A stretch of DNA of 64,000 bases from Bradyrhizobium sp. CB1015 (lineage in GTDB: Bacteria > Pseudomonadota > Alphaproteobacteria > Rhizobiales > Xanthobacteraceae), in assembly GCF_025200925.1 (NCBI RefSeq), contig NZ_CP104174.1, forward strand, positions 1,674,001 through 1,738,000, in the 5' to 3' direction. Positions 1-64,000 of the stretch are shown one piece after another (within the stretch, counting starts at the first letter, position 1; every line of letters begins with the position of its first letter). Under the pieces are notes generated by a model. That model did not search any database, was not told the origin of the DNA, and saw only the letters and a list, made by a program, of their open reading frames with translations. A program made the position numbers and the translations under genes.

Positions 1-975
1 ACCAATTGCCAGATCGGAGTGTTCGCCTCCTATGTGTCGCGGCATGGCCATGCCTTCATCGATCGCACGCTCTACCGGCCGAAGGAATGGACGGACGCCC
101 CCGCTCGCCTGAAGGCACCGCATGTACCGAGCGATGTGGGCTTTGCGACCCAGCCCAAGATCGCGCGTCGAATGATCGCTCGTGCAATCGCCGCAAGGGC
201 GCCGTTCTCGTTCGTGGCGGCGGACAGCGTGTATGGCACGGGCGAGATCGAAACCCTGCTGCGCGAGGCGGGCAAAGGCTATGTTCTGAGTGTTGCTTCC
301 AATCACGTGTTCCGTTCCTGGGGCAAGCCGCAGCCTGTCGCCGGCACCGCCTCCGCGATCGCGCAGAACCTTCCCAAGAACGCCTGGCGCCGCCGTCAGG
401 CGGAGGGACCAAAGGTCCGCGCTGGCACGACAGGGCCTATCTCGAGTTGGGCCGATCTCGACGTCAGTGAATACAACGACGACCTTGCCGGGGAATGGAC
501 GCGGGGTCTTCTGATCCGCCGCAACATCGCCGACGGCAGCTTGGCCTTCTTCTCCAGTTGGTGCCCCGAGGGCACCTCCATGCAGAAGCTGGTGTCGGTA
601 GAAGGCCATCGCTCGCCCATCGAGGACAGCTTCGAAACCGCCAAGAACGAGCTCGGCCTTGATCACAACGAAAGCCGCTCCTGGCATGGCTGGCATCGCC
701 ATGTCTCACTCGTCATGCTGGCCTTCGCCTTGATGGCCGTCATCCGTCATCGGGCCAATGCTGAGCCAGCGCTCAAAAAACGCGACGCCGGCGCACCAAA
801 CATCGTTCCTGATCCGCTGGTCGATCCAGGAAATCCGTCGCATCGCTATCAAGCTCGCTCAACGGCGCATCTCGATCGACCGTGTTCTCGCATGGTCGCT
901 CTGGCGGCGAGCTCACCAGGCCGACGCTCGCCGCGCTCACCTCGGACGAAAAATGAAACTGTAATGCTAACTTAG
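1..975 (+). pseudogene. IS701-family transposase, 5'-truncated by the window edge and frameshifted
   Basis: The reading frame is already open at base 1 and encodes the catalytic half of a DDE transposase of the IS701 type: an Asp region (ADSVYGTGEIE), a conserved EDSFETAKNELGLDH block containing the catalytic Glu, and a following SWHGWHRHVSLVMLAFA segment. Around the A6 run near 774-780 the family-like C-terminus (RWSIQEIRRIAIKLAQRR...) moves to another frame (758-964), so the protein ends in a frameshifted tail. The terminal bases ACTGTAATGCTAA near 958-970 resemble an IS701-type inverted-repeat end. The element is probably inactive. The first part lies outside the window, so its full length is unknown. 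Confidence 0.8.
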
Positions 976-1020
976 ATGAGCCCAGAGCCTCTCTTCGCGA
1001 AAAGCCTAATCAGTCTCAAA

Positions 1021-3210
1021 TTATCTGACGTCGGACGTGCCAACTGCGTTGTTCAACAAGGACCTACAGAATGCAGGCGTGAGCTTGCCGCGGTGGATCA
1101 CGACGTTTTCGTGCCCCATCGCGGCTCGCGCGCTCTGCCAGTGCCGATTGTAGCCGCGCTGTTCATTGGATTTCACATGGCAAGCGGCGAATTCGGCGTC
1201 AGCCGCCGTCGCCAAATGCCACGCATGTACCGGCCGCTTCGTATGGATGTGCACCCACATCGGATTCGCCGTCGCACCGTTGCGCAGTGCCTTGGGCCGC
1301 AGCTTAATCTCGAACAGCGTCCCCGGATCGCCGCTCAACGCGCGCGGAGGATCCGGAGGCTCCAACTCCCCGGCCGCCCGCAACGCTTCAAGGTATTTCT
1401 GCGAGGGAAAGCCGTAGCTCTTCATGCAATCGATCATGATCGCGGCTCTTTGCCTCTTCAATGAGTTTGCCTGTCCCTGCACCTCGGAATACATCGTCTT
1501 GAGCCGGACTATCTTGTCGTGCACTTCGGGCACTTGCGCGGGCGTGAGCAAGCCACTTCGACGAGGCTCCTCCAACGCGGCTACACAGGCTTCGATCTCG
1601 GCGGCCTGTCGGTGGAGGCGCTCGACGACGATATTTAGGACGTGGTCGGCGTCCTCGGGTTTCATCTGACGCGCTTGCGAGACGGCGCTTTGCTGAGCGG
1701 GCAGATCGAACTGCAAAAGTTCGTCCAATCGCTTGAGCAGTCCCGTCAGCGCTTCTCTGGAGGGCGGAGCCTGCCACATCGTCAGGTTTCCGCTCGCCGA
1801 CGATGACGCCCGCGCGCGGGCCTCCTCCGCGCTCGTGAGTTTCTTTGTACCCAAATCCGAGAGTACGATAACCTTGCGTGTTGAGCCCGTGCCAGCGTCG
1901 GACCCGGCGAGCTGCGGCTCAGCGCCCCCAGCTGTCGAACTCCCCTCGCCTGCGGCCGCTGCGCGCCTGCCTTTGCCCTTCCTGCGCGCTGCAGTGCCTT
2001 CGGCCACCCCGGCAGTATGTTCCGGCAGCACAGCCCAAGCCGGCGGTTCAATCGTGGCGGGTGTCTTTGGCTGAAGTGCCAGCAGCCGCATGACTTCGTC
2101 CGCTGTAAGCCACGCACCTTCCACTATCTGGTCCAGCAATTCTAACGGAACATCGGCTCCCGCTCCGGCGTCCGTCAGGCTGGCAACCATGCCGCTCACT
2201 CCTGATGCAAATTCCGAAAGCCGCTCCATGACTCCTTCCAGAACGTCGCGGTGCTCAGCGTCAAGCGGCGCTCCGTTGCGGTTCATCACGGCCTCGGCCG
2301 TCGAGGCGAATGCCGGAACAACATCCTCGATGAAGGTCCCGAGCAGACGCACTCGCCCGTCTCCATCGATAAGGGCGTCTCTGACGGCTGGTCCCAACCT
2401 GCTCGCTAGGGAGAGCTGCGCGAGAGTGATCTGCGATTCCAGATACTTGTACTTCGTGTTGAGTGCATAGCCGGTATGCAGTCGTAGCGCGGCCTCTTCG
2501 GACTTCCGCAACTCGGGCGTGCTGCTTGGTAGGTCGGCAGTAGCCGCGCAGACGGACTGCATCCGCTCCGAGCGCAATGCCCTCTTTCTCCACCACTCCA
2601 TGCAGTGCTCATAGTAGGGCTCCACGCCTGAAAGCACGCGGTTCAGCTGGTCAGGCGAAGCGGTGCGGATGATCCTGCCGAGCAGGGCTGCTGCTTTATG
2701 TCTGCTCTTCTCCAGGTCATCGAAAATCGCAGCAGCCACGGCGTTACATTCGTCGGCCGCGCCCAGCGTCTCATCGCGGAGCTGGCGAGCCCGATGGTCG
2801 GGCAGAATGCGCCGCGCCAAACCTGGGGGCAGAGCAGCGTAGTAGTCCAGAACTGCTAAGCCTGCTTTGACGACTTGATCGATCAGCTCTTGCCTCTCGG
2901 ACAAGGTCCGGCCGCCCGTGGCTGCCCTACGACAAGTATTAAGGTCCTCAAGCAGGCAGTCCAACGCTCGCTTTGCTGCCTTAACCTCATCTCGTGTTGG
3001 CGCCGCCACATCCGAAGTTGGTTGCCGGTTCACGAGCGGCGCGGTTCTATCTTGAGGCCCGGAGCGCATCCGCTCCACGACGGCCTCGAAAGATTGACTG
3101 CGTTCCCCAGGGACGAGGCCGAACTCCAGGCTCGAACTGCTCGATACCCCAGTGCTGTCGGCTCCTGCAGCTCCAACGTACGATTTGCCAGCTCGGCCGA
3201 TGCCCGTCAT
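1021..3210 (-). CDS. Putative type III secreted effector (729 aa), tts-box controlled
   Basis: The 729-residue soluble protein has no signal peptide or membrane segment. The N-terminus is rich in Ser, Gly and Ala, as in type III secretion substrates. The middle is mainly helical, a low-complexity Ala/Gly/Ser/Arg linker lies around residues 390-440, and a compact C-terminal part (about 625-725) contains MWVHIHTKRPVHAWHL and AACHVKSNEQRG. From memory this tail resembles the HLK/XopP effector family of Ralstonia and Xanthomonas, but I could not check that. The start ATG has a GGAGAT ribosome site 6 bases upstream, and a tts box lies 57 bases upstream, pointing to control by the TtsI regulator (flavonoid to NodD/NodW to TtsI). 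It stands alone between IS remnants. Effector status is well supported; the molecular function is unknown. Confidence 0.75.
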   Translation of the reverse strand: MTGIGRAGKSYVGAAGADSTGVSSSSSLEFGLVPGERSQSFEAVVERMRSGPQDRTAPLVNRQPTSDVAAPTRDEVKAAKRALDCLLEDLNTCRRAATGGRTLSERQELIDQVVKAGLAVLDYYAALPPGLARRILPDHRARQLRDETLGAADECNAVAAAIFDDLEKSRHKAAALLGRIIRTASPDQLNRVLSGVEPYYEHCMEWWRKRALRSERMQSVCAATADLPSSTPELRKSEEAALRLHTGYALNTKYKYLESQITLAQLSLASRLGPAVRDALIDGDGRVRLLGTFIEDVVPAFASTAEAVMNRNGAPLDAEHRDVLEGVMERLSEFASGVSGMVASLTDAGAGADVPLELLDQIVEGAWLTADEVMRLLALQPKTPATIEPPAWAVLPEHTAGVAEGTAARRKGKGRRAAAAGEGSSTAGGAEPQLAGSDAGTGSTRKVIVLSDLGTKKLTSAEEARARASSSASGNLTMWQAPPSREALTGLLKRLDELLQFDLPAQQSAVSQARQMKPEDADHVLNIVVERLHRQAAEIEACVAALEEPRRSGLLTPAQVPEVHDKIVRLKTMYSEVQGQANSLKRQRAAIMIDCMKSYGFPSQKYLEALRAAGELEPPDPPRALSGDPGTLFEIKLRPKALRNGATANPMWVHIHTKRPVHAWHLATAADAEFAACHVKSNEQRGYNRHWQSARAAMGHENVVIHRGKLTPAFCRSLLNNAVGTSDVR

Positions 3211-3254
3211 ATTTTATCTCCGATAGAAGAGTCGAGAATGCGCAGCCTTCCTGG

Positions 3255-3283
3255 CTAAACCGCTTCGCTGACGAGTAGCTGAC
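3255..3283 (-). promoter_or_regulatory. tts box (TtsI-binding promoter element)
   Basis: Read on the minus strand this is GTCAGCTACTCGTCAGC followed by GAAGCG. It matches 13 of 17 positions of the best tts box in this window (GTCAGCTTTTCGAAAGC at 13262). It lies 57 bases upstream of the effector start at 3210, in the correct orientation. Confidence 0.7.
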
Positions 3284-3590
3284 CAAGAGCGTTTTTCCCG
3301 ATGCACAAGCCCATGTCGCCTTGGGTCCACTTCCATCGCAGCTGCTGTGCTGCTGAAGACAGCGATGCCGGGATAACCGCCTCAGCTGCGGGATCATCAC
3401 CTGCGGTACATGACCGCAGCCTGAAGCGCGAAATTTTCGCGAGCGCGCCGGGGGCAGCACACCGCCACTCGACAGCCTTGCATTGGGAGTTCATTTTCCT
3501 CTGGAAATTGCCCGCGATCGGCGCAGCAATAGGTGCGCGGACGTTTCGGGCGAAAATCCGTACGCGGGACATCGCGCATAATCTAGTGTC
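3284..3590. other. Gap between effector promoter and IS630 remnant
   Basis: I see no supported gene here. The bases near 3584-3600 form the outer end of the IS630 remnant. Confidence 0.5.
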
Positions 3591-4455
3591 CTAAACCAGA
3601 AGTTCATGGCCTTTAAGGCCTTGGCTGACACAGTGTAGGCAGAAGCGTTCGATGGAGCTGAGAATGTCGTCAGCTGATTTGGTCCATCGGAATGGGCTGG
3701 GGTCGGCGTTGTGCTGTTCGATGAAGGACGCGATCTCAGTACGTAGCTCCGCCACGCTGCGGTAGATGCCGCGCCTGGTTTTGCGCTCGGTGATGAGGGC
3801 AACGAAACGTTCGACCTGATTGAGCCAGGATGAGCTGGTTGGCGTCAGATGGACTTGCCAGCCCGGTCTTTTGGCCAGCCAGTTACGGATCAGCGGCGTC
3901 TTATGGGTTGCCTAATTGTCCTTGACGAGATGAACGTCCAGATCATCCGGCACGGCGACTTCGATCTCATCAGAAACTTGCGGAATTCTGTGGCCCGTGG
4001 TGCCCGTAACACTTGCCGATGACCCGGCCGGTTGCGATGTCGAGAGCGGCAAATAGCGATGTCGTGCCATGGCGCTTGTAGTCGTGACTGTGGTGTTCCA
4101 CCTGACCAGGTCGCATGCGGAACGAGGGTTGGCTCCGATCCAGCGCCAACATCTGCGGCTTTTCGCCGACACACAGCACGATGGCTCGCTCGGGCGGGAC
4201 TACGTAGAAGCCGACGACGTCGCGAACCTTGGCGACGAAGTCAGGATGGTTTGAAAGCTTGTAGGTCTCCAACCGATGTGGCTGCAGGCCGAAGGTGCGC
4301 CATATCCGCTGTACCGTCGAGACCGACAGTCCACTGGCCCTCGCCATGCTGCGCGAGCTCCAGTGAGTGGCGTTGGGCGGTTTCGTCTCAAGGGTGCGGA
4401 CGATTACTGCCTCGATCCGGGCATCTTCGATCGTGCGCGGCGTCGCTGGTCGACC
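3591..4455 (-). pseudogene. IS630-family transposase remnant
   Basis: The minus strand encodes a recognisable IS630 transposase. A helix-turn-helix linker (ATHWSSRSMARASGLSVSTVQRIW) precedes a VVPPERAIVLCVGEKPQ segment, HDYKRHGTTSLFAALD, and the C-terminal block TSSSWLNQVERFVALITERK, ending HELLV-stop at 3591. The gene is dead: there are two frame changes around 3950-4000 and an in-frame TAG at 3912-3914 where the family has Tyr (DN-stop-ATHK). The N-terminal part is replaced at about 4450 by a piece of IS701. The canonical DEKSQ motif reads GEKPQ, a further sign of decay. Confidence 0.8.
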
Positions 4456-4585
4456 AAGGAAACCCGTCGCATCGCTATCAAGCTCGCTCAACGGCGCATC
4501 TCAATCGACCGTGTTCTCGCATGGTCGCTCTGGCGGCGAGCTCACCAGACCGCGGACGCACGGCGCGCTCACCTAATGCTAGGAA
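4445..4585 (+). repeat. Duplicate 3' end of the IS701-type element
   Basis: About 120 bases here (from GGTCGACCAAGGAAACCCGT to the TAATGCTA end) are nearly identical to 822-970 of the truncated IS701 copy at the window start, in the same orientation. The copy lacks roughly 20 bases before its TAATGCTA terminus. It abuts the 5' side of the IS630 transposase and removed its N-terminus, so this is a second, mostly deleted IS701 insertion. Confidence 0.75.
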
Positions 4586-4799
4586 CAGACGCATGTGGCG
4601 ACAAACCCGAGCCGCCTCACCGCCGGAAAACGTGGCTGCACATCTGCGCTCAAGGCTTCCGGGGGCCGTCGCCCATGATGGGCGAGAGAGCCTCGTCGAC
4701 ATGTCGAATTGGCATCACGGCGTTGGCGACGCCGTCGGATTCGCAATTGAAACGCGCGCCAGAAGACCTTCCTTGCCTCCCGTAAGCCCGTACTCCTCT

Positions 4800-5860
4800 G
4801 CAGGCTTGCCGTCGAGTTTGGCCGCTTCGGCGACGCCCTTCGAGCGTCTTGAAAGTGTCATCCGAAAGACGCAGGGCGCCAACACCAAGCCGTCGTCGCC
4901 ATCTGGCTCCGCGTTCCCACCCTTCCATCCACGCAAAGCCTAAGTCGCTACTACGTTTGACGGCATTGAATGCTTGAATGAGCGCGCCAGCTTGGTTGAT
5001 CTCTTTTTTTGACTTATCCGCAAAGAACACATTCCTTTTGGTCGCGATGATCAGTTTGTGGACGGCATAGCGCTCCGGGGCCGGTACAAGGACCGGCACG
5101 CCGGCGTCGTGCAAGACAAGAGGGCGGATGGGCTCATGGATCAGTTAGTCTAGGAGCCGCAACACCTGCGCTCCTACGGACGGCCCCAATGACATCTGCG
5201 TCAGTCTGGAGGAGTAGTCCTCGTCGCCACGGTTTGGTGTAAGGAATTCGACCTTGAGCCGGTGGCATTGGCAAAACCGCTGAACAGCTTGGTTTCATCG
5301 GGGGAGAATGAGGGCGCAGATGTCGGATCCACCTTTTTCAGGATCTCTTCGATGTCGGGCATGCTTTCATCGATCCAGATCGAGATGCCGTAAAATTTCG
5401 CGATGTCCATATCCTCGGTCGTCACGAGCTCGTCGGGCAGCTTGAGGCCGACTACGCCGCTGTATGTCCGATAGGCCATCGAACCGACGAGCGTGGCGCG
5501 AATCCGGAAAAGTCCCGCGCGTGCGAGTTCGTTGACGACGACACCTTCCATGTGGGGAGGAGCAGGGTAGCCGGCCCGCCTCAACTTCGCTGCCAGCTCG
5601 CGTCGCGCGCTATAGCCAATCTTGGTGCGCTGGAAAGCTTCCGCGCGTTGGCAATCTCGGGATCATCGGTCGGACAGACATATTGAGGGTCGTCTTCGTC
5701 GGTCCCTCGCCACCGAGGGCGCGTAGGTCTTCTAGCAATAGTATTCGCGGCGGCTCGCTTCTGTTTTGAGAAAGGTCTGGTTTTCCGGAGCGGCTCGCGA
5801 GCCGCAATAACATCTCTCGAGCGATTCGGCGGCTTGATCGTGCAAATCCGCCTCAACGGA
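4800..5860 (-). pseudogene. Degenerate nucleotidyltransferase (GSU2403-like family)
   Basis: Fragments in three frames of the minus strand assemble into one protein: DDPQYVCPTDDPEIANARK, then RRAGYPAPPHMEGVVVNELARAGLFRIRATLVGSMAYRTYSGVVG, a TTEDMDIAKFYGISI segment and KVDPTSAPSFSPDETKLFSGF, then LIHEPIRPLVLHDAGVPVLVPAPERYAVHKLIIATKR. This order and wording fit the GSU2403 nucleotidyltransferase-fold family. Frame changes near 5635 and 5260 and an in-frame TAA near 5147 (LLD-stop-LIHEP) show it is inactive. It is a relic of a non-symbiotic gene stranded in the island. Confidence 0.65.
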
Positions 5861-5904
5861 GGCCGTCGAAAAACTGAGGCCCGAGATCACCGACCGCAAG
5901 CAGC

Positions 5905-6455
5905 GCGAAGCCCGCGCTCGCCGTACGCGAGACGCGCAATCAGGCCGACCAGTTCACTAAGCGCCTGCGGGCCATTCTGGCCGACCTGAAGCGCGTCCGA
6001 CGGACCGTCATGGAGTCGAAAACAGTCGCTACCCGGCTGGCAGCCTTTTTCGAGGAGTTAGTCGAGTCCTGCTGAAGGATTTCGAGTCCATCCTCACCGT
6101 TAACCATCCGTACCGCTTCCGCGACGCCATCGTCGATCTCGCGCGGAGCTACACCCCGGAAACCATGCAGGTCCTTGCCGAGGAGTACACAGCTTCCAGC
6201 ATGGCAGCCGACATCGAGGACGGTCGAATGGCCGCTGCCGACGACCTGCTGGCCATCGAAAGCATCTTCGATCAGATCGGGGAGATGTTCGACAGGATCG
6301 AGGCCTTCCGCAAGCAGCTCGAAGCCCGGGTCCGCAGCACCCTTAGTACGCCGAGCGGATCGGGCAGGGACTCGTCGGCCGGGCCGGCGACCTGGTGCGA
6401 CGCCTGGATGCCCTACTGCGGGACGGCAGGCACCACAAGGCGCCAATCGAATGGA
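5905..6455 (+). pseudogene. Degenerate coding relic, possibly a Wadjet JetA-family (DUF5716) fragment
   Basis: Three consecutive frames on the plus strand read as one helical protein: KRLRAILADLKRVRRTVMESKTVATRLAAFFEE, then (after a stop at about 6073) LLKDFESILTVNHPYRFRDAIVDLARSY and a long acidic helix (ADDLLAIESIFDQIGEMFDRIEAFRKQLEARV), then GQGLVGRAGDLVRRLDALLRDG. The pattern, especially NHPYRFRD followed by the FDRIEAFRKQLE helix, reminds me of JetA of Wadjet plasmid-defence systems. No JetB, JetC or JetD genes are nearby. The identification is tentative; that it is a broken gene is clear from the frame changes. Confidence 0.4.
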
Positions 6456-6935
6456 GCATGACTTCGTTCAATCCGTGCCCGGCAATCAGCGCCGCGATCC
6501 TGGCCACGAGAACAAGATTCTCGACGACTGCATCTTTTACAGCCTGCAGACGACCGCAGAATTCATCCAGGCGAGCGGAGGCCGCTCACCAATGAGCGAG
6601 TTCAGCTTCGGGAAGCAGCTGTCCTCAAGCGAGACGCGCGCCGCGCCAGCCTGACGAAGCTTGCGTGCGAGGAGGCGAGCATTGTTGAAACTGCCGAAGC
6701 TGCCATCCCCGTCAACGAGCACAGCTAGCTCTGTCGAGTCCACCATACGTTCGACGCTCTGGACGAGCTGGCTCCATGAAGCTTCATTGGCATCACGATA
6801 GCTCAGCGAGCTGGCAATCGACCGACCAGAGCCCAGAGCCCCTTAAATCCTGAGCGCTGGGCGATTGTGGCGGAAAGGCCATCATGGGCTTCCATCAAAA
6901 CGAGAGCTTATCATTCGAGCAGTCCTGGGCACGAA
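6456..6935 (-). pseudogene. Phosphoenolpyruvate phosphomutase (isocitrate lyase superfamily) remnant
   Basis: The minus strand carries the N-terminal half of a PEP mutase-like enzyme in shifted frames: MEAHDGLSATIAQRSGFKG, SLSYRDANEASWSQ, VERMVDSTELAVLVDGDGSFGSFNNARLLARKL, LEDSCFPKLNSLIG, and after another shift DEFCGRLQAVKDAVVENLVLVARI. Intact enzymes have the metal-binding motif VLVDGDTGFGNFNN and an EDKxFPK loop; here both have changed residues (SFGS, EDSCFPK). The sequence stops where the preceding relic begins, near 6455. PEP mutase makes phosphonopyruvate, the entry to C-P bond compounds; this copy cannot be functional. Confidence 0.7.
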
Positions 6936-7492
6936 GCATTTCCACAGGCGAGGGCCGCGCGCGTCGTTGACCTGCGGTGGACCGAACGCCTCTAGCTTGA
7001 TGCTGCATGCATAGATCCTGTAAGCCGACCTAGATTGCCACCAACGTCGCTGCTCATATTTTTTCGGCGTGATGCCGCTCAATGAACAGCATTGGTAGTT
7101 TATTGGGACCGCAAAGGCTTGCATGATCGCCATAGGAGGCGCGCCGAACGCAAAGCTTTCGCTATAGGTTGATTGACATCGCGCCTAAGGCTGGAAAGAA
7201 GGGCTTTGGATGCAAAATGAATGACCTGGGTTCGCGAGCCCGTGCTACGCCTCGAGAGAGAATTCCCACACTCCTTCGGGGGAGGAGTGCTTAGGGAAAG
7301 GGTGATATCCGGCTCACATAGATTTAGACGAAAATATCGACAGCCACGGATGTCGTAATGCTGCCGTCGGATTGACGACAATGTCGAAAGCCCGTCGATA
7401 GGGCTACAGCAGGATGGCAGCCTCGTGCGAATGGAGCGGCAATCGCCGAACAACTTGTCCTGCCTCGCCGACAGTTTGCTGGCGCCACTGAG
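6936..7492. other. Stretch without supported gene
   Basis: Open frames on both strands here have no recognisable motif, ribosome site or conserved-looking composition. The last 100 bases are the upstream region of the sigma-54 element at 7493; I looked there for TGT-N10-ACA and found none. Confidence 0.4.
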
Positions 7493-7508
7493 TGGTATGG
7501 CATTTGCT
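7493..7508 (+). promoter_or_regulatory. Probable sigma-54 (-24/-12) promoter
   Basis: TGGTATGGCATTTGCT fits the RpoN consensus TGGYACR-N4-TTGCW with one change outside the invariant GG and GC, which are exactly 10 bases apart. It lies 37 bases before the start codon of the LuxR-type HTH gene. No perfect NifA upstream site was found within 150 bases, so the activator is unknown. Confidence 0.55.
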
Positions 7509-7544
7509 GATGCTTTCCTGTTCTCTGGACTACAGGAGAAATTC

Positions 7545-7754
7545 ATGGCGGATAGGCAAGAGGTTGTGCTGTCGGAACGGGAAAGACAGTGTTTGCGATG
7601 GGTCGAGGAAGGGAAGTCATCCTGGGCTATCGGAGTGATCCTGAAAGTGAGCCTGAACACCGTCAACTTTCATGTCAAGAATGCGATGCGAAAGTTGGAA
7701 ACGACCAGCCGGACGCAGTGCGTCGTCAAGGCGCGGCGTTTGGGTCTTCTTTAA
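7545..7754 (+). CDS. Stand-alone LuxR-type (GerE) DNA-binding protein, 69 aa
   Basis: Starting at the ATG at 7545, which has an AGGAG ribosome site 7 bases upstream, the product consists almost entirely of a LuxR-family HTH: LSERERQCLRWVEEGKSS (scaffold helices), a recognition region LKVSLNTVNFHVKNAMRKL, and the tail TTSRTQCVVKARRLGLL. There is no autoinducer-binding or receiver domain. The frame is open back to 7425, but the dedicated Shine-Dalgarno and the sigma-54 element 37 bases upstream favour the short form. It could be a domain fragment of a quorum-sensing regulator, or a functional small regulator able to bind DNA or interfere with full-length LuxR proteins. The DNA-binding assignment is secure; the target is unknown. 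Confidence 0.7.
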   Translation: MADRQEVVLSERERQCLRWVEEGKSSWAIGVILKVSLNTVNFHVKNAMRKLETTSRTQCVVKARRLGLL

Positions 7755-8520
7755 GCCGCGGTTTCGGTGGCGCTGTGGCGAATACAAGGACGTCGCGTGG
7801 CAAGTGTACAGCGATGATAGAGGTGCTGATACTATGAACAGTGCGTGCTTCCATGTCATCGCTGATTGCGACGGTGAGGCGCAACGTGGACAAGGTAATC
7901 AAGCTAACGGCGCACGCGCATCACACTCTTGAAAGCTGGACGGTCGGTCGAATTCCAATGTCCGTCCTCCCCTTACCGTCGTAGCGGTTCGATATGTGTC
8001 GGAAGCGGAAATCTTAGTGATCATAGCGGCTGACGTGCTGAAATGGTGATCACCCAAACGCGGCTCGGACGGCGCGGGCCGCACCCTAAGTCGGCAATGA
8101 TGGTCGGCAGACGCATTTCCAAAACACGCTGCTGGTAGAAGTTGGACGAACCATGACTCTGCGCGCTTAACCAAGTTCGGGTGATTCCTCACGAAACGTT
8201 GCTGGCTTAGTGACCGATACTTCGCGGACCATCAATGCAGACGTCGTGTTTTTGGATTATTGGGGCGTGTTCGATGCGTGCAACTCTCTTGTGAACCGTT
8301 CGCCGCGGCAACTGAAGCGAAGGTCAAATCGCCATCCGGATCCACAGGAATGGAAGCGAAGTGCGGTCGCGTCAGGGGCTTTCTATCGTTTGCATATTGG
8401 GCGACAGCTAGGCGATCCGACAGAAAAATGAGACGAGACCTTCGCATCCATGCCGCGATGTTTTTTGCCGCTGCTCTTGATGGCCGGAAGACTCTTCGCT
8501 AGATCACAACGGTTCACTAT
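7755..8520. other. Stretch without supported gene
   Basis: No motif-bearing frame was found. The last bases include the leader and the GGAGGTG ribosome site (8521) of the cold-shock gene. Confidence 0.4.
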
Positions 8521-8532
8521 GGAGGTGCCGAC

Positions 8533-8739
8533 GTGGCAATGGGTATTGTGAAGTGGTTCAATCCGACCAAGGGTTATGGATTCATCAGGCCCGAGGATGG
8601 AGGCCCCGATGTCTTCGTGCACGTCAGTGCCGTGGAAAAGGCCGGTTACACCACTCTCGAAGAGGGGGCCCGCGTAAGTTATCAGCCCAAGGCCGGGCGT
8701 ACGGGCAAGATCTCAGCTGAAGATCTCCGGGTTGGCTGA
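8533..8739 (+). CDS. Cold-shock domain protein (CspA family)
   Basis: This 68-residue single-domain OB-fold protein binds single-stranded RNA and DNA as a chaperone that melts secondary structure. Both RNP motifs are visible: KGYGFI (RNP1, residues about 13-18) and VFVHVSA (RNP2, about 27-33). Length and sequence match the family throughout. The start is GTG at 8533 (giving the usual MAMG opening), with GGAGGTG ending 6 bases upstream; ATG at 8539 is the alternative. The flanks hold no recognisable partner. Regulation (cold, stationary phase or symbiosis) cannot be read from the sequence. Confidence 0.92.
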
Positions 8740-9214
8740 TCGAAAGACGGATGACGCCTCGGACGAGAGCGGGGTCTCTGTCTCGGGTTGATGAGGATAG
8801 TTGTCAGGTAGTGGTGAGGTCTTGCTGACGTGACCACTCCCCTTCTCAGCTGAAGCAACATAGCCGAGGCGTACGCCGTCCAGGCATTGGGATTGCGACA
8901 CCGGTGAAGCGCTGTTGGCGCAGAGCCGTCAGTCCCGCGACAAATAGTTCTCGATGCGGGCTGGTAGAGATTGTGGTTCGAGTGCGGTGATTGTTTCATC
9001 ACGAGAGCCGAGCTAGAAAGGCGCGTCAGCATAGCGCCGCACCGTGCTCTGCCGCAGAGTCTGGCGCGTCTGCTCTGCCTGAACTGCCTACTGAAGATGG
9101 TCCGGAATTTATTGCCTCTCATGCGCCGCCTGAGGCACGAACTCGTCCTGGACCTCCATCAAAGCCGTCAGGCTCGACGCGGAGGATTGTCCACGCTCTG
9201 CTCCTTCTTTCCAC
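8740..9214. other. Stretch without supported gene
   Basis: I see no convincing coding frame, RNA gene or repeat here. Confidence 0.4.
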
Positions 9215-9565
9215 GTGAGAGGCGTGCCAGATCGTGCCAATTCTTGGACTCACAGATCTCTCGTTCAGTCACTGAAGCCCGGTTTGTATATGGACCGGAA
9301 GACGCCGGCCTTTGCCTTGCGCGTCCGCAAGAGGCGAAAAGCCTGGTCGTTGTCAAACAACCGCACCAAAGTTCGGCTGGGTCACTATTCTGACTTGAAA
9401 CTTGCTGAAGCACGCCGCCGCGGCTTTGCCGCTCTCGGTACTCCCGTTGGGGAAAATGAAACGTCAATGACCTGGGTCAAAAACATGCTGCTCGATTTGA
9501 GGAAGCCGATCGATAACGCAAGCGCCAAGGAGGGCGGAGAGACATCGAGAATGATGAGGGGCTAA
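9215..9565 (+). pseudogene. N-terminal stub of a tyrosine integrase (arm-binding domain)
   Basis: Residues about 18-75 (LVQSLKPGLYMDRKTPAFALRVR, KAWSLSNNRTKVRLGHYSDLKLAEARRRGFAALG) are the DUF4102-type arm DNA-binding domain that opens integrases of integrative elements and P4-like phages. The core-binding and catalytic domains (R...HxxR...Y) are absent; the frame drifts into unrelated sequence after residue 80. It is a remnant of an integration module. No tRNA gene or attachment site was seen nearby. Confidence 0.65.
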
Positions 9566-9987
9566 GGCGCCCATGAACTCATTTTCGTGCTTTGCGTTAC
9601 GACACGGATTTGCGCCTGCAGCATGATCGTACCATACGCTACCTTGCGAGTAATCAGCGGAATTCGGTTTATGCGCGCCGCGAATCGTCGCCCCTCTTGA
9701 GGCAGTCACTCTGCAACCCTAAGGTCCGTTAGGGGTACAAAATTCCACTGCTGAACAACTGACCCTTTGAACTGGTAGAGCCAAGTAGGATTGCCATTTT
9801 TCGTGCGCGGCTTTTGTTGTCGATGCACAGCTTAGTGTCGGCGATACTCAGAATAGCAATTCCCATCGATGCTTGGGATCGGCAGGGTTGTAGACTGCAA
9901 GCGTCAGCGCTACTTCCGGAGCGATGCGATCGCCTTCCTGTGCGATGGCGAGCTTACCTGCGCTTGAGTTCAAGGTTGATGTGCGAA
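9566..9987. other. Stretch without supported gene
   Basis: No gene is supported in this 420-base stretch, which leads into the NifA-type upstream sequence at 9988. Confidence 0.4.
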
Positions 9988-10114
9988 TGTCGGCTTGCAA
10001 ACATTTTGCATCCTAATGGACATGGAGACAGAACAAAATAGGACACACTTCACAAGTATACACAGCCCCAAGCGAGGTACCGCAGCCTTTTGGAAGAAAG
10101 GCACGGTGCTTGCT
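9988..10114 (+). promoter_or_regulatory. NifA-type sigma-54 promoter: UAS plus -24/-12
   Basis: A perfect NifA upstream activator sequence, TGT-CGGCTTGCAA-ACA, occupies 9988-10003. A near-perfect RpoN element, AGGCACGGTGCTTGCT (GG-N10-GC; only the first T differs from consensus), is at 10099-10114. The 97-base separation is ideal for a NifA-looped enhancer. Transcription should start near 10125 and run rightward. No annotated-type gene follows; see the hairpin, the small ORFs and the terminator at 10869. Confidence 0.75.
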
Positions 10115-10157
10115 TGGGTGCAGTGAGCGTCACCGGTCTTGCAGGGGCTGTGATGCT

Positions 10158-10200
10158 GGGGCGGGCCTGATATGGTTCGAGACCATTTCGGGTCCGCCCC
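10158..10200 (+). other. Long near-perfect hairpin in the predicted 5' leader
   Basis: The sequence folds into a 20-bp stem with three G-U pairs and a single T-T mismatch, closed by a three-base loop (GGGGCGGGCC... paired with ...GGTCCGCCCC). It would lie about 33 nucleotides into the transcript from the NifA-type promoter. No T-run follows, so it is not a standard terminator. It could stabilise an mRNA, control access downstream, or be the core of a small RNA. Confidence 0.55.
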
Positions 10201-10593
10201 GTTACTGCTCGCGAGGCAACATGGAGCAACGTATTCGAGCGGCTTCAGCGGCGATCGCGTTCGCTCATGCGCGAAGTCCTCAGCGTGTACGAACATGAAG
10301 GCCGCAGGTACAATAGAATCAGAGTCCGCGTAACCGGGAGCATAACAAACGGTTACGACTTCGAAAGTGAATGCCACATCGCCGGTGCGCTACCGAGTAT
10401 ATATCACTTCGGTACGGAGTCGCATTGGCTACTGAGGCCCAAGTGCCCAGGAGTCTACAGCGGTCCTGATTATTGCACCTCACCTCCTTCTCCGTGAGAG
10501 TGACAGACAATGGTGTCCAGATAGTCGATTTGCGGAGGAATTCCTTCACATACAACGTCTGGTGGGTGGTCCGCGCAATGAAGGAAGCCGACG

Positions 10594-10683
10594 ATGGAGA
10601 TTGTGCTAGCAATTGGCGCTGTACTCGTTTTCACCGCAATCACGGTCGCTTGCCTGTGGGCGCTTGGAGCCTGGCGTGGCTGA
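10594..10683 (+). CDS. Predicted 29-aa single-membrane-span peptide
   Basis: ATG at 10594 is preceded by AAGGAAG at a good distance. The product is one hydrophobic helix (EIVLAIGAVLVFTAITVACL) with a short WALGAWRG tail, so it should sit in the inner membrane. The gene lies inside the unit between the NifA-type promoter (10114) and the terminator (10869), and the next small ORF starts 2 bases after its stop. I do not recognise the family. Small membrane peptides often accompany oxidase or transporter complexes, but nothing here names a partner. It could still be a chance ORF. Confidence 0.4.
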   Translation: MEIVLAIGAVLVFTAITVACLWALGAWRG

Positions 10684-10685
10684 GT

Positions 10686-10766
10686 ATGTTGGTGAATGAG
10701 CCCGATGGAGAAAGCGTTGTTACCATGCCGCTCGCTCTCGTTGAATTTCTGTGCGGTCCGGATTAG
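10686..10766 (+). CDS. Predicted 26-aa peptide coupled to the upstream membrane peptide
   Basis: The start ATG at 10686 follows the preceding TGA by two bases, suggesting translational coupling; there is no strong ribosome site of its own. The product (MLVNEPDGESVVTMPLALVE, then FLCGPD) is acidic with a short hydrophobic centre and one Cys. It is the last small ORF before the terminator at 10869. The family is unknown and a chance ORF cannot be excluded. Confidence 0.3.
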   Translation: MLVNEPDGESVVTMPLALVEFLCGPD

Positions 10767-10868
10767 CCTGACGGACCCCCAAGCGGTCGTGCTGTTGATT
10801 GTGTGCGAATGCCGCCGGAACAAACGGGTGCGGACTGCTCGAAAGCTACACGGCTACGTGGCCTAACT

Positions 10869-10897
10869 CGCGGCCCGCTCTCAGGGCCGCGCGTTTT
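10869..10897 (+). terminator. Rho-independent terminator
   Basis: An 8-bp perfect GC stem (CGCGGCCC / GGGCCGCG) with a 7-base loop is followed by CGTTTT. It faces the transcript starting from the NifA-type promoter near 10125, closing a unit of about 770 nucleotides. Confidence 0.7.
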
Positions 10898-12193
10898 GAG
10901 CGGATCACTCTGCAAGCTTAAGGTTCAGTTAATTCGGAGAGTAGGGCAGGTCAGCGGTTGGCGTGACAGCACCGAAACGCCCACGAAGGCCATGATCTCA
11001 CCGGCGCTTCCTTTGTAGAAAACAAGGCAGTCTCCATAGCTCAATACGTGCGCTAGATTGCGTCTATTCAGTGGAAGCGGCGCGCGGCTGACTTGAATAC
11101 GCCGATGGCTGTCTTCGCGATGCTTTGTGATGCGCGTGATCTGGCGAGGTGCCATCTGGCTGACTCCGGTTAACTTCTAAATTCATACAGTTCGTCAGAA
11201 AGACGCGACACTCCCAGCTTAGGTAGGCCATTTCCAAATGGACCCGAACGCGTGCGTTATTCTCGCTTGCTGATCGTCCCATGGAAGAACGGCAGGCAGC
11301 CACGATGGGCGGTCTCGCCCCAGTGATCATCGTGCGATTGCTCTCTCTTCGGTTTTCCTCGGCTGCTGATCCCACCAACTGTCCCGCTCGGTTTGGATCC
11401 ATTCGCTAAGCCGCGGATAAAGGATTATGGATTCCGCTTCCGGGTTCGCGGTTGGTTAGAGTTGCCTCCCTCAGTTCTTCGTTAGTGAAGAACTCGGCGA
11501 CAAAAAAATCGCGATCTGTTCTTTGACGGACGGTTGGGCTGCGCGACTTATTCCGCGAGACATGGATCTTCGGACGGCGGTCTCGCTCCCGCAATGAGCA
11601 GCTCTACCTTGCTCGCGAGTATCAATTGCGGGAGATTTCGGAGGTTTTGAGCCTCTCATCGGGCAAGCAAGCGAAAACGCGCGATGAAGAGTGAAACCGA
11701 AAACGCTGGTGACATTCGAACATTGTCCGGGCTCCCGATCGGCTTGAGCTTGGCGTATTCGGACCCGAGTGCTTGACTCACTTTAGGCTCGACCGTTCAA
11801 TCTCCCACGCCATCCAAGATGCCCATGCTGACTGAAGGTGAGACAGTCCGTTCCGAGCAGCTGCCTAGCATCGCGACGTAGGATGCAAGCGGGCCACGAA
11901 CTGATCTTCGACCAGGCTGGGCCAAACGCGGCTCCGGAATTTAAGCGTGAGGTCAGTATCGTGAACAGCCGTGGCATCAGATTGCGAGGAGCCCCAACGC
12001 CCTTCTGCATTGGGGATCGACTGCCGATCAGCCGCACAGCACCGTCAGTCTGGCGTTGACGCTCGCCACTGTGGCTCACGCCACAACGTCCTGCGCAAAG
12101 ATGGTGGGAGCACTCTGGCCGACATCGGCTGCCGGAGCGAGCGCTGCTACAGGCTCGTGGTTGCGGTTTCGCTGTCTTGCTCAAGATAACGGT
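10898..12193. other. 1.3-kb stretch without supported gene
   Basis: I examined both strands. Open frames are short, lack ribosome sites and match no motif I know. No tRNA, CRISPR or IS signature was seen. It may be decayed coding DNA. Confidence 0.4.
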
Positions 12194-12295
12194 TGTTTCA
12201 GTCGCGACAAATAGGAGCCGGCAGCCAGATGGCGCGAAAAAACCTACATGAGTCTGTCTATGAAAATGCACGAGGGCATTGGCATGCCGGTTGCT
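12194..12295 (+). promoter_or_regulatory. Second NifA-type sigma-54 promoter: UAS plus -24/-12
   Basis: A perfect upstream activator sequence TGT-TTCAGTCGCG-ACA is at 12194-12209, and an RpoN element TGGCATGCCGGTTGCT is at 12280-12295 (GG-N10-GC, TTGCT box intact). The 72-base spacing is slightly short but within the range used by NifA. Transcription would begin near 12306 and read rightward into a region with no recognised gene. Confidence 0.65.
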
Positions 12296-12661
12296 TGAAT
12301 GTGTGACAGCACCAATTTGGCCATGATATTCCTTCAGAACGCGATCCAGGTATTCAAATGAAACGTGCCCACTTCATCGATGGCAGACGTCTCCTGATGC
12401 ACTTTCCGAAACGCGTGCCAGCGTTGCGAACTCTGCTACCTTCGGATTGCCGTTTGCTTTGCCGGCCAGAATCCGACTGTCCTGCAACGGGCTCGCGACC
12501 AATGGCGGTCCTCAACAAGATGGCGCACACCGGGGTTAAGACGTTACGCTTCTGGACGATCGTTTGCGCCACCTTTAACCCCTGGCTCAAGCGCCCGTAT
12601 TGGCGAGATGCCAAGCCTGGGTTCTTGGAGCTAAGCGCCGGCCTTGCATCGGTGGTCACAC

Positions 12662-12865
12662 ATGGTAAATGAGCTGTTGCAGGACGATTGGGATGCTGAG
12701 AACATAGTCAGGCAGAAGGACGAGCTCAAGGTCAAGCTGCTTCGTGCCCAATCGGTCGTCGCCGAATGTAAAGCAGGATTGGCGGATTTGGAGCGGAGGC
12801 TTGAGGGTCGAGCGATCTCATTGCCGATCGATGAACGCCACCGCAACTCTGCGGCAAACAATTGA
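12662..12865 (+). CDS. Hypothetical 67-aa charged helical protein
   Basis: From ATG 12662 the frame encodes a highly charged helical protein (VNELLQDDWDAENIVRQKDE, then KVKLLRAQSVVAECKAGLADLERRLEG) with heptad-like leucines suggesting a short coiled coil. It lies about 360 bases downstream of the start predicted for the second NifA-type promoter and is the most protein-like frame in that transcript. No ribosome site is evident and I do not recognise a family. A second open frame (12831-13112) overlaps its end and looks weaker. Confidence 0.25.
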   Translation: MVNELLQDDWDAENIVRQKDELKVKLLRAQSVVAECKAGLADLERRLEGRAISLPIDERHRNSAANN

Positions 12866-13261
12866 ATACGTGACGCGCTACCGCGCGAACCGCGAAGCAT
12901 CGATGATCCTGTTGGCTAGAAAGCCGCCGTGGCGTTTTCCAGGCGATCATGAGACCATTAAAACTGCCGTAACCCACGTTAACGGCGAGAATACCGACCG
13001 GCTTGGGAGGCATCATTTTTACGGACCGGGGCGCGCGAACTGGCGGCCTGCCGTTATGCCGGGCGTTTTGGTGATCGCGGTGCGTTGGGCCGGCGGATGG
13101 GGCGCGGAGTAACACCACATGCGGGACGTCTCCCTGCGGTGTTGACTAGAGCCTCCTATCTGGAGGGCTGCTCACGCACATGTCTGGATTGAACGTCAAG
13201 AGCTGTCCCCCTTACTCAGGGCCAGTTCGGTCGTTTTATCCATCTTCCCGGCCGTAGCCTC
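12866..13261. other. Stretch with one weak hairpin
   Basis: An imperfect inverted repeat (AACACC...GGGA / TCCC...GGTGTT) at 13110-13143 could end the transcript from 12306, but it has no T-run. Nothing else is supported. Confidence 0.35.
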
Positions 13262-13291
13262 GTCAGCTTTTCGAAAGCTTCTCCGAATACG
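13262..13291 (+). promoter_or_regulatory. tts box (best match in the window)
   Basis: GTCAGCTTTTCGAAAGCTTC is an essentially consensus TtsI-binding element. It faces right, 63 bases before a GTG with a strong ribosome site at 13325. Confidence 0.85.
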
Positions 13292-13324
13292 GATAAACCC
13301 ATCGATCCTGGACGGGAGGCGGGC

Positions 13325-13776
13325 GTGCACTCGCACAATTTCGACTATCCAGTGCTGCCCCTCCACCATCGGTACAGCACGCCGGACTAAACGATCAGCA
13401 GCCGAAACTGGCGAAAGAAGATGCCTTTGAGCCGCAGCTGGATACAGCGCGTGTGGCAGGCCTTGCCTCGATGCCGCGGTCGCAATCCGCCGTCGAATGT
13501 CTAGCGCGCGGATCATTACATTCACGAGATGGTGAGCAGTCCAAGTACTCGTCGGAAACTCTCACCAATCTACGGCTGAGAAGTATCTTCAGATGCTTTA
13601 AGGGGGCGGATTTCCCCGGTGAGGGCGGCCAGTCGCTCCAGGCCAGTGGTGACAGTACACTAAACCAGCTCGCCAACACGGTGTTCAAGGAGAACAAGCA
13701 CGCAGGTATAGCCTTCCAGACGCTTCAAGAACAGCGCGGAGGTTCAGTAGCAGCAGTCGGGGTCAGGCGCGCGTGA
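13325..13776 (+). pseudogene. Frameshifted effector-like ORF behind a tts box
   Basis: A GTG at 13325 preceded by GGGAGGCGGGC opens a frame (VHSHNFDYPVLPLHHRYSTPD) that stops at 13388. The next frame continues without a stop as NDQQPKLAKEDAFEPQLDTARVAGLASM... to GGSVAAVGVRRA at 13776. The join suggests a single-base indel near 13385 in a former effector gene of about 150 residues. A third frame (about 13750-13889, ...SEAEARLIEIDINSKHWAPTTF) may be its further C-terminus after another shift. I do not recognise the family. The consensus tts box argues that it once encoded a secreted protein. Confidence 0.45.
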
Positions 13777-14152
13777 GTGCCGCGGCTTCGGCGGGTACTG
13801 GGCGTACACCAATTGCTCCCAGTGAGGCTGAAGCGCGGCTTATCGAAATCGATATCAACAGTAAGCACTGGGCGCCGACGACTTTCTAGATGCAAAAAGG
13901 CCGAATCCGGCGACCCGCTTGATTGGCGCGAGAAGGCCGACCATTGACGAAGCTGTCGGATTTTGAACCATCGCATGACGCTTCGTGTTTTTTGCGCATC
14001 TGCAAAGTGCTGCTGCGCAGGTGCACGGTCCGGTCTCTGCTGCGTCTTATAAATGTCATCTTGCGCGCGCCAGTGACGCGCGCGGCGGCTAGATTGAGCC
14101 AGCGGCTCGATACCGATGGGGCGTGGATGCCTGACAAAGCACGAGGAGGTCG
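13777..14152. other. Region between effector remnant and polygalacturonase gene
   Basis: It holds the possible third-frame tail of the effector remnant (to 13889) and the GAGGAGG ribosome site of the next gene. I saw no recognisable promoter. Confidence 0.4.
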
Positions 14153-15451
14153 ATGACAAAGCGTTTTCGCAACTTGGCCCTATTGTTCATACTCACCTCC
14201 ATCGTTGTCTTCCCCGCCGCGAAAGCGCAAGACCGCCGGACTATCACCGAGCCTGTTGCACCTCATACGGTGTGCGAGCGCCTCGTGCCGTCTGGTAAGC
14301 AAGATACGACCACGTTGCAAAATGCCATCGACCAATGTCCTTCCGGGGCCGCCGTGTATTTAGGGCGTGGCGAGTTCCGGTCGGGCCCACTCGAGATGAA
14401 ATCGGGTGTGACGTTATGGGTCGGACGCGGGGCGACGCTGATCGCCATCCCCGAACCTGCTGCTTACGACAAGGGCCTCGGACAATGTGGTCGTATTGCG
14501 CAAAAGGGCGGCGGTTGCCGGCCGTTCATCAGCTTTTCCAGAACCAGCGGCGGTGGCATCTACGGAGAAGGCATCATCGATGGTCAGGGCGGCGCAATAA
14601 TTGGCGGCGGCGCGGAAACCTGGTGGCAGCTAGCGCGCCGCGCTCAAGCCCAGGGCGGCAACCAGAACGCCCCGCGCTTGATCCAAATCGATCATGCGCA
14701 GGACATCACTTTCTCCGGTGTCACCTTGCGCAACGCTCCCAACTTTCATGTCGCGATGAACCGGGTCCAAGGTGCCACGTTTTGGGGCCTCATAATCGAT
14801 TCACCGGCGGATGCGCGCAACACTGATGGCATCGATCTTGGCGCGAGTCAGGATGTGACCATTACCCGCAGCTTGATCCGTACGGGTGACGACAACGTCG
14901 CAATCAAGGCCGGCGACAATGGCTCAAGCAGCCATATCTCGATCATTGATAATTATTTCGGCTGGGGGCATGGCATGTCGATCGGCAGTGAGGTGAATTC
15001 CGGGGCCAGAGACATATTGGTGCGTAATCTGACGCTGGATGGTACGACGTCCGGCCTGCGCATCAAGAGCGATGTTAGCCGAGGCGGTCTGGTCGAGAGC
15101 GTGACTTATGAGTACGTGTGCCTGAGGGGCAACCGGTGGCCGCTAGCGTTTGATACGAAATATGATCCGCGCGCACAAGGCACGAGAATTCCGGTCTATC
15201 GGCGAATCGTTCTCCGTCATGTGCATGGCGACACCGGTGTGTTGCTGATGCGCGGCGTAGACGAGGAGCATGCACTTGACCTGACACTCGAAGATGTCCG
15301 ATTTTCCGATTCCGCCACTTGGCAAGTTGAACATGCGAACGTCACCGCAAATCACTCGGACGTATCACCGCCGCTGCCAGGACAAGCTGCAAAACCGCTG
15401 CTGCGCGGCTCGGAGGTATGTTCCAGGGCGTTCCGCAACAGCAATCGGTAA
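14153..15451 (+). CDS. Secreted polygalacturonase (glycoside hydrolase family 28)
   Basis: The enzyme hydrolyses alpha-1,4-galacturonan, the backbone of pectin, by inversion. The 432-residue product begins with a signal peptide (hydrophobic LALLFILTSIVVFPAAKAQ, cleavage after AKA or AQ). GH28 catalytic signatures follow in order: NTDGID (223-228), GDDNVAIK (245-252, catalytic Asp pair), GHGMSIGSE (about 272-280) and RIKS (about 302). The start ATG has a GAGGAGG site 6 bases upstream. A pectin methylesterase follows on the same strand 250 bases later; demethylating pectin makes it a substrate for this enzyme, so the pair probably loosens plant wall or infection-thread matrix during root infection. 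The gene is intact, with no recognised operator upstream. Confidence 0.93.
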   Translation: MTKRFRNLALLFILTSIVVFPAAKAQDRRTITEPVAPHTVCERLVPSGKQDTTTLQNAIDQCPSGAAVYLGRGEFRSGPLEMKSGVTLWVGRGATLIAIPEPAAYDKGLGQCGRIAQKGGGCRPFISFSRTSGGGIYGEGIIDGQGGAIIGGGAETWWQLARRAQAQGGNQNAPRLIQIDHAQDITFSGVTLRNAPNFHVAMNRVQGATFWGLIIDSPADARNTDGIDLGASQDVTITRSLIRTGDDNVAIKAGDNGSSSHISIIDNYFGWGHGMSIGSEVNSGARDILVRNLTLDGTTSGLRIKSDVSRGGLVESVTYEYVCLRGNRWPLAFDTKYDPRAQGTRIPVYRRIVLRHVHGDTGVLLMRGVDEEHALDLTLEDVRFSDSATWQVEHANVTANHSDVSPPLPGQAAKPLLRGSEVCSRAFRNSNR

Positions 15452-15702
15452 GCACTACATCCGGCGCCGAACTCGGGTGGTGAGTTCAGCTCTGGACCAA
15501 GATTACTGGTGTTGACGAAGGTCGGCCTCATGTCCGGACTTGTTTGCAATTGTCTGACGGTTTGCAGGGCCAGGGATGCGAAGGTGACGTGGAGGTTCTG
15601 ATTTGGCGCGAAAAATGTGTTGGCCATGCGCGGCGGCTATCCCGCCGAGAGAGGCTCTGTCGACTGCGTCGAGGTGCCGCTGACTCAACGAAGTGTAGGA
15701 TC

Positions 15703-16707
15703 ATGCGTATTTTCGTTCACCCTGCTGCACTTCTGACGGGATGTTTCTGCATCTCGTCAGCATACGCTCAGCCACTGTTCGTGTCGCATGCCGTAAATGC
15801 CGACTATCACTCGGTGCAGCAAGCCATCGACGCATTGCCGGCGGAAGGCGGAGATGTTCGGATCGCGCCGGGTATCTATCGTGAGAAGGTCAAAATCTCC
15901 AAATCCGGTGTTCATCTCTCAGGCACTGGTAGCAAGCCGGAGAATACCGTCATTGTGTATGGCGATGGCGCGATCAATGTAGGAGGAACCGCCCGGTCGG
16001 CGACGCTGGATGCCACTGGCGATGACTTCCGGCTCGAGAATTTGACCATCCAGAACGACTACGCTCTCAACCCGGCCAATCCACCCTCGCAGGCGGTTGC
16101 ATTATCCCTTACCGGAGACAGGGACGTCGTTACGCGCGTCCGCCTGCTCGGCGCCCAGGACACGCTGTTTGCCGGCAAGGGTCCAAACGGCAGAATGTCA
16201 CGTCAATACTTCTCGAACTGCTACATCGAAGGGCATGTCGATTTCGTATTTGGCAACGCCAAGGCCTGGTTCCGGAAATGTGAGTTGCACGGCATCGCCA
16301 ATCAAGCGGTCGTCTTTACCGCTCAGAGCAAGGCAGTACCGGACGAGGACAGCGGCTATGTTTTTGATCATTGCACTCTAAGTGCCGACCCTTCCGCGCG
16401 CGATATCGCGCTTGGCCGCCCCTGGCGGCCGTATGCCACAGTGGTCTTTCTGTCGACAAAGATAGATGCGCAGGTCATTCCGGAGGGCTGGCGCGAATGG
16501 GATAGGGGCAAGACCAACAACTTGAGGACGAGCTATTATGCCGAATATAGATCCTTCGGGGTCGGGGCTAACCCCTCAGGCCGCGAACCTTACTCCCATC
16601 AACTGACAGATGGGGAAGCCGCGAGATGGTCGCTGACCGCGTTCTTCGGGGGTGCCACAGATTGGCTGCCTGCGGAACCATATCGATGGAAGACAAAACA
16701 ACGCTGA
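15703..16707 (+). CDS. Secreted pectin methylesterase (carbohydrate esterase family 8)
   Basis: It removes methyl esters from homogalacturonan, giving pectate and methanol. The product is 334 residues from ATG 15703; upstream frame to 15544 exists, but only this start yields a proper signal peptide (RIFVHPAALLTGCFCISSAYAQ). The right-handed beta-helix family motifs are present: QDTLFAG with Asp153, GHVDFVFGNAKAWF with Asp180 (the catalytic nucleophile position), and LGRPWRP with Arg239. The beginning (YHSVQQAIDALP) is also typical. It is paired with the upstream polygalacturonase, with which it should act sequentially. The 250-base gap contains no recognised terminator or promoter. Confidence 0.93.
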   Translation: MRIFVHPAALLTGCFCISSAYAQPLFVSHAVNADYHSVQQAIDALPAEGGDVRIAPGIYREKVKISKSGVHLSGTGSKPENTVIVYGDGAINVGGTARSATLDATGDDFRLENLTIQNDYALNPANPPSQAVALSLTGDRDVVTRVRLLGAQDTLFAGKGPNGRMSRQYFSNCYIEGHVDFVFGNAKAWFRKCELHGIANQAVVFTAQSKAVPDEDSGYVFDHCTLSADPSARDIALGRPWRPYATVVFLSTKIDAQVIPEGWREWDRGKTNNLRTSYYAEYRSFGVGANPSGREPYSHQLTDGEAARWSLTAFFGGATDWLPAEPYRWKTKQR

Positions 16708-17148
16708 CGGTGAGGGAACGACGGCGATCCTCGGATGAATGACGGAGAGAGCGGACATGATGGAGAGCGGTGTCCAGCAACCAAACTGCCGGGGGCGTGA
16801 GAGGGGCAGGGCTTCGGCTGTCACTCCACGCTTAGAGGAGCTCGTTAAGACGCTCCATCGCTTGCGGCGGGATGCGATCATCCGCTTATCCCGCCCTTAT
16901 TGGCAGCCTGTCCAACTACCCGTCGAAGATTGGCGCCAATGGGCGTAAATCGAATGTGAGGCCAACATCTCAGCTCGATTTAATCGAATGCACAAGCGAG
17001 CGCAGAAGGTCATTCTTCAGGCTCAGATGAAGGCAAAGTCGGCTTAAATTTCTCGTCAGGCGCCGGTCGTCGGCATTCAAGATAACACCGTCAATCGACT
17101 CCTTCTCATGTCAAGTGCCGCGCAACATTTCCAAACGCGCCGATGGCC
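16708..17148. other. Stretch without supported gene, interrupted by IS66
   Basis: Short frames here match nothing known. The last bases (17149-17156, TTTTTCAT) are the left copy of the IS66 target duplication. Confidence 0.5.
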
Positions 17149-17156
17149 TTTTTCAT
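17149..17156 (+). repeat. IS66 target-site duplication, left copy
   Basis: TTTTTCAT occurs here and, identically, at 19773-19780, immediately outside the two ends of the IS66 element. Eight bases is the duplication length expected for this family. Confidence 0.85.
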
Positions 17157-17243
17157 GTGCCGCTCCGACGAGGACCGTCTTGCGTGACGGGTGGTAATTC
17201 GCGAAGCGTGTGACCTTAGGTCTAGCTTTAAGGTCATCAGGCG

Positions 17244-17645
17244 ATGCGGGTCGAAGTTTTGGGCGGGCTCGAGCGGCGGCGGCGTTGGTCGCAGGACGAC
17301 AAGGCACGGATTGTCGAGGAGACGCTGGCACCGGGCGCGAAGGTAACTGAGGTTGCGCGGCGCAACGGAGTAGCGGCCAGCCTGGTGTTTACCTGGCGTC
17401 GACAAGCACGGACATCGGAACAAGTTGCACCATCTTTTACGCCGGTGCAGATCGCCGCCGTAGCGGCCTCGGCTGAAGAAACTCCGAAGCTTTTGCCTAC
17501 GGTTGATGGCCGAGTTCGCTCGGCGGCAGCCGCGCGTACTGGATTGATAGAGATCGATCTCGGCAACCGACGGTGCATCCGGGTGGATGCGCACGTCGAT
17601 CCGGAGGCGTTGGCGCGGGTCCTCGATGTGCTTGGACGCCGATGA
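17244..17645 (+). CDS. tnpA: IS66 accessory protein TnpA (HTH, IS3-like orfA type)
   Basis: This 133-residue protein is the first gene of the IS66 element. Residues 10-60 form a helix-turn-helix that binds DNA (RRRWSQDDKARIVEETLAPG, then VTEVARRNGVAASLVFTWRR). The C-terminal half is variable and ends with IEIDLGNRRCIRVDAHVDPE. Its stop overlaps the start of tnpB in ATGA, indicating translational coupling. It is needed for efficient transposition, though it is not the catalyst. Confidence 0.9.
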   Translation: MRVEVLGGLERRRRWSQDDKARIVEETLAPGAKVTEVARRNGVAASLVFTWRRQARTSEQVAPSFTPVQIAAVAASAEETPKLLPTVDGRVRSAAAARTGLIEIDLGNRRCIRVDAHVDPEALARVLDVLGRR

Positions 17646-17989
17646 TTTCTGTACCAGGGAATGTGCGAGTGTGGCTGGCTACAGGCTACACGGATATGCG
17701 CAGAGGCTTTCCATCGCTGGCCCTCCAAGTGCAGGAGGTGCTGCACAAAGAACCGCTCAGCGGTCATTTGTTTGTCTTCCGCGGTCGCCGCAGCGATCTT
17801 GTGAAGGTGATCTGGCACGATGGTCAGGGAGCCTGCTTGTTCACAAAAAAACTCGAGAGAAAAAAGTTTATCTGGCCATCGGTTGCCGGTGAAGCGGTAA
17901 CGATCTCGCTGGCGCAGTTGAGCTACCTGCTGTCCGGGATCGATTGGCGCAATCCGCAAGAAACCCAGCGTCCGACGCGGGTCGGATAA
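17642..17989 (+). CDS. tnpB: IS66 accessory protein TnpB
   Basis: The 115-residue product is the small, highly conserved second protein of IS66 elements; family landmarks are the segments GYTDMRRGFPSLALQVQE, GHLFVFRGRRSDLVKVIWHD and GACLFTKKLERKKFIWP. The ATG at 17642 overlaps the tnpA stop by four bases; a longer frame from 17573 is only the shadow of the tnpA end. Its biochemical role is not established, but it is required for transposition of IS66 elements. Confidence 0.93.
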   Translation: MISVPGNVRVWLATGYTDMRRGFPSLALQVQEVLHKEPLSGHLFVFRGRRSDLVKVIWHDGQGACLFTKKLERKKFIWPSVAGEAVTISLAQLSYLLSGIDWRNPQETQRPTRVG

Positions 17990-18034
17990 TCGTTTTGGGT
18001 TTGAATCTGATGCTCGATCTGATTCAATGGCTTC

Positions 18035-19696
18035 ATGACATTGAAGCCGAGCGATCTTCCGTCGGATCTCGCGAGCGCCTACCTTGCGCTGCTGGCCGAG
18101 CGCGAGGCGTTGCAGGCTGAACGCGATGTGGCGGTCGCGGATGCCGCCAACGCGCGGGCGGAGCTGTCGGACAGCGAAGTGCTGATCGCTCATCTTGAGC
18201 TACGGATCGAGAAGCTCAAACGCGAACTGCACGGGCAGCGCTCCGAGCGCACGGCGCGGCTACTTGAGCAGTTGGAATTGGAGCTCGAAGAACTCGCCAC
18301 CACGGCGACCGAGAATGAGCTGGCTGCGCAGGCTGCCGCGGCAAAAACCCAGAGCGTGAGCGCCTTCACGCGCAAGCGGCCGGTGCGCAAGCCGTGGCCG
18401 GACGACATCGAACGTGAGCGCGTCGTCATCGAGGCTCCAAGGACCTGCGCCTGCTGCGGTGGATCGCGGTTGGCGAAGGTCGGCGAGGATGTGACCAAGA
18501 CGCTGGAGGAGATTCCGCGTCGCTTTAAGGTCATCGAGACGGTACGCGAGAAGTTCACCTGCCGCGATTGCGAGAAGATCAGCCAGCCGCCGGCACCGTT
18601 CCATGCGACGCCGCGCGGCTTCATCGGCCCACAATTGCTGGCGACGATTCTGTTCGACAAGTTCGGCATGCATATCCCGCTCAACCGCCAGAGCGTGCGC
18701 TTTAAGGCCGAGAGGATCGATCTGCCGTTATCGACGCTGGCCGACCAGGTCGGTCACGGGACCTTCGCCGTCACGCCGCTGTTCCAGCTGATCGAGCGTC
18801 ATGTGCTTGCGGCCGAGCGCCTTCATGGCGACGACACCACCATCCGCATCCTGGCGAAGGGCAAGTGCACGACCGGCCGGATCTGGACGTATGTGCGGGA
18901 TGATCGGCCCTTCGCCGGACCTGCGCCGCCGGCGGCGGTCTATTACGCCTCGGGCGACCGAAGGGGCGAACATCCCCAGAAGCATCTGGCCGTCTTCGGC
19001 GGTATCCTGCAGGCGGATTGCTATAGCGGCTTCGAGCCGTTGTTCGACCCAAAAAGGAAAGCGATGCCGATCACGCCGGCATTTTGCCTGGCCCATGCGC
19101 GGCGGGGCTTCTTCGAACTGGCTGACATCGAGAAAGCCGCCCGGGACGGACAGAAAGGCAAACCGGTCTCCCCGATCGCGCTGGAAGCGGTCAGGCGTCT
19201 TGACGCCCTGTTCGAGATCGAGCGCGCCATCAACGGCCGCAGTGCCGACGGCCGGCGCGCCGTGCGCCAGGAACAGAGCAAGCCGCTTCTCGACGACATG
19301 CACGACTGGCTGCTCCGCGAGCGGGAGACCCTGTCGAGCTCCTCCGAGGTCCTGAAGCCCATGAACTACATGCTCAGGCGCTGGGACGACTTCGCCCGCT
19401 TCCTCGACGACGGCAGGGTCTGCTTGACCAACAATTGCGCTGAACGCGCGTTGAGAGGCATCGCCTTGGGGCGGCGCAACTGGACCTTCGCTGGCAGCCA
19501 GCGCGGTGCCGATCGGGCCGCCATCATGCTGACGATGATCACGACCTGTCGCCTCAACGACGTCGATCCCAAGGCCTGGCTCGCCGACGTCCTCGCCCGG
19601 ATCGCCGATCTTCCTACGTCGCGGCTGCACGAACTGCTGCCCTGGGAATGGAAGCTCCTGCGCCAAGCCAATCCCACCGATCAGCAAGCCGCCTGA
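18035..19696 (+). CDS. tnpC: IS66 transposase TnpC
   Basis: This is the catalytic DDE transposase of the element, 553 residues. An N-terminal leucine-zipper coiled coil (about 20-95) is followed by a Cys-rich zinc-binding part (CACCGG at about 132, CRDCEK at about 178). The catalytic domain has an Asp in LHGDDTTIRI (about 265), QADCYSGF (about 328) and the Glu in LTNNCAERALRGIALGRRNW (about 467), and the usual C-terminal extension (WLADVLARIAD...) is present. Length and motifs are complete. It starts 45 bases after tnpB. Confidence 0.95.
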   Translation: MTLKPSDLPSDLASAYLALLAEREALQAERDVAVADAANARAELSDSEVLIAHLELRIEKLKRELHGQRSERTARLLEQLELELEELATTATENELAAQAAAAKTQSVSAFTRKRPVRKPWPDDIERERVVIEAPRTCACCGGSRLAKVGEDVTKTLEEIPRRFKVIETVREKFTCRDCEKISQPPAPFHATPRGFIGPQLLATILFDKFGMHIPLNRQSVRFKAERIDLPLSTLADQVGHGTFAVTPLFQLIERHVLAAERLHGDDTTIRILAKGKCTTGRIWTYVRDDRPFAGPAPPAAVYYASGDRRGEHPQKHLAVFGGILQADCYSGFEPLFDPKRKAMPITPAFCLAHARRGFFELADIEKAARDGQKGKPVSPIALEAVRRLDALFEIERAINGRSADGRRAVRQEQSKPLLDDMHDWLLRERETLSSSSEVLKPMNYMLRRWDDFARFLDDGRVCLTNNCAERALRGIALGRRNWTFAGSQRGADRAAIMLTMITTCRLNDVDPKAWLADVLARIADLPTSRLHELLPWEWKLLRQANPTDQQAA

Positions 19697-19772
19697 CCTT
19701 CACCCCGCCGATCATAGAACTAACTGTACCCGCGCGCATGCGTCAATCAGGCGGTCCTCGTGGTATGCGTAC

Positions 19773-19780
19773 TTTTTCAT
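19773..19780 (+). repeat. IS66 target-site duplication, right copy
   Basis: TTTTTCAT, identical to 17149-17156. Confidence 0.85.
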
Positions 19781-20323
19781 CAAGGAGGGCCCTGATGCAA
19801 GAGCACGCGTTTATCACGGCGCGCAGACCTGCATGGGGCCGGTGACGGGGTTGTAGCGGCTCTTCCGTCGTCGGCGGGCTTGCCCAGCGAACGATTCAAA
19901 TGGCTCCGAAGGCCGGGCACCGCGATTACCCAAGGCCCGCTTAGGCCAGCGGCATATTGCAGCGGGCGTCTCGCGCAATCCGCGATGGGGTCTTTACGGG
20001 CGCACGCGAAGTGCTGCCCAGGGAAGCCTGGCCCGGCAAGCTGCGCTCAACACGGCGTGGGGCGAGCCGCGGGCGACGGCTGCCGACAACAGGTACTCCA
20101 TGGTGTCCAAAGCGCCACTTTGCGAGGAAAGACAGCAGTTGGATCGGGATGATGGTCATTTTTTCGTCCTTCCCGAAGTCAAAACTAAATGGGGGGATGC
20201 AAAAGTTCGCGACAGCTCCGAACATTGATAGACGACATGCGGCATTACGCATTCCTCTCGGCCACCAACCGGCGCACCAGAGGAACGGCAGCACAATTAA
20301 CAGCATCCTACGGCAAGGCGGCT
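19781..20323. other. Stretch without supported gene
   Basis: Short frames on both strands lack motifs. The right end is the 3' flank of the NopM-type gene; I saw no clear terminator. Confidence 0.4.
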
Positions 20324-22153
20324 TCAGAGCGCGAGGCTGTGCTCATTGAGCACCTTATCTCTCAGGGCCCCCTTGATCTCACGGGCGATCTCTTTGCGAA
20401 CTGCGGCACCCAACACTCGCTTGGCATCTTCGACGAGGCCAGCTTCAGCCCCGGTCAGGCCTTGAGCGGCGAGCTGTTGCTCCATTCGGCTGTCGAACTC
20501 CTTTCCCATTGCACCAATGAGCTGGTCCTGCATCTTGGCATGCTCTTCAGGTGCGATGCGGCGAATCACATCGTCCCAAGGCTGCCAATCCATTGCCAAA
20601 TAGTCGGCAAATTCGGCCGCCTCGCTCTCCCGCACGGATGTCTCTGCCCTGTCAACGTCAGAGTCGGTAACGCCGGAGACTTGAAAGAAGCGCATGTCCG
20701 GCGCGACGTGTTGTAGTCCCAGCCGCTCGCGCAGTTTGCTCTGATAGGCAAGAAAGACTTCAACGGCGTCGATGTCTTCTACGTTGTCGACCGAGGCGAG
20801 CGAGTGAGCCTTATCGCGCGCGGTCGCCTCGAGCGCGTCCATGCGGAACATGACGCGCCCCAATTCGATGAGATCGGCAAGCCGTGCCTTGTTGTCATAG
20901 AGCCCGTTCTCGACTTCCGCGATGAGGCGCGCCGTCTGCATTCCGTTCCAGGTTAATGTTCTGCGGTCCTCGCAGCTCTGGTTGGCATCCCATGCCAGTT
21001 GAAAGTACTGGGCACGCAGTTGCGGGTTTTTTGCCGCCTGACGCAGATCATTGGCCACCGATTGCCGGAACCCTTCATTGCCAGAGCTGACGGACTCGAA
21101 CAGCTTGGCGAGGAAAAGCCCGTATTCCCGAGCGCCCGGCTCTTCTGCAAAGTTCTGCCAAGCGGCAAGCACCTCCCGATCGTCCTCCTGTGGATTGCCC
21201 TTCAGCCATTCTGCAACTGTTTCAGCGAGAGCGTCCGCCTGCTCATCGTCTGTCCCGGACGATTCACTTTCGTCGTCGTGCGAAAGGTGGACAGTCGGGC
21301 CGACATAACCCTCCGCGCCTAGGATTGTACTGAGGTTCGCCAGCACCTGCTCAGATAGCGGATTTTCAGTCAGAACTAGGGTGCCACCATCGCCCAAGGC
21401 CGTCAGCAGGTCCTCCGGCAGACTGGTCAAATGGTTTTGGCTTACGTCGAGAAACCGGAGCGAAGCTGGGAGAGCCGGCGGCAGATCCGTCAGTTGATTT
21501 TGGCTGACGTCGAGAAACTCGAGCATAGCAGGGAGCGCCACCGGTAGACTCGTCAGCTGATTATCGCTGACGTGGAGAAATTGGAGCGAAGCAGGGAAGG
21601 AGTCGGGTAGGTTCAGCAGCCGATTGTGGTTGGCGGAAAGAAATTGGAGCCCGGCAGGTAGGACGGCAGGTAGGCTCTCCAGCCGGTTCGAGTTCACGTC
21701 GAGGCCTCTGAGCCCGCCCGGGAGCGCGGGCAGGCTGCTCAACTGATTGCCACTAACATCAAGACGCTGGAGCGAAGCCGGAAGTTCGTCAGGCAGATTG
21801 GTAAGCCGATTGAAGGGCACATCGAGCACGACGATCTCGCTTGGAAGTCTGGGCAGACTGGTAAGGGACAGCGACTGGAGATCCAGCATGGCGTCTTCAC
21901 CCAAAGCATTGACCCGCCTTGCCGCTTCGTCCCGGTCCTCGAGGAGACCCACGTGCTGTTCAGAAGCCCAATTCTCAAGGGTCTCGTCTGCTTCGGTCAC
22001 CGCATGGGTTGAATGCCCGGAGTTTGCTGCGAAACCCGTCACGAATGCATCCCACTGTGGCGCCCCCCGCCCGTCTTCCGCCCCCTCTTGTTGGGAAGAT
22101 GCAGAAGGAATGCCTCCGTCACGCCGAATTTGCCCTGTCTCAAAAGGATCCAT
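20324..22153 (-). CDS. nopM: NopM-type effector: LRR / NEL-domain E3 ubiquitin ligase
   Basis: This is a type III effector that would act inside the plant cell as a ubiquitin ligase of the IpaH/SspH (NEL) class. From ATG 22153 (GGGAGGTG 3 bases upstream; the frame extends to 22201 but that start lacks a ribosome site) it is 609 residues. It has a Ser/Gln-rich secretion N-terminus and about nine bacterial-type leucine-rich repeats (LPxxLPxxLxxLDVSxNQLxxLP) over residues 90-265. An acidic linker (HDDESESSGTDDEQ) leads to the NEL domain (about 320-600) with the catalytic Cys394 in NQSCEDRRTLTWNG. All key positions are present, so it should be active. It is divergent to a paralogue at 22855. A tts box 67 bases upstream indicates TtsI control. 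Confidence 0.9.
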   Translation of the reverse strand: MDPFETGQIRRDGGIPSASSQQEGAEDGRGAPQWDAFVTGFAANSGHSTHAVTEADETLENWASEQHVGLLEDRDEAARRVNALGEDAMLDLQSLSLTSLPRLPSEIVVLDVPFNRLTNLPDELPASLQRLDVSGNQLSSLPALPGGLRGLDVNSNRLESLPAVLPAGLQFLSANHNRLLNLPDSFPASLQFLHVSDNQLTSLPVALPAMLEFLDVSQNQLTDLPPALPASLRFLDVSQNHLTSLPEDLLTALGDGGTLVLTENPLSEQVLANLSTILGAEGYVGPTVHLSHDDESESSGTDDEQADALAETVAEWLKGNPQEDDREVLAAWQNFAEEPGAREYGLFLAKLFESVSSGNEGFRQSVANDLRQAAKNPQLRAQYFQLAWDANQSCEDRRTLTWNGMQTARLIAEVENGLYDNKARLADLIELGRVMFRMDALEATARDKAHSLASVDNVEDIDAVEVFLAYQSKLRERLGLQHVAPDMRFFQVSGVTDSDVDRAETSVRESEAAEFADYLAMDWQPWDDVIRRIAPEEHAKMQDQLIGAMGKEFDSRMEQQLAAQGLTGAEAGLVEDAKRVLGAAVRKEIAREIKGALRDKVLNEHSLAL

Positions 22154-22207
22154 TTCACCTCCCTTACCACACCGGGCCAACTCAGCCCGTGACGACACCA
22201 TCTAGGA

Positions 22208-22237
22208 CCTAGGACACTACTCTTTCGACTAGCTGAC
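22208..22237 (-). promoter_or_regulatory. tts box for the left NopM-type gene
   Basis: On the minus strand: GTCAGCTAGTCGAAAGAGTA, a close match to the TtsI box. It lies 67 bases upstream of ATG 22153. Confidence 0.85.
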
Positions 22238-22854
22238 GGCCCTATCGCAGTTACCGCAGCGATGGCATCGAAGCAGGCATAATTTCGGTGCAACGATTTG
22301 GAACAGTGAATCCATGGCGGTCCGTTAGCTGCGCCTACACTCCGCACCGACGCGGCAGCGGCTTAAACATCGAGCCCGGGGCGCGGCAACGGTGCGTTAC
22401 GTCAATGGCAGGCAGGGGTCCCTTTTCGGCCGAGTCCGTGAAGAACGACGAGCGGCAGGCGCTCGAACGCTCACCTCCGCGGCCGCCCTTTCACTTGCCA
22501 AGGCAATCGGTGCAACGCTGGTCTTTGCTACGGGTGGCAAACCGAGTGACTCGGGCGTTTTTGCAGCGAGACTCGTCAGCTGATCGACAGGTGGCCGTGC
22601 TAGCGGCAGAACGCTTTCACGTTAGCGGTCCTCTGGATCTATCGGCCAACGGAATGGCAGCAAACTTTGCAGCAGCAGCGATCCATTCGCCGCCTCCAAA
22701 TCGTGTGAAGCTGAGCCGCCTTAGACCAGGGCGGGCCGCCGCGGGCGCACGTGCGCCCGCTCGAATGATTATTGCGCCAGCGCGCAAACTCCTGCTCCGC
22801 GGCCTTGCGCAGCGGCACGCGGATTTCTTAGTTTCTGACGAGGGAGATAAGGTG
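22238..22854. other. Divergent effector intergenic region
   Basis: It contains the two tts boxes driving the divergent NopM-type genes. A frame open from 22288 runs into the right-hand gene but has no plausible start and is composed unlike an effector, so I treat it as leader. Confidence 0.55.
22575..22604 (+). promoter_or_regulatory. tts box for the right NopM-type gene
   Basis: GTCAGCTGATCGACAGGTGG keeps the GTCAGCT and TCGA-AG parts of the tts consensus. It lies about 250 bases upstream of ATG 22855, pointing right. Confidence 0.7.
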
Positions 22855-24573
22855 ATGGACACAGGACAGGCACAGCGGAGCGCAGGTTCTGCCCCGGATA
22901 ATTTTGAAGAAGGGGAGCGGGAAAGCTACCTCGGCGGCTTCAACCGCGCCTTGGCAAATTTGGTCGAAAGCTTGACAGGGTATCGGACCCCCAGCTCCGC
23001 GCGCGCGCGGATCCTGGACGAGTGGGTTGGCGAAGAGGGGCAGGGCTCAGCGGAGAGCCGCGGACAGGGGCGCTCGCGAATCAGGGCTGCGGACAACATG
23101 CGCTCGCACTTGGTCGATTTGTCATCCCTGTCCTTAACCGCTTTGCCCGACGCCCTGCCGCCGAGACTGCTGAACCTCCGCGCCATGCACAACGAGCTAG
23201 GCAGCCTGCCCGCTAGCCTCCCACCTGGTCTCCACGAACTTTTTATTAGCCACAACCGGTTGACCAGTTTGCCGGACGCTCTTCCGGCGAGCCTCTATCG
23301 CTTAGAGGTGAGCGATAACAGGTTGACGAGTCTCCCAGATAGCCTCCCGGCGGAGCTGGGGATCCTGAACGCAAACAACAACCGACTGACTAGGTTGCCC
23401 GACGCTCTCCCGAGCAGCCTCACCTCGCTCGAGGTTAGTGGCAATCAGCTGACCGAACTCCCCGAGTCCCTCCCATGGCGGCTCGTTGAGCTCGATGTCA
23501 GCAGCAATCAATTGGCCAATCTCCCCGAAACCCTTCCGAGCTGGCTTGAATCGATCGATGTCAGCGGTAACCGGCTGACCAGCCTGCCCGAGGATCTCCT
23601 ACCGGGGAGTTTGAGCCATCCGCTGCAGAACGTCGAGTTCGGTAATAACCCATTCCCGGACGAGGTCCGCGCTCACCTAGCAGCACCCCATCTTGAGCAA
23701 CTGCCTCTGGACGAGGCTGCCGCGCACTGGCTCGGGGACGATCCGACGGCGCTAGCGGAGTGGCAGCACTTTGCGGATGAGCCTGGCGCCCAAGACTACG
23801 CCCGGTTCCTAGAAAGGCTACGTGGGACCGTCAACTATGGCAATCACGAGTTTCGGCAGGCCGTGGCGGACGATCTGCGGCAGGCGGCGACCAATCCGAG
23901 ATTGCGCGAGCAGTTTTTCACACAGGCTTCCGAAGCCAACGCGAGTTGCGAGGATCGTGTTACTCTGCACTGGAACGGTATGCGGACCGCGCGCCTTAAT
24001 GCTGACGTCGAGGAGGGGTTGTATGATGATAGGCTCGGCCAACTCATCCAGCGCGGCCGCGTTGCGTTCCGCCTGGACGCGCTGGAAGGCATCGCGCGCG
24101 ACAGGGTCAACGCGCTCCTCACTCTCCACCCGGACTTAGACGACGTTGAAGTCTACTTGGCCTATCAAAATCTTCTTCGCGAGCCGCTGGAGCTGATTCA
24201 CGTCGCCCCTGACATGCGCTTTCTGACGGTTTCTCACGTGACATCCGATGATGCGGCGCGCGCACTGGACTCGGTTCGCGAGCAAGAAGCGAACCAGTTT
24301 ACTGACTACATGGCAACCCGCTGGCAACCGTGGGAGACGGTGCTGAGGCGAATCGCTCCTGATGAATATGAAGCGATGCAAGACCGGCTCGTCGAAGCCA
24401 TGGGCGAGGAGTTTCAAACCCGCTTGGATCAGCGACTGGGCGAGCACGGTCTTCTGGGCGATCCGGATGCCGAGCGGGTGCTCGGAGCCCAAGTCCGAAA
24501 CGAGCTCGCCAGCGAGATCAAACGCGATGTCATGCACCGTGTGCTGGCCGAGCGTGGCGGCCTCGAACTCTGA
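22855..24573 (+). CDS. nopM: Second NopM-type effector: LRR / NEL-domain E3 ubiquitin ligase
   Basis: A paralogue of the gene at 20324-22153, 572 residues from ATG 22855 (GAGGGAGATAAGGTG in front). The N-terminus is short and acidic. About eight LRRs of the LPDxLPxxLxxLEVSxNxLTxLP kind cover residues 85-260, and the NEL domain (about 285-570) has the catalytic Cys365 in NASCEDRVTLHWNG. The NEL part is more similar to its neighbour than the LRR part, as expected if the repeats determine different plant targets. It is divergently transcribed with its own tts box. The very long frame upstream (to 22288) was rejected because only this start gives a ribosome site and an effector-like N-terminus. 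Confidence 0.9.
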   Translation: MDTGQAQRSAGSAPDNFEEGERESYLGGFNRALANLVESLTGYRTPSSARARILDEWVGEEGQGSAESRGQGRSRIRAADNMRSHLVDLSSLSLTALPDALPPRLLNLRAMHNELGSLPASLPPGLHELFISHNRLTSLPDALPASLYRLEVSDNRLTSLPDSLPAELGILNANNNRLTRLPDALPSSLTSLEVSGNQLTELPESLPWRLVELDVSSNQLANLPETLPSWLESIDVSGNRLTSLPEDLLPGSLSHPLQNVEFGNNPFPDEVRAHLAAPHLEQLPLDEAAAHWLGDDPTALAEWQHFADEPGAQDYARFLERLRGTVNYGNHEFRQAVADDLRQAATNPRLREQFFTQASEANASCEDRVTLHWNGMRTARLNADVEEGLYDDRLGQLIQRGRVAFRLDALEGIARDRVNALLTLHPDLDDVEVYLAYQNLLREPLELIHVAPDMRFLTVSHVTSDDAARALDSVREQEANQFTDYMATRWQPWETVLRRIAPDEYEAMQDRLVEAMGEEFQTRLDQRLGEHGLLGDPDAERVLGAQVRNELASEIKRDVMHRVLAERGGLEL

Positions 24574-25728
24574 GGTCTCCTCACGCCGGAGATATATCTA
24601 TCAATGCTCTGTGGCGGAACCAAAAAGTCGATCGTCAAAGCCTCGCCAATTGCCGCGAAGGTGCTTTTGCAGGTTGGAAAATGCGGGCCTTTCGGTCTTG
24701 CCGAGCGATGAAAACGCGCGCGCAAGGCGAGGCATATCTGCGTCAGCTCCACAGCTCCTCGGGACCAGAGCTCCGTCAGTCGGAAGTTGTTGAGCAGACC
24801 AGACAGGCCGCTGCGCCGACCAACCAGCTGGTTTGACGCGGGAGTTAACTGTTCGTCAGATCTAGTTGACTTCGAGTCCTTCCAGCGAGATCCATCTGGG
24901 CAAGCAGTGGTGGAGTACCGTATTCGCAGCTTACGATGGCCAATCCGTCAGGCGGGCGAAGTCCTGCACGCGCTTGATCGAGGCGCTTCCGAGACTGCAC
25001 GACAAGCCTTGCGGTTCCGCAGTCAAGGGACGAATGAAGCCTGCCGGATTTTCATTTGCCGAGCTGGCCTGCCAAGCTCGGCCTCGAACTGCGCGCTGCC
25101 TGTCCGCTCCCGAGCGCCGAGAGGCGCTCGGGATGACTGCTGAGAACTCAGGATTGCACATCTTCTTGAAAAAGCTGTCTGGGCGATTTGATATCTGAAC
25201 TCGCTGTTCCTCTCGTCTAGGCGACTACGCTCCCTCAAGGGCAGCCCTATGTGATCCACGTCTTCCGGGAAGCGGGGGATACGCCGTAAGCCTTCGAAAG
25301 GGACGTTCTGCATTCGAGCGAAAGCGCCAGACCTGGTAAACCGCAGTAGGCCAATTCGGTCCCTCACAAGCGCAGCCGAAAGCAACAAATGGAAGTCCAG
25401 GACACCAGAACGCCCCCGGTCTGCGTCAAGGAGAGGTCGCTGTCCGCCATTGAAGAGCACCCGCAGGATAAGCTCAGCGCCAAAGTTGATGCGAAGGAGG
25501 AGAAGATGCTCGTCACGCATGACCTTAGACAGTCTTAGCGGCTGAGTGAGTTCCGGGCCTGATGCTTGAATTGCTCACACGATCGACAGGACGATCCATT
25601 GGTATCATCGGCTTACAAAATTCGCCGACTGGAACAGGCCGGGCGAAGAGGTGCGAAAAAATTGGAGCGCCTGTCGCCAGGCGGTGGCCGATGCGAGGCC
25701 GTTAATCGCGCAGCAATGTCCTGATCTC
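24574..25728. other. 1.1-kb stretch without supported gene
   Basis: It contains fragments that look once-coding (for example AQGEAYLRQLHSSSGPELRQ at about 24720-24780), but no intact gene, ribosome site or known domain. Possibly decayed effector or transposase DNA. Confidence 0.35.
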
Positions 25729-25758
25729 GTCAGCTTTTCGAAAGGTTGCGGCTACAAC
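25729..25758 (+). promoter_or_regulatory. tts box
   Basis: GTCAGCTTTTCGAAAGGTTG differs from the consensus-like box at 13262 by one base in the core. It lies 115 bases upstream of the GTG start at 25844. Confidence 0.85.
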
Positions 25759-25843
25759 AATCCACAATCTGTTTCTTGCTAGACGATCTGCTACGAGGCC
25801 GTACCGATTGCTGTCCGGCCTGTACAAACATGAGGAGAGCAGG

Positions 25844-28090
25844 GTGGATCCGGTTGACCCATTCTTCGATTCAGGAGCCTGGATGCGGGAGTACGCCGCC
25901 CTGCAAGAGCGGACCGCGCAGCGAGGAGACAACCAAAGGGAGCACCGTGGTTTTGAACGGCGGCTGGAGGATTTGAGTCTCGATCCGTCAGATGAAAGCA
26001 ACTCAAATTCGCCTGATCGGGCTCCCGCAGGAGGGGGGCGAGCAGTCCGGCGGGAGGATTTCGGCGGTTCGATGCGGGTGCCGCCGGACTCCGCTTTTAG
26101 GGAGAGTGCGCTGGGCGGCACGCGCCGGAGCGTAGACATTCCCAGCTTCCAGCTTCCCGCTTCGGCGCAAGTGCCGCAGTCCAGCTTGCGAGATGATCCG
26201 TTCAGCAGCGCGCGCTACAGCTTTCCAGACGCAGAGTCCGCCGCGTCGGCCAAGAGCGGCAAGAGCGGCGGATTATGGTCACGCTTCAAGTCGGGAATCG
26301 GCAAGGCTTTTGGCGGGAGCAGCGAAAAGTACTCGCGCAATGCGGGACAGGGGGATGCCTTTTCCACGACTCTTCGCATTGACTATGCTCGCCAGCCAGG
26401 CCGGACGCGCGCTGTCCCAGAGGAGGACGAGGTGCTGATAAGAGATTTCAGAAACAAAGCGGCGGGTAACCTCACCGACGGCACGATCAAGAATGCCGCA
26501 GCCGATTTGCGCCATTTGAGCGCGCGCCTGAGCACCGCCGGCAGGCCCTCAATTGCGGATCGAATTCAACGGGAATCAGAAAACGCGCAGCAGGACAACC
26601 CGGAGGTGGAAAACCATCAGCTGGAAGCTGAGCTGGATGAGGATGTCGATACCTACGCAAACGACAGAAGCAGACGCATCAAAGCGGCCTTGAAGAAGCT
26701 CCGTGAGGTCGGTGCCGGAAACGCGCTGGCGCCTGATCTCCGCCGACTGGCCCCTCACCGCGCGGACGCAATCCTCATCGACAGGTGGTCGGCGGCGGAA
26801 AAGGCGGCGCACAGGATCGAGCCGGAGACGATCGACAGGCAAGCTCGCCGCATGTATAGGCTAAGTGAGTGGCTGCAGACGCATGATCGGCCGGCAATGG
26901 CTGGCAGACTTTCCACCCCAGCGCTTGACCGGGACGTCGAGGAATACAGGCGCGAAACCAAAGACGGCAAGATCAAGCCTGATCTAGTCAAGCTTGGCCA
27001 ATACGAGCAAATCCTGGAGGCGAACAGGGCGCTTGGATTGCGGCCTCCTGAGGATCCGGGCCAGCCTTCTTGGGAAGCTGCTCGACAGCCGCACTCAATG
27101 CAGGAGCCTCCTGCAACGCCACCCACCCCGAGCGCGGGAGCCTGGGATTGGCTTGGCGAGCAGATCCACGGGCCCACCACATCGATGCGAGCGCCCAGCG
27201 ATTGGCAGGCCGGTTCGTCGCAACAGCTTCCCGAAACCCCGGCAACGCCGAGCGCGGCAGCCCGGGATTGGATTGGCGAGCAAATCCACGAACCCGCCTC
27301 ACCAGTGCCAGCGCCGCACTGGGCCGCGCAAGCTCATCCGCCGCTCGAGCTTCCTGCTACTCCGGCCACCCCGAGCCAGGGAGCCTGGGCCTGGCTTGGG
27401 CAACAAATGCAAGAACCCGCATCACCGTCATCGGTGAGGCCCCGATCGTCAAACATCTACGGCGGCCTCGATTCCTTCGTTGATCTCGATCCACCCACAC
27501 CGCACGACTTGCGTGACGATGCGCGCTCTGCGCCAGCACCTGGATTTGCAGCCACCTCGTGGTTCGCAGGACCGCCGGGGGCGGCTCCGGAGCTGCGGGA
27601 TATCGGAGCGATCGTTGGCGCCGACTGGCGCCACGGCTCCAAGGCGGCTTCAGACGTGTTGATCGAAGTATTGAGCAATATCAATCTGCTGCCAAACCAG
27701 TTCGGGCCAAGTCAGTTCGCGATCAATGGGGAGCACTATTCCGCGACTGTCGGGCCGGAAGGCCCCATGGATGTTCGCCTGATCCACCACCCGCGCGCTG
27801 GCGGGATAAACGAGGCTGGCCCATCGCAGCCCCTCTATCGTCCCCCGCAGATCGTCAGGGCCGCGCGACCCGACGAAGGTACAGTCGATCTTGGGTACTT
27901 GATTCGGGGCGGATGGGAGCACCGGGAGCGATTCCTGCCCGATTACCTCGTCCGCGTCCTTGAAGGCCAGCGCATCATGCCCGAAGTTGGGCGCCCGACC
28001 TATTTCGCTATCCGTGGAGTGCCTTATAGGGGCGAGTTGGTGGAAAGCGAGGGACGCCGGCGCGTTCGCGCCTATCCCGAACGTGGCTGA
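25844..28090 (+). CDS. Modular repeat-containing type III effector candidate (748 aa)
   Basis: The start is GTG at 25844 (GAGGAG 6 bases upstream), 115 bases after a tts box. Four parts are visible: (1) a polar, Ser/Gly-rich secretion-type N-terminus, 1-190; (2) degenerate helical repeats, about 195-405, such as LRHLSARLSTAGRPSIADRI and MYRLSEWLQTHDRPAMAGRL, reminiscent of the N-terminal repeats of XopD/NopD-type rhizobial effectors; (3) three Pro-rich repeats of about 40 residues (424-530) built on PATPxxxAWxWLGEQIHEP; (4) two tandem copies of a 65-residue domain (about 586-650 and 682-748). No SUMO protease or other catalytic motif is seen. The effector role is strongly supported by the promoter; the function is unknown and may be protein-protein scaffolding in the host. 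Confidence 0.8.
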   Translation: MDPVDPFFDSGAWMREYAALQERTAQRGDNQREHRGFERRLEDLSLDPSDESNSNSPDRAPAGGGRAVRREDFGGSMRVPPDSAFRESALGGTRRSVDIPSFQLPASAQVPQSSLRDDPFSSARYSFPDAESAASAKSGKSGGLWSRFKSGIGKAFGGSSEKYSRNAGQGDAFSTTLRIDYARQPGRTRAVPEEDEVLIRDFRNKAAGNLTDGTIKNAAADLRHLSARLSTAGRPSIADRIQRESENAQQDNPEVENHQLEAELDEDVDTYANDRSRRIKAALKKLREVGAGNALAPDLRRLAPHRADAILIDRWSAAEKAAHRIEPETIDRQARRMYRLSEWLQTHDRPAMAGRLSTPALDRDVEEYRRETKDGKIKPDLVKLGQYEQILEANRALGLRPPEDPGQPSWEAARQPHSMQEPPATPPTPSAGAWDWLGEQIHGPTTSMRAPSDWQAGSSQQLPETPATPSAAARDWIGEQIHEPASPVPAPHWAAQAHPPLELPATPATPSQGAWAWLGQQMQEPASPSSVRPRSSNIYGGLDSFVDLDPPTPHDLRDDARSAPAPGFAATSWFAGPPGAAPELRDIGAIVGADWRHGSKAASDVLIEVLSNINLLPNQFGPSQFAINGEHYSATVGPEGPMDVRLIHHPRAGGINEAGPSQPLYRPPQIVRAARPDEGTVDLGYLIRGGWEHRERFLPDYLVRVLEGQRIMPEVGRPTYFAIRGVPYRGELVESEGRRRVRAYPERG

Positions 28091-29050
28091 AGAATCAAAC
28101 TTGGCTGCATTTCCAAATGCTCGGCGGGCAGTTCGCGCGCGGCCTTCGCTCACTTCGCGCTTGATGGGCCATGCATCCAGTCGATGTAGATTGCAGAGCT
28201 GAGGCGTGACGTTGGCGATGGTGCTGGCGGTCGGTTTATCGTGCTACAACTCCACTGCTCGTACTCAGACAGGAGGTTGGTCTCGAAGACGACTGTCTCT
28301 CGCCAACGCCGTGTGCCCCCCGATCGATAGGGCCCTCCTGCAACGCTTACCCGAGGGTTCCTCCCGAGAGGCCTGCTCTGCGTCGAGCCCCCCTCGAGAA
28401 CTGCTCCTCATCAACAGTAAACTCTTCTGGATCAACGAAAACGAGAGGCCAGGGGATCCTTCCATTGCCGCTGAAGCTCGTCACGTAAGTCCTTTCGAGC
28501 TGCTGAAGCTCCTGCGAAGGGACGGAACATGGCAAGGGTATGGATTGGTCGCCCAGATGATCCAGTAGGCAGCGAAGCTGCTCTTAAGAAGCTGCTCTGG
28601 ACCGACAAGGACCTGTCCTTCGTGGAGAGCCGAGGTATGGGCGTATTATCCTGCCCACCCTGATGCTCCTCGTGCCGATTAGCCTCGTGCGGCGTGCGGT
28701 CCTGCACAGGGGCGCCATCGATGCGTGTCCGTGGGTATGGCGTCTTCGGGCTTGATGAGAGTCCGGTTCTGTGGGGAAGGATTGAGATTAGCGCGAGTGC
28801 GCCTTGGACGCACGATGGGCACGACGCCCCCGTCGAGCGAAAGGTCCGTAGATACTTTAATGCTTCAATGAGTCTGTTGCTATTCGCGTCCCCGCTGAAC
28901 TCGCGCACGTCACCGCCGGGTCAGCGACTTTCCGTCAAGCCGAGCAACAATGCCTGGCTAGCGCAGATGCGGCGGATCCTTTCAAAGAGATCGCCAAGCT
29001 CAAGTCCCTCGGGTCACGAGGAGTTGGTAGCACAATGGCGGTTGCGATGA
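28091..29050. other. Stretch without supported gene
   Basis: Several overlapping open frames on both strands lack ribosome sites and motifs. I support none of them. Confidence 0.4.
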
Positions 29051-30649
29051 TCAGAAGAATATCAACGTAGATAGCAACAGATTGAGCGCGTCTTTAGTCT
29101 GGGGTGTGTGCGTGATGCTTGTCGGGTTATGAATGTATGACAGTCCGACCCCTGCATATATTCCCGGAGCGAGATGGGCGGTATATGTTGCGGTGATTGC
29201 TGTTGTGTCGCGATGCGCAAGCTGCCCTTTGGCGAGGGCAGCATCCACCGCAAATTTGCTCCAGCTCGTGTTGCTAGCAACGAGTGCAATCAGATCACTG
29301 GGCCGACTGTCAAATGCTCCCCTGGCGTAAAGACGAAGCTCAGAATACCGGCTGATCCTGTTCAGGTCCGGCGGAGCTTCCATAATGGAGAAGCCGCCAT
29401 AGATCCCGCGAGATGGGATCCCATCGGGGTCGTTCTGCCAGAACTGCCTGTCCGCAGCGATGTAGTGAAAGTTATTCCCGCTTTCCCTCCCTCGCTTGGG
29501 ATCCGTCAAACTCGTGTACCGGCTGGTGTTGAAACCAACGCCCGCCCGCAGCCACGTATCGGGTACGCCGGGAGCTGCCTTGCTCTTGTAGCCGGCTTCA
29601 TCAATGAGAAGAATGCCTGCATGGGGCGTGCTCCAGTTCAAGCCCGTGGGATTCTCCGTTATCTGGACATAGGGACCATCTGGGCTAATTGAGCGCTGGA
29701 CGGAGACCTTGTTGTACAAGCCACGGTCAAAATTGTACTTCAGATTGACCGCGGGCGTCGGTGCGGCATTGGTGCTCATGCCCCCCTGGAACAAGGCAGA
29801 CATGTTCGATCCTGTAATCCCTCCGAACAATGTGCCGGTGAATTCATTTTGGTTTCTGAGATAGCCGAGTTTAAGCTCTAGTGTCTTGTCGAAGAAAGTC
29901 TGGTAGTAGGCGAGCGTATTGAGCCCCACTCGATCTGGTCCCGGGCGATCCCATGTCCAGTGTTGCTGCTCGGCCCCTATGACAATTTGTCCGTCGGAAA
30001 TGCCAAGCCGGCTGAGATCGTAGGTGACGATCATGAAGTTTGCCGACGCGAAGGTCGGATTCTGGCCCATATAGAGCTGGTTTGCGATAATACTTCTGGC
30101 GGCATTCGGCAGCAGGTTGTTTGCAAAGCTGTTGTGTGTCCAGCCGATGTAGCCGATGCCGACATCTGCAAGCGCTGATCTAACGCCGCCCTTGTCCTGA
30201 TCGATCGTGTCCACAGCGCCAGGTATGTTGAACCACACTCCTTTTTCACGCAGATTGTCGTACCGTGCGAGGGGATCGACCGTCTTTTGCGTTCTAGTCT
30301 GAGTAGCTCTGTCCGCACGAGCGCGCTTTTCGAAAGACGCACCGGGATTTGGTGCTGGCGCCGGGGCACGAGGGCTGGTTGCCAGGCCCATCCGGAGCTT
30401 TTCGGCCGGATCAGAAGCCTTTCGTCTTTTGCTGGCCTGATCCACAGGGTGGCTCCTAGGATCAAACCCGCTGGCGGTTTGTGCCAGTACGGAATTGTCG
30501 ACCAGATAAGCTGCGAGCGAAACTGCGATAAGAAGCCAACGTTGCTTTCCTCTCGGCTTTAAATTAAAGGAAAGTGCTTTGGCCGCCGGGTATCCCCACG
30601 GCAAACTCGTCTCAAGAAAGCAATCACGCACGGCGCACCTTGCTTTCAT
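29051..30649 (-). CDS. Carbohydrate-selective porin, OprB family
   Basis: This outer-membrane beta-barrel lets sugars cross the outer membrane. The 532-residue frame has a hydrophobic signal segment (WLLIAVSLAAYLVDNSVLAQ, about 37-56); a later, shorter start is possible because the first 35 residues look superfluous. A basic low-complexity linker (60-125) precedes the barrel, which starts at YDNLREKGVWFNIPGAVD and shows OprB features: GQIVIGAEQQHW, repeated alternating strands with Tyr, Phe and Gly, GIYGGFSIMEAPPDLN, and a terminal aromatic residue (LLLSTLIFF) used for barrel assembly. It is transcribed alone. Symbiotic substrates are unknown. Confidence 0.85.
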   Translation of the reverse strand: MKARCAVRDCFLETSLPWGYPAAKALSFNLKPRGKQRWLLIAVSLAAYLVDNSVLAQTASGFDPRSHPVDQASKRRKASDPAEKLRMGLATSPRAPAPAPNPGASFEKRARADRATQTRTQKTVDPLARYDNLREKGVWFNIPGAVDTIDQDKGGVRSALADVGIGYIGWTHNSFANNLLPNAARSIIANQLYMGQNPTFASANFMIVTYDLSRLGISDGQIVIGAEQQHWTWDRPGPDRVGLNTLAYYQTFFDKTLELKLGYLRNQNEFTGTLFGGITGSNMSALFQGGMSTNAAPTPAVNLKYNFDRGLYNKVSVQRSISPDGPYVQITENPTGLNWSTPHAGILLIDEAGYKSKAAPGVPDTWLRAGVGFNTSRYTSLTDPKRGRESGNNFHYIAADRQFWQNDPDGIPSRGIYGGFSIMEAPPDLNRISRYSELRLYARGAFDSRPSDLIALVASNTSWSKFAVDAALAKGQLAHRDTTAITATYTAHLAPGIYAGVGLSYIHNPTSITHTPQTKDALNLLLSTLIFF

Positions 30650-31734
30650 CTTTCCCGGCCATGAATAGATTGCGCTGCGGCCTGATTGGCCAACGGTAAG
30701 CTCTTAGGGTTTTCTCGTTCGAGGGCGAGGACGGCGAGCTGGATCTCGATTGTTCCGACAAGAACCATCCCCGCCTTGTAAAGCTGTTAGCTCGCGACGT
30801 GATGATCCGCTTCGCAACCACGGCTATGAACGAGGCCGGTGCGCCGAGAGCCAGCCCCGAGCGTTGGTTCATCAAGATGCTCATCACGAGCGCGCAGCGC
30901 CTCGCTGCAATGGGCACGAAAGCGTTGCGAATCTCCACTTTGCTCACCTGAGTCAGCCGATTTGGCGGTGAGACCAGGCTTCACGAAGCGCTTCATTGGC
31001 ATCGTTGTCACGGAAAGACGAGAAAATCGCCAAGCTCGCCGAGGCGCCTTTGAATTTGCGCGTCCGGCAATCACACCAGAAGGTCTAACCTGATGGCCCA
31101 GGAGGCCGGAGGGAACAGCCATACAGCGGCTTTGCCGCCAATCTGCGAGCACGTTGCTGGCTCTGTTACCGCGGTTGTCAGTGCAAAATCTGTGTTGCAT
31201 CGGAGTCCATGACGTGCGCGGCGTTCGTTGGTCACGCTTGCCATCTATCCGTCATCTCAAGCAACCCGCCGGAATTGGGAGTTGAACAGTTTGCAATGAT
31301 AGCTAGTCCGATCGGCCATTGCGGGTCGGCCGTTCAGCCGTTGTGCCTATGTGGCGTGTCCCGGATGAAGTTTGTGATGTCGTCAAGGCCTGAGGCGAGG
31401 CTGCTCTATCCAACACAATGCAGGAAGCCGCGGACGATTTGCATTCGTGCGACGCTCGAGAAAATCTGCAATATTCCTCTGAATGAGGAAAAAATGCTGC
31501 GCCATCGCCATGGCCAAACGACGACAACCATTGCTCGCTGCGGGACTGTATCATGGAGAACGAGCGCAAATTGTCGAGTTGCTGAAGGGGATAGCATCGA
31601 AGCAGGAGCAGCCGATCGGGAAGGTGGCCGAGATTGCTTATTGTGGACGCTAGTAGCCCTTAGAAGCGCGTCAGCATCGTAGGCTCTCGCGTCGACAAAG
31701 AAACCTGCTGGAAGGGATTTTGAGGGAGGAGCAA
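30650..31734. other. 1.1-kb stretch without supported gene
   Basis: Only short frames occur, for example a 47-residue frame at 31510-31653 with no known motif. I saw no RNA gene or IS end. Confidence 0.35.
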
Positions 31735-32216
31735 TGGAGTCGATTGCTCAAGCGGCCGGTTCAGACGTGCGGCCGCTCCTGCACAGGCCGTCAAGACGGA
31801 TTCTCGCCGGTTTGATGCTGCCGCTTGTCCTCGTCGGCTCGCTTCTGGCGCGTGGCTTTGGGTCATTTTGAACAATTTGTCGAGTCGCCAGAAGTGCAGG
31901 ACGTCGCTTCAAAGATGAGCCCGTCACCAGGGGAGACAGGTTCAGTCCGAGATAAGGGAGGCGCAACAGAAAGCTGACGATGAGATCGCGGAACTCAAGC
32001 GCCGGGCCGTTGCCCAGCGTGATGACCTAAAAGGGATCCTGGATCAGATCACGATCCGGACCTCGCGGATCGACTCGCTGCAGAGTTTAACTCCTCTCCC
32101 ATCTGCTGCTCCCGCGACTGCTTTGTCGGCAGCCCGGGCTGTTCAAGCAGCGCCAGGAAACCCTTCGGCCGGTCCAAACGAGAACGGCCTGTTTCTCTCG
32201 GAGGCGCGCCAATGAT
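31735..32216 (+). pseudogene. Broken gene for a small membrane-anchored coiled-coil protein
   Basis: ATG 31735 (AGGAGCA 4 bases upstream) begins a frame with a membrane helix (ILAGLMLPLVLVGSLLARGFG) that stops at 31871. A downstream frame encodes a coiled coil and Pro/Ala-rich tail (IREAQQKADDEIAELKRRAV, then DDLKGILDQITIRTSRIDSLQS) ending at 32214. Together they look like one former protein of about 150 residues with an N-terminal anchor and an indel near 31870-31940. I do not recognise the family. Confidence 0.4.
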
Positions 32217-32297
32217 CGCAGGACCGAAGAAAGCCGAGCCTTGAGGCCGAGACTGCTGCAGGTGTACTCGAGTCTTCAACTCCGCTCGAGGCATGGC

Positions 32298-33707
32298 TTA
32301 GCTAATGGGGGTACGGTCGAGATAAGTGTCGAATGCGGCAGCAACCGCACGAACGACGAACCGATGCTCCTGCTTGACCCGAATTAAGCCCTTTTCAATG
32401 TCCACTATCCCGTCTTCGGCAAGCATTCCCAGCCGGCCTGCAGACTTGAGAAGAGGAATCGGATCAAATCCGTGAGCAGCGCAGATCGCTGGTATGTCGG
32501 CGTGCAAATCGCACATTAGACGCTCGATGATTGCGGCGCGGAGGCGATCTTCAGCCGACAGACAATAGCCTTTTGAGGTTGCCAGGCGGCCGGCTCGAAC
32601 GTGTTCGTAATAGGAAGTGGTCGCGATCTCGTTCTGCACATAACCCTCACGCAAACGGCCGATGGCGGATGGACCTAAGCCGATTACGGTTTTGGTGGTA
32701 TCAGCCGAATAACCGAGGGAGTTGCGCCGCAGTCGACCAGCTTTCTGCGCCAGGGCGAGCTCGTCGTTGGGCAGGGCGAAATGGTCGAGCCCGATCTGGC
32801 GATAGCCGGCCGAGACCAGGGTATTTGCTATGGCCGCGGCTTGCTCAGCACGGGCAATATTGTCCGGCAGCGCCGTCTCATCGAGCTGGCGTTGACGTTT
32901 CATATAGGAGGGGACGTGAGCATAGCCGAAAACTGCAAGCCGGTCTGGCCGCATGGCCAGAGCTGTCCGCGCGGTGTCGACGCAGGACCGCACCGTTTGA
33001 TGCGGTAGTCCGAAGAGAAGGTCGAAATTGATGCGGTTTATCCCATGCTGGGGTAGAGTTTCGACGACAGAAGCCGTCAGCACCTCGCTCTGCGCGCGGT
33101 TGACCGACCTTTGAACTATAGGATCGAAGCTTTGCACGCCGATGCTCGCGCGGCTGACCCCGGCCGCTTGTAACGTTTCGACCATCTCGGGCGTGACCCC
33201 ACGCGGATCGATTTCTATGGCGATGGTAGCTGATTTTTTGAACGCAAAGCAGTGGCGCAGGAGTTCCATCAAGGCGAGAAAATCGCTCGGTGCAATGGTG
33301 GTCGGCGTCCCGCCGCCAAAATGCACGTCGCTCACCGGCAGAGCGCGCGGCACTTGCTCTGCGACCAAGCCTATCTCCTCTCGCAACGCTGCCAAGTAAT
33401 TGCGGACCGGTCGCTCGCTGCGAGTGAGGCTTGTAGGGAAGCCGCAATACCAACAGATAGAGCGACAGAACGGAACGTGGATGTAGAGCGATACGGGCTC
33501 GTCGGGCGGCAGTCGCCTCAGCCATGTCTCACAAGTCTCGGCACCGACCACGCGGAGAAATCCGGTACGGTTGGATAGATGGTGTACCAAGGCAGGCGAG
33601 CATCGCAATACTTGTTCAGAAGGGAGGTCGGCAAGTCCTAACTTTCCAATGCTCAGGCCAGCATAAAGCTGACGAATACCCTCTCTAATGTCTTTGCGAT
33701 ATGTCAA
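32298..33707 (-). CDS. hemN: Oxygen-independent coproporphyrinogen III oxidase (HemN, radical SAM)
   Basis: It converts coproporphyrinogen III to protoporphyrinogen IX without oxygen, needed for haem under microaerobic bacteroid conditions. The 469-residue product has the radical-SAM cluster motif C81-x3-C85-x2-C88 (HVPFCRSICWYCGF), the glycine-rich GGGTPT SAM motif, SIGVQSFD, and a C-terminal HemN domain (DLHADIPAICAAHGF). The start is TTG at 33707; no in-frame ATG exists before the cluster. A hemN near nolA is known in Bradyrhizobium symbiosis islands. A NolA-type operator lies about 415 bases upstream in matching orientation. I saw no FixK/FNR box (TTGAT-N4-ATCAA) close to the start. Confidence 0.92.
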   Translation of the reverse strand: MTYRKDIREGIRQLYAGLSIGKLGLADLPSEQVLRCSPALVHHLSNRTGFLRVVGAETCETWLRRLPPDEPVSLYIHVPFCRSICWYCGFPTSLTRSERPVRNYLAALREEIGLVAEQVPRALPVSDVHFGGGTPTTIAPSDFLALMELLRHCFAFKKSATIAIEIDPRGVTPEMVETLQAAGVSRASIGVQSFDPIVQRSVNRAQSEVLTASVVETLPQHGINRINFDLLFGLPHQTVRSCVDTARTALAMRPDRLAVFGYAHVPSYMKRQRQLDETALPDNIARAEQAAAIANTLVSAGYRQIGLDHFALPNDELALAQKAGRLRRNSLGYSADTTKTVIGLGPSAIGRLREGYVQNEIATTSYYEHVRAGRLATSKGYCLSAEDRLRAAIIERLMCDLHADIPAICAAHGFDPIPLLKSAGRLGMLAEDGIVDIEKGLIRVKQEHRFVVRAVAAAFDTYLDRTPIS

Positions 33708-34120
33708 ACCCGCCTAGTGGTTTCTGAGATCTGGTCCCGTTTTCGATGTTACTGCAAACGCGGCTTAGGGGCAGGGTGAGGGAGTGAGAGTCGCTCGTTG
33801 GCGGCTATCTGAACGTTTAGGATATGAATTTCTCGTGCGAGCACGGAGAAGCGACTAGACGTGCCCGACGAGCCTGCGCAACGTTCAATCGCTCATACGA
33901 GGGCACGTCGTTTCCGCATTCGCTGAGGGCTGCTCATTCTGCGACGAAAACAGGGATTGCAGGTCTCACCAGAAGCAGCTGAGCTGGCGCATATTTTCAA
34001 ACCGGTGTTTCCAAGCAAAAGCCGATTTGGTTGCTCACAGGGTTCAAAGGATGCCTCCCGTCAAAGGCCGGCGTGCCACGGAAGACAAGTTGCTTGCTGG
34101 ATGAGAGCGAGAGGAGCGCA
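33708..34120 (-). other. hemN upstream region
   Basis: About 410 bases between the hemN start and the NolA-type operator, without a supported ORF. If the operator drives hemN, this is a long leader. Confidence 0.4.
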
Positions 34121-34151
34121 ATAGTACAACGTGACGCGACGTGCGATTCAA
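34121..34151 (-). promoter_or_regulatory. NolA-type (MerR-family) operator/promoter, copy 1
   Basis: Minus strand: TTGAAT, a 19-base spacer containing CGTCGCGTCACGTTG, then TACTAT. It shares the -35, the CGTCA core and the TTGTA block with the copies at 42331, 43253 and 45481. The 19-bp -35/-10 spacing is that of MerR-activated promoters. It points toward hemN. Confidence 0.55.
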
Positions 34152-35190
34152 GTCTGTCGGCGCAGCCGACGAAAACTCGCTTTGATCTCTAGTATCGAAG
34201 CATAAGCCTCAATTCCGCCACGCTGCTTGTCTCATTGCCACAAGCATCATCACGGATGTACTGATGATGTTGGGGCGAACCCGGCGCACTTTCAGCCCCC
34301 CGGCCGAGTGCGTCGGGGCGCCTTGGTTCGGCGGCGTCTCGTTCCTGTCTAATGCAGCTCACCAACTCACAACGGTTGTGGACGTTCTGCTGATGGCAAA
34401 GCGAATTCTGGCCAGATACATCAGATGTAACACTATCTGTATGGTCTATTCTGCCTGACCAGCTGGGTAGTTTTCTTTGGACATAGCCTTTGCAGCTATC
34501 GATCGCTGCCAGACGCGCATATCTACTCCGTTAGCCTTCATTCGCGTCGCGTCGATGTGATGCACCTGCAGCTCTCAGTGTCACATAGGCCGCCTGGTCA
34601 GGCGTCGACCATCCAGTCACTATGTTCTCGATGCTGCGAGCTCGAGCCGTCTATGCAGGATCGGGGTGGAGAGCTTGCGGCTTTTCATTGCATGAATGCG
34701 TTCCCATCCTGGTATTCCAGTCCGGTCACAATGGATTGAGGAAGTTTGTGGTTCGGTAGACCAATCGAGCCTGCAGATGCTCTTGCGCGAATGCGAGCTG
34801 AGCCTACCCAGGCGTCGAGGAGATTGCGGCAAGCGCTTGATCAGGCGAAAGTGGGTGCCCCACCCGACCTCTGTTGTACAATGCAGTGGCATACCAATGA
34901 AAGTTATTAGCAACAGAAATGCAGTACCACCCGCCTCACCAACGCTCGCATAGAGCAGCGAGATGATCGCGAAGAGCGGAGAAATCATGCCTCAACGATC
35001 TTGGCTAAGCTCTTCGCCGTTTTCCACCGAGCCCTTCATAAGTTGTGCATCAGGTGCGGCCTAGTTGTGTTTCCGCAAGGGGCTTAAGTGGGGATGGGGC
35101 GGCCGGAGCTGCAGTCAGGTCAAGGTCCTTAACGAGCGTCGTGTGTAGACCGTCCCATCAACTGCCGAACTTTGTACTTGACTGGGCTGG
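34152..35190. other. 1-kb stretch without supported gene
   Basis: Short frames only. The right end is the flank of the IS110-type element. Confidence 0.4.
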
Positions 35191-35212
35191 AATAGGGCTG
35201 CGCTTTTGATGC

Positions 35213-36584
35213 TGTGGACGGCTCCTCCACCGGCACGAGAGTGCCAAGGTGTGGGCGCCGTTTGAGGCTCCCACGATTCGGAGGAGCAGCCCTATGCAGC
35301 CAATTTCGACCATCGGTCTGGATATCGCGAAGTCAGTCTTCCAAGTGCACGGCGTTGATGCAGCTGGCCAGGTGATCATCCGCCGTCAGTTGAAGCGCCG
35401 GCAAGTCCTGACGTTTTTCCAGAAGCTGCCGCCCTGCCTGGTAGGGATCGAGGCTTGCGCATCATCACACCATTGGTCCCGCGAGTTGCAGGCATTGGGG
35501 CATGCGGTGCGATTGATGCCTCCGGCCTATGTGAAGCCCTACGTCAAGCAGCAGAAGAACGACAGCGCTGATGCGGAGGCGATTTGCGAGGCGGTGACGA
35601 GGCCCAACATGGGGTTCGTGCCGACCAAGACGGTTGAACAACAGAGCTGTCTGATGCTTCACCGAGCGCGCCACCTCTTCATCCGCCAGCAGACTGCCGT
35701 GATCAATTCAATCCGCGCCTATCTCGCCGAGTCCGGGATTGTCGCCCCTGTCGGGCGCGGGGGTGTCGAGCAACTGCTGGAAGTCGTCGCCGATACAGCC
35801 GAAGACCGAGTCCCGGAGGGCGCCCGGATGTGTCTTGCTGCTCTCGGTGGGCAATTGCGCGCGCTGAAGGCCCAGATCCTGGAGTTCGACCGGCGCATCA
35901 TCGCCTGGCATCGATCAAGCGCGACGAGCAAACGGCTGGACGCGATCCCCGGCGTTGGGCCGGCGCTGGCAACAGCTCTGGTCGCGAGCATTGCTGATCC
36001 TAGAGCTTTTCGATCGGGACGAGACTTCTCGGCCTGGGTTGGGCTTGTACCGAAGCAGAGCTCGAGCGGGGGCAAAGACAAGCTTGGCAGCATCAGCAAG
36101 CAGGGCGATCGCTATTTGCGTAGCCTGTTTACGGCTGGCGCGCTCGCCGTAATCCGCTACGCCAAGATCCATGGCACCGATCATCGGCCATGGCTCACGC
36201 GATTGTTGGCCCGCCGGCCCACCAAGGTCGCGGCCATCGCGCTTGCCAACAAGCTCGCCAGGATGGCCTGGGCGATGATGGCGAGGAACGAACGCTACCA
36301 GGAGCCGGCCGCGCTAGCGGCCTAAACGAGATCGCGCCGACATCGCCGGCGTGACGTAACGGTTGGGAGGGCGAACAGCACGTAATGCAGCGCCGGTCGA
36401 TCCGGCGATCAGGACAACCCATACGGGCCACGGCATCTTCGAATGCGTGCTTTTGATCGGGACCTGATCCGCGGAGGGCATTATGGCCAGCGGTCATGTG
36501 AACCGCACAAACAGGCCGAACACATGGCTGCTCCGACCAATCTGCGACGTGAGGATTCTCCTTGCCAACCCGGAGCCGTCCACA
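35213..36584 (+). mobile_element. IS110-family insertion sequence
   Basis: One intact transposase gene is flanked by a 13-bp subterminal inverted repeat: TGTGGACGGCTCC at 35213-35225 and GGAGCCGTCCACA at 36572-36584. Subterminal repeats of this kind mark the IS1111 group of IS110. The true ends lie some bases outside and were not resolved; no target duplication is expected. Confidence 0.75.
35294..36325 (+). CDS. IS110-family (IS1111 group) DEDD transposase
   Basis: A 343-residue transposase/recombinase that works through a RuvC-like DEDD nuclease plus a C-terminal serine domain. The start is ATG 35294, not the upstream in-frame codon at 35249, because IGLDIAKSVFQVHGVD must begin the protein. 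Motifs: Asp in GLDIAK (about 9), Glu in GIEACASSHHW (about 57), the DSADAEAI segment (about 95), and the C-terminal transposase_20 domain (IPGVGPALATALVASI, FSAWVGLVPKQSSSGGK, RYLRSLF). Uninterrupted, so probably functional. Confidence 0.93.
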   Translation: MQPISTIGLDIAKSVFQVHGVDAAGQVIIRRQLKRRQVLTFFQKLPPCLVGIEACASSHHWSRELQALGHAVRLMPPAYVKPYVKQQKNDSADAEAICEAVTRPNMGFVPTKTVEQQSCLMLHRARHLFIRQQTAVINSIRAYLAESGIVAPVGRGGVEQLLEVVADTAEDRVPEGARMCLAALGGQLRALKAQILEFDRRIIAWHRSSATSKRLDAIPGVGPALATALVASIADPRAFRSGRDFSAWVGLVPKQSSSGGKDKLGSISKQGDRYLRSLFTAGALAVIRYAKIHGTDHRPWLTRLLARRPTKVAAIALANKLARMAWAMMARNERYQEPAALAA

Positions 36585-36783
36585 CATGGCCCTGAGAGGG
36601 CCGGACTCGAGGGGCCGCCGAGGTAAGCTGCATTTCTTGCTGTAAGTCACCTCGTGTCCCTGCTTCGCAAATGGTGCTGTCGCCTTCCCTACCAATGTCA
36701 TGATTGCCGTTTTTGTGGGATCAACTCGCGAAAGAACCCCGACCGCTGGCCGGGGTCCGATTCACGCGACCGCGTGGAGGTCT

Positions 36784-37509
36784 CTATCTAGCAAAGGGCG
36801 AGCCAAACTTGTAATTGAGCCGTGCGGTGATGAGATCGACATCCTGGTGGACGCGATCCGTACCAAGAGCCGCTGGGAAGCTGATGTTGCTGCGCTGCAT
36901 GAACAAGTGGTTATACTCGACGCCAGCTGACCAGTTCGGCGTGAGGCTGACTTCGGCACCGGCGCCCAGCACGCCACCCCAACGCACATCACTGCTTTTG
37001 CCAATCTCGGTGCCAGTAGCCAACGAGTTGACCTGATAGGTGTTGCTGGTCACCGCAGCACCACCCTTGCCGTATAGTAGCACGGCATTGAACGCGTAGC
37101 CGATATGGCCCGTGAGTAGACCGAATGCATCTGTCGTGGTGCCAACGGTGCTTGCCGGAAAGGCGGTGCTGATATTGGAGCCGTTGACGTCGGCCCAGTT
37201 GCCCTGACCTTCGATGCCGTAGACCATGTTGAAGATGTGCCAACGATAGCCAATCTGGCCGCCAATGGTCCCGCCAGTCGAATTGTGGCAGCCCTCGGGA
37301 GTGGCGCCATTGAAATCCCAGCAATTGTGGCTCGTTCCCCAGCCGCCATTTGCACCGATATAGTAGCCGGACCAATCGGTAATCGGGGCCGCGGCCGGCA
37401 GCGGTGCCGCTTTGACCTTGACAGGCTGCCCGGCCAAGTCCGTGCCGAAGGAGGGAGTGGCCGCAACGAGTGCGCCGATGCTTGCAGTCAGAATCAGAAT
37501 GTTTTTCAT
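36784..37509 (-). CDS. Outer-membrane beta-barrel protein (Omp25/RopB-like)
   Basis: A 241-residue porin-like protein of the Alphaproteobacterial Omp25/31 group. ATG 37509 gives a clear signal peptide (KNILILTASIGALVAATPSFG). The mature part begins with the family hallmark DWSGYYIGANGGWG, and eight alternating amphipathic strands can be traced, ending in LNYKFGSPFAR. An earlier in-frame codon (37731) adds an implausible 74-residue extension and was rejected. An AAAGGAAA site precedes the ATG. Such proteins are abundant structural or diffusion proteins of the rhizobial surface; nothing in the context narrows the function. Confidence 0.85.
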   Translation of the reverse strand: MKNILILTASIGALVAATPSFGTDLAGQPVKVKAAPLPAAAPITDWSGYYIGANGGWGTSHNCWDFNGATPEGCHNSTGGTIGGQIGYRWHIFNMVYGIEGQGNWADVNGSNISTAFPASTVGTTTDAFGLLTGHIGYAFNAVLLYGKGGAAVTSNTYQVNSLATGTEIGKSSDVRWGGVLGAGAEVSLTPNWSAGVEYNHLFMQRSNISFPAALGTDRVHQDVDLITARLNYKFGSPFAR

Positions 37510-37993
37510 TCGAGTGTCGTTTCCTTTCGGTGCCCCCCGGCGCCGTGCGTTTATCAATATGAACGCGAATTGCTGTAACTGCCGCACAACATGTCTTGGA
37601 AAGAAATGTGTCCAATCGTACGCGGCGTCAGATTGCGGAGCGCGCAAAATGCCGCTGCTCCACAGCCATCGAGACGCTGCGGCCCGGCAGTGGCGCCTCG
37701 CGGGGCCCTTCTTTGGACACGAGCCGTTCATGATGGCGTGCGATGCGACTGCAAAGTTGGGAGGTGCTTGGCTCCTTCTGTTGCAAACGGCAAGACGAGG
37801 CCGCGCTTACACACTTCGTGCATGCTGACGGCTCAGACAGATCGGTAATGAAGGCCTTGATTACGGGCGCGCCGGGCAGAGCATGAGTAGAGGAAAGTCT
37901 GCTCGACTACGCTCTGACCCGATTTGCCTATCGCATAGACCCGTTAGATGCGTTTACCAAGCCGGACGCTCCCAGCGGTACGGCTGCAAGCGC
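37510..37993. other. Stretch without supported gene
   Basis: I see no supported feature apart from the upstream region of the outer-membrane protein gene. Confidence 0.4.
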
Positions 37994-38239
37994 TCATTGG
38001 TCGGTCGACGGTGCGAGTTCAGCACGCAAGTTGCGTATCGCCTCGTTTGCCAGATTCAGAGTATTCCGTTCGCCTTTTCTTATCGAACACTCAAGGTAAG
38101 TGCGCAATCGTCTATGAAGGACGGCTTTGAGATTATGTGCCAGCAAGGGATCCTTCTCGACGAAGCCCCAAGCCTTGTCAAATGCGACGCTCACGACAGC
38201 ATCTGGCACCTGCACTTGGTCGGAAGAAAACTGATCCAT
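37994..38239 (-). CDS. Hypothetical 81-aa protein
   Basis: The ATG at 38239 has a GAGGAGTG ribosome site 7 bases upstream, and the composition is protein-like: DAVVSVAFDKAWGFVEKDPL, then a basic helical part RRLRTYLECSIRKGERNTLN and LANEAIRNLRAEL. It is soluble and helical with no signal peptide. I recall similar small conserved proteins in rhizobial genomes but no function. No partner gene is adjacent. Confidence 0.6.
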   Translation of the reverse strand: MDQFSSDQVQVPDAVVSVAFDKAWGFVEKDPLLAHNLKAVLHRRLRTYLECSIRKGERNTLNLANEAIRNLRAELAPSTDQ

Positions 38240-39224
38240 CTAAAACACTCCTCGACATCCTGACACAAGGGAGTACCCTCCCAACAGCTAACCGAGATTT
38301 CGTGACGTGTAGCAAGCGAGACATCAGCGTGCAGACCCCCGATCGAGCTGCTCTCGGTGCTTCAGGGAAGTTTATAGATCGTTGTTGAAAGTCGGATGAC
38401 CGAATGTCGTATTGCCAGGCGCAGTCGAATAATTCTGAAAGGAGTGAAACGAGCAGGGATTCTAGCGCGCTTCTTTACCGTAGTGCGCAGTTGATTGGCG
38501 TCGACAATAAATTGTGGATATTCTTCCTGCAATCGGAAGATCCGCGCCAGGCCAGTCACGACTAACCTGACGTGAGCGGCCCAACCGCAATATTGTGATC
38601 TCGGAAAGCTATGTGAGGTTCTCGGATACGGACAGGTGGTGCGCGCCGCGTCTCAGCGCCACCAGTGCGCGGCGGACAATATCGGGGTGCCTCGCGGAAA
38701 GATTGCTAACGTGCGGAGTGGCTGATCGCCCTGTTCCGAGCATTAGCTTTCAAGGGTACCACACATCCAACATGTCGTAGCTGCCTTATCTGGTAGATCT
38801 TGATCGGAAGAAGAAGCGCCACATCCCCTAGGGCTGCTTTGGGAATCGTATCTGATACATGTAGCGAGTTCGAAGGTCGGCGCAGGGAGCGGTCGGAAGC
38901 GGCGATAGCCGTCCGGTGTCTCGAACGTATGTGTTGGGTTGCGCTTCCGCGCTATCAGCTCTTGGTGGCCACAGGCGTCGAGGAACAGCAAGGTCTTGCT
39001 AGATCGAACGTAACTGTGTCGTCCGCGGTGCGAGATAAAGCGAGCCTGCTCTCGAACGTCGCGAGCAGTTGCGATATAGAAAGCCAGCGGAAGCGACCCG
39101 CTTATGGACGGGTAGCCCATAAGCCGCATACCCTCCATCTGGTGCGGACGACATTGGCACGATTGTCAGTCCAGCGATAAACGTTCGGTCAGCGCCGTCA
39201 ACCCAGAAAAAGCCAAATGGAAGT
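38240..39224. other. 1-kb stretch without supported gene
   Basis: Frames on both strands are short and without motifs; I looked for sigma-54, tts and NolA elements and found none complete. A partial string (AACCTGACGTGAGCGG, 38565) recalls the NolA core but lacks the -35. Confidence 0.35.
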
Positions 39225-39587
39225 TCAGTCCGCCGCCGCACGTGAAAAAATCAGCTTGGCGATCGTCATTCGATTGACGGAAGTTCGTAGCGCTGCCGGT
39301 AATGCTGCCACAGTTTGATCGAAGAGGCGTCCCAAGAACTGAAGGTCCTCGGGCTGGTAAACGCCACGGTCTCGAAACAGTCGCATTCGTCCGTCACCGG
39401 TGCTCGTATCACCACGCTGGCCGAGCTCCAGCTCCGCCGTAATCATTTGGCCTATGAGTGCATTGAGCAGTCGGATCGCTTCGAGCTCGTTGCCTTCTTC
39501 GCGCATGAGCGCGGCCACGATGTCGAGTTGCAGGTCGATGCGATCCTCGAGATCCTGTATGCGTGAATTGGAAGGGTCAAGTTTCAC
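39225..39587 (-). CDS. Hypothetical 120-aa helical protein, paralogue of the 43363 gene product
   Basis: The GTG at 39587 has GGAG 7 bases upstream; the longer frame to 39866 has no start signal. The N-terminal half is a helical, coiled-coil-like segment (IQDLEDRIDLQLDIVAALMR). The C-terminal half (YQPEDLQFLGRLFDQTVAAL, then RMTIAKLIFSRAA) aligns with FDPEELSALGRLYDSAVDAL...RTAIAKLILERTVAG of the small protein at 43363-43572. The shared module resembles short rhizobial proteins of unknown function with a PEALxxLGxxxD...NRxxIAKxIL pattern. Confidence 0.6.
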   Translation of the reverse strand: MKLDPSNSRIQDLEDRIDLQLDIVAALMREEGNELEAIRLLNALIGQMITAELELGQRGDTSTGDGRMRLFRDRGVYQPEDLQFLGRLFDQTVAALPAALRTSVNRMTIAKLIFSRAAAD

Positions 39588-40901
39588 GGTATTTCTCCAA
39601 AGTGGTGAAATGCAAGACAGGCGGAATAAGGGTAGTCGTTTCCCGTTCGCCAGACGCCGGATGCGTCGGCCGACGAATCGCTGTTGCACAGGAGGTGCGC
39701 ACGCTCCCCAAACAGGGCGGCACACATGTCCCGCGACAGGATCGCAAAGGGGAAGGGGGCGTATATGGAAAAGCCGACAAGCGTTGTAGATGGCCCGGAA
39801 GTCTATTGGACCGTGATCGAGCCGTCCGGCGTGTCGGATAACTGCAGTGACTCCAGTCGGGGTCACACAGGTGGTTGTACTGCCTTGCTTGGAGCCGCGG
39901 CGACACGGCTGGATTGTTGATGCTATCGGCTCTGGTCAGAGCGAAAAGTCCGGCCCGCACCGGTGCAAAGGACAGTTCACCTGCCCGAGTTCTATGCTGC
40001 GGACGCATTTACCTTCGCCGAACAGTGCGCGTGAAAGCTGTCTTCTTAGAGCCGCCAAGTATCATCGCAAAGGCGAGAGACGACAACGTGATAGGCTGCG
40101 CGCCCGCCTGCGGTTGCTCATCGCACTGCATTGGTGCCCCGCGTGTTTCGTTGTCAAACATTGCGTGGTGCAGCCACGACAGACACGAATTGGGCTACGA
40201 CCAACCTGCAAGGAATCGTTGTCACGAGACATTCGTGGACTGTTCTTTCCGTAATCCGGCGTCGACTTATGCGGTGTTTGGCTGGAATTAGTAAAATCGA
40301 AAGTGTTGATGGGATGCATCCAGTTCGTTGATAGCGCCCGCGAGCAGTCTCACCGCCTTCATCGGAGCCGGCTAATTGGTGCCTCCCGCGGTCTGGGCTC
40401 AGAGCAACGTCTAAGGGATGTCGGGCAGGGCTGCTGATCCGTTGATCACCGATCATGATTGACAAAGAAAAAGCCGCAGGGCTGCACGTTTGCGAATAGT
40501 TTGAAGCTCTGGGGTAGTCCCAAGCCGAAGAGACAGACATGCAATGTCGGCGCCTACGATCCACCAGCTGTGGTTACCCACCGTACCCGACTATAGCCTA
40601 TGTGGTGGGTCCTGATTGCTTCATGCCGTCCCGCTCTCTCTCCCCTGCGTGGATCCGAGCTTGCGCGATATGATAGGTACAGGAGAATGCGTCAATGGCG
40701 ATCGGGCTGTCAGTTTGATCGAAGTAGCGAACGCGCCCCCATCTGAGCCATAGCGTGACTATAAACTCGTTAGCTTCCCGTTCCTCCCCCCTGAACCTTC
40801 AATCACTTGGCGGCAGAAAGGTCATGCCTTCAGACCCGCCAGAACTGTAGTCGACCGCTCAGCGGTCCTGTGCTGCCGGACGGATCGGGACAACGGGGCT
40901 G
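39588..40901. other. 1.3-kb stretch without supported gene
   Basis: No recognisable gene. A sigma-54-like string TGGATCCGAGCTTGCG at 40650 has the right GG-N10-GC spacing but a poor -24 box and no NifA site, so I do not call it. Confidence 0.35.
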
Positions 40902-41093
40902 CTATTTGTCTATCATCGGACGTAGCACCTCCGTCAGCTCGACCCTAGCTAGCTCTGCGAGCGCCGCAGCGAACGCGAAAAACGCTCCGAAAGCAGCAAG
41001 TATAAAAGAGCTAGCGAGTATCGCTGCGATAACGTTCTGAGGGCGTCTCGTCATTCGTGATACATTGCGTTTGGAGCCGGCGGTGCCTGCCAA
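40902..41093 (-). CDS. Possible small membrane protein downstream of the LivK-like gene
   Basis: A TTG directly follows the stop of the binding-protein gene and opens a 63-residue frame; an internal ATG would give 50 residues. A single long hydrophobic helix (VIAAILASSFILAAFGAFFAFAAALA) is followed by a short amphipathic tail (RVELTEVLRPMID). Coupling to the upstream gene is plausible, but no ribosome site is seen. Confidence 0.35.
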   Translation of the reverse strand: MAGTAGSKRNVSRMTRRPQNVIAAILASSFILAAFGAFFAFAAALAELARVELTEVLRPMIDK

Positions 41094-42233
41094 TCAATAC
41101 TTCTTGACACGTTCAACACGGCCGTCGCGCCAGCGGTAAACCAAAAATCCAGAAGCCGAGTTGTCTCCCTTTTTGTCGAACCGGACCGGGCCAATTACGG
41201 TGTCGACCGGCCGTGAACGAAGTGCGCTGGCGACCCGCGTAGCATGGAAGGAGCCGCTCCGGTTCACCGCCTCTGCCCAGGCTTGCACAGCTGCATAGGC
41301 GTATAGCGTGTAGCCTTCACCGGACAGGCCGGAAGCTTTGAGTCCGGCGACCACGCCGGCCGCCTTGGCACTCCCGGCCGGATTGGGCATGAAGGTAAAC
41401 AATGTGCCATTCCCAGCGCTGCCGGTAATCGCCCAGAATTCAGAGGTCATCAGCGGATCGTTTGCCATGACTATGAAGTCTGCTTTTGAATCTGATGCCT
41501 GGCGCACAAACAATCCGATTTCGGTATGATAGCCGCCGATATAGGCGACGCGCACTCGATCCTTTTTCATTCTTGAGACTAGCGCTCTGAAGTCCCGTTC
41601 ACCTGCAACATAGCTTTGCCGACTGACTTGTCGTCCGAATCGATGAAGCTGGGCTTCGACCACGTCGGCAATGCCCTTTCCAGCAGTGCTCTTGTCGTCG
41701 AGCACCGCGATGTTCTCGTTGGGATGGTTCACGTGAATGTACTCGGCGGCAACGGTTCCCTGTTGGTCGTCGCGCCCGCAGATCCGAAAGACAGTCTTAA
41801 GGCCGCGCTCTGTTAGCTGAGGAGTTGACGAGCCTGGTGACACCTGAACGATGCCTGCTTCAGCGTAGATGTCGGAGGCCGGGATCGACGAAGAGGACCA
41901 AAAATGGGCAACCACCAACAGGACGCGCTCTGTCGCGAGCTTATTCGCAACTGCGACAGCTTGCCTTGGGTCGCAGGCGTCGTCAGCGACCCTCAATATA
42001 ACTTTGGCATTATCCGGAAGTAGGCCCGAAGCGTTCAAGTCCTCAACCGCAGCAGCTGCACCATCGCGCATTTGCGCGCCGAACGCGGCGCTGCTTCCAG
42101 TCATTGGACCAGCCACGGCGATCTTTACTTCAGAACCGAGCGCAAGCGGGGCGGCGAGAGCACAGAAGAGAATTGCCGCACTTGCAACAGAAGCGCGCTG
42201 CGTATTTGCAATTGTATAGCCTTCAATGCTCAC
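41094..42233 (-). CDS. LivK-like periplasmic ligand-binding protein
   Basis: A type I periplasmic-binding fold protein (379 residues) of the branched-chain amino acid / amide ABC transporter group. The signal peptide is AAILFCALAAPLALGSE (about 19-35). It is followed by the family start VKIAVAGPMTGSSAAFGAQM, the DDACDPRQAVAVANKL segment, AHFWSSSSIPASDIYAEAG, and a C-terminal lobe ending GPVRFDKKGDNSASGFLVYRW. Permease and ATPase genes are not adjacent, so it may feed a transporter elsewhere or act as a sensor. A NolA-type operator ends about 98 bases upstream, and nolA is the next gene on the same strand, suggesting NolA control. The ligand cannot be deduced. Confidence 0.85.
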   Translation of the reverse strand: MSIEGYTIANTQRASVASAAILFCALAAPLALGSEVKIAVAGPMTGSSAAFGAQMRDGAAAAVEDLNASGLLPDNAKVILRVADDACDPRQAVAVANKLATERVLLVVAHFWSSSSIPASDIYAEAGIVQVSPGSSTPQLTERGLKTVFRICGRDDQQGTVAAEYIHVNHPNENIAVLDDKSTAGKGIADVVEAQLHRFGRQVSRQSYVAGERDFRALVSRMKKDRVRVAYIGGYHTEIGLFVRQASDSKADFIVMANDPLMTSEFWAITGSAGNGTLFTFMPNPAGSAKAAGVVAGLKASGLSGEGYTLYAYAAVQAWAEAVNRSGSFHATRVASALRSRPVDTVIGPVRFDKKGDNSASGFLVYRWRDGRVERVKKY

Positions 42234-42330
42234 TGAAGTGATCCCAAGTGGTTGTGATCAGACACCCCTGCAGGTCAAGGCTGCTCCAAGCCAACCGTGC
42301 GTTGGCTCGACCAGCTTCCAATTTCCGGAG

Positions 42331-42361
42331 AGTCTACAATTTGACGTTACGTGCGGATCAA
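42331..42361 (-). promoter_or_regulatory. NolA-type (MerR-family) operator/promoter, copy 2
   Basis: Minus strand: TTGATC, a 19-base spacer (CGCACGTAACGTCAAATTG), TAGACT. It heads the LivK-like gene with a predicted leader of about 90 bases. It shares the CGTCA and TTGTAG blocks with the other three copies. Confidence 0.65.
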
Positions 42362-42532
42362 GCCGTTTTAAGGGGCATGGGTGCGTCAGGAGCGCGCATC
42401 GGCGGGCCATGATCATCTGTTCGCTTAAGCTCATAAAGCTTTCAGCCCGCATCAGAGCGCGGCCGGTCAACCTAGCATTGTCAGGTTGCCTTCAACCGAC
42501 GTGTGGAAACGGCCATGAACGGGTCAGTACGG

Positions 42533-43246
42533 CTAATCCTCCAACCCGCCAAGGGCGAGATCGAGATATTGCATCAGGCAGGGATCCCAACCAGCCAGAG
42601 CGCGGGGGGCGCTCAGTCGTGCAAGTACCTTCAGGATCATCGAAACGCGTGAATCGGCGCCGGCGATTTCGCTGATCAGCAAGCGTGCTGCAACTGCGAC
42701 AGCCTTTGCGCGCTCACCGCAAGGGGGCTCGCTCCGATCCATGCAATCGCGAAGGTCGTCACGGATTCGCCGCCACCGGTCCTCGCGCTCTGAAGCTAAA
42801 TTGCAGATGCATGGGGACGTTTGACTACGCGTCTCGACTCGCGACATGGCATTCAGAGTGGCAGGCAGCTCATCCACACTTACTTGCGCCTCGCCGTCGA
42901 TGGTCATGTTGCGCAAACGGTCGCGCAAAAGAGTTGCTCGAGCGACTTGAAGTTCTATGCGCTCTAAATGTTTGCGCAGCAGGTCCGTGAGAGAAGTCGT
43001 TCCCTCCATGGCTTTACGGATCTCGACAAGTGAGAAGCCAAGCTCACGCAGCGCGCGAATCTGCTGAACCCGCTGCAGGCTTTCGCGGTCATACATCCGG
43101 TGGCCGCCGTCAGTACGCTCTGTGGCTGCTAGGAGTCCTGTGTGCTCATAATGGTGCAGCGTGCGTACCGTTACTCCGGTCGCCTCTGCAAGTTCGCCAA
43201 TGCGCCATCGACGCCTTCTTGGTGTAGGTTTGTTCATGTTGTTCAA
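42533..43246 (-). CDS. nolA: NolA, MerR-family nodulation regulator
   Basis: NolA is a genotype-specific nodulation regulator of Bradyrhizobium that lowers nod gene expression by activating nodD2. The 237-residue product matches the known length. The MerR winged HTH is RIGELAEATGVTVRTLHHYE (about 16-36) and continues TERTDGGHRMYDRESLQRVQQ; a dimerisation coiled coil spans about 75-120. The C-terminal domain contains CIC and other Cys residues that could sense an effector. Published work describes three forms (NolA1-3) from alternative starts; internal ATGs that could serve are at residues 4, 51 and 79. The operator at 43253-43283 places a predicted transcript start almost on the first ATG. 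Confidence 0.95.
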   Translation of the reverse strand: MNNMNKPTPRRRRWRIGELAEATGVTVRTLHHYEHTGLLAATERTDGGHRMYDRESLQRVQQIRALRELGFSLVEIRKAMEGTTSLTDLLRKHLERIELQVARATLLRDRLRNMTIDGEAQVSVDELPATLNAMSRVETRSQTSPCICNLASEREDRWRRIRDDLRDCMDRSEPPCGERAKAVAVAARLLISEIAGADSRVSMILKVLARLSAPRALAGWDPCLMQYLDLALGGLED

Positions 43247-43252
43247 TTTTGA

Positions 43253-43283
43253 AGCCTACAACCTGACGTCACGTATGATTCAA
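43253..43283 (-). promoter_or_regulatory. NolA-type operator/promoter, copy 3 (autoregulatory)
   Basis: Minus strand: TTGAAT, a 19-base spacer (CATACGTGACGTCAGGTTG) with the palindrome TGACGTCA, then TAGGCT. It is immediately upstream of nolA. The -10 ends 7 bases before ATG 43246, so the transcript would begin at or just after the first start codon. Confidence 0.75.
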
Positions 43284-43362
43284 GCTGCTTTCTTAGCGTC
43301 AGCCTGAATCGTCTTCCATTCTCCAGCGCGAGAGTGGTGACTATCCTTAGAATGGCGGCGGA

Positions 43363-43572
43363 TCAACCCTGAGGGGAAAGGGTGATCAACAAGTTCGCAA
43401 GGCATGCCAGTTGAGTCTCGCCAGCCACTGTACGCTCCAGGATGAGCTTGGCGATTGCCGTGCGATTCTCTGGACTCCGCATCGATGGGGGTAGCGCGTC
43501 GACGGCGCTGTCATAAAGTCGTCCGAGGGCAGAAAGCTCTTCTGGATCGAACACGCCGCTGGATAGCTTCAA
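43363..43572 (-). CDS. Hypothetical 69-aa protein, paralogue of the 39225 gene product
   Basis: The TTG start at 43572 is preceded by AAGGAG with suitable spacing. The whole protein corresponds to the C-terminal module of the 39225-39587 product: FDPEELSALGRLYDSAVDAL, then ENRTAIAKLILERTVAGE, with an extra tail ETQLACLANLLITLS. Short, helical and probably cytoplasmic. Function unknown; the conserved NRxxIAKxIL pattern recurs in small rhizobial proteins. Confidence 0.55.
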   Translation of the reverse strand: MKLSSGVFDPEELSALGRLYDSAVDALPPSMRSPENRTAIAKLILERTVAGETQLACLANLLITLSPQG

Positions 43573-44142
43573 CCTTCAGCTCCTTGTTTGAATTGGGTCC
43601 AGGGCAGCGCAGGTCGTCAAGACGTTTGGCTGCGGTAGGGCCAAAAGAAGTCATACCTGCGGCGCAGAGCGATGGAGATGCGGTGTACTGTAGAGTGATG
43701 CCATAGGGCCACACGCGAGCGCGGATGCTTGCTTCGTCTGTATGATCGACGACCTCTATGCTCACGATGCATTTTGTTGCGACTCCAAAGAGGCCGATCG
43801 CCTCCATTCATCGGGAGCAACTACTAACTCGGAGAGTTGACGACCGGAGCTCCGTGCCGGCCATGCGTTCTTGAGAGACGCGCTTGGCGGCCGCGCTGCA
43901 ACGTAAACGCCTGGCCTAAGGGCAAACGTGCTGCTCCGTGTCCGTCTCTAAAGCCAGGCCAACATTCCGCGGTTCGGACATCGCGCCTAACGCCAACGCG
44001 CAAAAGAGATCAAGAACGTCTCATGAACCGCGCGCCCGGAGGGTCTTTATCCCGCGATAAGGAGAGCAAGCCAGGTAGGTGGAATTGTGTGTGTGCTGAG
44101 ACAAGTGTTGGAATGTGAGGTTCGTAGACTTCACGAGCCTCC
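43573..44142. other. Stretch between nodD2 and the 43363 gene
   Basis: Open frames are present but unsupported by motifs or ribosome sites. Confidence 0.4.
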
Positions 44143-45135
44143 TTAAGGCAACGGCGAGACGGATTGTGCGGATTTTCCGGCACTGCCCGCTCCTTCCGGA
44201 GTGCTGGTGACGGGGTGTTCTTTCGCAGTTGCCATGCGCGTGGCCTCTTGGAACAACATCTCCCGCATCCACAGGCTTTCCGGGTCATTGTTGTGAAGTG
44301 CGGGCCATTGGACCGCTTCAGTGAAGACGGGGAATGGATCCGGAAGCTCGACAATCTGAAGAGGCATCGTTTTTTGGAAATGCCTCACGAGCCCTAATGG
44401 CATCGTGCCTATGCGGTTCGTCCCAACAAGGAGGGGCGGGATCATGCTGAAGCTCTGCACGAGAATGTCGATGCGCCGAGTAGGACCGAGATCGATTAAG
44501 AATGATTGCTCAACTGGCGTGTGGGGTGCGCCTCCGTGCTTAACTGCAACGTGACCCATCGACACATATCGATCGAATGTAAGCCCGCGTTGTAATTCCC
44601 TGTTCGTGCAGCAACCTACGCAGACGAGCCTCTCCTCGAATAGGGCCGCCCTGGGGTGCGCGCTGGACATGAGAGAATCTGGCAGGATAACAAAATCGAC
44701 TTCGCCGCGGCGGAGGAGCTCCTCGTGCTCAGCGGTCGGCGCCGCCAGTTCGAAGCTGACGGTGGGGGCTTCTCGTGTGACGCGCTCCACGACATTTTTT
44801 AAGAATACAACTGTTATGAAATCAGAAAGGGCGATCCTGAATCGCCGGCTCGATCGAGCTGGATCGAACACGTCTCGCGCCATGATTGAGAGTTCAATGT
44901 GCACCAGCGCCTGGCGTACAGGAGCTGCGAGCCCTTCCGCCCGCGAGGTCAAGACAAGTTCGCGCCCCCTCATCCCAAACAGTTCATCGCCAAAATATGA
45001 GCGCAACCGGGCAACGGCTGCGCTCATGGCCGGCTGACTGAGATTGATGCTACGCGCCGCTGAGGTGAGATTGCGCTCAGTTATCAGAGCATCCAGCGCA
45101 ACGAGAAGATTTAGATCCAGACCTTTGAAACGCAT
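44143..45135 (-). CDS. nodD2: NodD2, LysR-family nodulation regulator
   Basis: A 330-residue LysR regulator. The N-terminal HTH is [40 protein letters not shown] (residues 4-43 in outline), followed by the substrate-binding domain typical of NodD ([52 protein letters not shown]). It is assigned as nodD2 because the other copy is divergent from nodABC. In B. japonicum NodD2 represses nod genes and is induced by NolA; a NolA-type operator sits 346 bases upstream here. Intact, with a slightly longer C-terminus than NodD1. Confidence 0.93.
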
Positions 45136-45480
45136 CTCTTCTTATCCGGCGCAAACGTCCTTGCTGCGACAAAGCGTGCGGTGGCGGCTGCGTTTGGAGC
45201 AATCGTCCTGGCTCGCCCGAATGGACATCGGCTCAACCCGGCCATCACGACAAGAGGCTCGCGAAATGACCACAAGAATGGACAGCAAGCGGTAAGCCGA
45301 TCGGCCGCGGCGGGAAAGCTTCAGGACCCTCCAAGCTGATCCGTCTCGCCGGTTTCGGCCGACCACGTAGCTGGTCCGTTCAGCTCGCTGATGGCAGATC
45401 GTCCCAGCATCCGTGAGCGCCGTGAGGTCCCCAAAGCGCTCCGTCGACGGCTGTGTCGTGCAGCGCAAGTCGCGACGGTC
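45136..45480 (-). other. nodD2 leader region
   Basis: A 108-residue open frame (45142-45468) fills most of this region but starts with TTG, has no ribosome site and shows no motif. I treat it as leader between the NolA-type operator and nodD2. Confidence 0.4.
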
Positions 45481-45511
45481 AACCTACAACCTGACGCAAT
45501 GTGCGATTCAA
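45481..45511 (-). promoter_or_regulatory. NolA-type operator/promoter, copy 4 (nodD2)
   Basis: Minus strand: TTGAAT, a 19-base spacer (CGCACATTGCGTCAGGTTG), TAGGTT. It is nearly identical to the nolA copy over GCGTCAGGTTGTAGG. It faces nodD2, matching the published NolA-dependent activation of nodD2. Confidence 0.75.
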
Positions 45512-45781
45512 GCCATTTTAATGGCCAAGCTGAACATTTGTAATGGAGGCGTGTTCTATCCGCGATATTGCCAGGGGTAGCCCTGAACGCAGCGCAAGCC
45601 CATCAAACCACACCTGGGAAGTCACCACGCTTACAACTGGAAAAGTCTTCGCAAGCGGATCACTGGCTTGTGAGGTCGTGGCAGTGTCTCTCCAGGAGAC
45701 GCCGAAGCGAGGAAAGGGACCGAGCACGTCGAAGGGCCCATAGCGTGCTTTGGATATTCGGAGTCGCAGCCTGCGGTAAGC

Positions 45782-46726
45782 CTAACAGCGCCTACGAGTT
45801 GGAGGCCCTTGCTCACCAGATGCCATGTTGGATGCCTCCTCGAGCAATATCCGCCGCATCCAGATGCTCGCGGGATCGGTATTGTGGAACGAGGGCCATT
45901 GCACGGCCTCTGTGAATATGGGTAGGGGGAGAGGCGGTTCGATGATTCGCAGCGGCATCCGCTTTTCGAAGTGTCTGGCCAGTCGCAAGGGCATCGTGCC
46001 GATACGGCTCGTGTCTAACAATATGGGCGGAATCAGGCTAAAGCCCTGCACGACCACCTCAATTCGTCTCCTCAGACCGTGCTCAAGCAAAAACCATTCT
46101 TCGAGGTTCGGTCTCAGTGCCCGTCCGAACTTGGCAGCAACGTGCCCCATCGAGATGTATTTATCGAACGTAAGCTGTCGGGATAGCTGCTTGTTCGCGC
46201 GGCATCCCACGCACACGAGGGTCTCGTCGAACAGCGTCGCCTTAGGATGCGCACTCGACATGAACAGTTCCGGCAGAATGAGAAAGTCGACTTCGCCCCG
46301 ACGGAGCAGCTCATCGGGTTCATCGGAAAATGGCAGCAATTCGAACCGCACGGCGGGAGCTTCTTGTGCGATGCGGTCCACTATTCTGCGGAAGAAAACG
46401 ATCGTCATGAAATCCGAAAGAATGACCCTGAACCGTCGACTCGACTGAGTCGGGTCGAACGCGTCCCGTGATATGATTGAGAGTTGGATGTGCAGCAGGG
46501 CCTCGCGAACCGGACCTGCAAGCGCCTCCGCGCCAGGTGTCGGGACGAGCTCGCGACCTTTCATAGTAAATAGTTCATCACGGAAATAGGTGCGCAGCCG
46601 TGCGATCGCAGCGCTCATGGCCGGCTGGCTCAGGTTAATTTTGCGAGCCGCCGCTGTGAGATTGCGCTCCGTCATCACGGCATCGAGCGCAACGAGAAGA
46701 TTTAGATCGAGTCCCTTGAACCGCAT
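45782..46726 (-). CDS. nodD1: NodD1, flavonoid-responsive LysR activator of nod genes
   Basis: A 314-residue LysR protein. The HTH at the N-terminus is [22 protein letters not shown]. The inducer-binding domain carries the NodD signature [30 protein letters not shown] and a C-terminal [12 protein letters not shown]. It is divergent to the nod operon, with the nod box (46737) between, so it both binds that box and activates nodABC in response to plant isoflavonoids. It is about two-thirds identical by eye to the neighbouring NodD2. Start ATG 46726 lies 11 bases from the nod box edge, so transcription of nodD1 is likely affected by NodD1 binding. Confidence 0.95.
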
Positions 46727-46736
46727 GTTGTGAGTC

Positions 46737-46785
46737 TATCCATCGTGTGGATGTGTTCTATCGAAACAATCGATTTTACCAAATT
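46737..46785 (+). promoter_or_regulatory. nod box
   Basis: The 49-bp element TATCCATcgtgtggatgtg followed by ttctATCgAAACAATCGATTTTACCAAAtt matches the rhizobial nod box consensus (ATC-N9-GAT plus AAACAATCRATTTTACCAAT) almost throughout. It faces nodABCSUIJ. Confidence 0.95.
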
Positions 46786-46838
46786 GCGGGATGTTGGATA
46801 GCAAACTGAAGTTTGAAAAAGTAACCAGGCACACCACA

Positions 46839-47486
46839 ATGCTTTATGGTCGTTCAGGTGAGCTCAGAGGAAAGCTCCTGGACGTGCGAGCGCGCCGCCG
46901 ATTCCGTTTCATGGGCGTCTACAGGCGCGTCATGCGAGCCGTGTTGCGTCTCCGTGCGAAGTGCGCTCGTTTGGTCGGCAAGCGGGGTCCGATAAACCTT
47001 GGTATGGTGACGCCATCCGTTTCCATATTCGAGGTTTACCCGCGTACACTTGAGAGCGCTTTCAGCATCATTCTAGTGTCAGGGAATAGCGGCAGGCGCA
47101 GATTGCGGATGCCAATAATTCCAGGCGCCTTTCCAAATGGCTCGCCTGTCCAGTGCATTCGGGGCGTGTCGAAGATGTATGAAAGCCAGTTTGACCTGAT
47201 GCCGCTCCGAAGCGCCGTCGATGAGGGCCGCGCGTCGATCGCCTGCCCTCAGAGATCAAAGCGGCGGACATCGAAGCGACAGGAGGCGCAAAAGCTCTTT
47301 GGTGCAGACAGCATCTGGCCTGTCGAATCGCATCGTGGGCATCTTCCGATATATGGCACGCAGGGCATTGGCCGGATGAGGAGCGCGAACCGAGCGCTCG
47401 CTGCCTCGCGAGCATGGGGCCAGCGGCGCTGTGCAGGCGAGCGGTGCCGAGCTCCGACACAGCAAGTCCGCGCATCCCAGCATTGA
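46839..47486 (+). CDS. Candidate nodY/nodK-position gene between nod box and nodA
   Basis: Bradyrhizobia carry a short gene of unknown function (nodY in B. japonicum, nodK in B. elkanii) between the nod box and nodA; this frame occupies that place. From ATG 46839 it is a basic protein (YGRSGELRGKLLDVRARRRF, then MRAVLRLRAKCARLVGKRG; TPSVSIFEVYPRTLESAFSI). The frame continues to 47486, longer than the usual 135-145 residues, and the last part is Arg-rich and less protein-like, so a frameshift may have extended it. An in-frame ATG at 46791 falls too close to the nod box to be transcribed. Identification is by position. Confidence 0.45.
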   Translation: MLYGRSGELRGKLLDVRARRRFRFMGVYRRVMRAVLRLRAKCARLVGKRGPINLGMVTPSVSIFEVYPRTLESAFSIILVSGNSGRRRLRMPIIPGAFPNGSPVQCIRGVSKMYESQFDLMPLRSAVDEGRASIACPQRSKRRTSKRQEAQKLFGADSIWPVESHRGHLPIYGTQGIGRMRSANRALAASRAWGQRRCAGERCRAPTQQVRASQH

Positions 47487-47558
47487 TCGGCGGTTCGGCG
47501 ACTAACGACTTCACGTGAACGTCTCGCTCTTAATTCCACTGGCGCAAGGAAGCTTGCC

Positions 47559-48191
47559 ATGAACATTGCCGTGTCCCCGGCTGCGGAACGCTCTTCTACG
47601 CGCGCTCAAGTGCAGTGGAGCCTTCGTTGGGAGAACGAGCTGCGGCTCGCCGATCATGCCGAGCTCGCGGAGTTCTTCCGCAAGAGTTATGGACCGACGG
47701 GTGCGTTCAATGCGCAGCCTTTTGAGGGAAGCCGAAGTTGGGCCGGCGCAAGACCGGAGCTCCGTGCAATTGGTTACGACGCGCGCGGGGTAGCGGCCCA
47801 CCTCGGGCTACTACGTCGCTTCATCAAAGTTAGTGAAGTCGATCTCCTCGTAGCAGAACTGGGGTTGTATGCGGTGCGTCCGGATCTCGAAGGGCTCGGA
47901 ATAAGCCACGCAATGCGCGTGATGTATCCCGTACTGCAGGAGCTTGGCGTTCCATTCGGCTTTGGCACGGTTCGGTCGGCGCTTGAGAAACATATGACGC
48001 GACTGGTCGAAAGGCAGGGGCTCGCCACCCTGATGCATGGCATTCGCGTCCGCTCCACGCAGCCGGATGTCTATCCCAATTTATCGCCGACCCGCCTCGA
48101 GGATGTGATCGTGGTGGTGTTTCCGCTGGGGCGCTCGATAAGCGAATGGCCGGCCGGGACTTTCATCGATCGGAACGGGCCTGAGTTGTGA
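47559..48191 (+). CDS. nodA: NodA, Nod-factor N-acyltransferase
   Basis: NodA transfers a fatty acyl chain from acyl carrier protein to the free amino group of the de-N-acetylated chitin oligosaccharide. At 210 residues it has the usual size, with the family start [59 protein letters not shown], and [14 protein letters not shown]; the GLGISH segment resembles the acetyl-CoA-type fold core. The AAGGAAG site precedes ATG 47559. Its stop overlaps the nodB start in GTGA. First canonical gene of the NodD1-activated operon. Confidence 0.97.
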
Positions 48192-48847
48192 CAGAGCGTT
48201 CCACCCCATCCACTGTCCGCTGCGACTACGCTGACGTGAGCGGAAGTCGAGCTGTCTATTTGACCTTTGACGACGGGCCGAACCCGTTTTGTACGCCAGA
48301 GGTGCTCGATGTGCTGGCGCAACATCGGGTTCCGGCGACATTCTTCGTCATCGGCACGTACGCGATCGAGCATCCTGACCTCATCCGACGAGTGATTGCG
48401 GAAGGGCATGAGGTTGCGAACCATACGATGACCCATCCTGATCTATCCAGATGCGGACCTGCGGAGCTACAGGATGAAGTGCTGACCGCGAGCGAGGCGA
48501 TCCGTCTGGCGTGCCCGAAGGCCTCGCCCAGGCATATGCGAGCGCCTTACGGCATATGGACGCAACAGGTGCTCGCAATGACTGCGAGCGCTGGTCTCAC
48601 GGCTCTGCACTGGTCGGTCGACCCGAGAGATTGGTCCCGCCCTGGGGTTGATACAATTGTGAATTCGGTGCTGGCGAACGTTCGCCCGGGTGCAATTGTG
48701 CTCCTGCACGACGGGTATCCTCCCGATGAGGAGAGACTGTGCACCGATACAACGCTGCGCGATCAGACCACGAAGGCGCTGGCATTTCTGATTCCGGCAC
48801 TACAACGGCGCGGGTTTGTAATCCGTCCACTCCCTCAACTTCACTAA
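48188..48847 (+). CDS. nodB: NodB, chitooligosaccharide deacetylase
   Basis: NodB removes the acetyl group from the non-reducing terminal GlcNAc of the chitin backbone, preparing it for NodA. The 219-residue NodB-homology polysaccharide deacetylase (CE4) shows all motifs: TFDDGP (about 28-33), the metal-binding His pair in NHTMTH (about 80-85), RAPYG (about 118-122), and LHDG near the C-terminus. It starts with GTG, overlapping the nodA stop, indicating translational coupling. Confidence 0.97.
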
Positions 48848-48863
48848 ACAAGAACTGACACCT

Positions 48864-50240
48864 ATGGACCTGCTCGCGACAACCAGTGCTGCTGCTGTTT
48901 CAAGTTATGCGCTGCTCTCGACTATCTATAAGAGCGTGCAAGCGCTTTATGCCCAGCCGACGATCAACTCATCGCTACAGGACAGCCTCGGACAAACCGA
49001 GGTGGTCCTTCCCACTGTGGACGTCATCGTGCCGTGCTTCAATGAGAATCCAAACACGCTTGCCGAATGTCTGGAGTCGATTGCCAGTCAAGAGTACGCC
49101 GGAAAGATGCAGGTCTATGTGGTCGATGACGGGTCTGCAAACCGCGACGTGGTCGCGCCTGTACACCAGATATATGCCAATGATCCGAGATTCAATATCA
49201 TCTTGTTGGCCAACAACGTCGGAAAGCGCAAGGCGCAGATCGCTGCAATACGCAGCTCATCCGGGGATCTCGTTCTCAACGTCGATTCCGACACGGTTCT
49301 TGCTGCCGATGTCGTCACGAAGCTTGTATTGAAGATGCATGACCCGGAAATCGGTGCGGCGATGGGTCAACTCGTAGCAAGTAATCGCAACCAGACCTGG
49401 CTGACCAGGCTGATCGATATGGAATATTGGCTCGCGTGCAACGAAGAGCGCGCGGCACAGGCGCGTTTCGGTGCCGTCATGTGTTGCTGCGGCCCATGTG
49501 CAATGTATCGGCGTTCCGCACTCACCTTGCTTCTTGATCAATACGAAGCGCAATTCTTTCGTGGGAAGCCGAGTGATTTCGGCGAGGACCGCCATCTAAC
49601 GATACTCATGCTCAAGGCGGGCTTTCGAACCGAATACGTCCCAGACGCGATAGCAGCTACCGTCGTCCCGCACAGTCTTGGGCCATATCTGCGTCAGCAG
49701 CTCCGTTGGGCACGCAGTACCTTTCGAGATACGTTTCTTGCATTGCGCCTGCTGCCAGAGCTCGATGGTTATTTGACCCTAGATGTTATCGGGCAGAATC
49801 TCGGCCCATTTCTCCTCGCGATCTCAACACTTGCTGCCCTTGCACAGCTCGTGATCGGTGGCTCTATACCCTGGTGGACGGGACTGACGATTGCTGCAAT
49901 GACTATGGTCCGGTGCAGTGTGGCAGCACTTCGTGCTCGCGATTTGCGGTTTATCGGCTTCTCGCTCCACACACCGATCAATATCTTTCTTTTACTACCA
50001 TTGAAGGCTTATGCGCTTTGTACATTGAGCAATAGCGATTGGCTATCGCGAAAAGTTACTAATGTGCCGGCGGAAGAGGAGAAACAGCGTGTCATCCTGC
50101 GCCCCAATGCCGGACGAGGTGCGGCTAGTGTAGGGGTGGGGCCTACTGTCATTCATAAAGGGGGGGTATCGCACCGTCCATCGAGCCTCACGGCCACGGA
50201 GAGTGTTTCCGGTCGTGAACGCTCGACTGCCTACGAATAA
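48864..50240 (+). CDS. nodC: NodC, N-acetylglucosaminyltransferase (chitin oligosaccharide synthase)
   Basis: NodC polymerises UDP-GlcNAc into the tetra- or pentameric chitin backbone at the inner membrane. The 458-residue GT2 enzyme has an N-terminal membrane segment (LLATTSAAAVSSYALLSTI), the catalytic Asp motifs VDDGS (about 92) and DSDT (about 137), GEDRH (about 237) and the processive QQLRWARS (about 277-284), then three hydrophobic spans (LGPFLLAISTLAALAQLVIG and following). It is about 25 residues shorter than I remember for B. japonicum NodC, with the difference in the variable hydrophilic tail. 16 bases after nodB. Confidence 0.97.
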   Translation: MDLLATTSAAAVSSYALLSTIYKSVQALYAQPTINSSLQDSLGQTEVVLPTVDVIVPCFNENPNTLAECLESIASQEYAGKMQVYVVDDGSANRDVVAPVHQIYANDPRFNIILLANNVGKRKAQIAAIRSSSGDLVLNVDSDTVLAADVVTKLVLKMHDPEIGAAMGQLVASNRNQTWLTRLIDMEYWLACNEERAAQARFGAVMCCCGPCAMYRRSALTLLLDQYEAQFFRGKPSDFGEDRHLTILMLKAGFRTEYVPDAIAATVVPHSLGPYLRQQLRWARSTFRDTFLALRLLPELDGYLTLDVIGQNLGPFLLAISTLAALAQLVIGGSIPWWTGLTIAAMTMVRCSVAALRARDLRFIGFSLHTPINIFLLLPLKAYALCTLSNSDWLSRKVTNVPAEEEKQRVILRPNAGRGAASVGVGPTVIHKGGVSHRPSSLTATESVSGRERSTAYE

Positions 50241-50251
50241 GTGGTCGTCTC

Positions 50252-50881
50252 ATGATTCTGGACGAAAACCATCAGCTATTAGAGCGAGAGTTGGCTCTCG
50301 ACGACCCATGGCGCCTTGACAGTAGTTCGTTCGAGCAGGAGCGATACGCGCAAATGCTCCGGATGTCGTGTGGCGACGGAGACGCTGCGTCTGGCCTCGA
50401 AGTAGGATGTGCAGCCGGTGCATTCACGGAGATGCTGGCTCCGCTATGCGAGCGACTTACCGTGGTGGATGTCATGCCGCAGGCAATTGAGCGAGCGCGA
50501 CTGCGGACCAGTAAGTGGTCACATATTGCTTGGGTGACCTGCGACATTCAGCGGTTCTCGTCCACTGAGCAGTTCGATTTGATTGTCGTGGCCGAGGTTC
50601 TTTACTACCTCAAAGACGTGAGCGAGATGCATGCGGCTATCCGCAACCTCGTGAGTATGCTTGCGCCAAGTGGCACTCTGATTTTCGGGTCCGCGCGTGA
50701 TGAAATATGTCAACGCTGGGGGCATGCTGCTGGTGCCGAAACGGTGATCGCTCTCTTTAAGGAGAGCCTATCGGAGGTCGAGCGTCGGCACTGCTCCACC
50801 GGATTGGCAAACGAAGACTGCTTGATCGTCCAGTTTCGAAAGCCGGACGCCACGTCAGAACAATCAAACGTCGGTCATTAG
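50252..50881 (+). CDS. nodS: NodS, SAM-dependent Nod-factor N-methyltransferase
   Basis: NodS methylates the amino group of the deacetylated non-reducing sugar before acylation. The 209-residue class I methyltransferase has motif I LEVGCAAGAFTEMLAPLCERLTVVD, a following VMPQAIERAR, and FDLIVVAEVLYYLKDVSEM (motif IV/post-I region). The start ATG 50252 is 11 bases after the nodC stop. Together with NodU it predicts N-methylated, carbamoylated Nod factors. Confidence 0.95.
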   Translation: MILDENHQLLERELALDDPWRLDSSSFEQERYAQMLRMSCGDGDAASGLEVGCAAGAFTEMLAPLCERLTVVDVMPQAIERARLRTSKWSHIAWVTCDIQRFSSTEQFDLIVVAEVLYYLKDVSEMHAAIRNLVSMLAPSGTLIFGSARDEICQRWGHAAGAETVIALFKESLSEVERRHCSTGLANEDCLIVQFRKPDATSEQSNVGH

Positions 50882-50894
50882 GCCAGGAGTACGT

Positions 50895-52604
50895 ATGCGC
50901 ATCTGCGGAATAAAGTTGACACATGACGGAGCAATTGCTGTCGTCGAGGACGGTCGGCTTCTTTTTTGCGTGGAGCAAGAGAAGCGCGGCAATAGTCCAC
51001 GCTATCAGTCCGTTGACAATCTCGATGCAGTCGTGCGCGCCTTGGCTGAGCATGGCCTGGAGCCGCGGGATATCGATCAGTTCGTCGTTGACGGCTGGGA
51101 CGGGGAGAATGAATCGCAGTTCCAGCTCCTAAGCGGAGCGGTGCAGGTTGCGCTAAAAGGCGCGCCATATGTCGAGCGTCATGCTGAGGGCCTCCTTGAT
51201 CCCGTCGACGGCGTTGGCCTCCTCCTCGGAGGCAAGGAGTTTCCATATAAGAGCTACCCGCATGTCACGGGCCATGTCGCGTCAGCATATAGCACCAGTC
51301 CCTTTGCAGCCGCGGGAAAGCCTTCGTTCTGTCTGGTGTGGGATGGCTGCATCTTTCCACGTCTTTACTATGTCGAACCGCGCGGGGCTCGGTTCATTGG
51401 ATCGCTGTTTCCTATGATTGGCCACGCCTATGCTGCCGCGGGCCTTCACTTCGGGCCGTACCGTCAGCCGAACCGCTCCAGTTGGGATCTGGGCATCGCC
51501 GGCAAGCTGATGGCTTACATCGCGCTTGGCTCAGTTGATGAAAGCATAGTGGAAGTGTTTCAGGAGCTTTATGAAACACGGTTGGCGGCCGACACGGAGC
51601 AGGCTCGCCGCTACCGCGAAGACATCAACAATGCGGAATCGTCTCTTGCAGCTATGCACGCGTTCTTCGAGGCAAGCACGTTGCGCCTGGCTGCCAAGCG
51701 AGCGGAGGACGTCCTCGCCTCGTTCCATGTGTTTCTGGAACGTCTTCTTGTTAAGGAAATCGCGCTGCTTCTGCTAAGATATTCGTCGCTTCCGGGAGCG
51801 CGAAATCTATGTGTCGCCGGAGGTTGCGGTCTCAATATCAAATGGAACAGCGCGCTTCGCGCGACGGGATTGTTCGATGATGTCTGGGTGCCGCCGTTTC
51901 CGAATGACAGCGGCTCGGCAATCGGCGCGGCGTGCGGCGCCATGGCAGCGCAAGATGGCTTCGGGCCATTGCAATGGTCAGTTTACAGTGGTCCTGCCCT
52001 CCAGGAGAGCGAGGTTCCGCCGGACTGGGAGGCCGCACCTTGCAGTCTGAGTGAACTTGCGTCGATTCTTGCCGACAACAAGCCCGTGATCTTTCTTTCC
52101 GGGTGTGCCGAGCTTGGGCCGCGGGCGCTGGGCGGTAGAAGCATTGTTGCAGCTCCAACGTGCCCGGCAATGAAGGATCATCTCAACGACATCAAGCGTC
52201 GCGAGCACTTCCGACCGGTGGCGCCGATCTGTCTGGAGGATCGGGCGCCGGAGATCTTCAGCCCGGGCACGCCAGATCCTTACATGCTATTCGATCACCA
52301 GACCCGGGCGAATTGGCGCGACAAGGTCCCGGCGGTGGTCCATCTTGATGGCTCGGCGCGGCTGCAGACAATTTCCCGCAACTCTCCTCACGAAATTGCC
52401 GCGCTTCTCGTCGAATTTGAGCAACTCACGGGCATTCCGCTGCTCTGCAACACGAGCGCCAACCTCCACGGACGGGGATTCTTTCCGGACGCTGCGGCAG
52501 CTTGCCAATGGGGGCGTGTCGAGCATGTTTGGTGCGAGGGCATGCTCTGGAGCAAAACGGTCGCCAAGAAGCCATTGTCCACGGAACGACTTCTGTCAGC
52601 CTAA
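50895..52604 (+). CDS. nodU: NodU, Nod-factor 6-O-carbamoyltransferase
   Basis: NodU transfers a carbamoyl group from carbamoyl phosphate to O-6 of the non-reducing end. The 569-residue protein of the TobZ/NodU family has the N-terminal Kae1-like ASKHA fold ([40 protein letters not shown] with the metal-binding His; [15 protein letters not shown]) and the C-terminal carbamoyltransferase part ([42 protein letters not shown]). A CCAGGAGT site precedes ATG 50895. Complete, in contrast to the broken relative nolO at 54637. Confidence 0.97.
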
Positions 52605-52605
52605 G

Positions 52606-53526
52606 ATGAACATGTCCACTGTGGCGATCGACCTTGCCGGGGTAAAAAAGTCATTTGGCGACAACCTTATCGTCAACGACCTGTCGTTCTCGGTCGCGCG
52701 CGGAGAGTGCTTCGGACTGCTTGGGCCGAATGGAGCTGGCAAGAGTACGATTGCGCGCATGCTCCTCGGCATGATTTCGCCCGACGCAGGCAATATTACA
52801 GTCCTCGATGAGCCTGTGCCTTCCCGAGCTCGTGCGGCGCGTACGCGCGTCGGGGTGGTGCCGCAGTTCGACAACCTTGAGCTCGAGTTCACAGTGCGAG
52901 AGAATCTGCTTGTGTTTGGCCGCTATTTTGGCATGAGCGCTCGCAGAATCGAGGCGGTTGCGCCCGCGCTGCTTGAGTTTGCGCGTCTTGAAAGCAGAGC
53001 GGACGTGCGTGTCTCCGAGTTATCCGGTGGCATGAGGCGGCGGCTGACACTGGCGCGTGCCCTGGTTAATGATCCACATCTACTCGTGATGGATGAGCCC
53101 ACCACTGGCCTGGATCCGCATGCACGTCACCTGATTTGGGAACGCCTGCGGGCCCTGCTTGCGCGTGGCAAGACGATCCTCTTGACCACTCACTTCATGG
53201 AAGAGGCCGAGCGCCTGTGCGATCGCTTATGCGTGCTTGAGAGTGGATGCAAAATCGCCGAAGGCAAACCAGATGCCTTGATCGACGAGCATATCGGCTG
53301 CAACGTGATTGAGATCTATGGCGGTGATCCCAATCAACTTCGAGAGCTGATCAGGCCTTATGCGCGGCATATCGAAGTGAGTGGAGAGACGCTTTTTTGT
53401 TACGCGCCATATCCGGAGCAAGTCCGCGTGCACCTGCGCGGGCAAGCAAACCTTCGCGTACTGCAGCGCCCTCCGAATCTCGAAGACGTGTTCTTGCGGT
53501 TGACCGGGCGCGAGATGGAGAAATGA
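52606..53526 (+). CDS. nodI: NodI, ATP-binding subunit of the Nod-factor exporter
   Basis: ABC ATPase that with NodJ exports lipochitooligosaccharides across the inner membrane. 306 residues from ATG 52606 (two bases after the nodU stop); the frame is open back to 52345 but that part is nodU sequence. Walker [15 protein letters not shown] (about 38-51), Q-loop VPQFDNLE, signature [10 protein letters not shown] (about 139-148), Walker [14 protein letters not shown], and the switch His in [13 protein letters not shown] are all present. The C-terminal extension is of the NodI/NatA type. Confidence 0.97.
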
Positions 53527-53529
53527 GCG

Positions 53530-54318
53530 ATGGATGATGGCTATGCGTCGGTGATGCCGGCTAACGCGTACAACTGGATCGCGGTATGGCGACGAAATTT
53601 CCTGGCATGGAGGAAAGTCGCGCTTGCATCGCTTCTCGGCAATCTCGCAGACCCTATAACCAATCTGTTGGGCCTTGGCTTTGGCCTCGGACTTATCGTG
53701 GGACGAGTTGAGGGGACTTCGTACATTGCCTTTTTGGCGGCCGGTATGGTCGCAATCAGTGCGATGACATCCGCGACCTTTGAAACCCTATATGCGGCCT
53801 TTGCTAGGATGGGTGTCAAACGCACCTGGGAGGGAATTCTGTTCACACAGCTCACGCTCGGCGATATCGTTCTAGGTGAGTTGGTGTGGGCGGCCAGTAA
53901 GTCCGTTCTAGCGGGGACAGCAATCGGGATTGTCGCTGCAGCGCTGGGCTATGCATCCTGGACGTCCATTCTGTGCGCGATACCCACAGTCGCCCTTACG
54001 GGTCTTGTCTTCGCCAGCCTGGCAATGGTCGTCATATCTCTTGCGCCAACTTACGATTACTTCGTGTTTTACCAGTCGCTCGTCATTACGCCCATGGTGT
54101 TTCTCTGTGGCGCGATCTTTCCGACGAGTCAACTGCCTGACTCATTTCAGCACTTTGCCGGCTTGTTGCCGCTCGCACATTCGGTCGACCTTATTCGTCC
54201 AACGATGCTTGAGCGCGGCGTCGACAGTGCCGCCCTGCACGTAGGTGCGCTTTGTGTTTACGCGGTCTTGCCCTTTTTCGCGTCGACAGCACTATTTCGG
54301 CGACGCCTGCTGCGTTGA
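53530..54318 (+). CDS. nodJ: NodJ, membrane subunit of the Nod-factor exporter
   Basis: ABC-2 type permease, 262 residues with six predicted membrane segments (for example [75 protein letters not shown]). The ABC-2 signature region [20 protein letters not shown] is followed by [12 protein letters not shown]. It starts 4 bases after nodI. Last intact gene of the nodABCSUIJ series; the nolMNO genes that follow in B. japonicum are missing or broken. Confidence 0.96.
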
Positions 54319-54636
54319 CGTCAATTGAGCGAACGCGAGAAAGTCAATCGATGCAGTATCATGAGTCCTTCCGCGGTAGCTCGCGAGTGACCTGGTCCGT
54401 TACAGCGGCTTCTGCAACGGCCTTAAGAGGCTGCGATCGAGCCAGATCTATGGCCGCCTGTTCGGTCTATCGGCGTCGGACGTCAGCCACCCTATTTCTG
54501 AGTGCCTGTCGCTAGGCGCCGAGACAGGCCTTGCAAAGTCATGTTGTGCTGTCTGGCCCGCGCACCGGCGGAGCGTGATTGTACAGGTTAGTTCGATGGG
54601 ACGGCAGTTGGCCTTCCCGTCACGATGGAGGACGGG
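54319..54636 (+). other. Decayed region where nolM/nolN would lie
   Basis: No intact frame. One frame (about 54440-54545) reads SQIYGRLFGLSASDVSHPIS, which looks once-coding and occupies the position of nolM/nolN in B. japonicum. I could not confirm homology. Confidence 0.3.
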
Positions 54637-55190
54637 ATGTTGTGCCCGGGACTGAGTGGTGACCTTGATAGAATCCATGAAAGCTCTCCGGAGCTGCCGA
54701 ATACATTTCTTCACGGTGGCACTGCGGTTTTTGTGCAGGATGGCCGCGTAATTGCTGCTGTCGAAGAGGAGCGTCTCAACTGTGTCAAGCACTCCAACAA
54801 GTTCCCTAGCAGCCCGACCCGATACTGCCTGTCTGCCGCAGGAGTCGAGCTCGGGGATGATCGATCGCATCGCGTCCTACGCGACTGAAGCCTATTGCAA
54901 AACCATCCTCGAGCGTCTTTTTGTTTCTCAACCAGTTACGCTAGACGCCAAACTGTTGCTGCGGCAGCTTCTGACACGGGAGTTCGGGGCAGAGATCGAT
55001 CCGTCCCGACTTTCCTTGGTGAATCACCACGAAGCGCATGTGGCCACGCCTCCTATGCCTGCATGTGAGGGGACCATCCCATCCGACGCACAGGGAGTAT
55101 TGGGCATCGGACTTCGGGCAGGTCGATACAACACCGCTGAAGAAAGGACAGAAAGTGTTGAGAGAACGCGGCCATCACGGATAGCCCTGC
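54637..55190 (+). pseudogene. nolO: nolO remnant (Nod-factor 3-O-carbamoyltransferase)
   Basis: NolO, of the NodU family and about 680 residues when complete, carbamoylates O-3. Here only the N-terminal quarter remains: MLCPGLSGDLDRIHESSPEL, then HGGTAVFVQDGRVIAAVEEERLN; after a frame change near 54855, IDRIASYATEAYC, LERLFVSQP and SRLSLVNHHEAHVA. The sequence then loses homology, just after the HHEAH metal motif, and nodZ follows at once. The catalytic C-terminal half is deleted, so the strain should not make 3-O-carbamoylated factors through this locus. Confidence 0.8.
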
Positions 55191-55191
55191 T

Positions 55192-56301
55192 ATGAAGTTC
55201 TACCGACGCAGCTCGCCGGAACCGCAACAGACTGTGACGCCGGGCGAGAAGAGACCCGAGATGTCTGTATCGATGTCTTTTGTCCAACCAGGAGCGCGCG
55301 AAAAGGCAATCGAGATGGTTAGCGGTGCGATGAATGTTCGGTTCGTAGTGTCCCGGCGACGTACGGGTTTTGGCGACTGTCTGTGGTCCCTGGCGGCAGC
55401 TTGGCGTTTTGCAAAGCAGACAGGGCGGACGCTAGCCATCGATTGGCGGGGCTCTTGCTATCTTGATGAACCATTCACCAATGCCTTTCCAGTCTTCTTC
55501 GAACCGGTTGAAGACATTGCCGGCGTGCCGGTGATTTGCGACGACGACATCAACAAACGTTCGTTTCCGGGACCATTCTTTCCGGCATGGTGGAACAAGC
55601 CATCTATCGATTGCGTCTACCGCCCGAACGAGCAGATCTTCCGGGAACGCGACCAACTCGATCAACTGTTCCAAAGTCAGAGAGATAGTGACGCTAACAC
55701 GGTTGTGTGTGATGCCTGCCTGATGTGGCGCTGCGATCAGGAGGCGGAGCGCGAGATCTTTCGGAGTATAAAGCCGCGAGCTGCAATTCAGGCTCGGATT
55801 GATGCCATCTACCGCGAGCACTTTGAGCCGTACAGTGTGATCGGAATTCATGTCCGGCATGGCAACGGTGAGGACATTATGGGGCATGCTCCCTACTGGG
55901 CGGACGCGGAGCGCGCGTTTCGACAGGTCTGTAATGCCATTGAAAAGGCGAGGGCGTTACCACATGCGAGGCCTGTGAGGGCATTCCTGTGCACGGACAG
56001 CGCGCTCATCCTTGAGCAGGTGTCGGCAATATTTCCCGATGTTTTTGCGATTCCAAAACAGTTCCAGGCGCCTCACGCCGGCCCGTTGCACAACGCCGCC
56101 CTCGGAGCCGAGGGTGGCTTTTCTGCCCTCACTGAGATGTATCTCCTTGCGCGCTGCGACACGGTGATCCGGTTTCCCCCAACGAGCGCCTTCACGCGCT
56201 ATGCGCGTCTCTTTGCTCCACGCGTTATAGAGTTCGACTTGAACGATCCGAGCAGGTTGATCTTGGTCGAAGACAACTCGCAAGAGCTCGTAGCTTCATG
56301 A
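55192..56301 (+). CDS. nodZ: NodZ, alpha-1,6-fucosyltransferase
   Basis: NodZ adds L-fucose from GDP-fucose to O-6 of the reducing-end GlcNAc, a decoration important for soybean and related hosts. The GT23 core is complete: RFVVSRRRTGFGDCLWSLAAAW, AIDWRGSCYLDEPFTNAFPVFFEPVEDI, CDACLMWRCDQEAE, the GDP-binding IGIHVRHGNGEDIMGHAPYW, and FLCTDSALILEQV; it ends in RFPPTSAFTRYARLFAPRVIEFDL. The ATG at 55192 gives 369 residues. B. diazoefficiens NodZ as I recall it begins close to the ATG at 55330 (324 residues), so the first 46 residues here may be spurious or may derive from the adjoining nolO deletion. Confidence 0.95.
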   Translation: MKFYRRSSPEPQQTVTPGEKRPEMSVSMSFVQPGAREKAIEMVSGAMNVRFVVSRRRTGFGDCLWSLAAAWRFAKQTGRTLAIDWRGSCYLDEPFTNAFPVFFEPVEDIAGVPVICDDDINKRSFPGPFFPAWWNKPSIDCVYRPNEQIFRERDQLDQLFQSQRDSDANTVVCDACLMWRCDQEAEREIFRSIKPRAAIQARIDAIYREHFEPYSVIGIHVRHGNGEDIMGHAPYWADAERAFRQVCNAIEKARALPHARPVRAFLCTDSALILEQVSAIFPDVFAIPKQFQAPHAGPLHNAALGAEGGFSALTEMYLLARCDTVIRFPPTSAFTRYARLFAPRVIEFDLNDPSRLILVEDNSQELVAS

Positions 56302-56918
56302 AAGTTGTAGCGCGCTTGATCGACCTGATTGTCGCTCTTTGCATCCAAGAGTACTGCCAGTTCTTGTACAGGCGACAATCGTCTGCCCAACGTGATGCTG
56401 TTGCAACGAAGAGCAGAACGAAGCGACGGCTAAGTGCCTTCGCTTGAGCCGTGACGTCGATAACAACCGCCCTAAAGTGCTGCGCAGCGTTAAGCAGACG
56501 GAACACGTCGTCGTCATCCTTCGGTCAGCCACAAATCGGAGCTGATCAGTGCTCGAGCGTGGATGAACATATCAGTTCGCCAGCTCGTGCCTGGAGCCAA
56601 CCCGTCCAGCGATATTTCCAGTTCTGCCCAGGGGTGCGACAAACAGAATCGACGATTGACGAATCTGACGTGCGAGGCTGGTACGTCAGTTTTAGAGTTA
56701 GCGCGGCAAAATGTCCGTGGTCGCTCCCGAGCGGTCGTTGACTTCGGCGAGGCGCCGACAAGCCGCAGCTCATTCGGTTGCGCGATCAAGAAAGCGAGCG
56801 CGGCCCGTCCCCTGTGATGAAGCAGGCGAGTGTGCTAGAGAGCTTACGTAGCTGATTTGCCATTGTTGTCACAAAGCACACCCACGGCTGTCTGAAATCG
56901 GCCAAGTGTTCGGTGTGC
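56302..56918. other. Region upstream of the fixR-nifA promoter
   Basis: No supported gene in 600 bases. It ends at the RegR box. Confidence 0.45.
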
Positions 56919-56933
56919 GCGACGTTAGGACGC
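56919..56933 (+). promoter_or_regulatory. RegR box (fixR-nifA upstream activating site)
   Basis: GCGACGTTAGGACGC fits the published B. japonicum RegR-binding consensus GNGRCRTTNNGNCGC at every defined position. It is centred about 63 bases upstream of the start predicted by the -24/-12 element, close to the position reported for the fixR-nifA UAS. Confidence 0.85.
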
Positions 56934-56962
56934 AAAACGGAGGTGATTTACCTGCACCGCAG

Positions 56963-56978
56963 TGGCGCAAATCCTGCT
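56963..56978 (+). promoter_or_regulatory. -24/-12 promoter of fixR-nifA
   Basis: TGGCGCAAATCCTGCT has the invariant GG and GC exactly 10 bases apart. In B. japonicum this operon is read from overlapping promoters, one RpoN/NifA-dependent and one RegR-dependent; both elements are present here. The fixR start is 36 bases downstream. Confidence 0.8.
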
Positions 56979-57013
56979 AATCGTCCGCTGCCCTAACAGT
57001 AGAGGAGGCGGCC

Positions 57014-57850
57014 TTGGGTCTCGATCTGCCGAATGACAATCTGATTAGAGAGCCGCTGGCCGAAACACATTTGGGTTGCCTCGTTTACGCCGATAAAGCG
57101 CGTGATAATCGTAGAGAACAAAAGACGATGTTGCTCACGGGGGCATCGCGCGGAATTGGTCATGCCACTGCCAAGCTCTTCTCGGAGGCGGGCTGGCGTG
57201 TCATTTCTTGCGCGCGCCAACCTTTCGACGGCGAGCGATGCTCCTGGGAGGCAGGGAATGACGATCATTTCCAGATCGACCTCAGCAATCATCGAATGCT
57301 GCCGCGTGCGATCACCGAGGTCAAGAAGCGCTTGGCTGGTGCGCCCTTGCACGCGCTGGTGAATAATGCCGGGGTCTCGCCGAAAACGCCCACTGGCGAT
57401 CGGATGACGTCGTTGACCACGTCAACCGAGACCTGGATGGGGGTGTTTCATCTTAATCTGGTAGCTCCGATCCTGCTGGCGCAGGGTCTGTTTGACGAGC
57501 TAAGAGCCGCGTCAGGATCAATCGTAAATGTGACTTCAATAGCAGGCTCACGGGTGCACCCATTCGCCGGTAGCGCCTATGCGACCTCGAAAGCGGCGCT
57601 TGCGAGCCTCACACGCGAGCTGGCCTATGATTATGCGCCGCATGGCATTCGTGTGAATGCGATCGCGCCCGGCGAAATCAAGACCGACATGCTATCGCCA
57701 GACACGGAAGCCCGTCTCGTGCCAGGTATCCCGCTGCGCAGAGTGGGGACCCCGGATGAAGTGGCCAAAGTCATCTTCTTCCTGTGCTCGGATGCGGCGA
57801 GTTATGTCACGGGAGCCGAGGTGCCGATCAATGGCGGGCAGCATTTGTAA
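57014..57850 (+). CDS. fixR: FixR, short-chain dehydrogenase/reductase
   Basis: First gene of the fixR-nifA operon. The 278-residue SDR protein has the nucleotide-binding motif TGASRGIGHA (about 42-51), NNAG (about 117), the catalytic Ser in VTSIAGS and YATSK (Tyr-x3-Lys), and the C-terminal GAEVPINGGQHL. The TTG start at 57014 is supported by AGAGGAGG 5 bases upstream and by the family length of 278. The N-terminal 38 residues before the Rossmann fold are longer than in most SDRs. Its substrate is unknown and it is dispensable for fixation in B. japonicum; its main effect is to link nifA to the RegR/NifA promoter. Confidence 0.95.
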   Translation: MGLDLPNDNLIREPLAETHLGCLVYADKARDNRREQKTMLLTGASRGIGHATAKLFSEAGWRVISCARQPFDGERCSWEAGNDDHFQIDLSNHRMLPRAITEVKKRLAGAPLHALVNNAGVSPKTPTGDRMTSLTTSTETWMGVFHLNLVAPILLAQGLFDELRAASGSIVNVTSIAGSRVHPFAGSAYATSKAALASLTRELAYDYAPHGIRVNAIAPGEIKTDMLSPDTEARLVPGIPLRRVGTPDEVAKVIFFLCSDAASYVTGAEVPINGGQHL

Positions 57851-58100
57851 AGCCGCCGCTCTGGCGACGCAGCTGACGTGTCCTGCAGCGGCACGTATGT
57901 TCTCCGCTGACGACGCGCACGATCCGCAAAAAGTGAAACGAGGGCACATTGCAAGTGTGGTGTCGTGCCATAATAAGGTGTCACGGTTCTATGTCATCTC
58001 CTCAACACGTGGGGCTAGATCAGAGAGTGACATGCAAAACGAAGCTCGCCAATCCCAACATGGCTCCATGGAGGATAATCAAGACAACGGAGACAGGCTC

Positions 58101-59849
58101 ATGCTGCACATCCCATCCTCGGGCGAACGACCTGCCTCGCAACCGGAGCCGGAGCGTGATCCCTCGGGGCAGCCGTCGTATGAGAGCGCGCTGGCCGGCA
58201 TCTTCGAAATATCGAAAATAGTCAGCGCCCCTGGTCGGCTCGAAGTCATGTTGGCCAAGGTCCTTGGCCTGCTGCAATCGTTTGTGCAGATGCGACACGG
58301 CATCGTCTCGCTATTCCACGATGACGGTATCCCGGAAATTACCGTTGGCGCCGGCTGGAGCGAAGGCAGTGACGAACGTTACCGCACGTGCCTGCCGCAG
58401 AAAGCAATCGCCCAGATCGTAGCGACAGACGGGCCTCTTATTGTCGAGAGCGTAGCCGGCGAGCCAGCCTTCAGCGCTGCCGACCGGGAGCTTCTCGGCG
58501 CCTCCGACAGCGTGCGCGTATCGTTTATTGGGGTTCCTATTCGTATTGAAGCGAGGGTCGTTGGTACGCTGACGGTAGACCGTATCCAGGACGATAGTTC
58601 CAGTCTTCGGCTCGAGTACGATGCGCGACTGCTGGCTATGGTCGCCAACTTGGTGGGACAAACAGTCAAGCTACATCGCTTGTTGGCCTGCGATCGTGAA
58701 CGATTGTTAGTGGACAAAGACCAGCCACAGAAGATTGTTGAGCTTGAGGTGGCCGCTCGCGAGCGCAAGAAGCTTCACGCCCACGGGATCATTGGCGACA
58801 GCGCCGCGCTGAGCGCTCTGCTCGAGAAGATTGCGGTTGTAGCCAAATCGAACAGCACGGTTCTGCTGCGGGGCGAATCCGGCACCGGCAAGGAGCTCGT
58901 AGCCAAGGCCATTCACGAGTCCTCGTCCCGCGCTAAACGACCGTTCGTTAAACTGAATTGCGCGGCGCTGCCAGAGACGGTTCTGGAATCGGAATTGTTT
59001 GGCCATGAGAAAGGTGCCTTTACCGGTGCGGTCAGCTCGCGCAAGGGGCGCTTCGAGCTTGCTGACAAAGGGACGCTATTTCTGGATGAGATCGGAGAGA
59101 TCTCAGCTCCGTTCCAGGCGAAATTGCTGCGAGTTCTGCAAGAGCAGGAGTTCGAGCGCGTCGGTAGCAATCACACGATTAAGGTCGATGTTCGAGTCAT
59201 AGCTGCGACCAACAAGAACCTTGAAGAGGCCGTGGCAAGGAGCGAGTTCCGCGCGGACCTCTACTATCGTATTAGCGTAGTTCCCTTGTTGTTGCCGCCG
59301 CTGCGCCAAAGACGCACTGATATTCCGCTGCTAGCCCGAGAGTTCCTCAGAAAGTTCAACAGCGAGAACGGCCGTACGCTCACCCTGGAGGCGAGTGCGA
59401 TCGAGGTACTGATGAACTGCGGGTTTCCGGGAAATATTCGCGAACTCGAAAATTGCATCGAGCGAACAGCGACGCTGTGTACCGGGCCATCGATTGTGAG
59501 AAGTGACTTTGCATGCTGCCAAGGCCAGTGCCTTTCCATGATGCTCTGGAAAAGCACATCGAACGACAAGGCCGACGTGGCGGTACCCATGCAGCCGATG
59601 CCTGCAAAGTCCATCATTCCGCTAGCTCAAACGACATTGCCACCGCAGTCTGTCTGCGGACCGGCCCCACTGGCACCTGCCGGCACAGTTCTCGTTGGTG
59701 GTGCGAGCATGACCGATCGCGAGCGTGTCATTGCGGCCATGGAAAAATCTGGCTGGGTGCAGGCCAAGGCAGCGCGCCTACTCGGACTAACCCCGCGCCA
59801 AATCGGCTATGCGCTGCGAAAATACGGAGTTGAGATAAAGCGGTTCTGA
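58101..59849 (+). CDS. nifA: NifA, redox-sensitive activator of nif/fix genes
   Basis: NifA activates sigma-54 promoters of nitrogen fixation genes at low oxygen. The ATG at 58101 gives 582 residues, the B. japonicum length; upstream in-frame ATGs (58032) have weaker support. Domains: N-terminal GAF (about 30-185); AAA+ (about 210-445) with Walker A GESGTGKE, the sigma-54-contacting GAFTGA, Walker B TLFLDEIGE; the inter-domain linker with the Cys cluster required for oxygen sensitivity (NCIERTAT, FACCQGQC); and a Fis-type HTH (AAMEKSGWVQAKAARLLGLT). All key residues are intact, with Gly and Cys substitutions only in the linker. It should control the UAS-bearing promoters at 9988, 12194 and 61665. 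Confidence 0.97.
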   Translation: MLHIPSSGERPASQPEPERDPSGQPSYESALAGIFEISKIVSAPGRLEVMLAKVLGLLQSFVQMRHGIVSLFHDDGIPEITVGAGWSEGSDERYRTCLPQKAIAQIVATDGPLIVESVAGEPAFSAADRELLGASDSVRVSFIGVPIRIEARVVGTLTVDRIQDDSSSLRLEYDARLLAMVANLVGQTVKLHRLLACDRERLLVDKDQPQKIVELEVAARERKKLHAHGIIGDSAALSALLEKIAVVAKSNSTVLLRGESGTGKELVAKAIHESSSRAKRPFVKLNCAALPETVLESELFGHEKGAFTGAVSSRKGRFELADKGTLFLDEIGEISAPFQAKLLRVLQEQEFERVGSNHTIKVDVRVIAATNKNLEEAVARSEFRADLYYRISVVPLLLPPLRQRRTDIPLLAREFLRKFNSENGRTLTLEASAIEVLMNCGFPGNIRELENCIERTATLCTGPSIVRSDFACCQGQCLSMMLWKSTSNDKADVAVPMQPMPAKSIIPLAQTTLPPQSVCGPAPLAPAGTVLVGGASMTDRERVIAAMEKSGWVQAKAARLLGLTPRQIGYALRKYGVEIKRF

Positions 59850-60191
59850 ACAACCACACCCGTCGGAACTTCTGCTGCCAAATAGATAGTTGAAGAACGA
59901 TTCCGAAGAGGCAATCTACGCACTCTGAAGGGAATGGGCCGGCCTGCGGCGACGACGGCGCGCGCGCAACATGGATTTGTGCGCCATGAGTTACAGAGCC
60001 TCACCTGGGGCCATACAATCGTGAACCGTCCTCCGTAGCTCGAACATGTAACAAGCTATCATCCCTATTCTGCGGACGAGTGAGCGGCAATGCTTAACCG
60101 TCGATCGGCCCGATGCCCGCAGGTGGTTCGCAGCAGTGATCCTGCGAGCATCCCTTGCGTCTCTCGGCTGGCGTGACGAGCGGAACCGCGT
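59850..60191. other. nifA-fixA intergenic region
   Basis: No gene is supported. It leads into the fixA upstream elements. Confidence 0.5.
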
Positions 60192-60317
60192 TGTCGGTGC
60201 CCTGACTTGTGTCGGCATTCGTTCGTCAGGAAGAGCGGCTGGAGCGACTTATCGCCCGGTTTAAGCCTTTTTGACAGCGAGCCGATTCCAGGCAACGGCG
60301 ATGGTACAACACTTGCT
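60192..60317 (+). promoter_or_regulatory. fixA sigma-54 promoter with imperfect NifA site
   Basis: TGGTACAACACTTGCT (60302-60317) is a perfect RpoN promoter. A degenerate NifA site TGT-CGGTGCCCTG-ACT lies at 60192-60207, 95 bases upstream. The fixA start follows 38 bases after the -12 box. Confidence 0.85.
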
Positions 60318-60355
60318 GTTCTCTTCGCAGCTATCGCAACTGTTGGAGCAACATC

Positions 60356-61219
60356 GTGCACAATGTCGTCTGCATCAAACAGGTTCCGGACTCGGCGCAA
60401 ATCCGCGTTCACCCCGTGACCAATACAATCATGCGCCAGGGAGTGCCGACAATCATCAACCCATATGACCTCTTCGCGCTCGAGGCCGCGCTGGAGCTGC
60501 GCGATCGGTTCGGCGGCGAAATTACCGTGCTTACCATGGGACCGCCATCGGCAGAAGAGTCCCTGCGAAAGGCGCTGGCTTATGGTGCCGATCGCGCCGT
60601 CCTACTCACCGATCGCTGCTTTGCGGGCTCCGACACACTGGCCACAACGTATGCACTTGCAACCGCCATCCGGAAAATCGGTAAGGACTATCGCCCGACG
60701 AATGTCATTTTCACGGGAAAGCAGACCATCGACGGCGATACTGCGCAGGTTGGGCCCGGCATCGCAAAGCGAGTGGGCGTAGTGCAGCTGACTTACGTTG
60801 CTAAGATCAGATCCTTGGACCTCGCCGCTCAAACGATTGAAGTGGAACGACGCTGCGAAGGTGGTGTGCAGGTGTTGCAAACCAAATTGCCGTGCCTCAT
60901 CACCATGCTTGAGGCGACCAATCAGATTCGGCGCGGCGCGATGGCGGATGCCTTGCGTGCCGCGCGTGCCCAAATCGTGAAATGGAGCGCGCAAGAAGCC
61001 GGTGTCGAAGACACCTCCAACTGCGGTCTCAAGGGCTCGCCGACGGTCGTTAAGCGTGTGTTCGCTCCCTCTGCGCGGGCCGAGAAGGCGGCGCTGGTTG
61101 AGGCCGCTGAGCAACCGGCGCAGGCGTTGATAGACGCAATGTTCTCGCTTCAACCGAAGCTCGAAACCGATCTTGCGGCACTTGCTCGTGGCGCTCGATC
61201 CGGAGAGTCCAGGCCATGA
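60356..61219 (+). CDS. fixA: FixA, electron-transfer flavoprotein beta-type subunit
   Basis: Part of the FixABCX complex, which bifurcates electrons from NADH to supply low-potential electrons to nitrogenase. The 287-residue product has the ETF-beta start VVCIKQVPDSAQIRVHP, the NPYDLFALEAALELRDRFGGEITVLTMGP core, and GKQTIDGDTAQVGPGIAKRVG. The GTG start at 60356 has GGAG 8 bases upstream and follows a perfect sigma-54 promoter. fixBCX are not adjacent, as is known for Bradyrhizobium, where fixA is separate. Confidence 0.96.
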   Translation: MHNVVCIKQVPDSAQIRVHPVTNTIMRQGVPTIINPYDLFALEAALELRDRFGGEITVLTMGPPSAEESLRKALAYGADRAVLLTDRCFAGSDTLATTYALATAIRKIGKDYRPTNVIFTGKQTIDGDTAQVGPGIAKRVGVVQLTYVAKIRSLDLAAQTIEVERRCEGGVQVLQTKLPCLITMLEATNQIRRGAMADALRAARAQIVKWSAQEAGVEDTSNCGLKGSPTVVKRVFAPSARAEKAALVEAAEQPAQALIDAMFSLQPKLETDLAALARGARSGESRP

Positions 61220-61664
61220 TAGTGGATACGCTCCAGAAATGTATCAACGCCGCACCCGTGTCGAAGAGCGCGCAACATGTAGCGACCCATCTCGGCCAGC
61301 TACCAATAGGGTCTGCCCATGGCATCCGTCGATCTCGCGAGCAGCGGGCCCGGATGTTCCCTAGACCACGTTACGCTACGACGGAGTCGCGGGGGATTGT
61401 CGGGGCACAGGCAAAGGGGCCTGCGTATGTTCCAGGTCACCGTTCGGTCGTATTCGACGACGTGGAAGGCCATTTCTTCTCTTGTAACGGTCACGGCGAA
61501 GACGCAATAGTCAGCGACCCGGGTCACCATACTAGCGCTGCCGTCTGCACGCACAAAGCGCTGTCGCTGGCTTCGGGGCGCAAAGTCAACCCATGCGTCG
61601 CCTTTGAAGCAGTCTCCGCGATTGAGCAGACCTGTACGCATGTGAGCGGCCGCTGGCTCTTCGC
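61220..61664. other. Region between fixA and the next NifA promoter
   Basis: A 167-residue frame (61216-61719) overlaps the fixA stop by ATGA but has no recognisable domain, and the opposite strand is also open. I do not call it. Confidence 0.35.
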
Positions 61665-61793
61665 TGTTTGCTTTCTGACAGCGGCGCGCAGGCTCTCAAG
61701 GTCGATACACTCGCAATGAGGAGGCGACACGACCGTTGTATCAACTGATTCAGATCTTACGGAGCGAATCCAAGAGTTGGCATAATGATTGCT
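61665..61793 (+). promoter_or_regulatory. Third NifA-type sigma-54 promoter: UAS plus -24/-12
   Basis: A perfect activator site TGT-TTGCTTTCTG-ACA (61665-61680) is followed 98 bases later by TGGCATAATGATTGCT (61778-61793), which deviates from the RpoN consensus at one position. Transcription should begin near 61805 and read toward the DUF3865-GFA gene at 62402. Confidence 0.8.
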
Positions 61794-62401
61794 GAGAGCG
61801 ACTAAGAACTTAGAGGTGGTAATCGCGAACGAAGAACGGGTGAGGGTCTCTTTGAGATGCTTTGTGCCGCCAGCAGCGGTATGTGACACCAGGGGCCAAA
61901 AACCTTAAGAGCATCATAGGTACAAATTGGAGTCTACAATGCTGTCCCAGGCTGACAGCGGTTCGGCGAAATGGCGGGAGCAGCACCCGCGAGGGCTTGA
62001 TCCATTCGCCCAAGATCGCGAAAGCTGCAAGCGTGCCGAGCGGCCAGGCACGCCACTCGCCCACGCGACATTAGCTACAAAACGGCGTGGGCGGCGCAGT
62101 ATCCATTATGAGTCTCCGCGCGAATGCTGGTCGGGGCGGGCACTGCGGCGTCGGACTGCTGGTGGAGAGGAATCCGACTGGATTCCCGCCGCTCCAATAA
62201 TGAACGCATTCCCTTCGATGCTTATGAGCTGGACTGAGCATGCCGCTGTCTGCCATCGCGAAGCAAACTACCAAAAGTTCGCCTGGAAGGTGAGCGCAAT
62301 CATTGGCCCTTCTAAGCCAATGAACCCAGGGCGGTTAATAGGTGGCCCGGACACGAAGCTGCTTCGTCAGGGACCGTTCGCTTCTCATCTGCAGGGATCA
62401 C
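61794..62401 (+). other. Leader between NifA promoter and the DUF3865-GFA gene
   Basis: An ORF beginning ATG 61939 with GGAG 6 bases upstream (MLSQADSGSAKWREQHPRG...) runs on to 62613, out of frame with the next gene. Its first 60-90 codons could be a genuine small gene or the start of a decayed one; I do not recognise it. Confidence 0.35.
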
Positions 62402-63625
62402 ATGACATCTCAAGCGTCTCGATTTGCAGCGGATCAGCCTCCGAAGATATGCTGCGAGTACCTGACCGAGCAAGCGCGAGCCTTGTTCGGCCCGCATCCG
62501 TTCGCCTCTCAGTTGTCCGAAGATCAGGTTGCCAGGGTGCTGCCCGAATATCTGGCGATGTCACAGGCGTTCCCGTACCTGCAGGCGGGGTCCCAAGGGG
62601 ACCTCATATTTGATGCAATGCATCACAATCGGGATATTGCGAGAGACATTGAGCTGACCAGCGTGGTCGCGAACTTTATCTGTTGGGACGAGACCGGAGG
62701 CCATGGCCGAATTCTCCAGGGGGGCAAGGCCGCGCTACCGGATATTCTGTTGACAGAAAGCTTTCACTCCAACCTGTTGAAGAAAGATGCCTCCCAACTA
62801 CTCGGCCGAGCAATACTGCCCAACTATAGCTCTAGGACGAAGCAGTATCTGCATTCTCTCTACGCCGGATTGTCATCGAAAGACTCCCTCGTTCGTTGCG
62901 CTTACATGGTAGCTTTTGAGCTACATGCTGCGGACATGATCCAATCGCTGTGGACCACCCTGGCCGAAACGTTTAAAGCGCAGCCGGACGATCTGGAGTA
63001 TTTTCGCAGCCATGTGGGCGGAGAAGATCCCGCGGAGAAGTACCACGGAGAAATGACAGGCCGGCTGATTGGTGAACTTGTGCAGCCTGACCGTAGTGAT
63101 CGTTTTTTGAATGAATTCCTCCAAGCCTATCGGGTCAGCGTCCAGTGGTGCCGCGATCTCATCGCAATTGCGGCACGCACCGGAGATGATCACTCGGAGA
63201 TCGAACATCATGGCAGTTGCCATTGTGGCTCTGTCAAGTTCTACGTCAGAGCGCCGCGGGAGCTCTCTGGAGTTCGTTGCAATTGCTCGATTTGTCAAAT
63301 GTCTGGGTTTCTCCACTTACTCGTAACTGGCGATAAGCTACGCATCGAGCGCGGTGAAGAATTCCTCACTACATATCAGTTCAACAAGAACATTGCTCGG
63401 CACACGTTTTGCCGGCTTTGTGGGGTAAAGCCATTCTATAGGCCGAGGTCGAACCCCTCCGGGTTCAGCGTAAATATTCGATGCCTGGACAGAAGGACGA
63501 TCGCGCGCGTAAGAATAACCGAGTTCGATGGCGAGCATTGGGAGCAAGCATTCGTCTCAATGCACAAGGACCCGGAGTCCTGCTTCGAAGATCAAAGGAG
63601 TGAGCTCGAATGGCGCGCGCAATGA
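62402..63625 (+). CDS. Fusion of a haem-oxygenase-like (DUF3865/CADD-like) domain with a GFA zinc domain
   Basis: ATG 62402 has GGGA 5 bases upstream and gives 407 residues. Residues about 10-265 are an all-helical haem-oxygenase-like domain of the DUF3865/CADD type: SVVANFICWDETGGHGRILQ, LTESFHSNLLKKD, then candidate metal ligands E173/H175 (FELHAAD) and H204, E208 or D209, H215 (HVGGEDPAEKYH). Relatives include di-iron oxygenases or oxidases acting on small molecules. Residues about 268-370 are a GFA/CENP-V-like zinc fold: C273-x-C275 (SCHCGS), CNCSICQ and FCRLCG. I do not know this fusion. It is the first secure gene behind a NifA/sigma-54 promoter and overlaps the next ORF by ATGA, so the two are probably co-expressed in nitrogen-fixing cells. 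The reaction is unknown. Confidence 0.75.
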   Translation: MTSQASRFAADQPPKICCEYLTEQARALFGPHPFASQLSEDQVARVLPEYLAMSQAFPYLQAGSQGDLIFDAMHHNRDIARDIELTSVVANFICWDETGGHGRILQGGKAALPDILLTESFHSNLLKKDASQLLGRAILPNYSSRTKQYLHSLYAGLSSKDSLVRCAYMVAFELHAADMIQSLWTTLAETFKAQPDDLEYFRSHVGGEDPAEKYHGEMTGRLIGELVQPDRSDRFLNEFLQAYRVSVQWCRDLIAIAARTGDDHSEIEHHGSCHCGSVKFYVRAPRELSGVRCNCSICQMSGFLHLLVTGDKLRIERGEEFLTTYQFNKNIARHTFCRLCGVKPFYRPRSNPSGFSVNIRCLDRRTIARVRITEFDGEHWEQAFVSMHKDPESCFEDQRSELEWRAQ

Positions 63626-64000
63626 GTGATAAATCCCGCCAGCTTTCAGAGGAAATGCTGACAAAGTACCGCATAGAGCTGTTAGTAAAGGGGACGGCCG
63701 TTATCGCCCCCCAGATATTGTTCACTCAAGCCGACTTGACCAAGATCGATCAGCTGCAGGCTGAGATTCCCGAGGAAGAAGTGCGGGAGGGAGATGCCGG
63801 CGACTTGCACAGCGTCTTTGTCAAGCGCGTAAGGGTAGATCCACCCGGCCGGGCGCCTAGCAACGTGAGTGGTACAGCTTCAGGGCAGATCATGGAGCTA
63901 CTTGAAAGTAAAGACCGCAGCTTCGCGCTAAGACAGATCTTCGGAGCATCCTCAGATTACGTGGTTCGCCGATGCCAAATGCATCGTATGCCGCCCGGGT
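63622..64000 (+). CDS. 5' part of a probable 2-oxoglutarate/Fe(II) oxygenase-like gene (runs off the window)
   Basis: ATG 63622 overlaps the preceding stop as ATGA (an ATG 12 bases earlier is in frame). 126 residues are visible: KYRIELLVKGTAVIAPQILF, a charged stretch EIPEEEVREGDAGD, and ELLESKDRSFALRQIFG followed by YVVRRCQMHRMPPG. The last segment resembles the strand just before the HxD iron ligands in prolyl-hydroxylase-type 2OG oxygenases (xRxQxxRMxPGxFxxxHxD), but the ligands lie beyond the window. Translational coupling to the DUF3865-GFA gene suggests a shared pathway. Confidence 0.5.
   Translation, partial: MSDKSRQLSEEMLTKYRIELLVKGTAVIAPQILFTQADLTKIDQLQAEIPEEEVREGDAGDLHSVFVKRVRVDPPGRAPSNVSGTASGQIMELLESKDRSFALRQIFGASSDYVVRRCQMHRMPPG

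Follow-up and report, generated by a model that had tools for sequence, protein, structure and literature searches.

The window, that is, the whole 64,000-nucleotide stretch analysed, spans positions 1674001-1738000 of a single-contig Bradyrhizobium genome of 8,412,734 bases. At its right-hand end the + strand carries, in order, nifA (as judged from its own sequence and its place), fixA, a promoter, the gene for a protein fusing a haem-oxygenase-like (HDO) domain to a GFA domain, and a 2-oxoglutarate (2OG) oxygenase gene. The features, all on the + strand, are as follows.

60356..61219, +: fixA (ETF beta), upstream neighbour outside the pair; ETF Pfam match 2.6e-41
61665..61680, +: NifA upstream-activator-type element (UAS), TGT-N10-ACA, TGTTTGCTTTCTGACA; 23 of 48 related loci have the strict form alongside a sigma-54 site
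61778..61793, +: sigma-54 (-24/-12) promoter-type site, TGGCATAATGATTGCT; from motif scan, shuffles and related loci
62402..63625, +: HDO-GFA fusion gene, 407 aa from ATG 62402; from ORF, Pfam and a USDA110 orthologue 86% identical
62435..63190, +: haem-oxygenase-like domain, residues 12-263; from fold match and invariant residues
63206..63505, +: GFA zinc-type domain, residues 269-368; from Pfam, profile and fold match, and cysteines
63610..64000, +: 2OG/Fe(II) oxygenase gene, of whose 225 codons the window contains the first 130; from ORF, Pfam and 6n1f alignment

The 2OG gene ends 287 bp beyond the window (the whole gene is 4611-5288 of L002, the stretch past the window end) and is complete in the genome, encoding 225 aa. 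For the fusion an alternative start, GTG 62342, would give 427 aa. The ATGA coupling of the two ORFs proposed in an earlier, sequence-only reading is possible (ATG 63622), but the alternative ATG 63610 has AGGAG nine bases upstream and would make the overlap 16 bases. The closest locus in the named collection, which may omit very near records, is that of Bradyrhizobium sp. RP6, identical (100%) over the fusion. Downstream of fixA lies a 167-aa ORF (window 61216-61719) with partial similarity (about 39%) in USDA110.

The UAS and the sigma-54 site, 97 bp apart, form the combination expected of the NifA regulon. The window has two pairs of this strength (sigma-54 score >=14), against none in 100 first-order Markov shuffles. 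With looser scoring it has 11, barely above chance (40 shuffles: mean 6.3, maximum 12), so that only the strong class is informative. The NifA-type promoter previously claimed is supported, with two corrections: a 610 bp leader separates the -12 element from ATG 62402, and a survey of 48 related Bradyrhizobium loci (L003-L050), reaching 1300 bp, recovered the sigma-54 site with a strict UAS in 23, a sigma-54-like site without strict UAS in 13, and neither in 12. L032 and L037 have their site roughly 100 bp from where the match begins, and in at least L038 and L050 the site resembles fixA's own, given as TGGTACGACACTTGC for strain DOA9 in the accessible text of PMC13207237. No conserved ORF was noticed in the leader; ORF 61927-62613 was rejected as a gene within it, having no Pfam match and USDA110 similarity spread over three frames. 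Another strong UAS and sigma-54 pair lies at window 12280 (+), with UAS 70 and 194 bp upstream, position 10099 being noted with it; the pair at 12280 is about 1.9 kb upstream of ORF 14153-15451, with small ORFs between, which by eye resembles a secreted polygalacturonase.

The N-terminal domain of the fusion has, on structural matching of its sequence, the CADD-like, haem-oxygenase-type helical fold, as had been proposed, whereas the proposed DUF3865 assignment fails (no Pfam match up to E 10). Pfam Haem_oxygenas_2 (PF14518) falls below its cut-off (5e-4, 20.4 vs 28.9 bits) and is precomputed for seven of 120 relatives among the matches listed. As PqqC (16.4) and TenA-type proteins (16.0) share the fold, it is no proof of HDO chemistry by itself. 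The 23 invariant positions of the domain include E97, H122, E173, H204, E212 and H215, in the order E-H-E-H-(D/E)-H with a long E97-H122 spacing; D96, D129 and H175 are also invariant. Identity is 14-17% to CADD and the CADD-like 3B5P (Npun_F6505, Nostoc), whose aligned chains, unlike the fusion, have no GFA domain, and about 10-15% to BesC, PolF and HrmI. The second domain is GFA as suggested, with a Pfam match over cut-off (7.5e-13, 49 vs 24.3 bits) and the motifs CxC, CxCxxC and CxxC present as CHC, CNCSIC and CRLC, the cysteines of which we take to be zinc ligands. It is matched by 3FAC (8.6e-25 by profile) and in fold by Gfa 1X6M, but here is one domain of a two-domain protein of putative function. 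Glutathione/formaldehyde activity is disputed even for Paracoccus Gfa, according to the portion of PMC4682968 available. In one protein, P0081, the HDO end, GFA and 2OG parts are joined in a single chain.

Sequence past position 64000, where the HxD motif lies, bears out the 2OG oxygenase assignment and answers the chief refuting condition set in the earlier reading. The protein (P0001) matches Pfam 2OG-FeII_Oxy_3 (1.2e-9, 39.4 vs cut-off 27 bits) and aligns to 6n1f over residues 14-217 (192 bits), its HLD, RHE and ERRS coinciding with the HxD, distal His and Arg of a 2OG-Fe(II) enzyme. In 2OG halogenases the Asp of HxD is replaced; the Asp kept in HLD makes this enzyme look like a hydroxylase and not a bes-type halogenase, and the locus is accordingly not filed as a bes pathway.

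The 2OG gene follows the fusion in all 48 related loci, although it is split between two frames in L027, as is the fusion in L050. A PGM1-type ATP-grasp ligase (PreAtp-grasp and PGM1_C domains) lies convergent to the pair in 35 loci; of the other 13 loci, eight extend no more than 3.2 kb from the 2OG gene, and five (L009, L010, L016, L045, L050) have no ligase within about 6 kb. The ligase resembles PGM1/ATP-grasp peptide ligases (3WVQ 4e-34, 8YND 1.9e-64) but differs from these in its HDO, GFA and 2OG neighbours. In several loci it is preceded by an acyl-CoA-ligase-like gene (named by eye), seemingly reduced in others. A NifA site for the ligase was sought and rejected: in 19 loci, the 900 bp upstream of it or of its upstream neighbour are free of strict UAS elements and of sigma-54 sites scoring over 12.5. 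The pair is therefore probably not the whole pathway, given this conserved convergent ligase without a NifA site of its own. fixA shares the locus in 30 of 48 cases, and a NifH-like sequence lies upstream in L036 and L047.

In B. diazoefficiens USDA110 (G027), a soybean inoculant and laboratory strain whose genome here has an ORF precisely where bll1778 is published to lie, the fusion and 2OG proteins are 86% and 89% identical to those of the window and placed after fixA, which is blr2038. The available Table 3 of PMC4926349 records, in nifA-mutant nodules, falls of log2 4.2 for blr2041, 4.8 for blr2042 and 4.6 for fixA. As blr2041 and blr2042 are neighbours on the right strand, come shortly after fixA and each have a functional class, gene order makes it very likely that they are the HDO-GFA/2OG pair; nrgBC was rejected as the pair, since nrgC is bll2063, a flavin monooxygenase/phenolhydroxylase homologue. 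Some nodule-forming bacteria, USDA110 probably among them, carry the two oxygen-using enzymes under the nitrogen-fixation switch. That oxygen-dependent enzymes would themselves be notable in a microoxic cell does not hold, because the microoxic and nifA-dependent lists of USDA110, including the accessible ones in PMC4926349, already hold P450s, nrgC, the 'oxygenase' blr2131 and the 'dioxygenase' bll2125. In the same source nrgC, cyp112/114 and blr2131 fall strongly in nifA-mutant nodules, as do blr2041 and blr2042, but they are other genes with other products.

Among the matches listed, the full-length fusion was seen only in genomes with nodA. Matches occur in 195 of 265 Bradyrhizobium genomes, and among the matches listed a full-length fusion is present in 73 (E below 1e-160) and broken or GFA-only copies in five (G092 (L104), G192, G011, G087 and G006, all nodA-positive); beyond the top 78 genomes the listed matches are to the GFA domain only, the exceptions being G073 and G079 with HDO and GFA unfused. 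nodA is found in 139 genomes and fixA in 165 (at 1e-80). All 73 full-length genomes have both, and among the matches listed none of the 126 nodA-negative genomes and none of the 26 with fixA but not nodA has a full-length fusion. The association with nodA has a Fisher p of 2e-26, from counts that are not independent as genomes are related and islands shared. A further 61 nodA-positive genomes lack the fusion among the matches listed, which together with the five defective copies indicates that nodulation as such does not require the pathway. Stops flagged within many matches seem terminal; inspection of 19 loci showed a single ORF in 18 and two in L050. Across the phylum three of 398 genomes matched, all Bradyrhizobium. 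For the fusion dN/dS is 0.15-0.23 (13 of 14 comparisons gave a value); the 2OG gene has 0.12-0.27 (14), the ligase 0.13-0.34 (13) and fixA 0.08-0.21 (10).

Unfused relatives of these genes keep similar company elsewhere. In Bradyrhizobium genomes G073 and G079 (L101, L102) one row on one strand encodes 2OG, HDO, ligase, desaturase, GFA, 2OG, TylF-type methyltransferase and a 322-aa protein; G073 also carries the fusion and nodA, while G079 is absent from the nodA list. Legionella gresilensis and L. drozanskii (L051, L052; Pfam run on L051) share an eight-gene cluster of HDO, desaturase, ligase, weak-ATP-grasp protein, PF10014 2OG enzyme, SDR, Cys/Met PLP enzyme and GFA. An Oligoflexia MAG has GFA, HDO, desaturase, ligase, a weak-ATP-grasp relative, methyltransferase and PLP enzyme, 2OG and SDR queries finding no match there. 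The Cys/Met-type PLP enzyme recurs in a Kocuria locus; the Legionella query has no match within L002 or L100 at 1e-6. The desaturase missing from our locus was sought elsewhere in G000 and USDA110 and gave weak matches only (best 3.8e-9, 22-26% identity). Ligase and GFA occur together on plasmids of Rhizobium leguminosarum WSM1689, Rhodococcus and Kocuria, in which one HDO query at 1e-6 found no HDO; those of WSM1689 and Rhodococcus have a '2OG-Fe dioxygenase' (PF10014 tested in WSM1689). The WSM1689 region (L112, 8063-14863) encodes a PF10014 2OG enzyme, PGM1-type ligase, desaturase, GFA, two more 2OG oxygenases, TylF methyltransferase and a weak-ATP-grasp protein, with no HDO found. Two queries of the plasmid records gave no convincing HDO relative, the sole match being short, in a kinase gene, at E about 2. 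Separately, Paraburkholderia phymatum pBPHY02 (L116, 3013-6263) has between nodB and nifA a different HDO-type gene, its product exactly at the PF14518 cut-off, and two ATP-grasp genes. The HDO and one ATP-grasp gene are listed as increased in bacteroids of a nifA mutant (PMC8305402, available part), whereas the Bradyrhizobium pair goes the other way. These were rejected as relatives and are taken as a separate system, having no tblastn similarity to 12 query proteins at 1e-6.

Oxidation linked to NifA and neighbouring a peptide ligase hints that the product is a modified amino acid or a small peptide, and we favour, at a probability of roughly 0.6, the view that the pair, controlled by NifA/sigma-54, is the oxidative half of a pathway for such a compound that is restricted to symbiosis. 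NifA and RpoN would co-transcribe both genes in bacteroids, as the promoter and the published expression data imply. The HDO domain, from its fold and ligand pattern, would bind a two-metal centre and oxidise an amino-acid-type substrate with O2, by desaturation, C-C cleavage or N-oxygenation; the 2OG enzyme would hydroxylate the same molecule and the convergent ligase couple the product to a further amino acid or peptide. The tethered GFA domain may be a zinc- or thiol-binding module for the product or a by-product. The small-molecule pathway proposed earlier gains from the adjoining ligase and the unfused clusters, its product staying putative. Against this reading count the 12 loci with neither promoter site, the ligase's lack of a NifA site, the PqqC and TenA matches, the unfused cluster of G079 outside the nodA list, the frame-split genes of L027 and L050, the nodA-positive genomes with defective copies or none (among the matches listed), and the reliance on gene order for equating blr2041-2042 with the pair.

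These split genes, with the broken or GFA-only copies in five genomes (among the matches listed), would also suit a passenger of the symbiosis region with no present function, a reading made improbable in the extreme by dN/dS of about 0.2 in the three genes, little above fixA, and by a gene order that is the same in all 48 loci. Scarcely more credible is an oxygen or C1 stress module, consuming O2 or detoxifying formaldehyde to protect nitrogenase without a dedicated product: a NifA-type promoter and a GFA domain would fit, but the 26 fixA-positive, nodA-negative genomes, where protection would be wanted too, have no full-length fusion among the matches listed, and a peptide ligase adjoins the pair. 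A CADD-type self-sacrificing enzyme making p-aminobenzoate for folate in bacteroids is likewise most improbable.

A special case of the preferred pathway, with chemistry like that of BesC, draws on the available portions of PMC13108848 (BesC) and PMC4682968 (GFA). Here the HDO domain would release formaldehyde from a lysine-like amino acid by splitting off a C1 unit, and the fused GFA would capture it with glutathione at the source and so protect the bacteroid. This is unlikely, though deserving of some weight. In fold, CADD, PolF and HrmI score level with BesC, and GFA lies near the ligase on the three plasmids where no HDO was found, which argues that GFA is not tied to HDO; this wider ligase-GFA link also counts against GFA serving HDO alone. 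Doubtful too, and slightly less likely since it contains that reading, is the fuller proposal that nodulating bradyrhizobia make a NifA-controlled, peptide-like bacteroid metabolite with an oxidatively remodelled amino acid, its HDO-released C1 unit trapped by the tethered GFA, the compound being dedicated to symbiosis and acting on the plant cell or rival bacteria; if true, the tethered GFA would be a built-in trap for a toxic by-product.

The preferred pathway has parallels. PMC13185094, as far as its accessible text goes, reports 25 or more unique clusters that pair an HDO with an ATP-grasp ligase, so that the general design is already known; Bradyrhizobium is not named in the accessible main text. 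The bes and mbo/mangotoxin clusters likewise have an oxidase of HDO fold close to an ATP-grasp ligase for amino acids or peptides, but here the HDO is fused to GFA, the promoter is of NifA/sigma-54 type, and the ligase is PGM1-type, convergent and outside the operon; no MboB-like reductase was noticed. A non-exhaustive literature search recognised no work on the pair beyond the table in PMC4926349, and found no paper mentioning 8YND, 8YNQ or 6N1F.

The two oxygen-using enzymes may help make a small amino-acid-derived compound in root nodules. This points to a specific metabolite pathway of nodule bacteria that was seen here in nod-gene carriers alone and seems to be turned on together with nitrogenase, and names two adjacent USDA110 genes for it. 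If true, HDO chemistry would enter the legume symbiosis and the HDO-GFA fusion would gain its first function.
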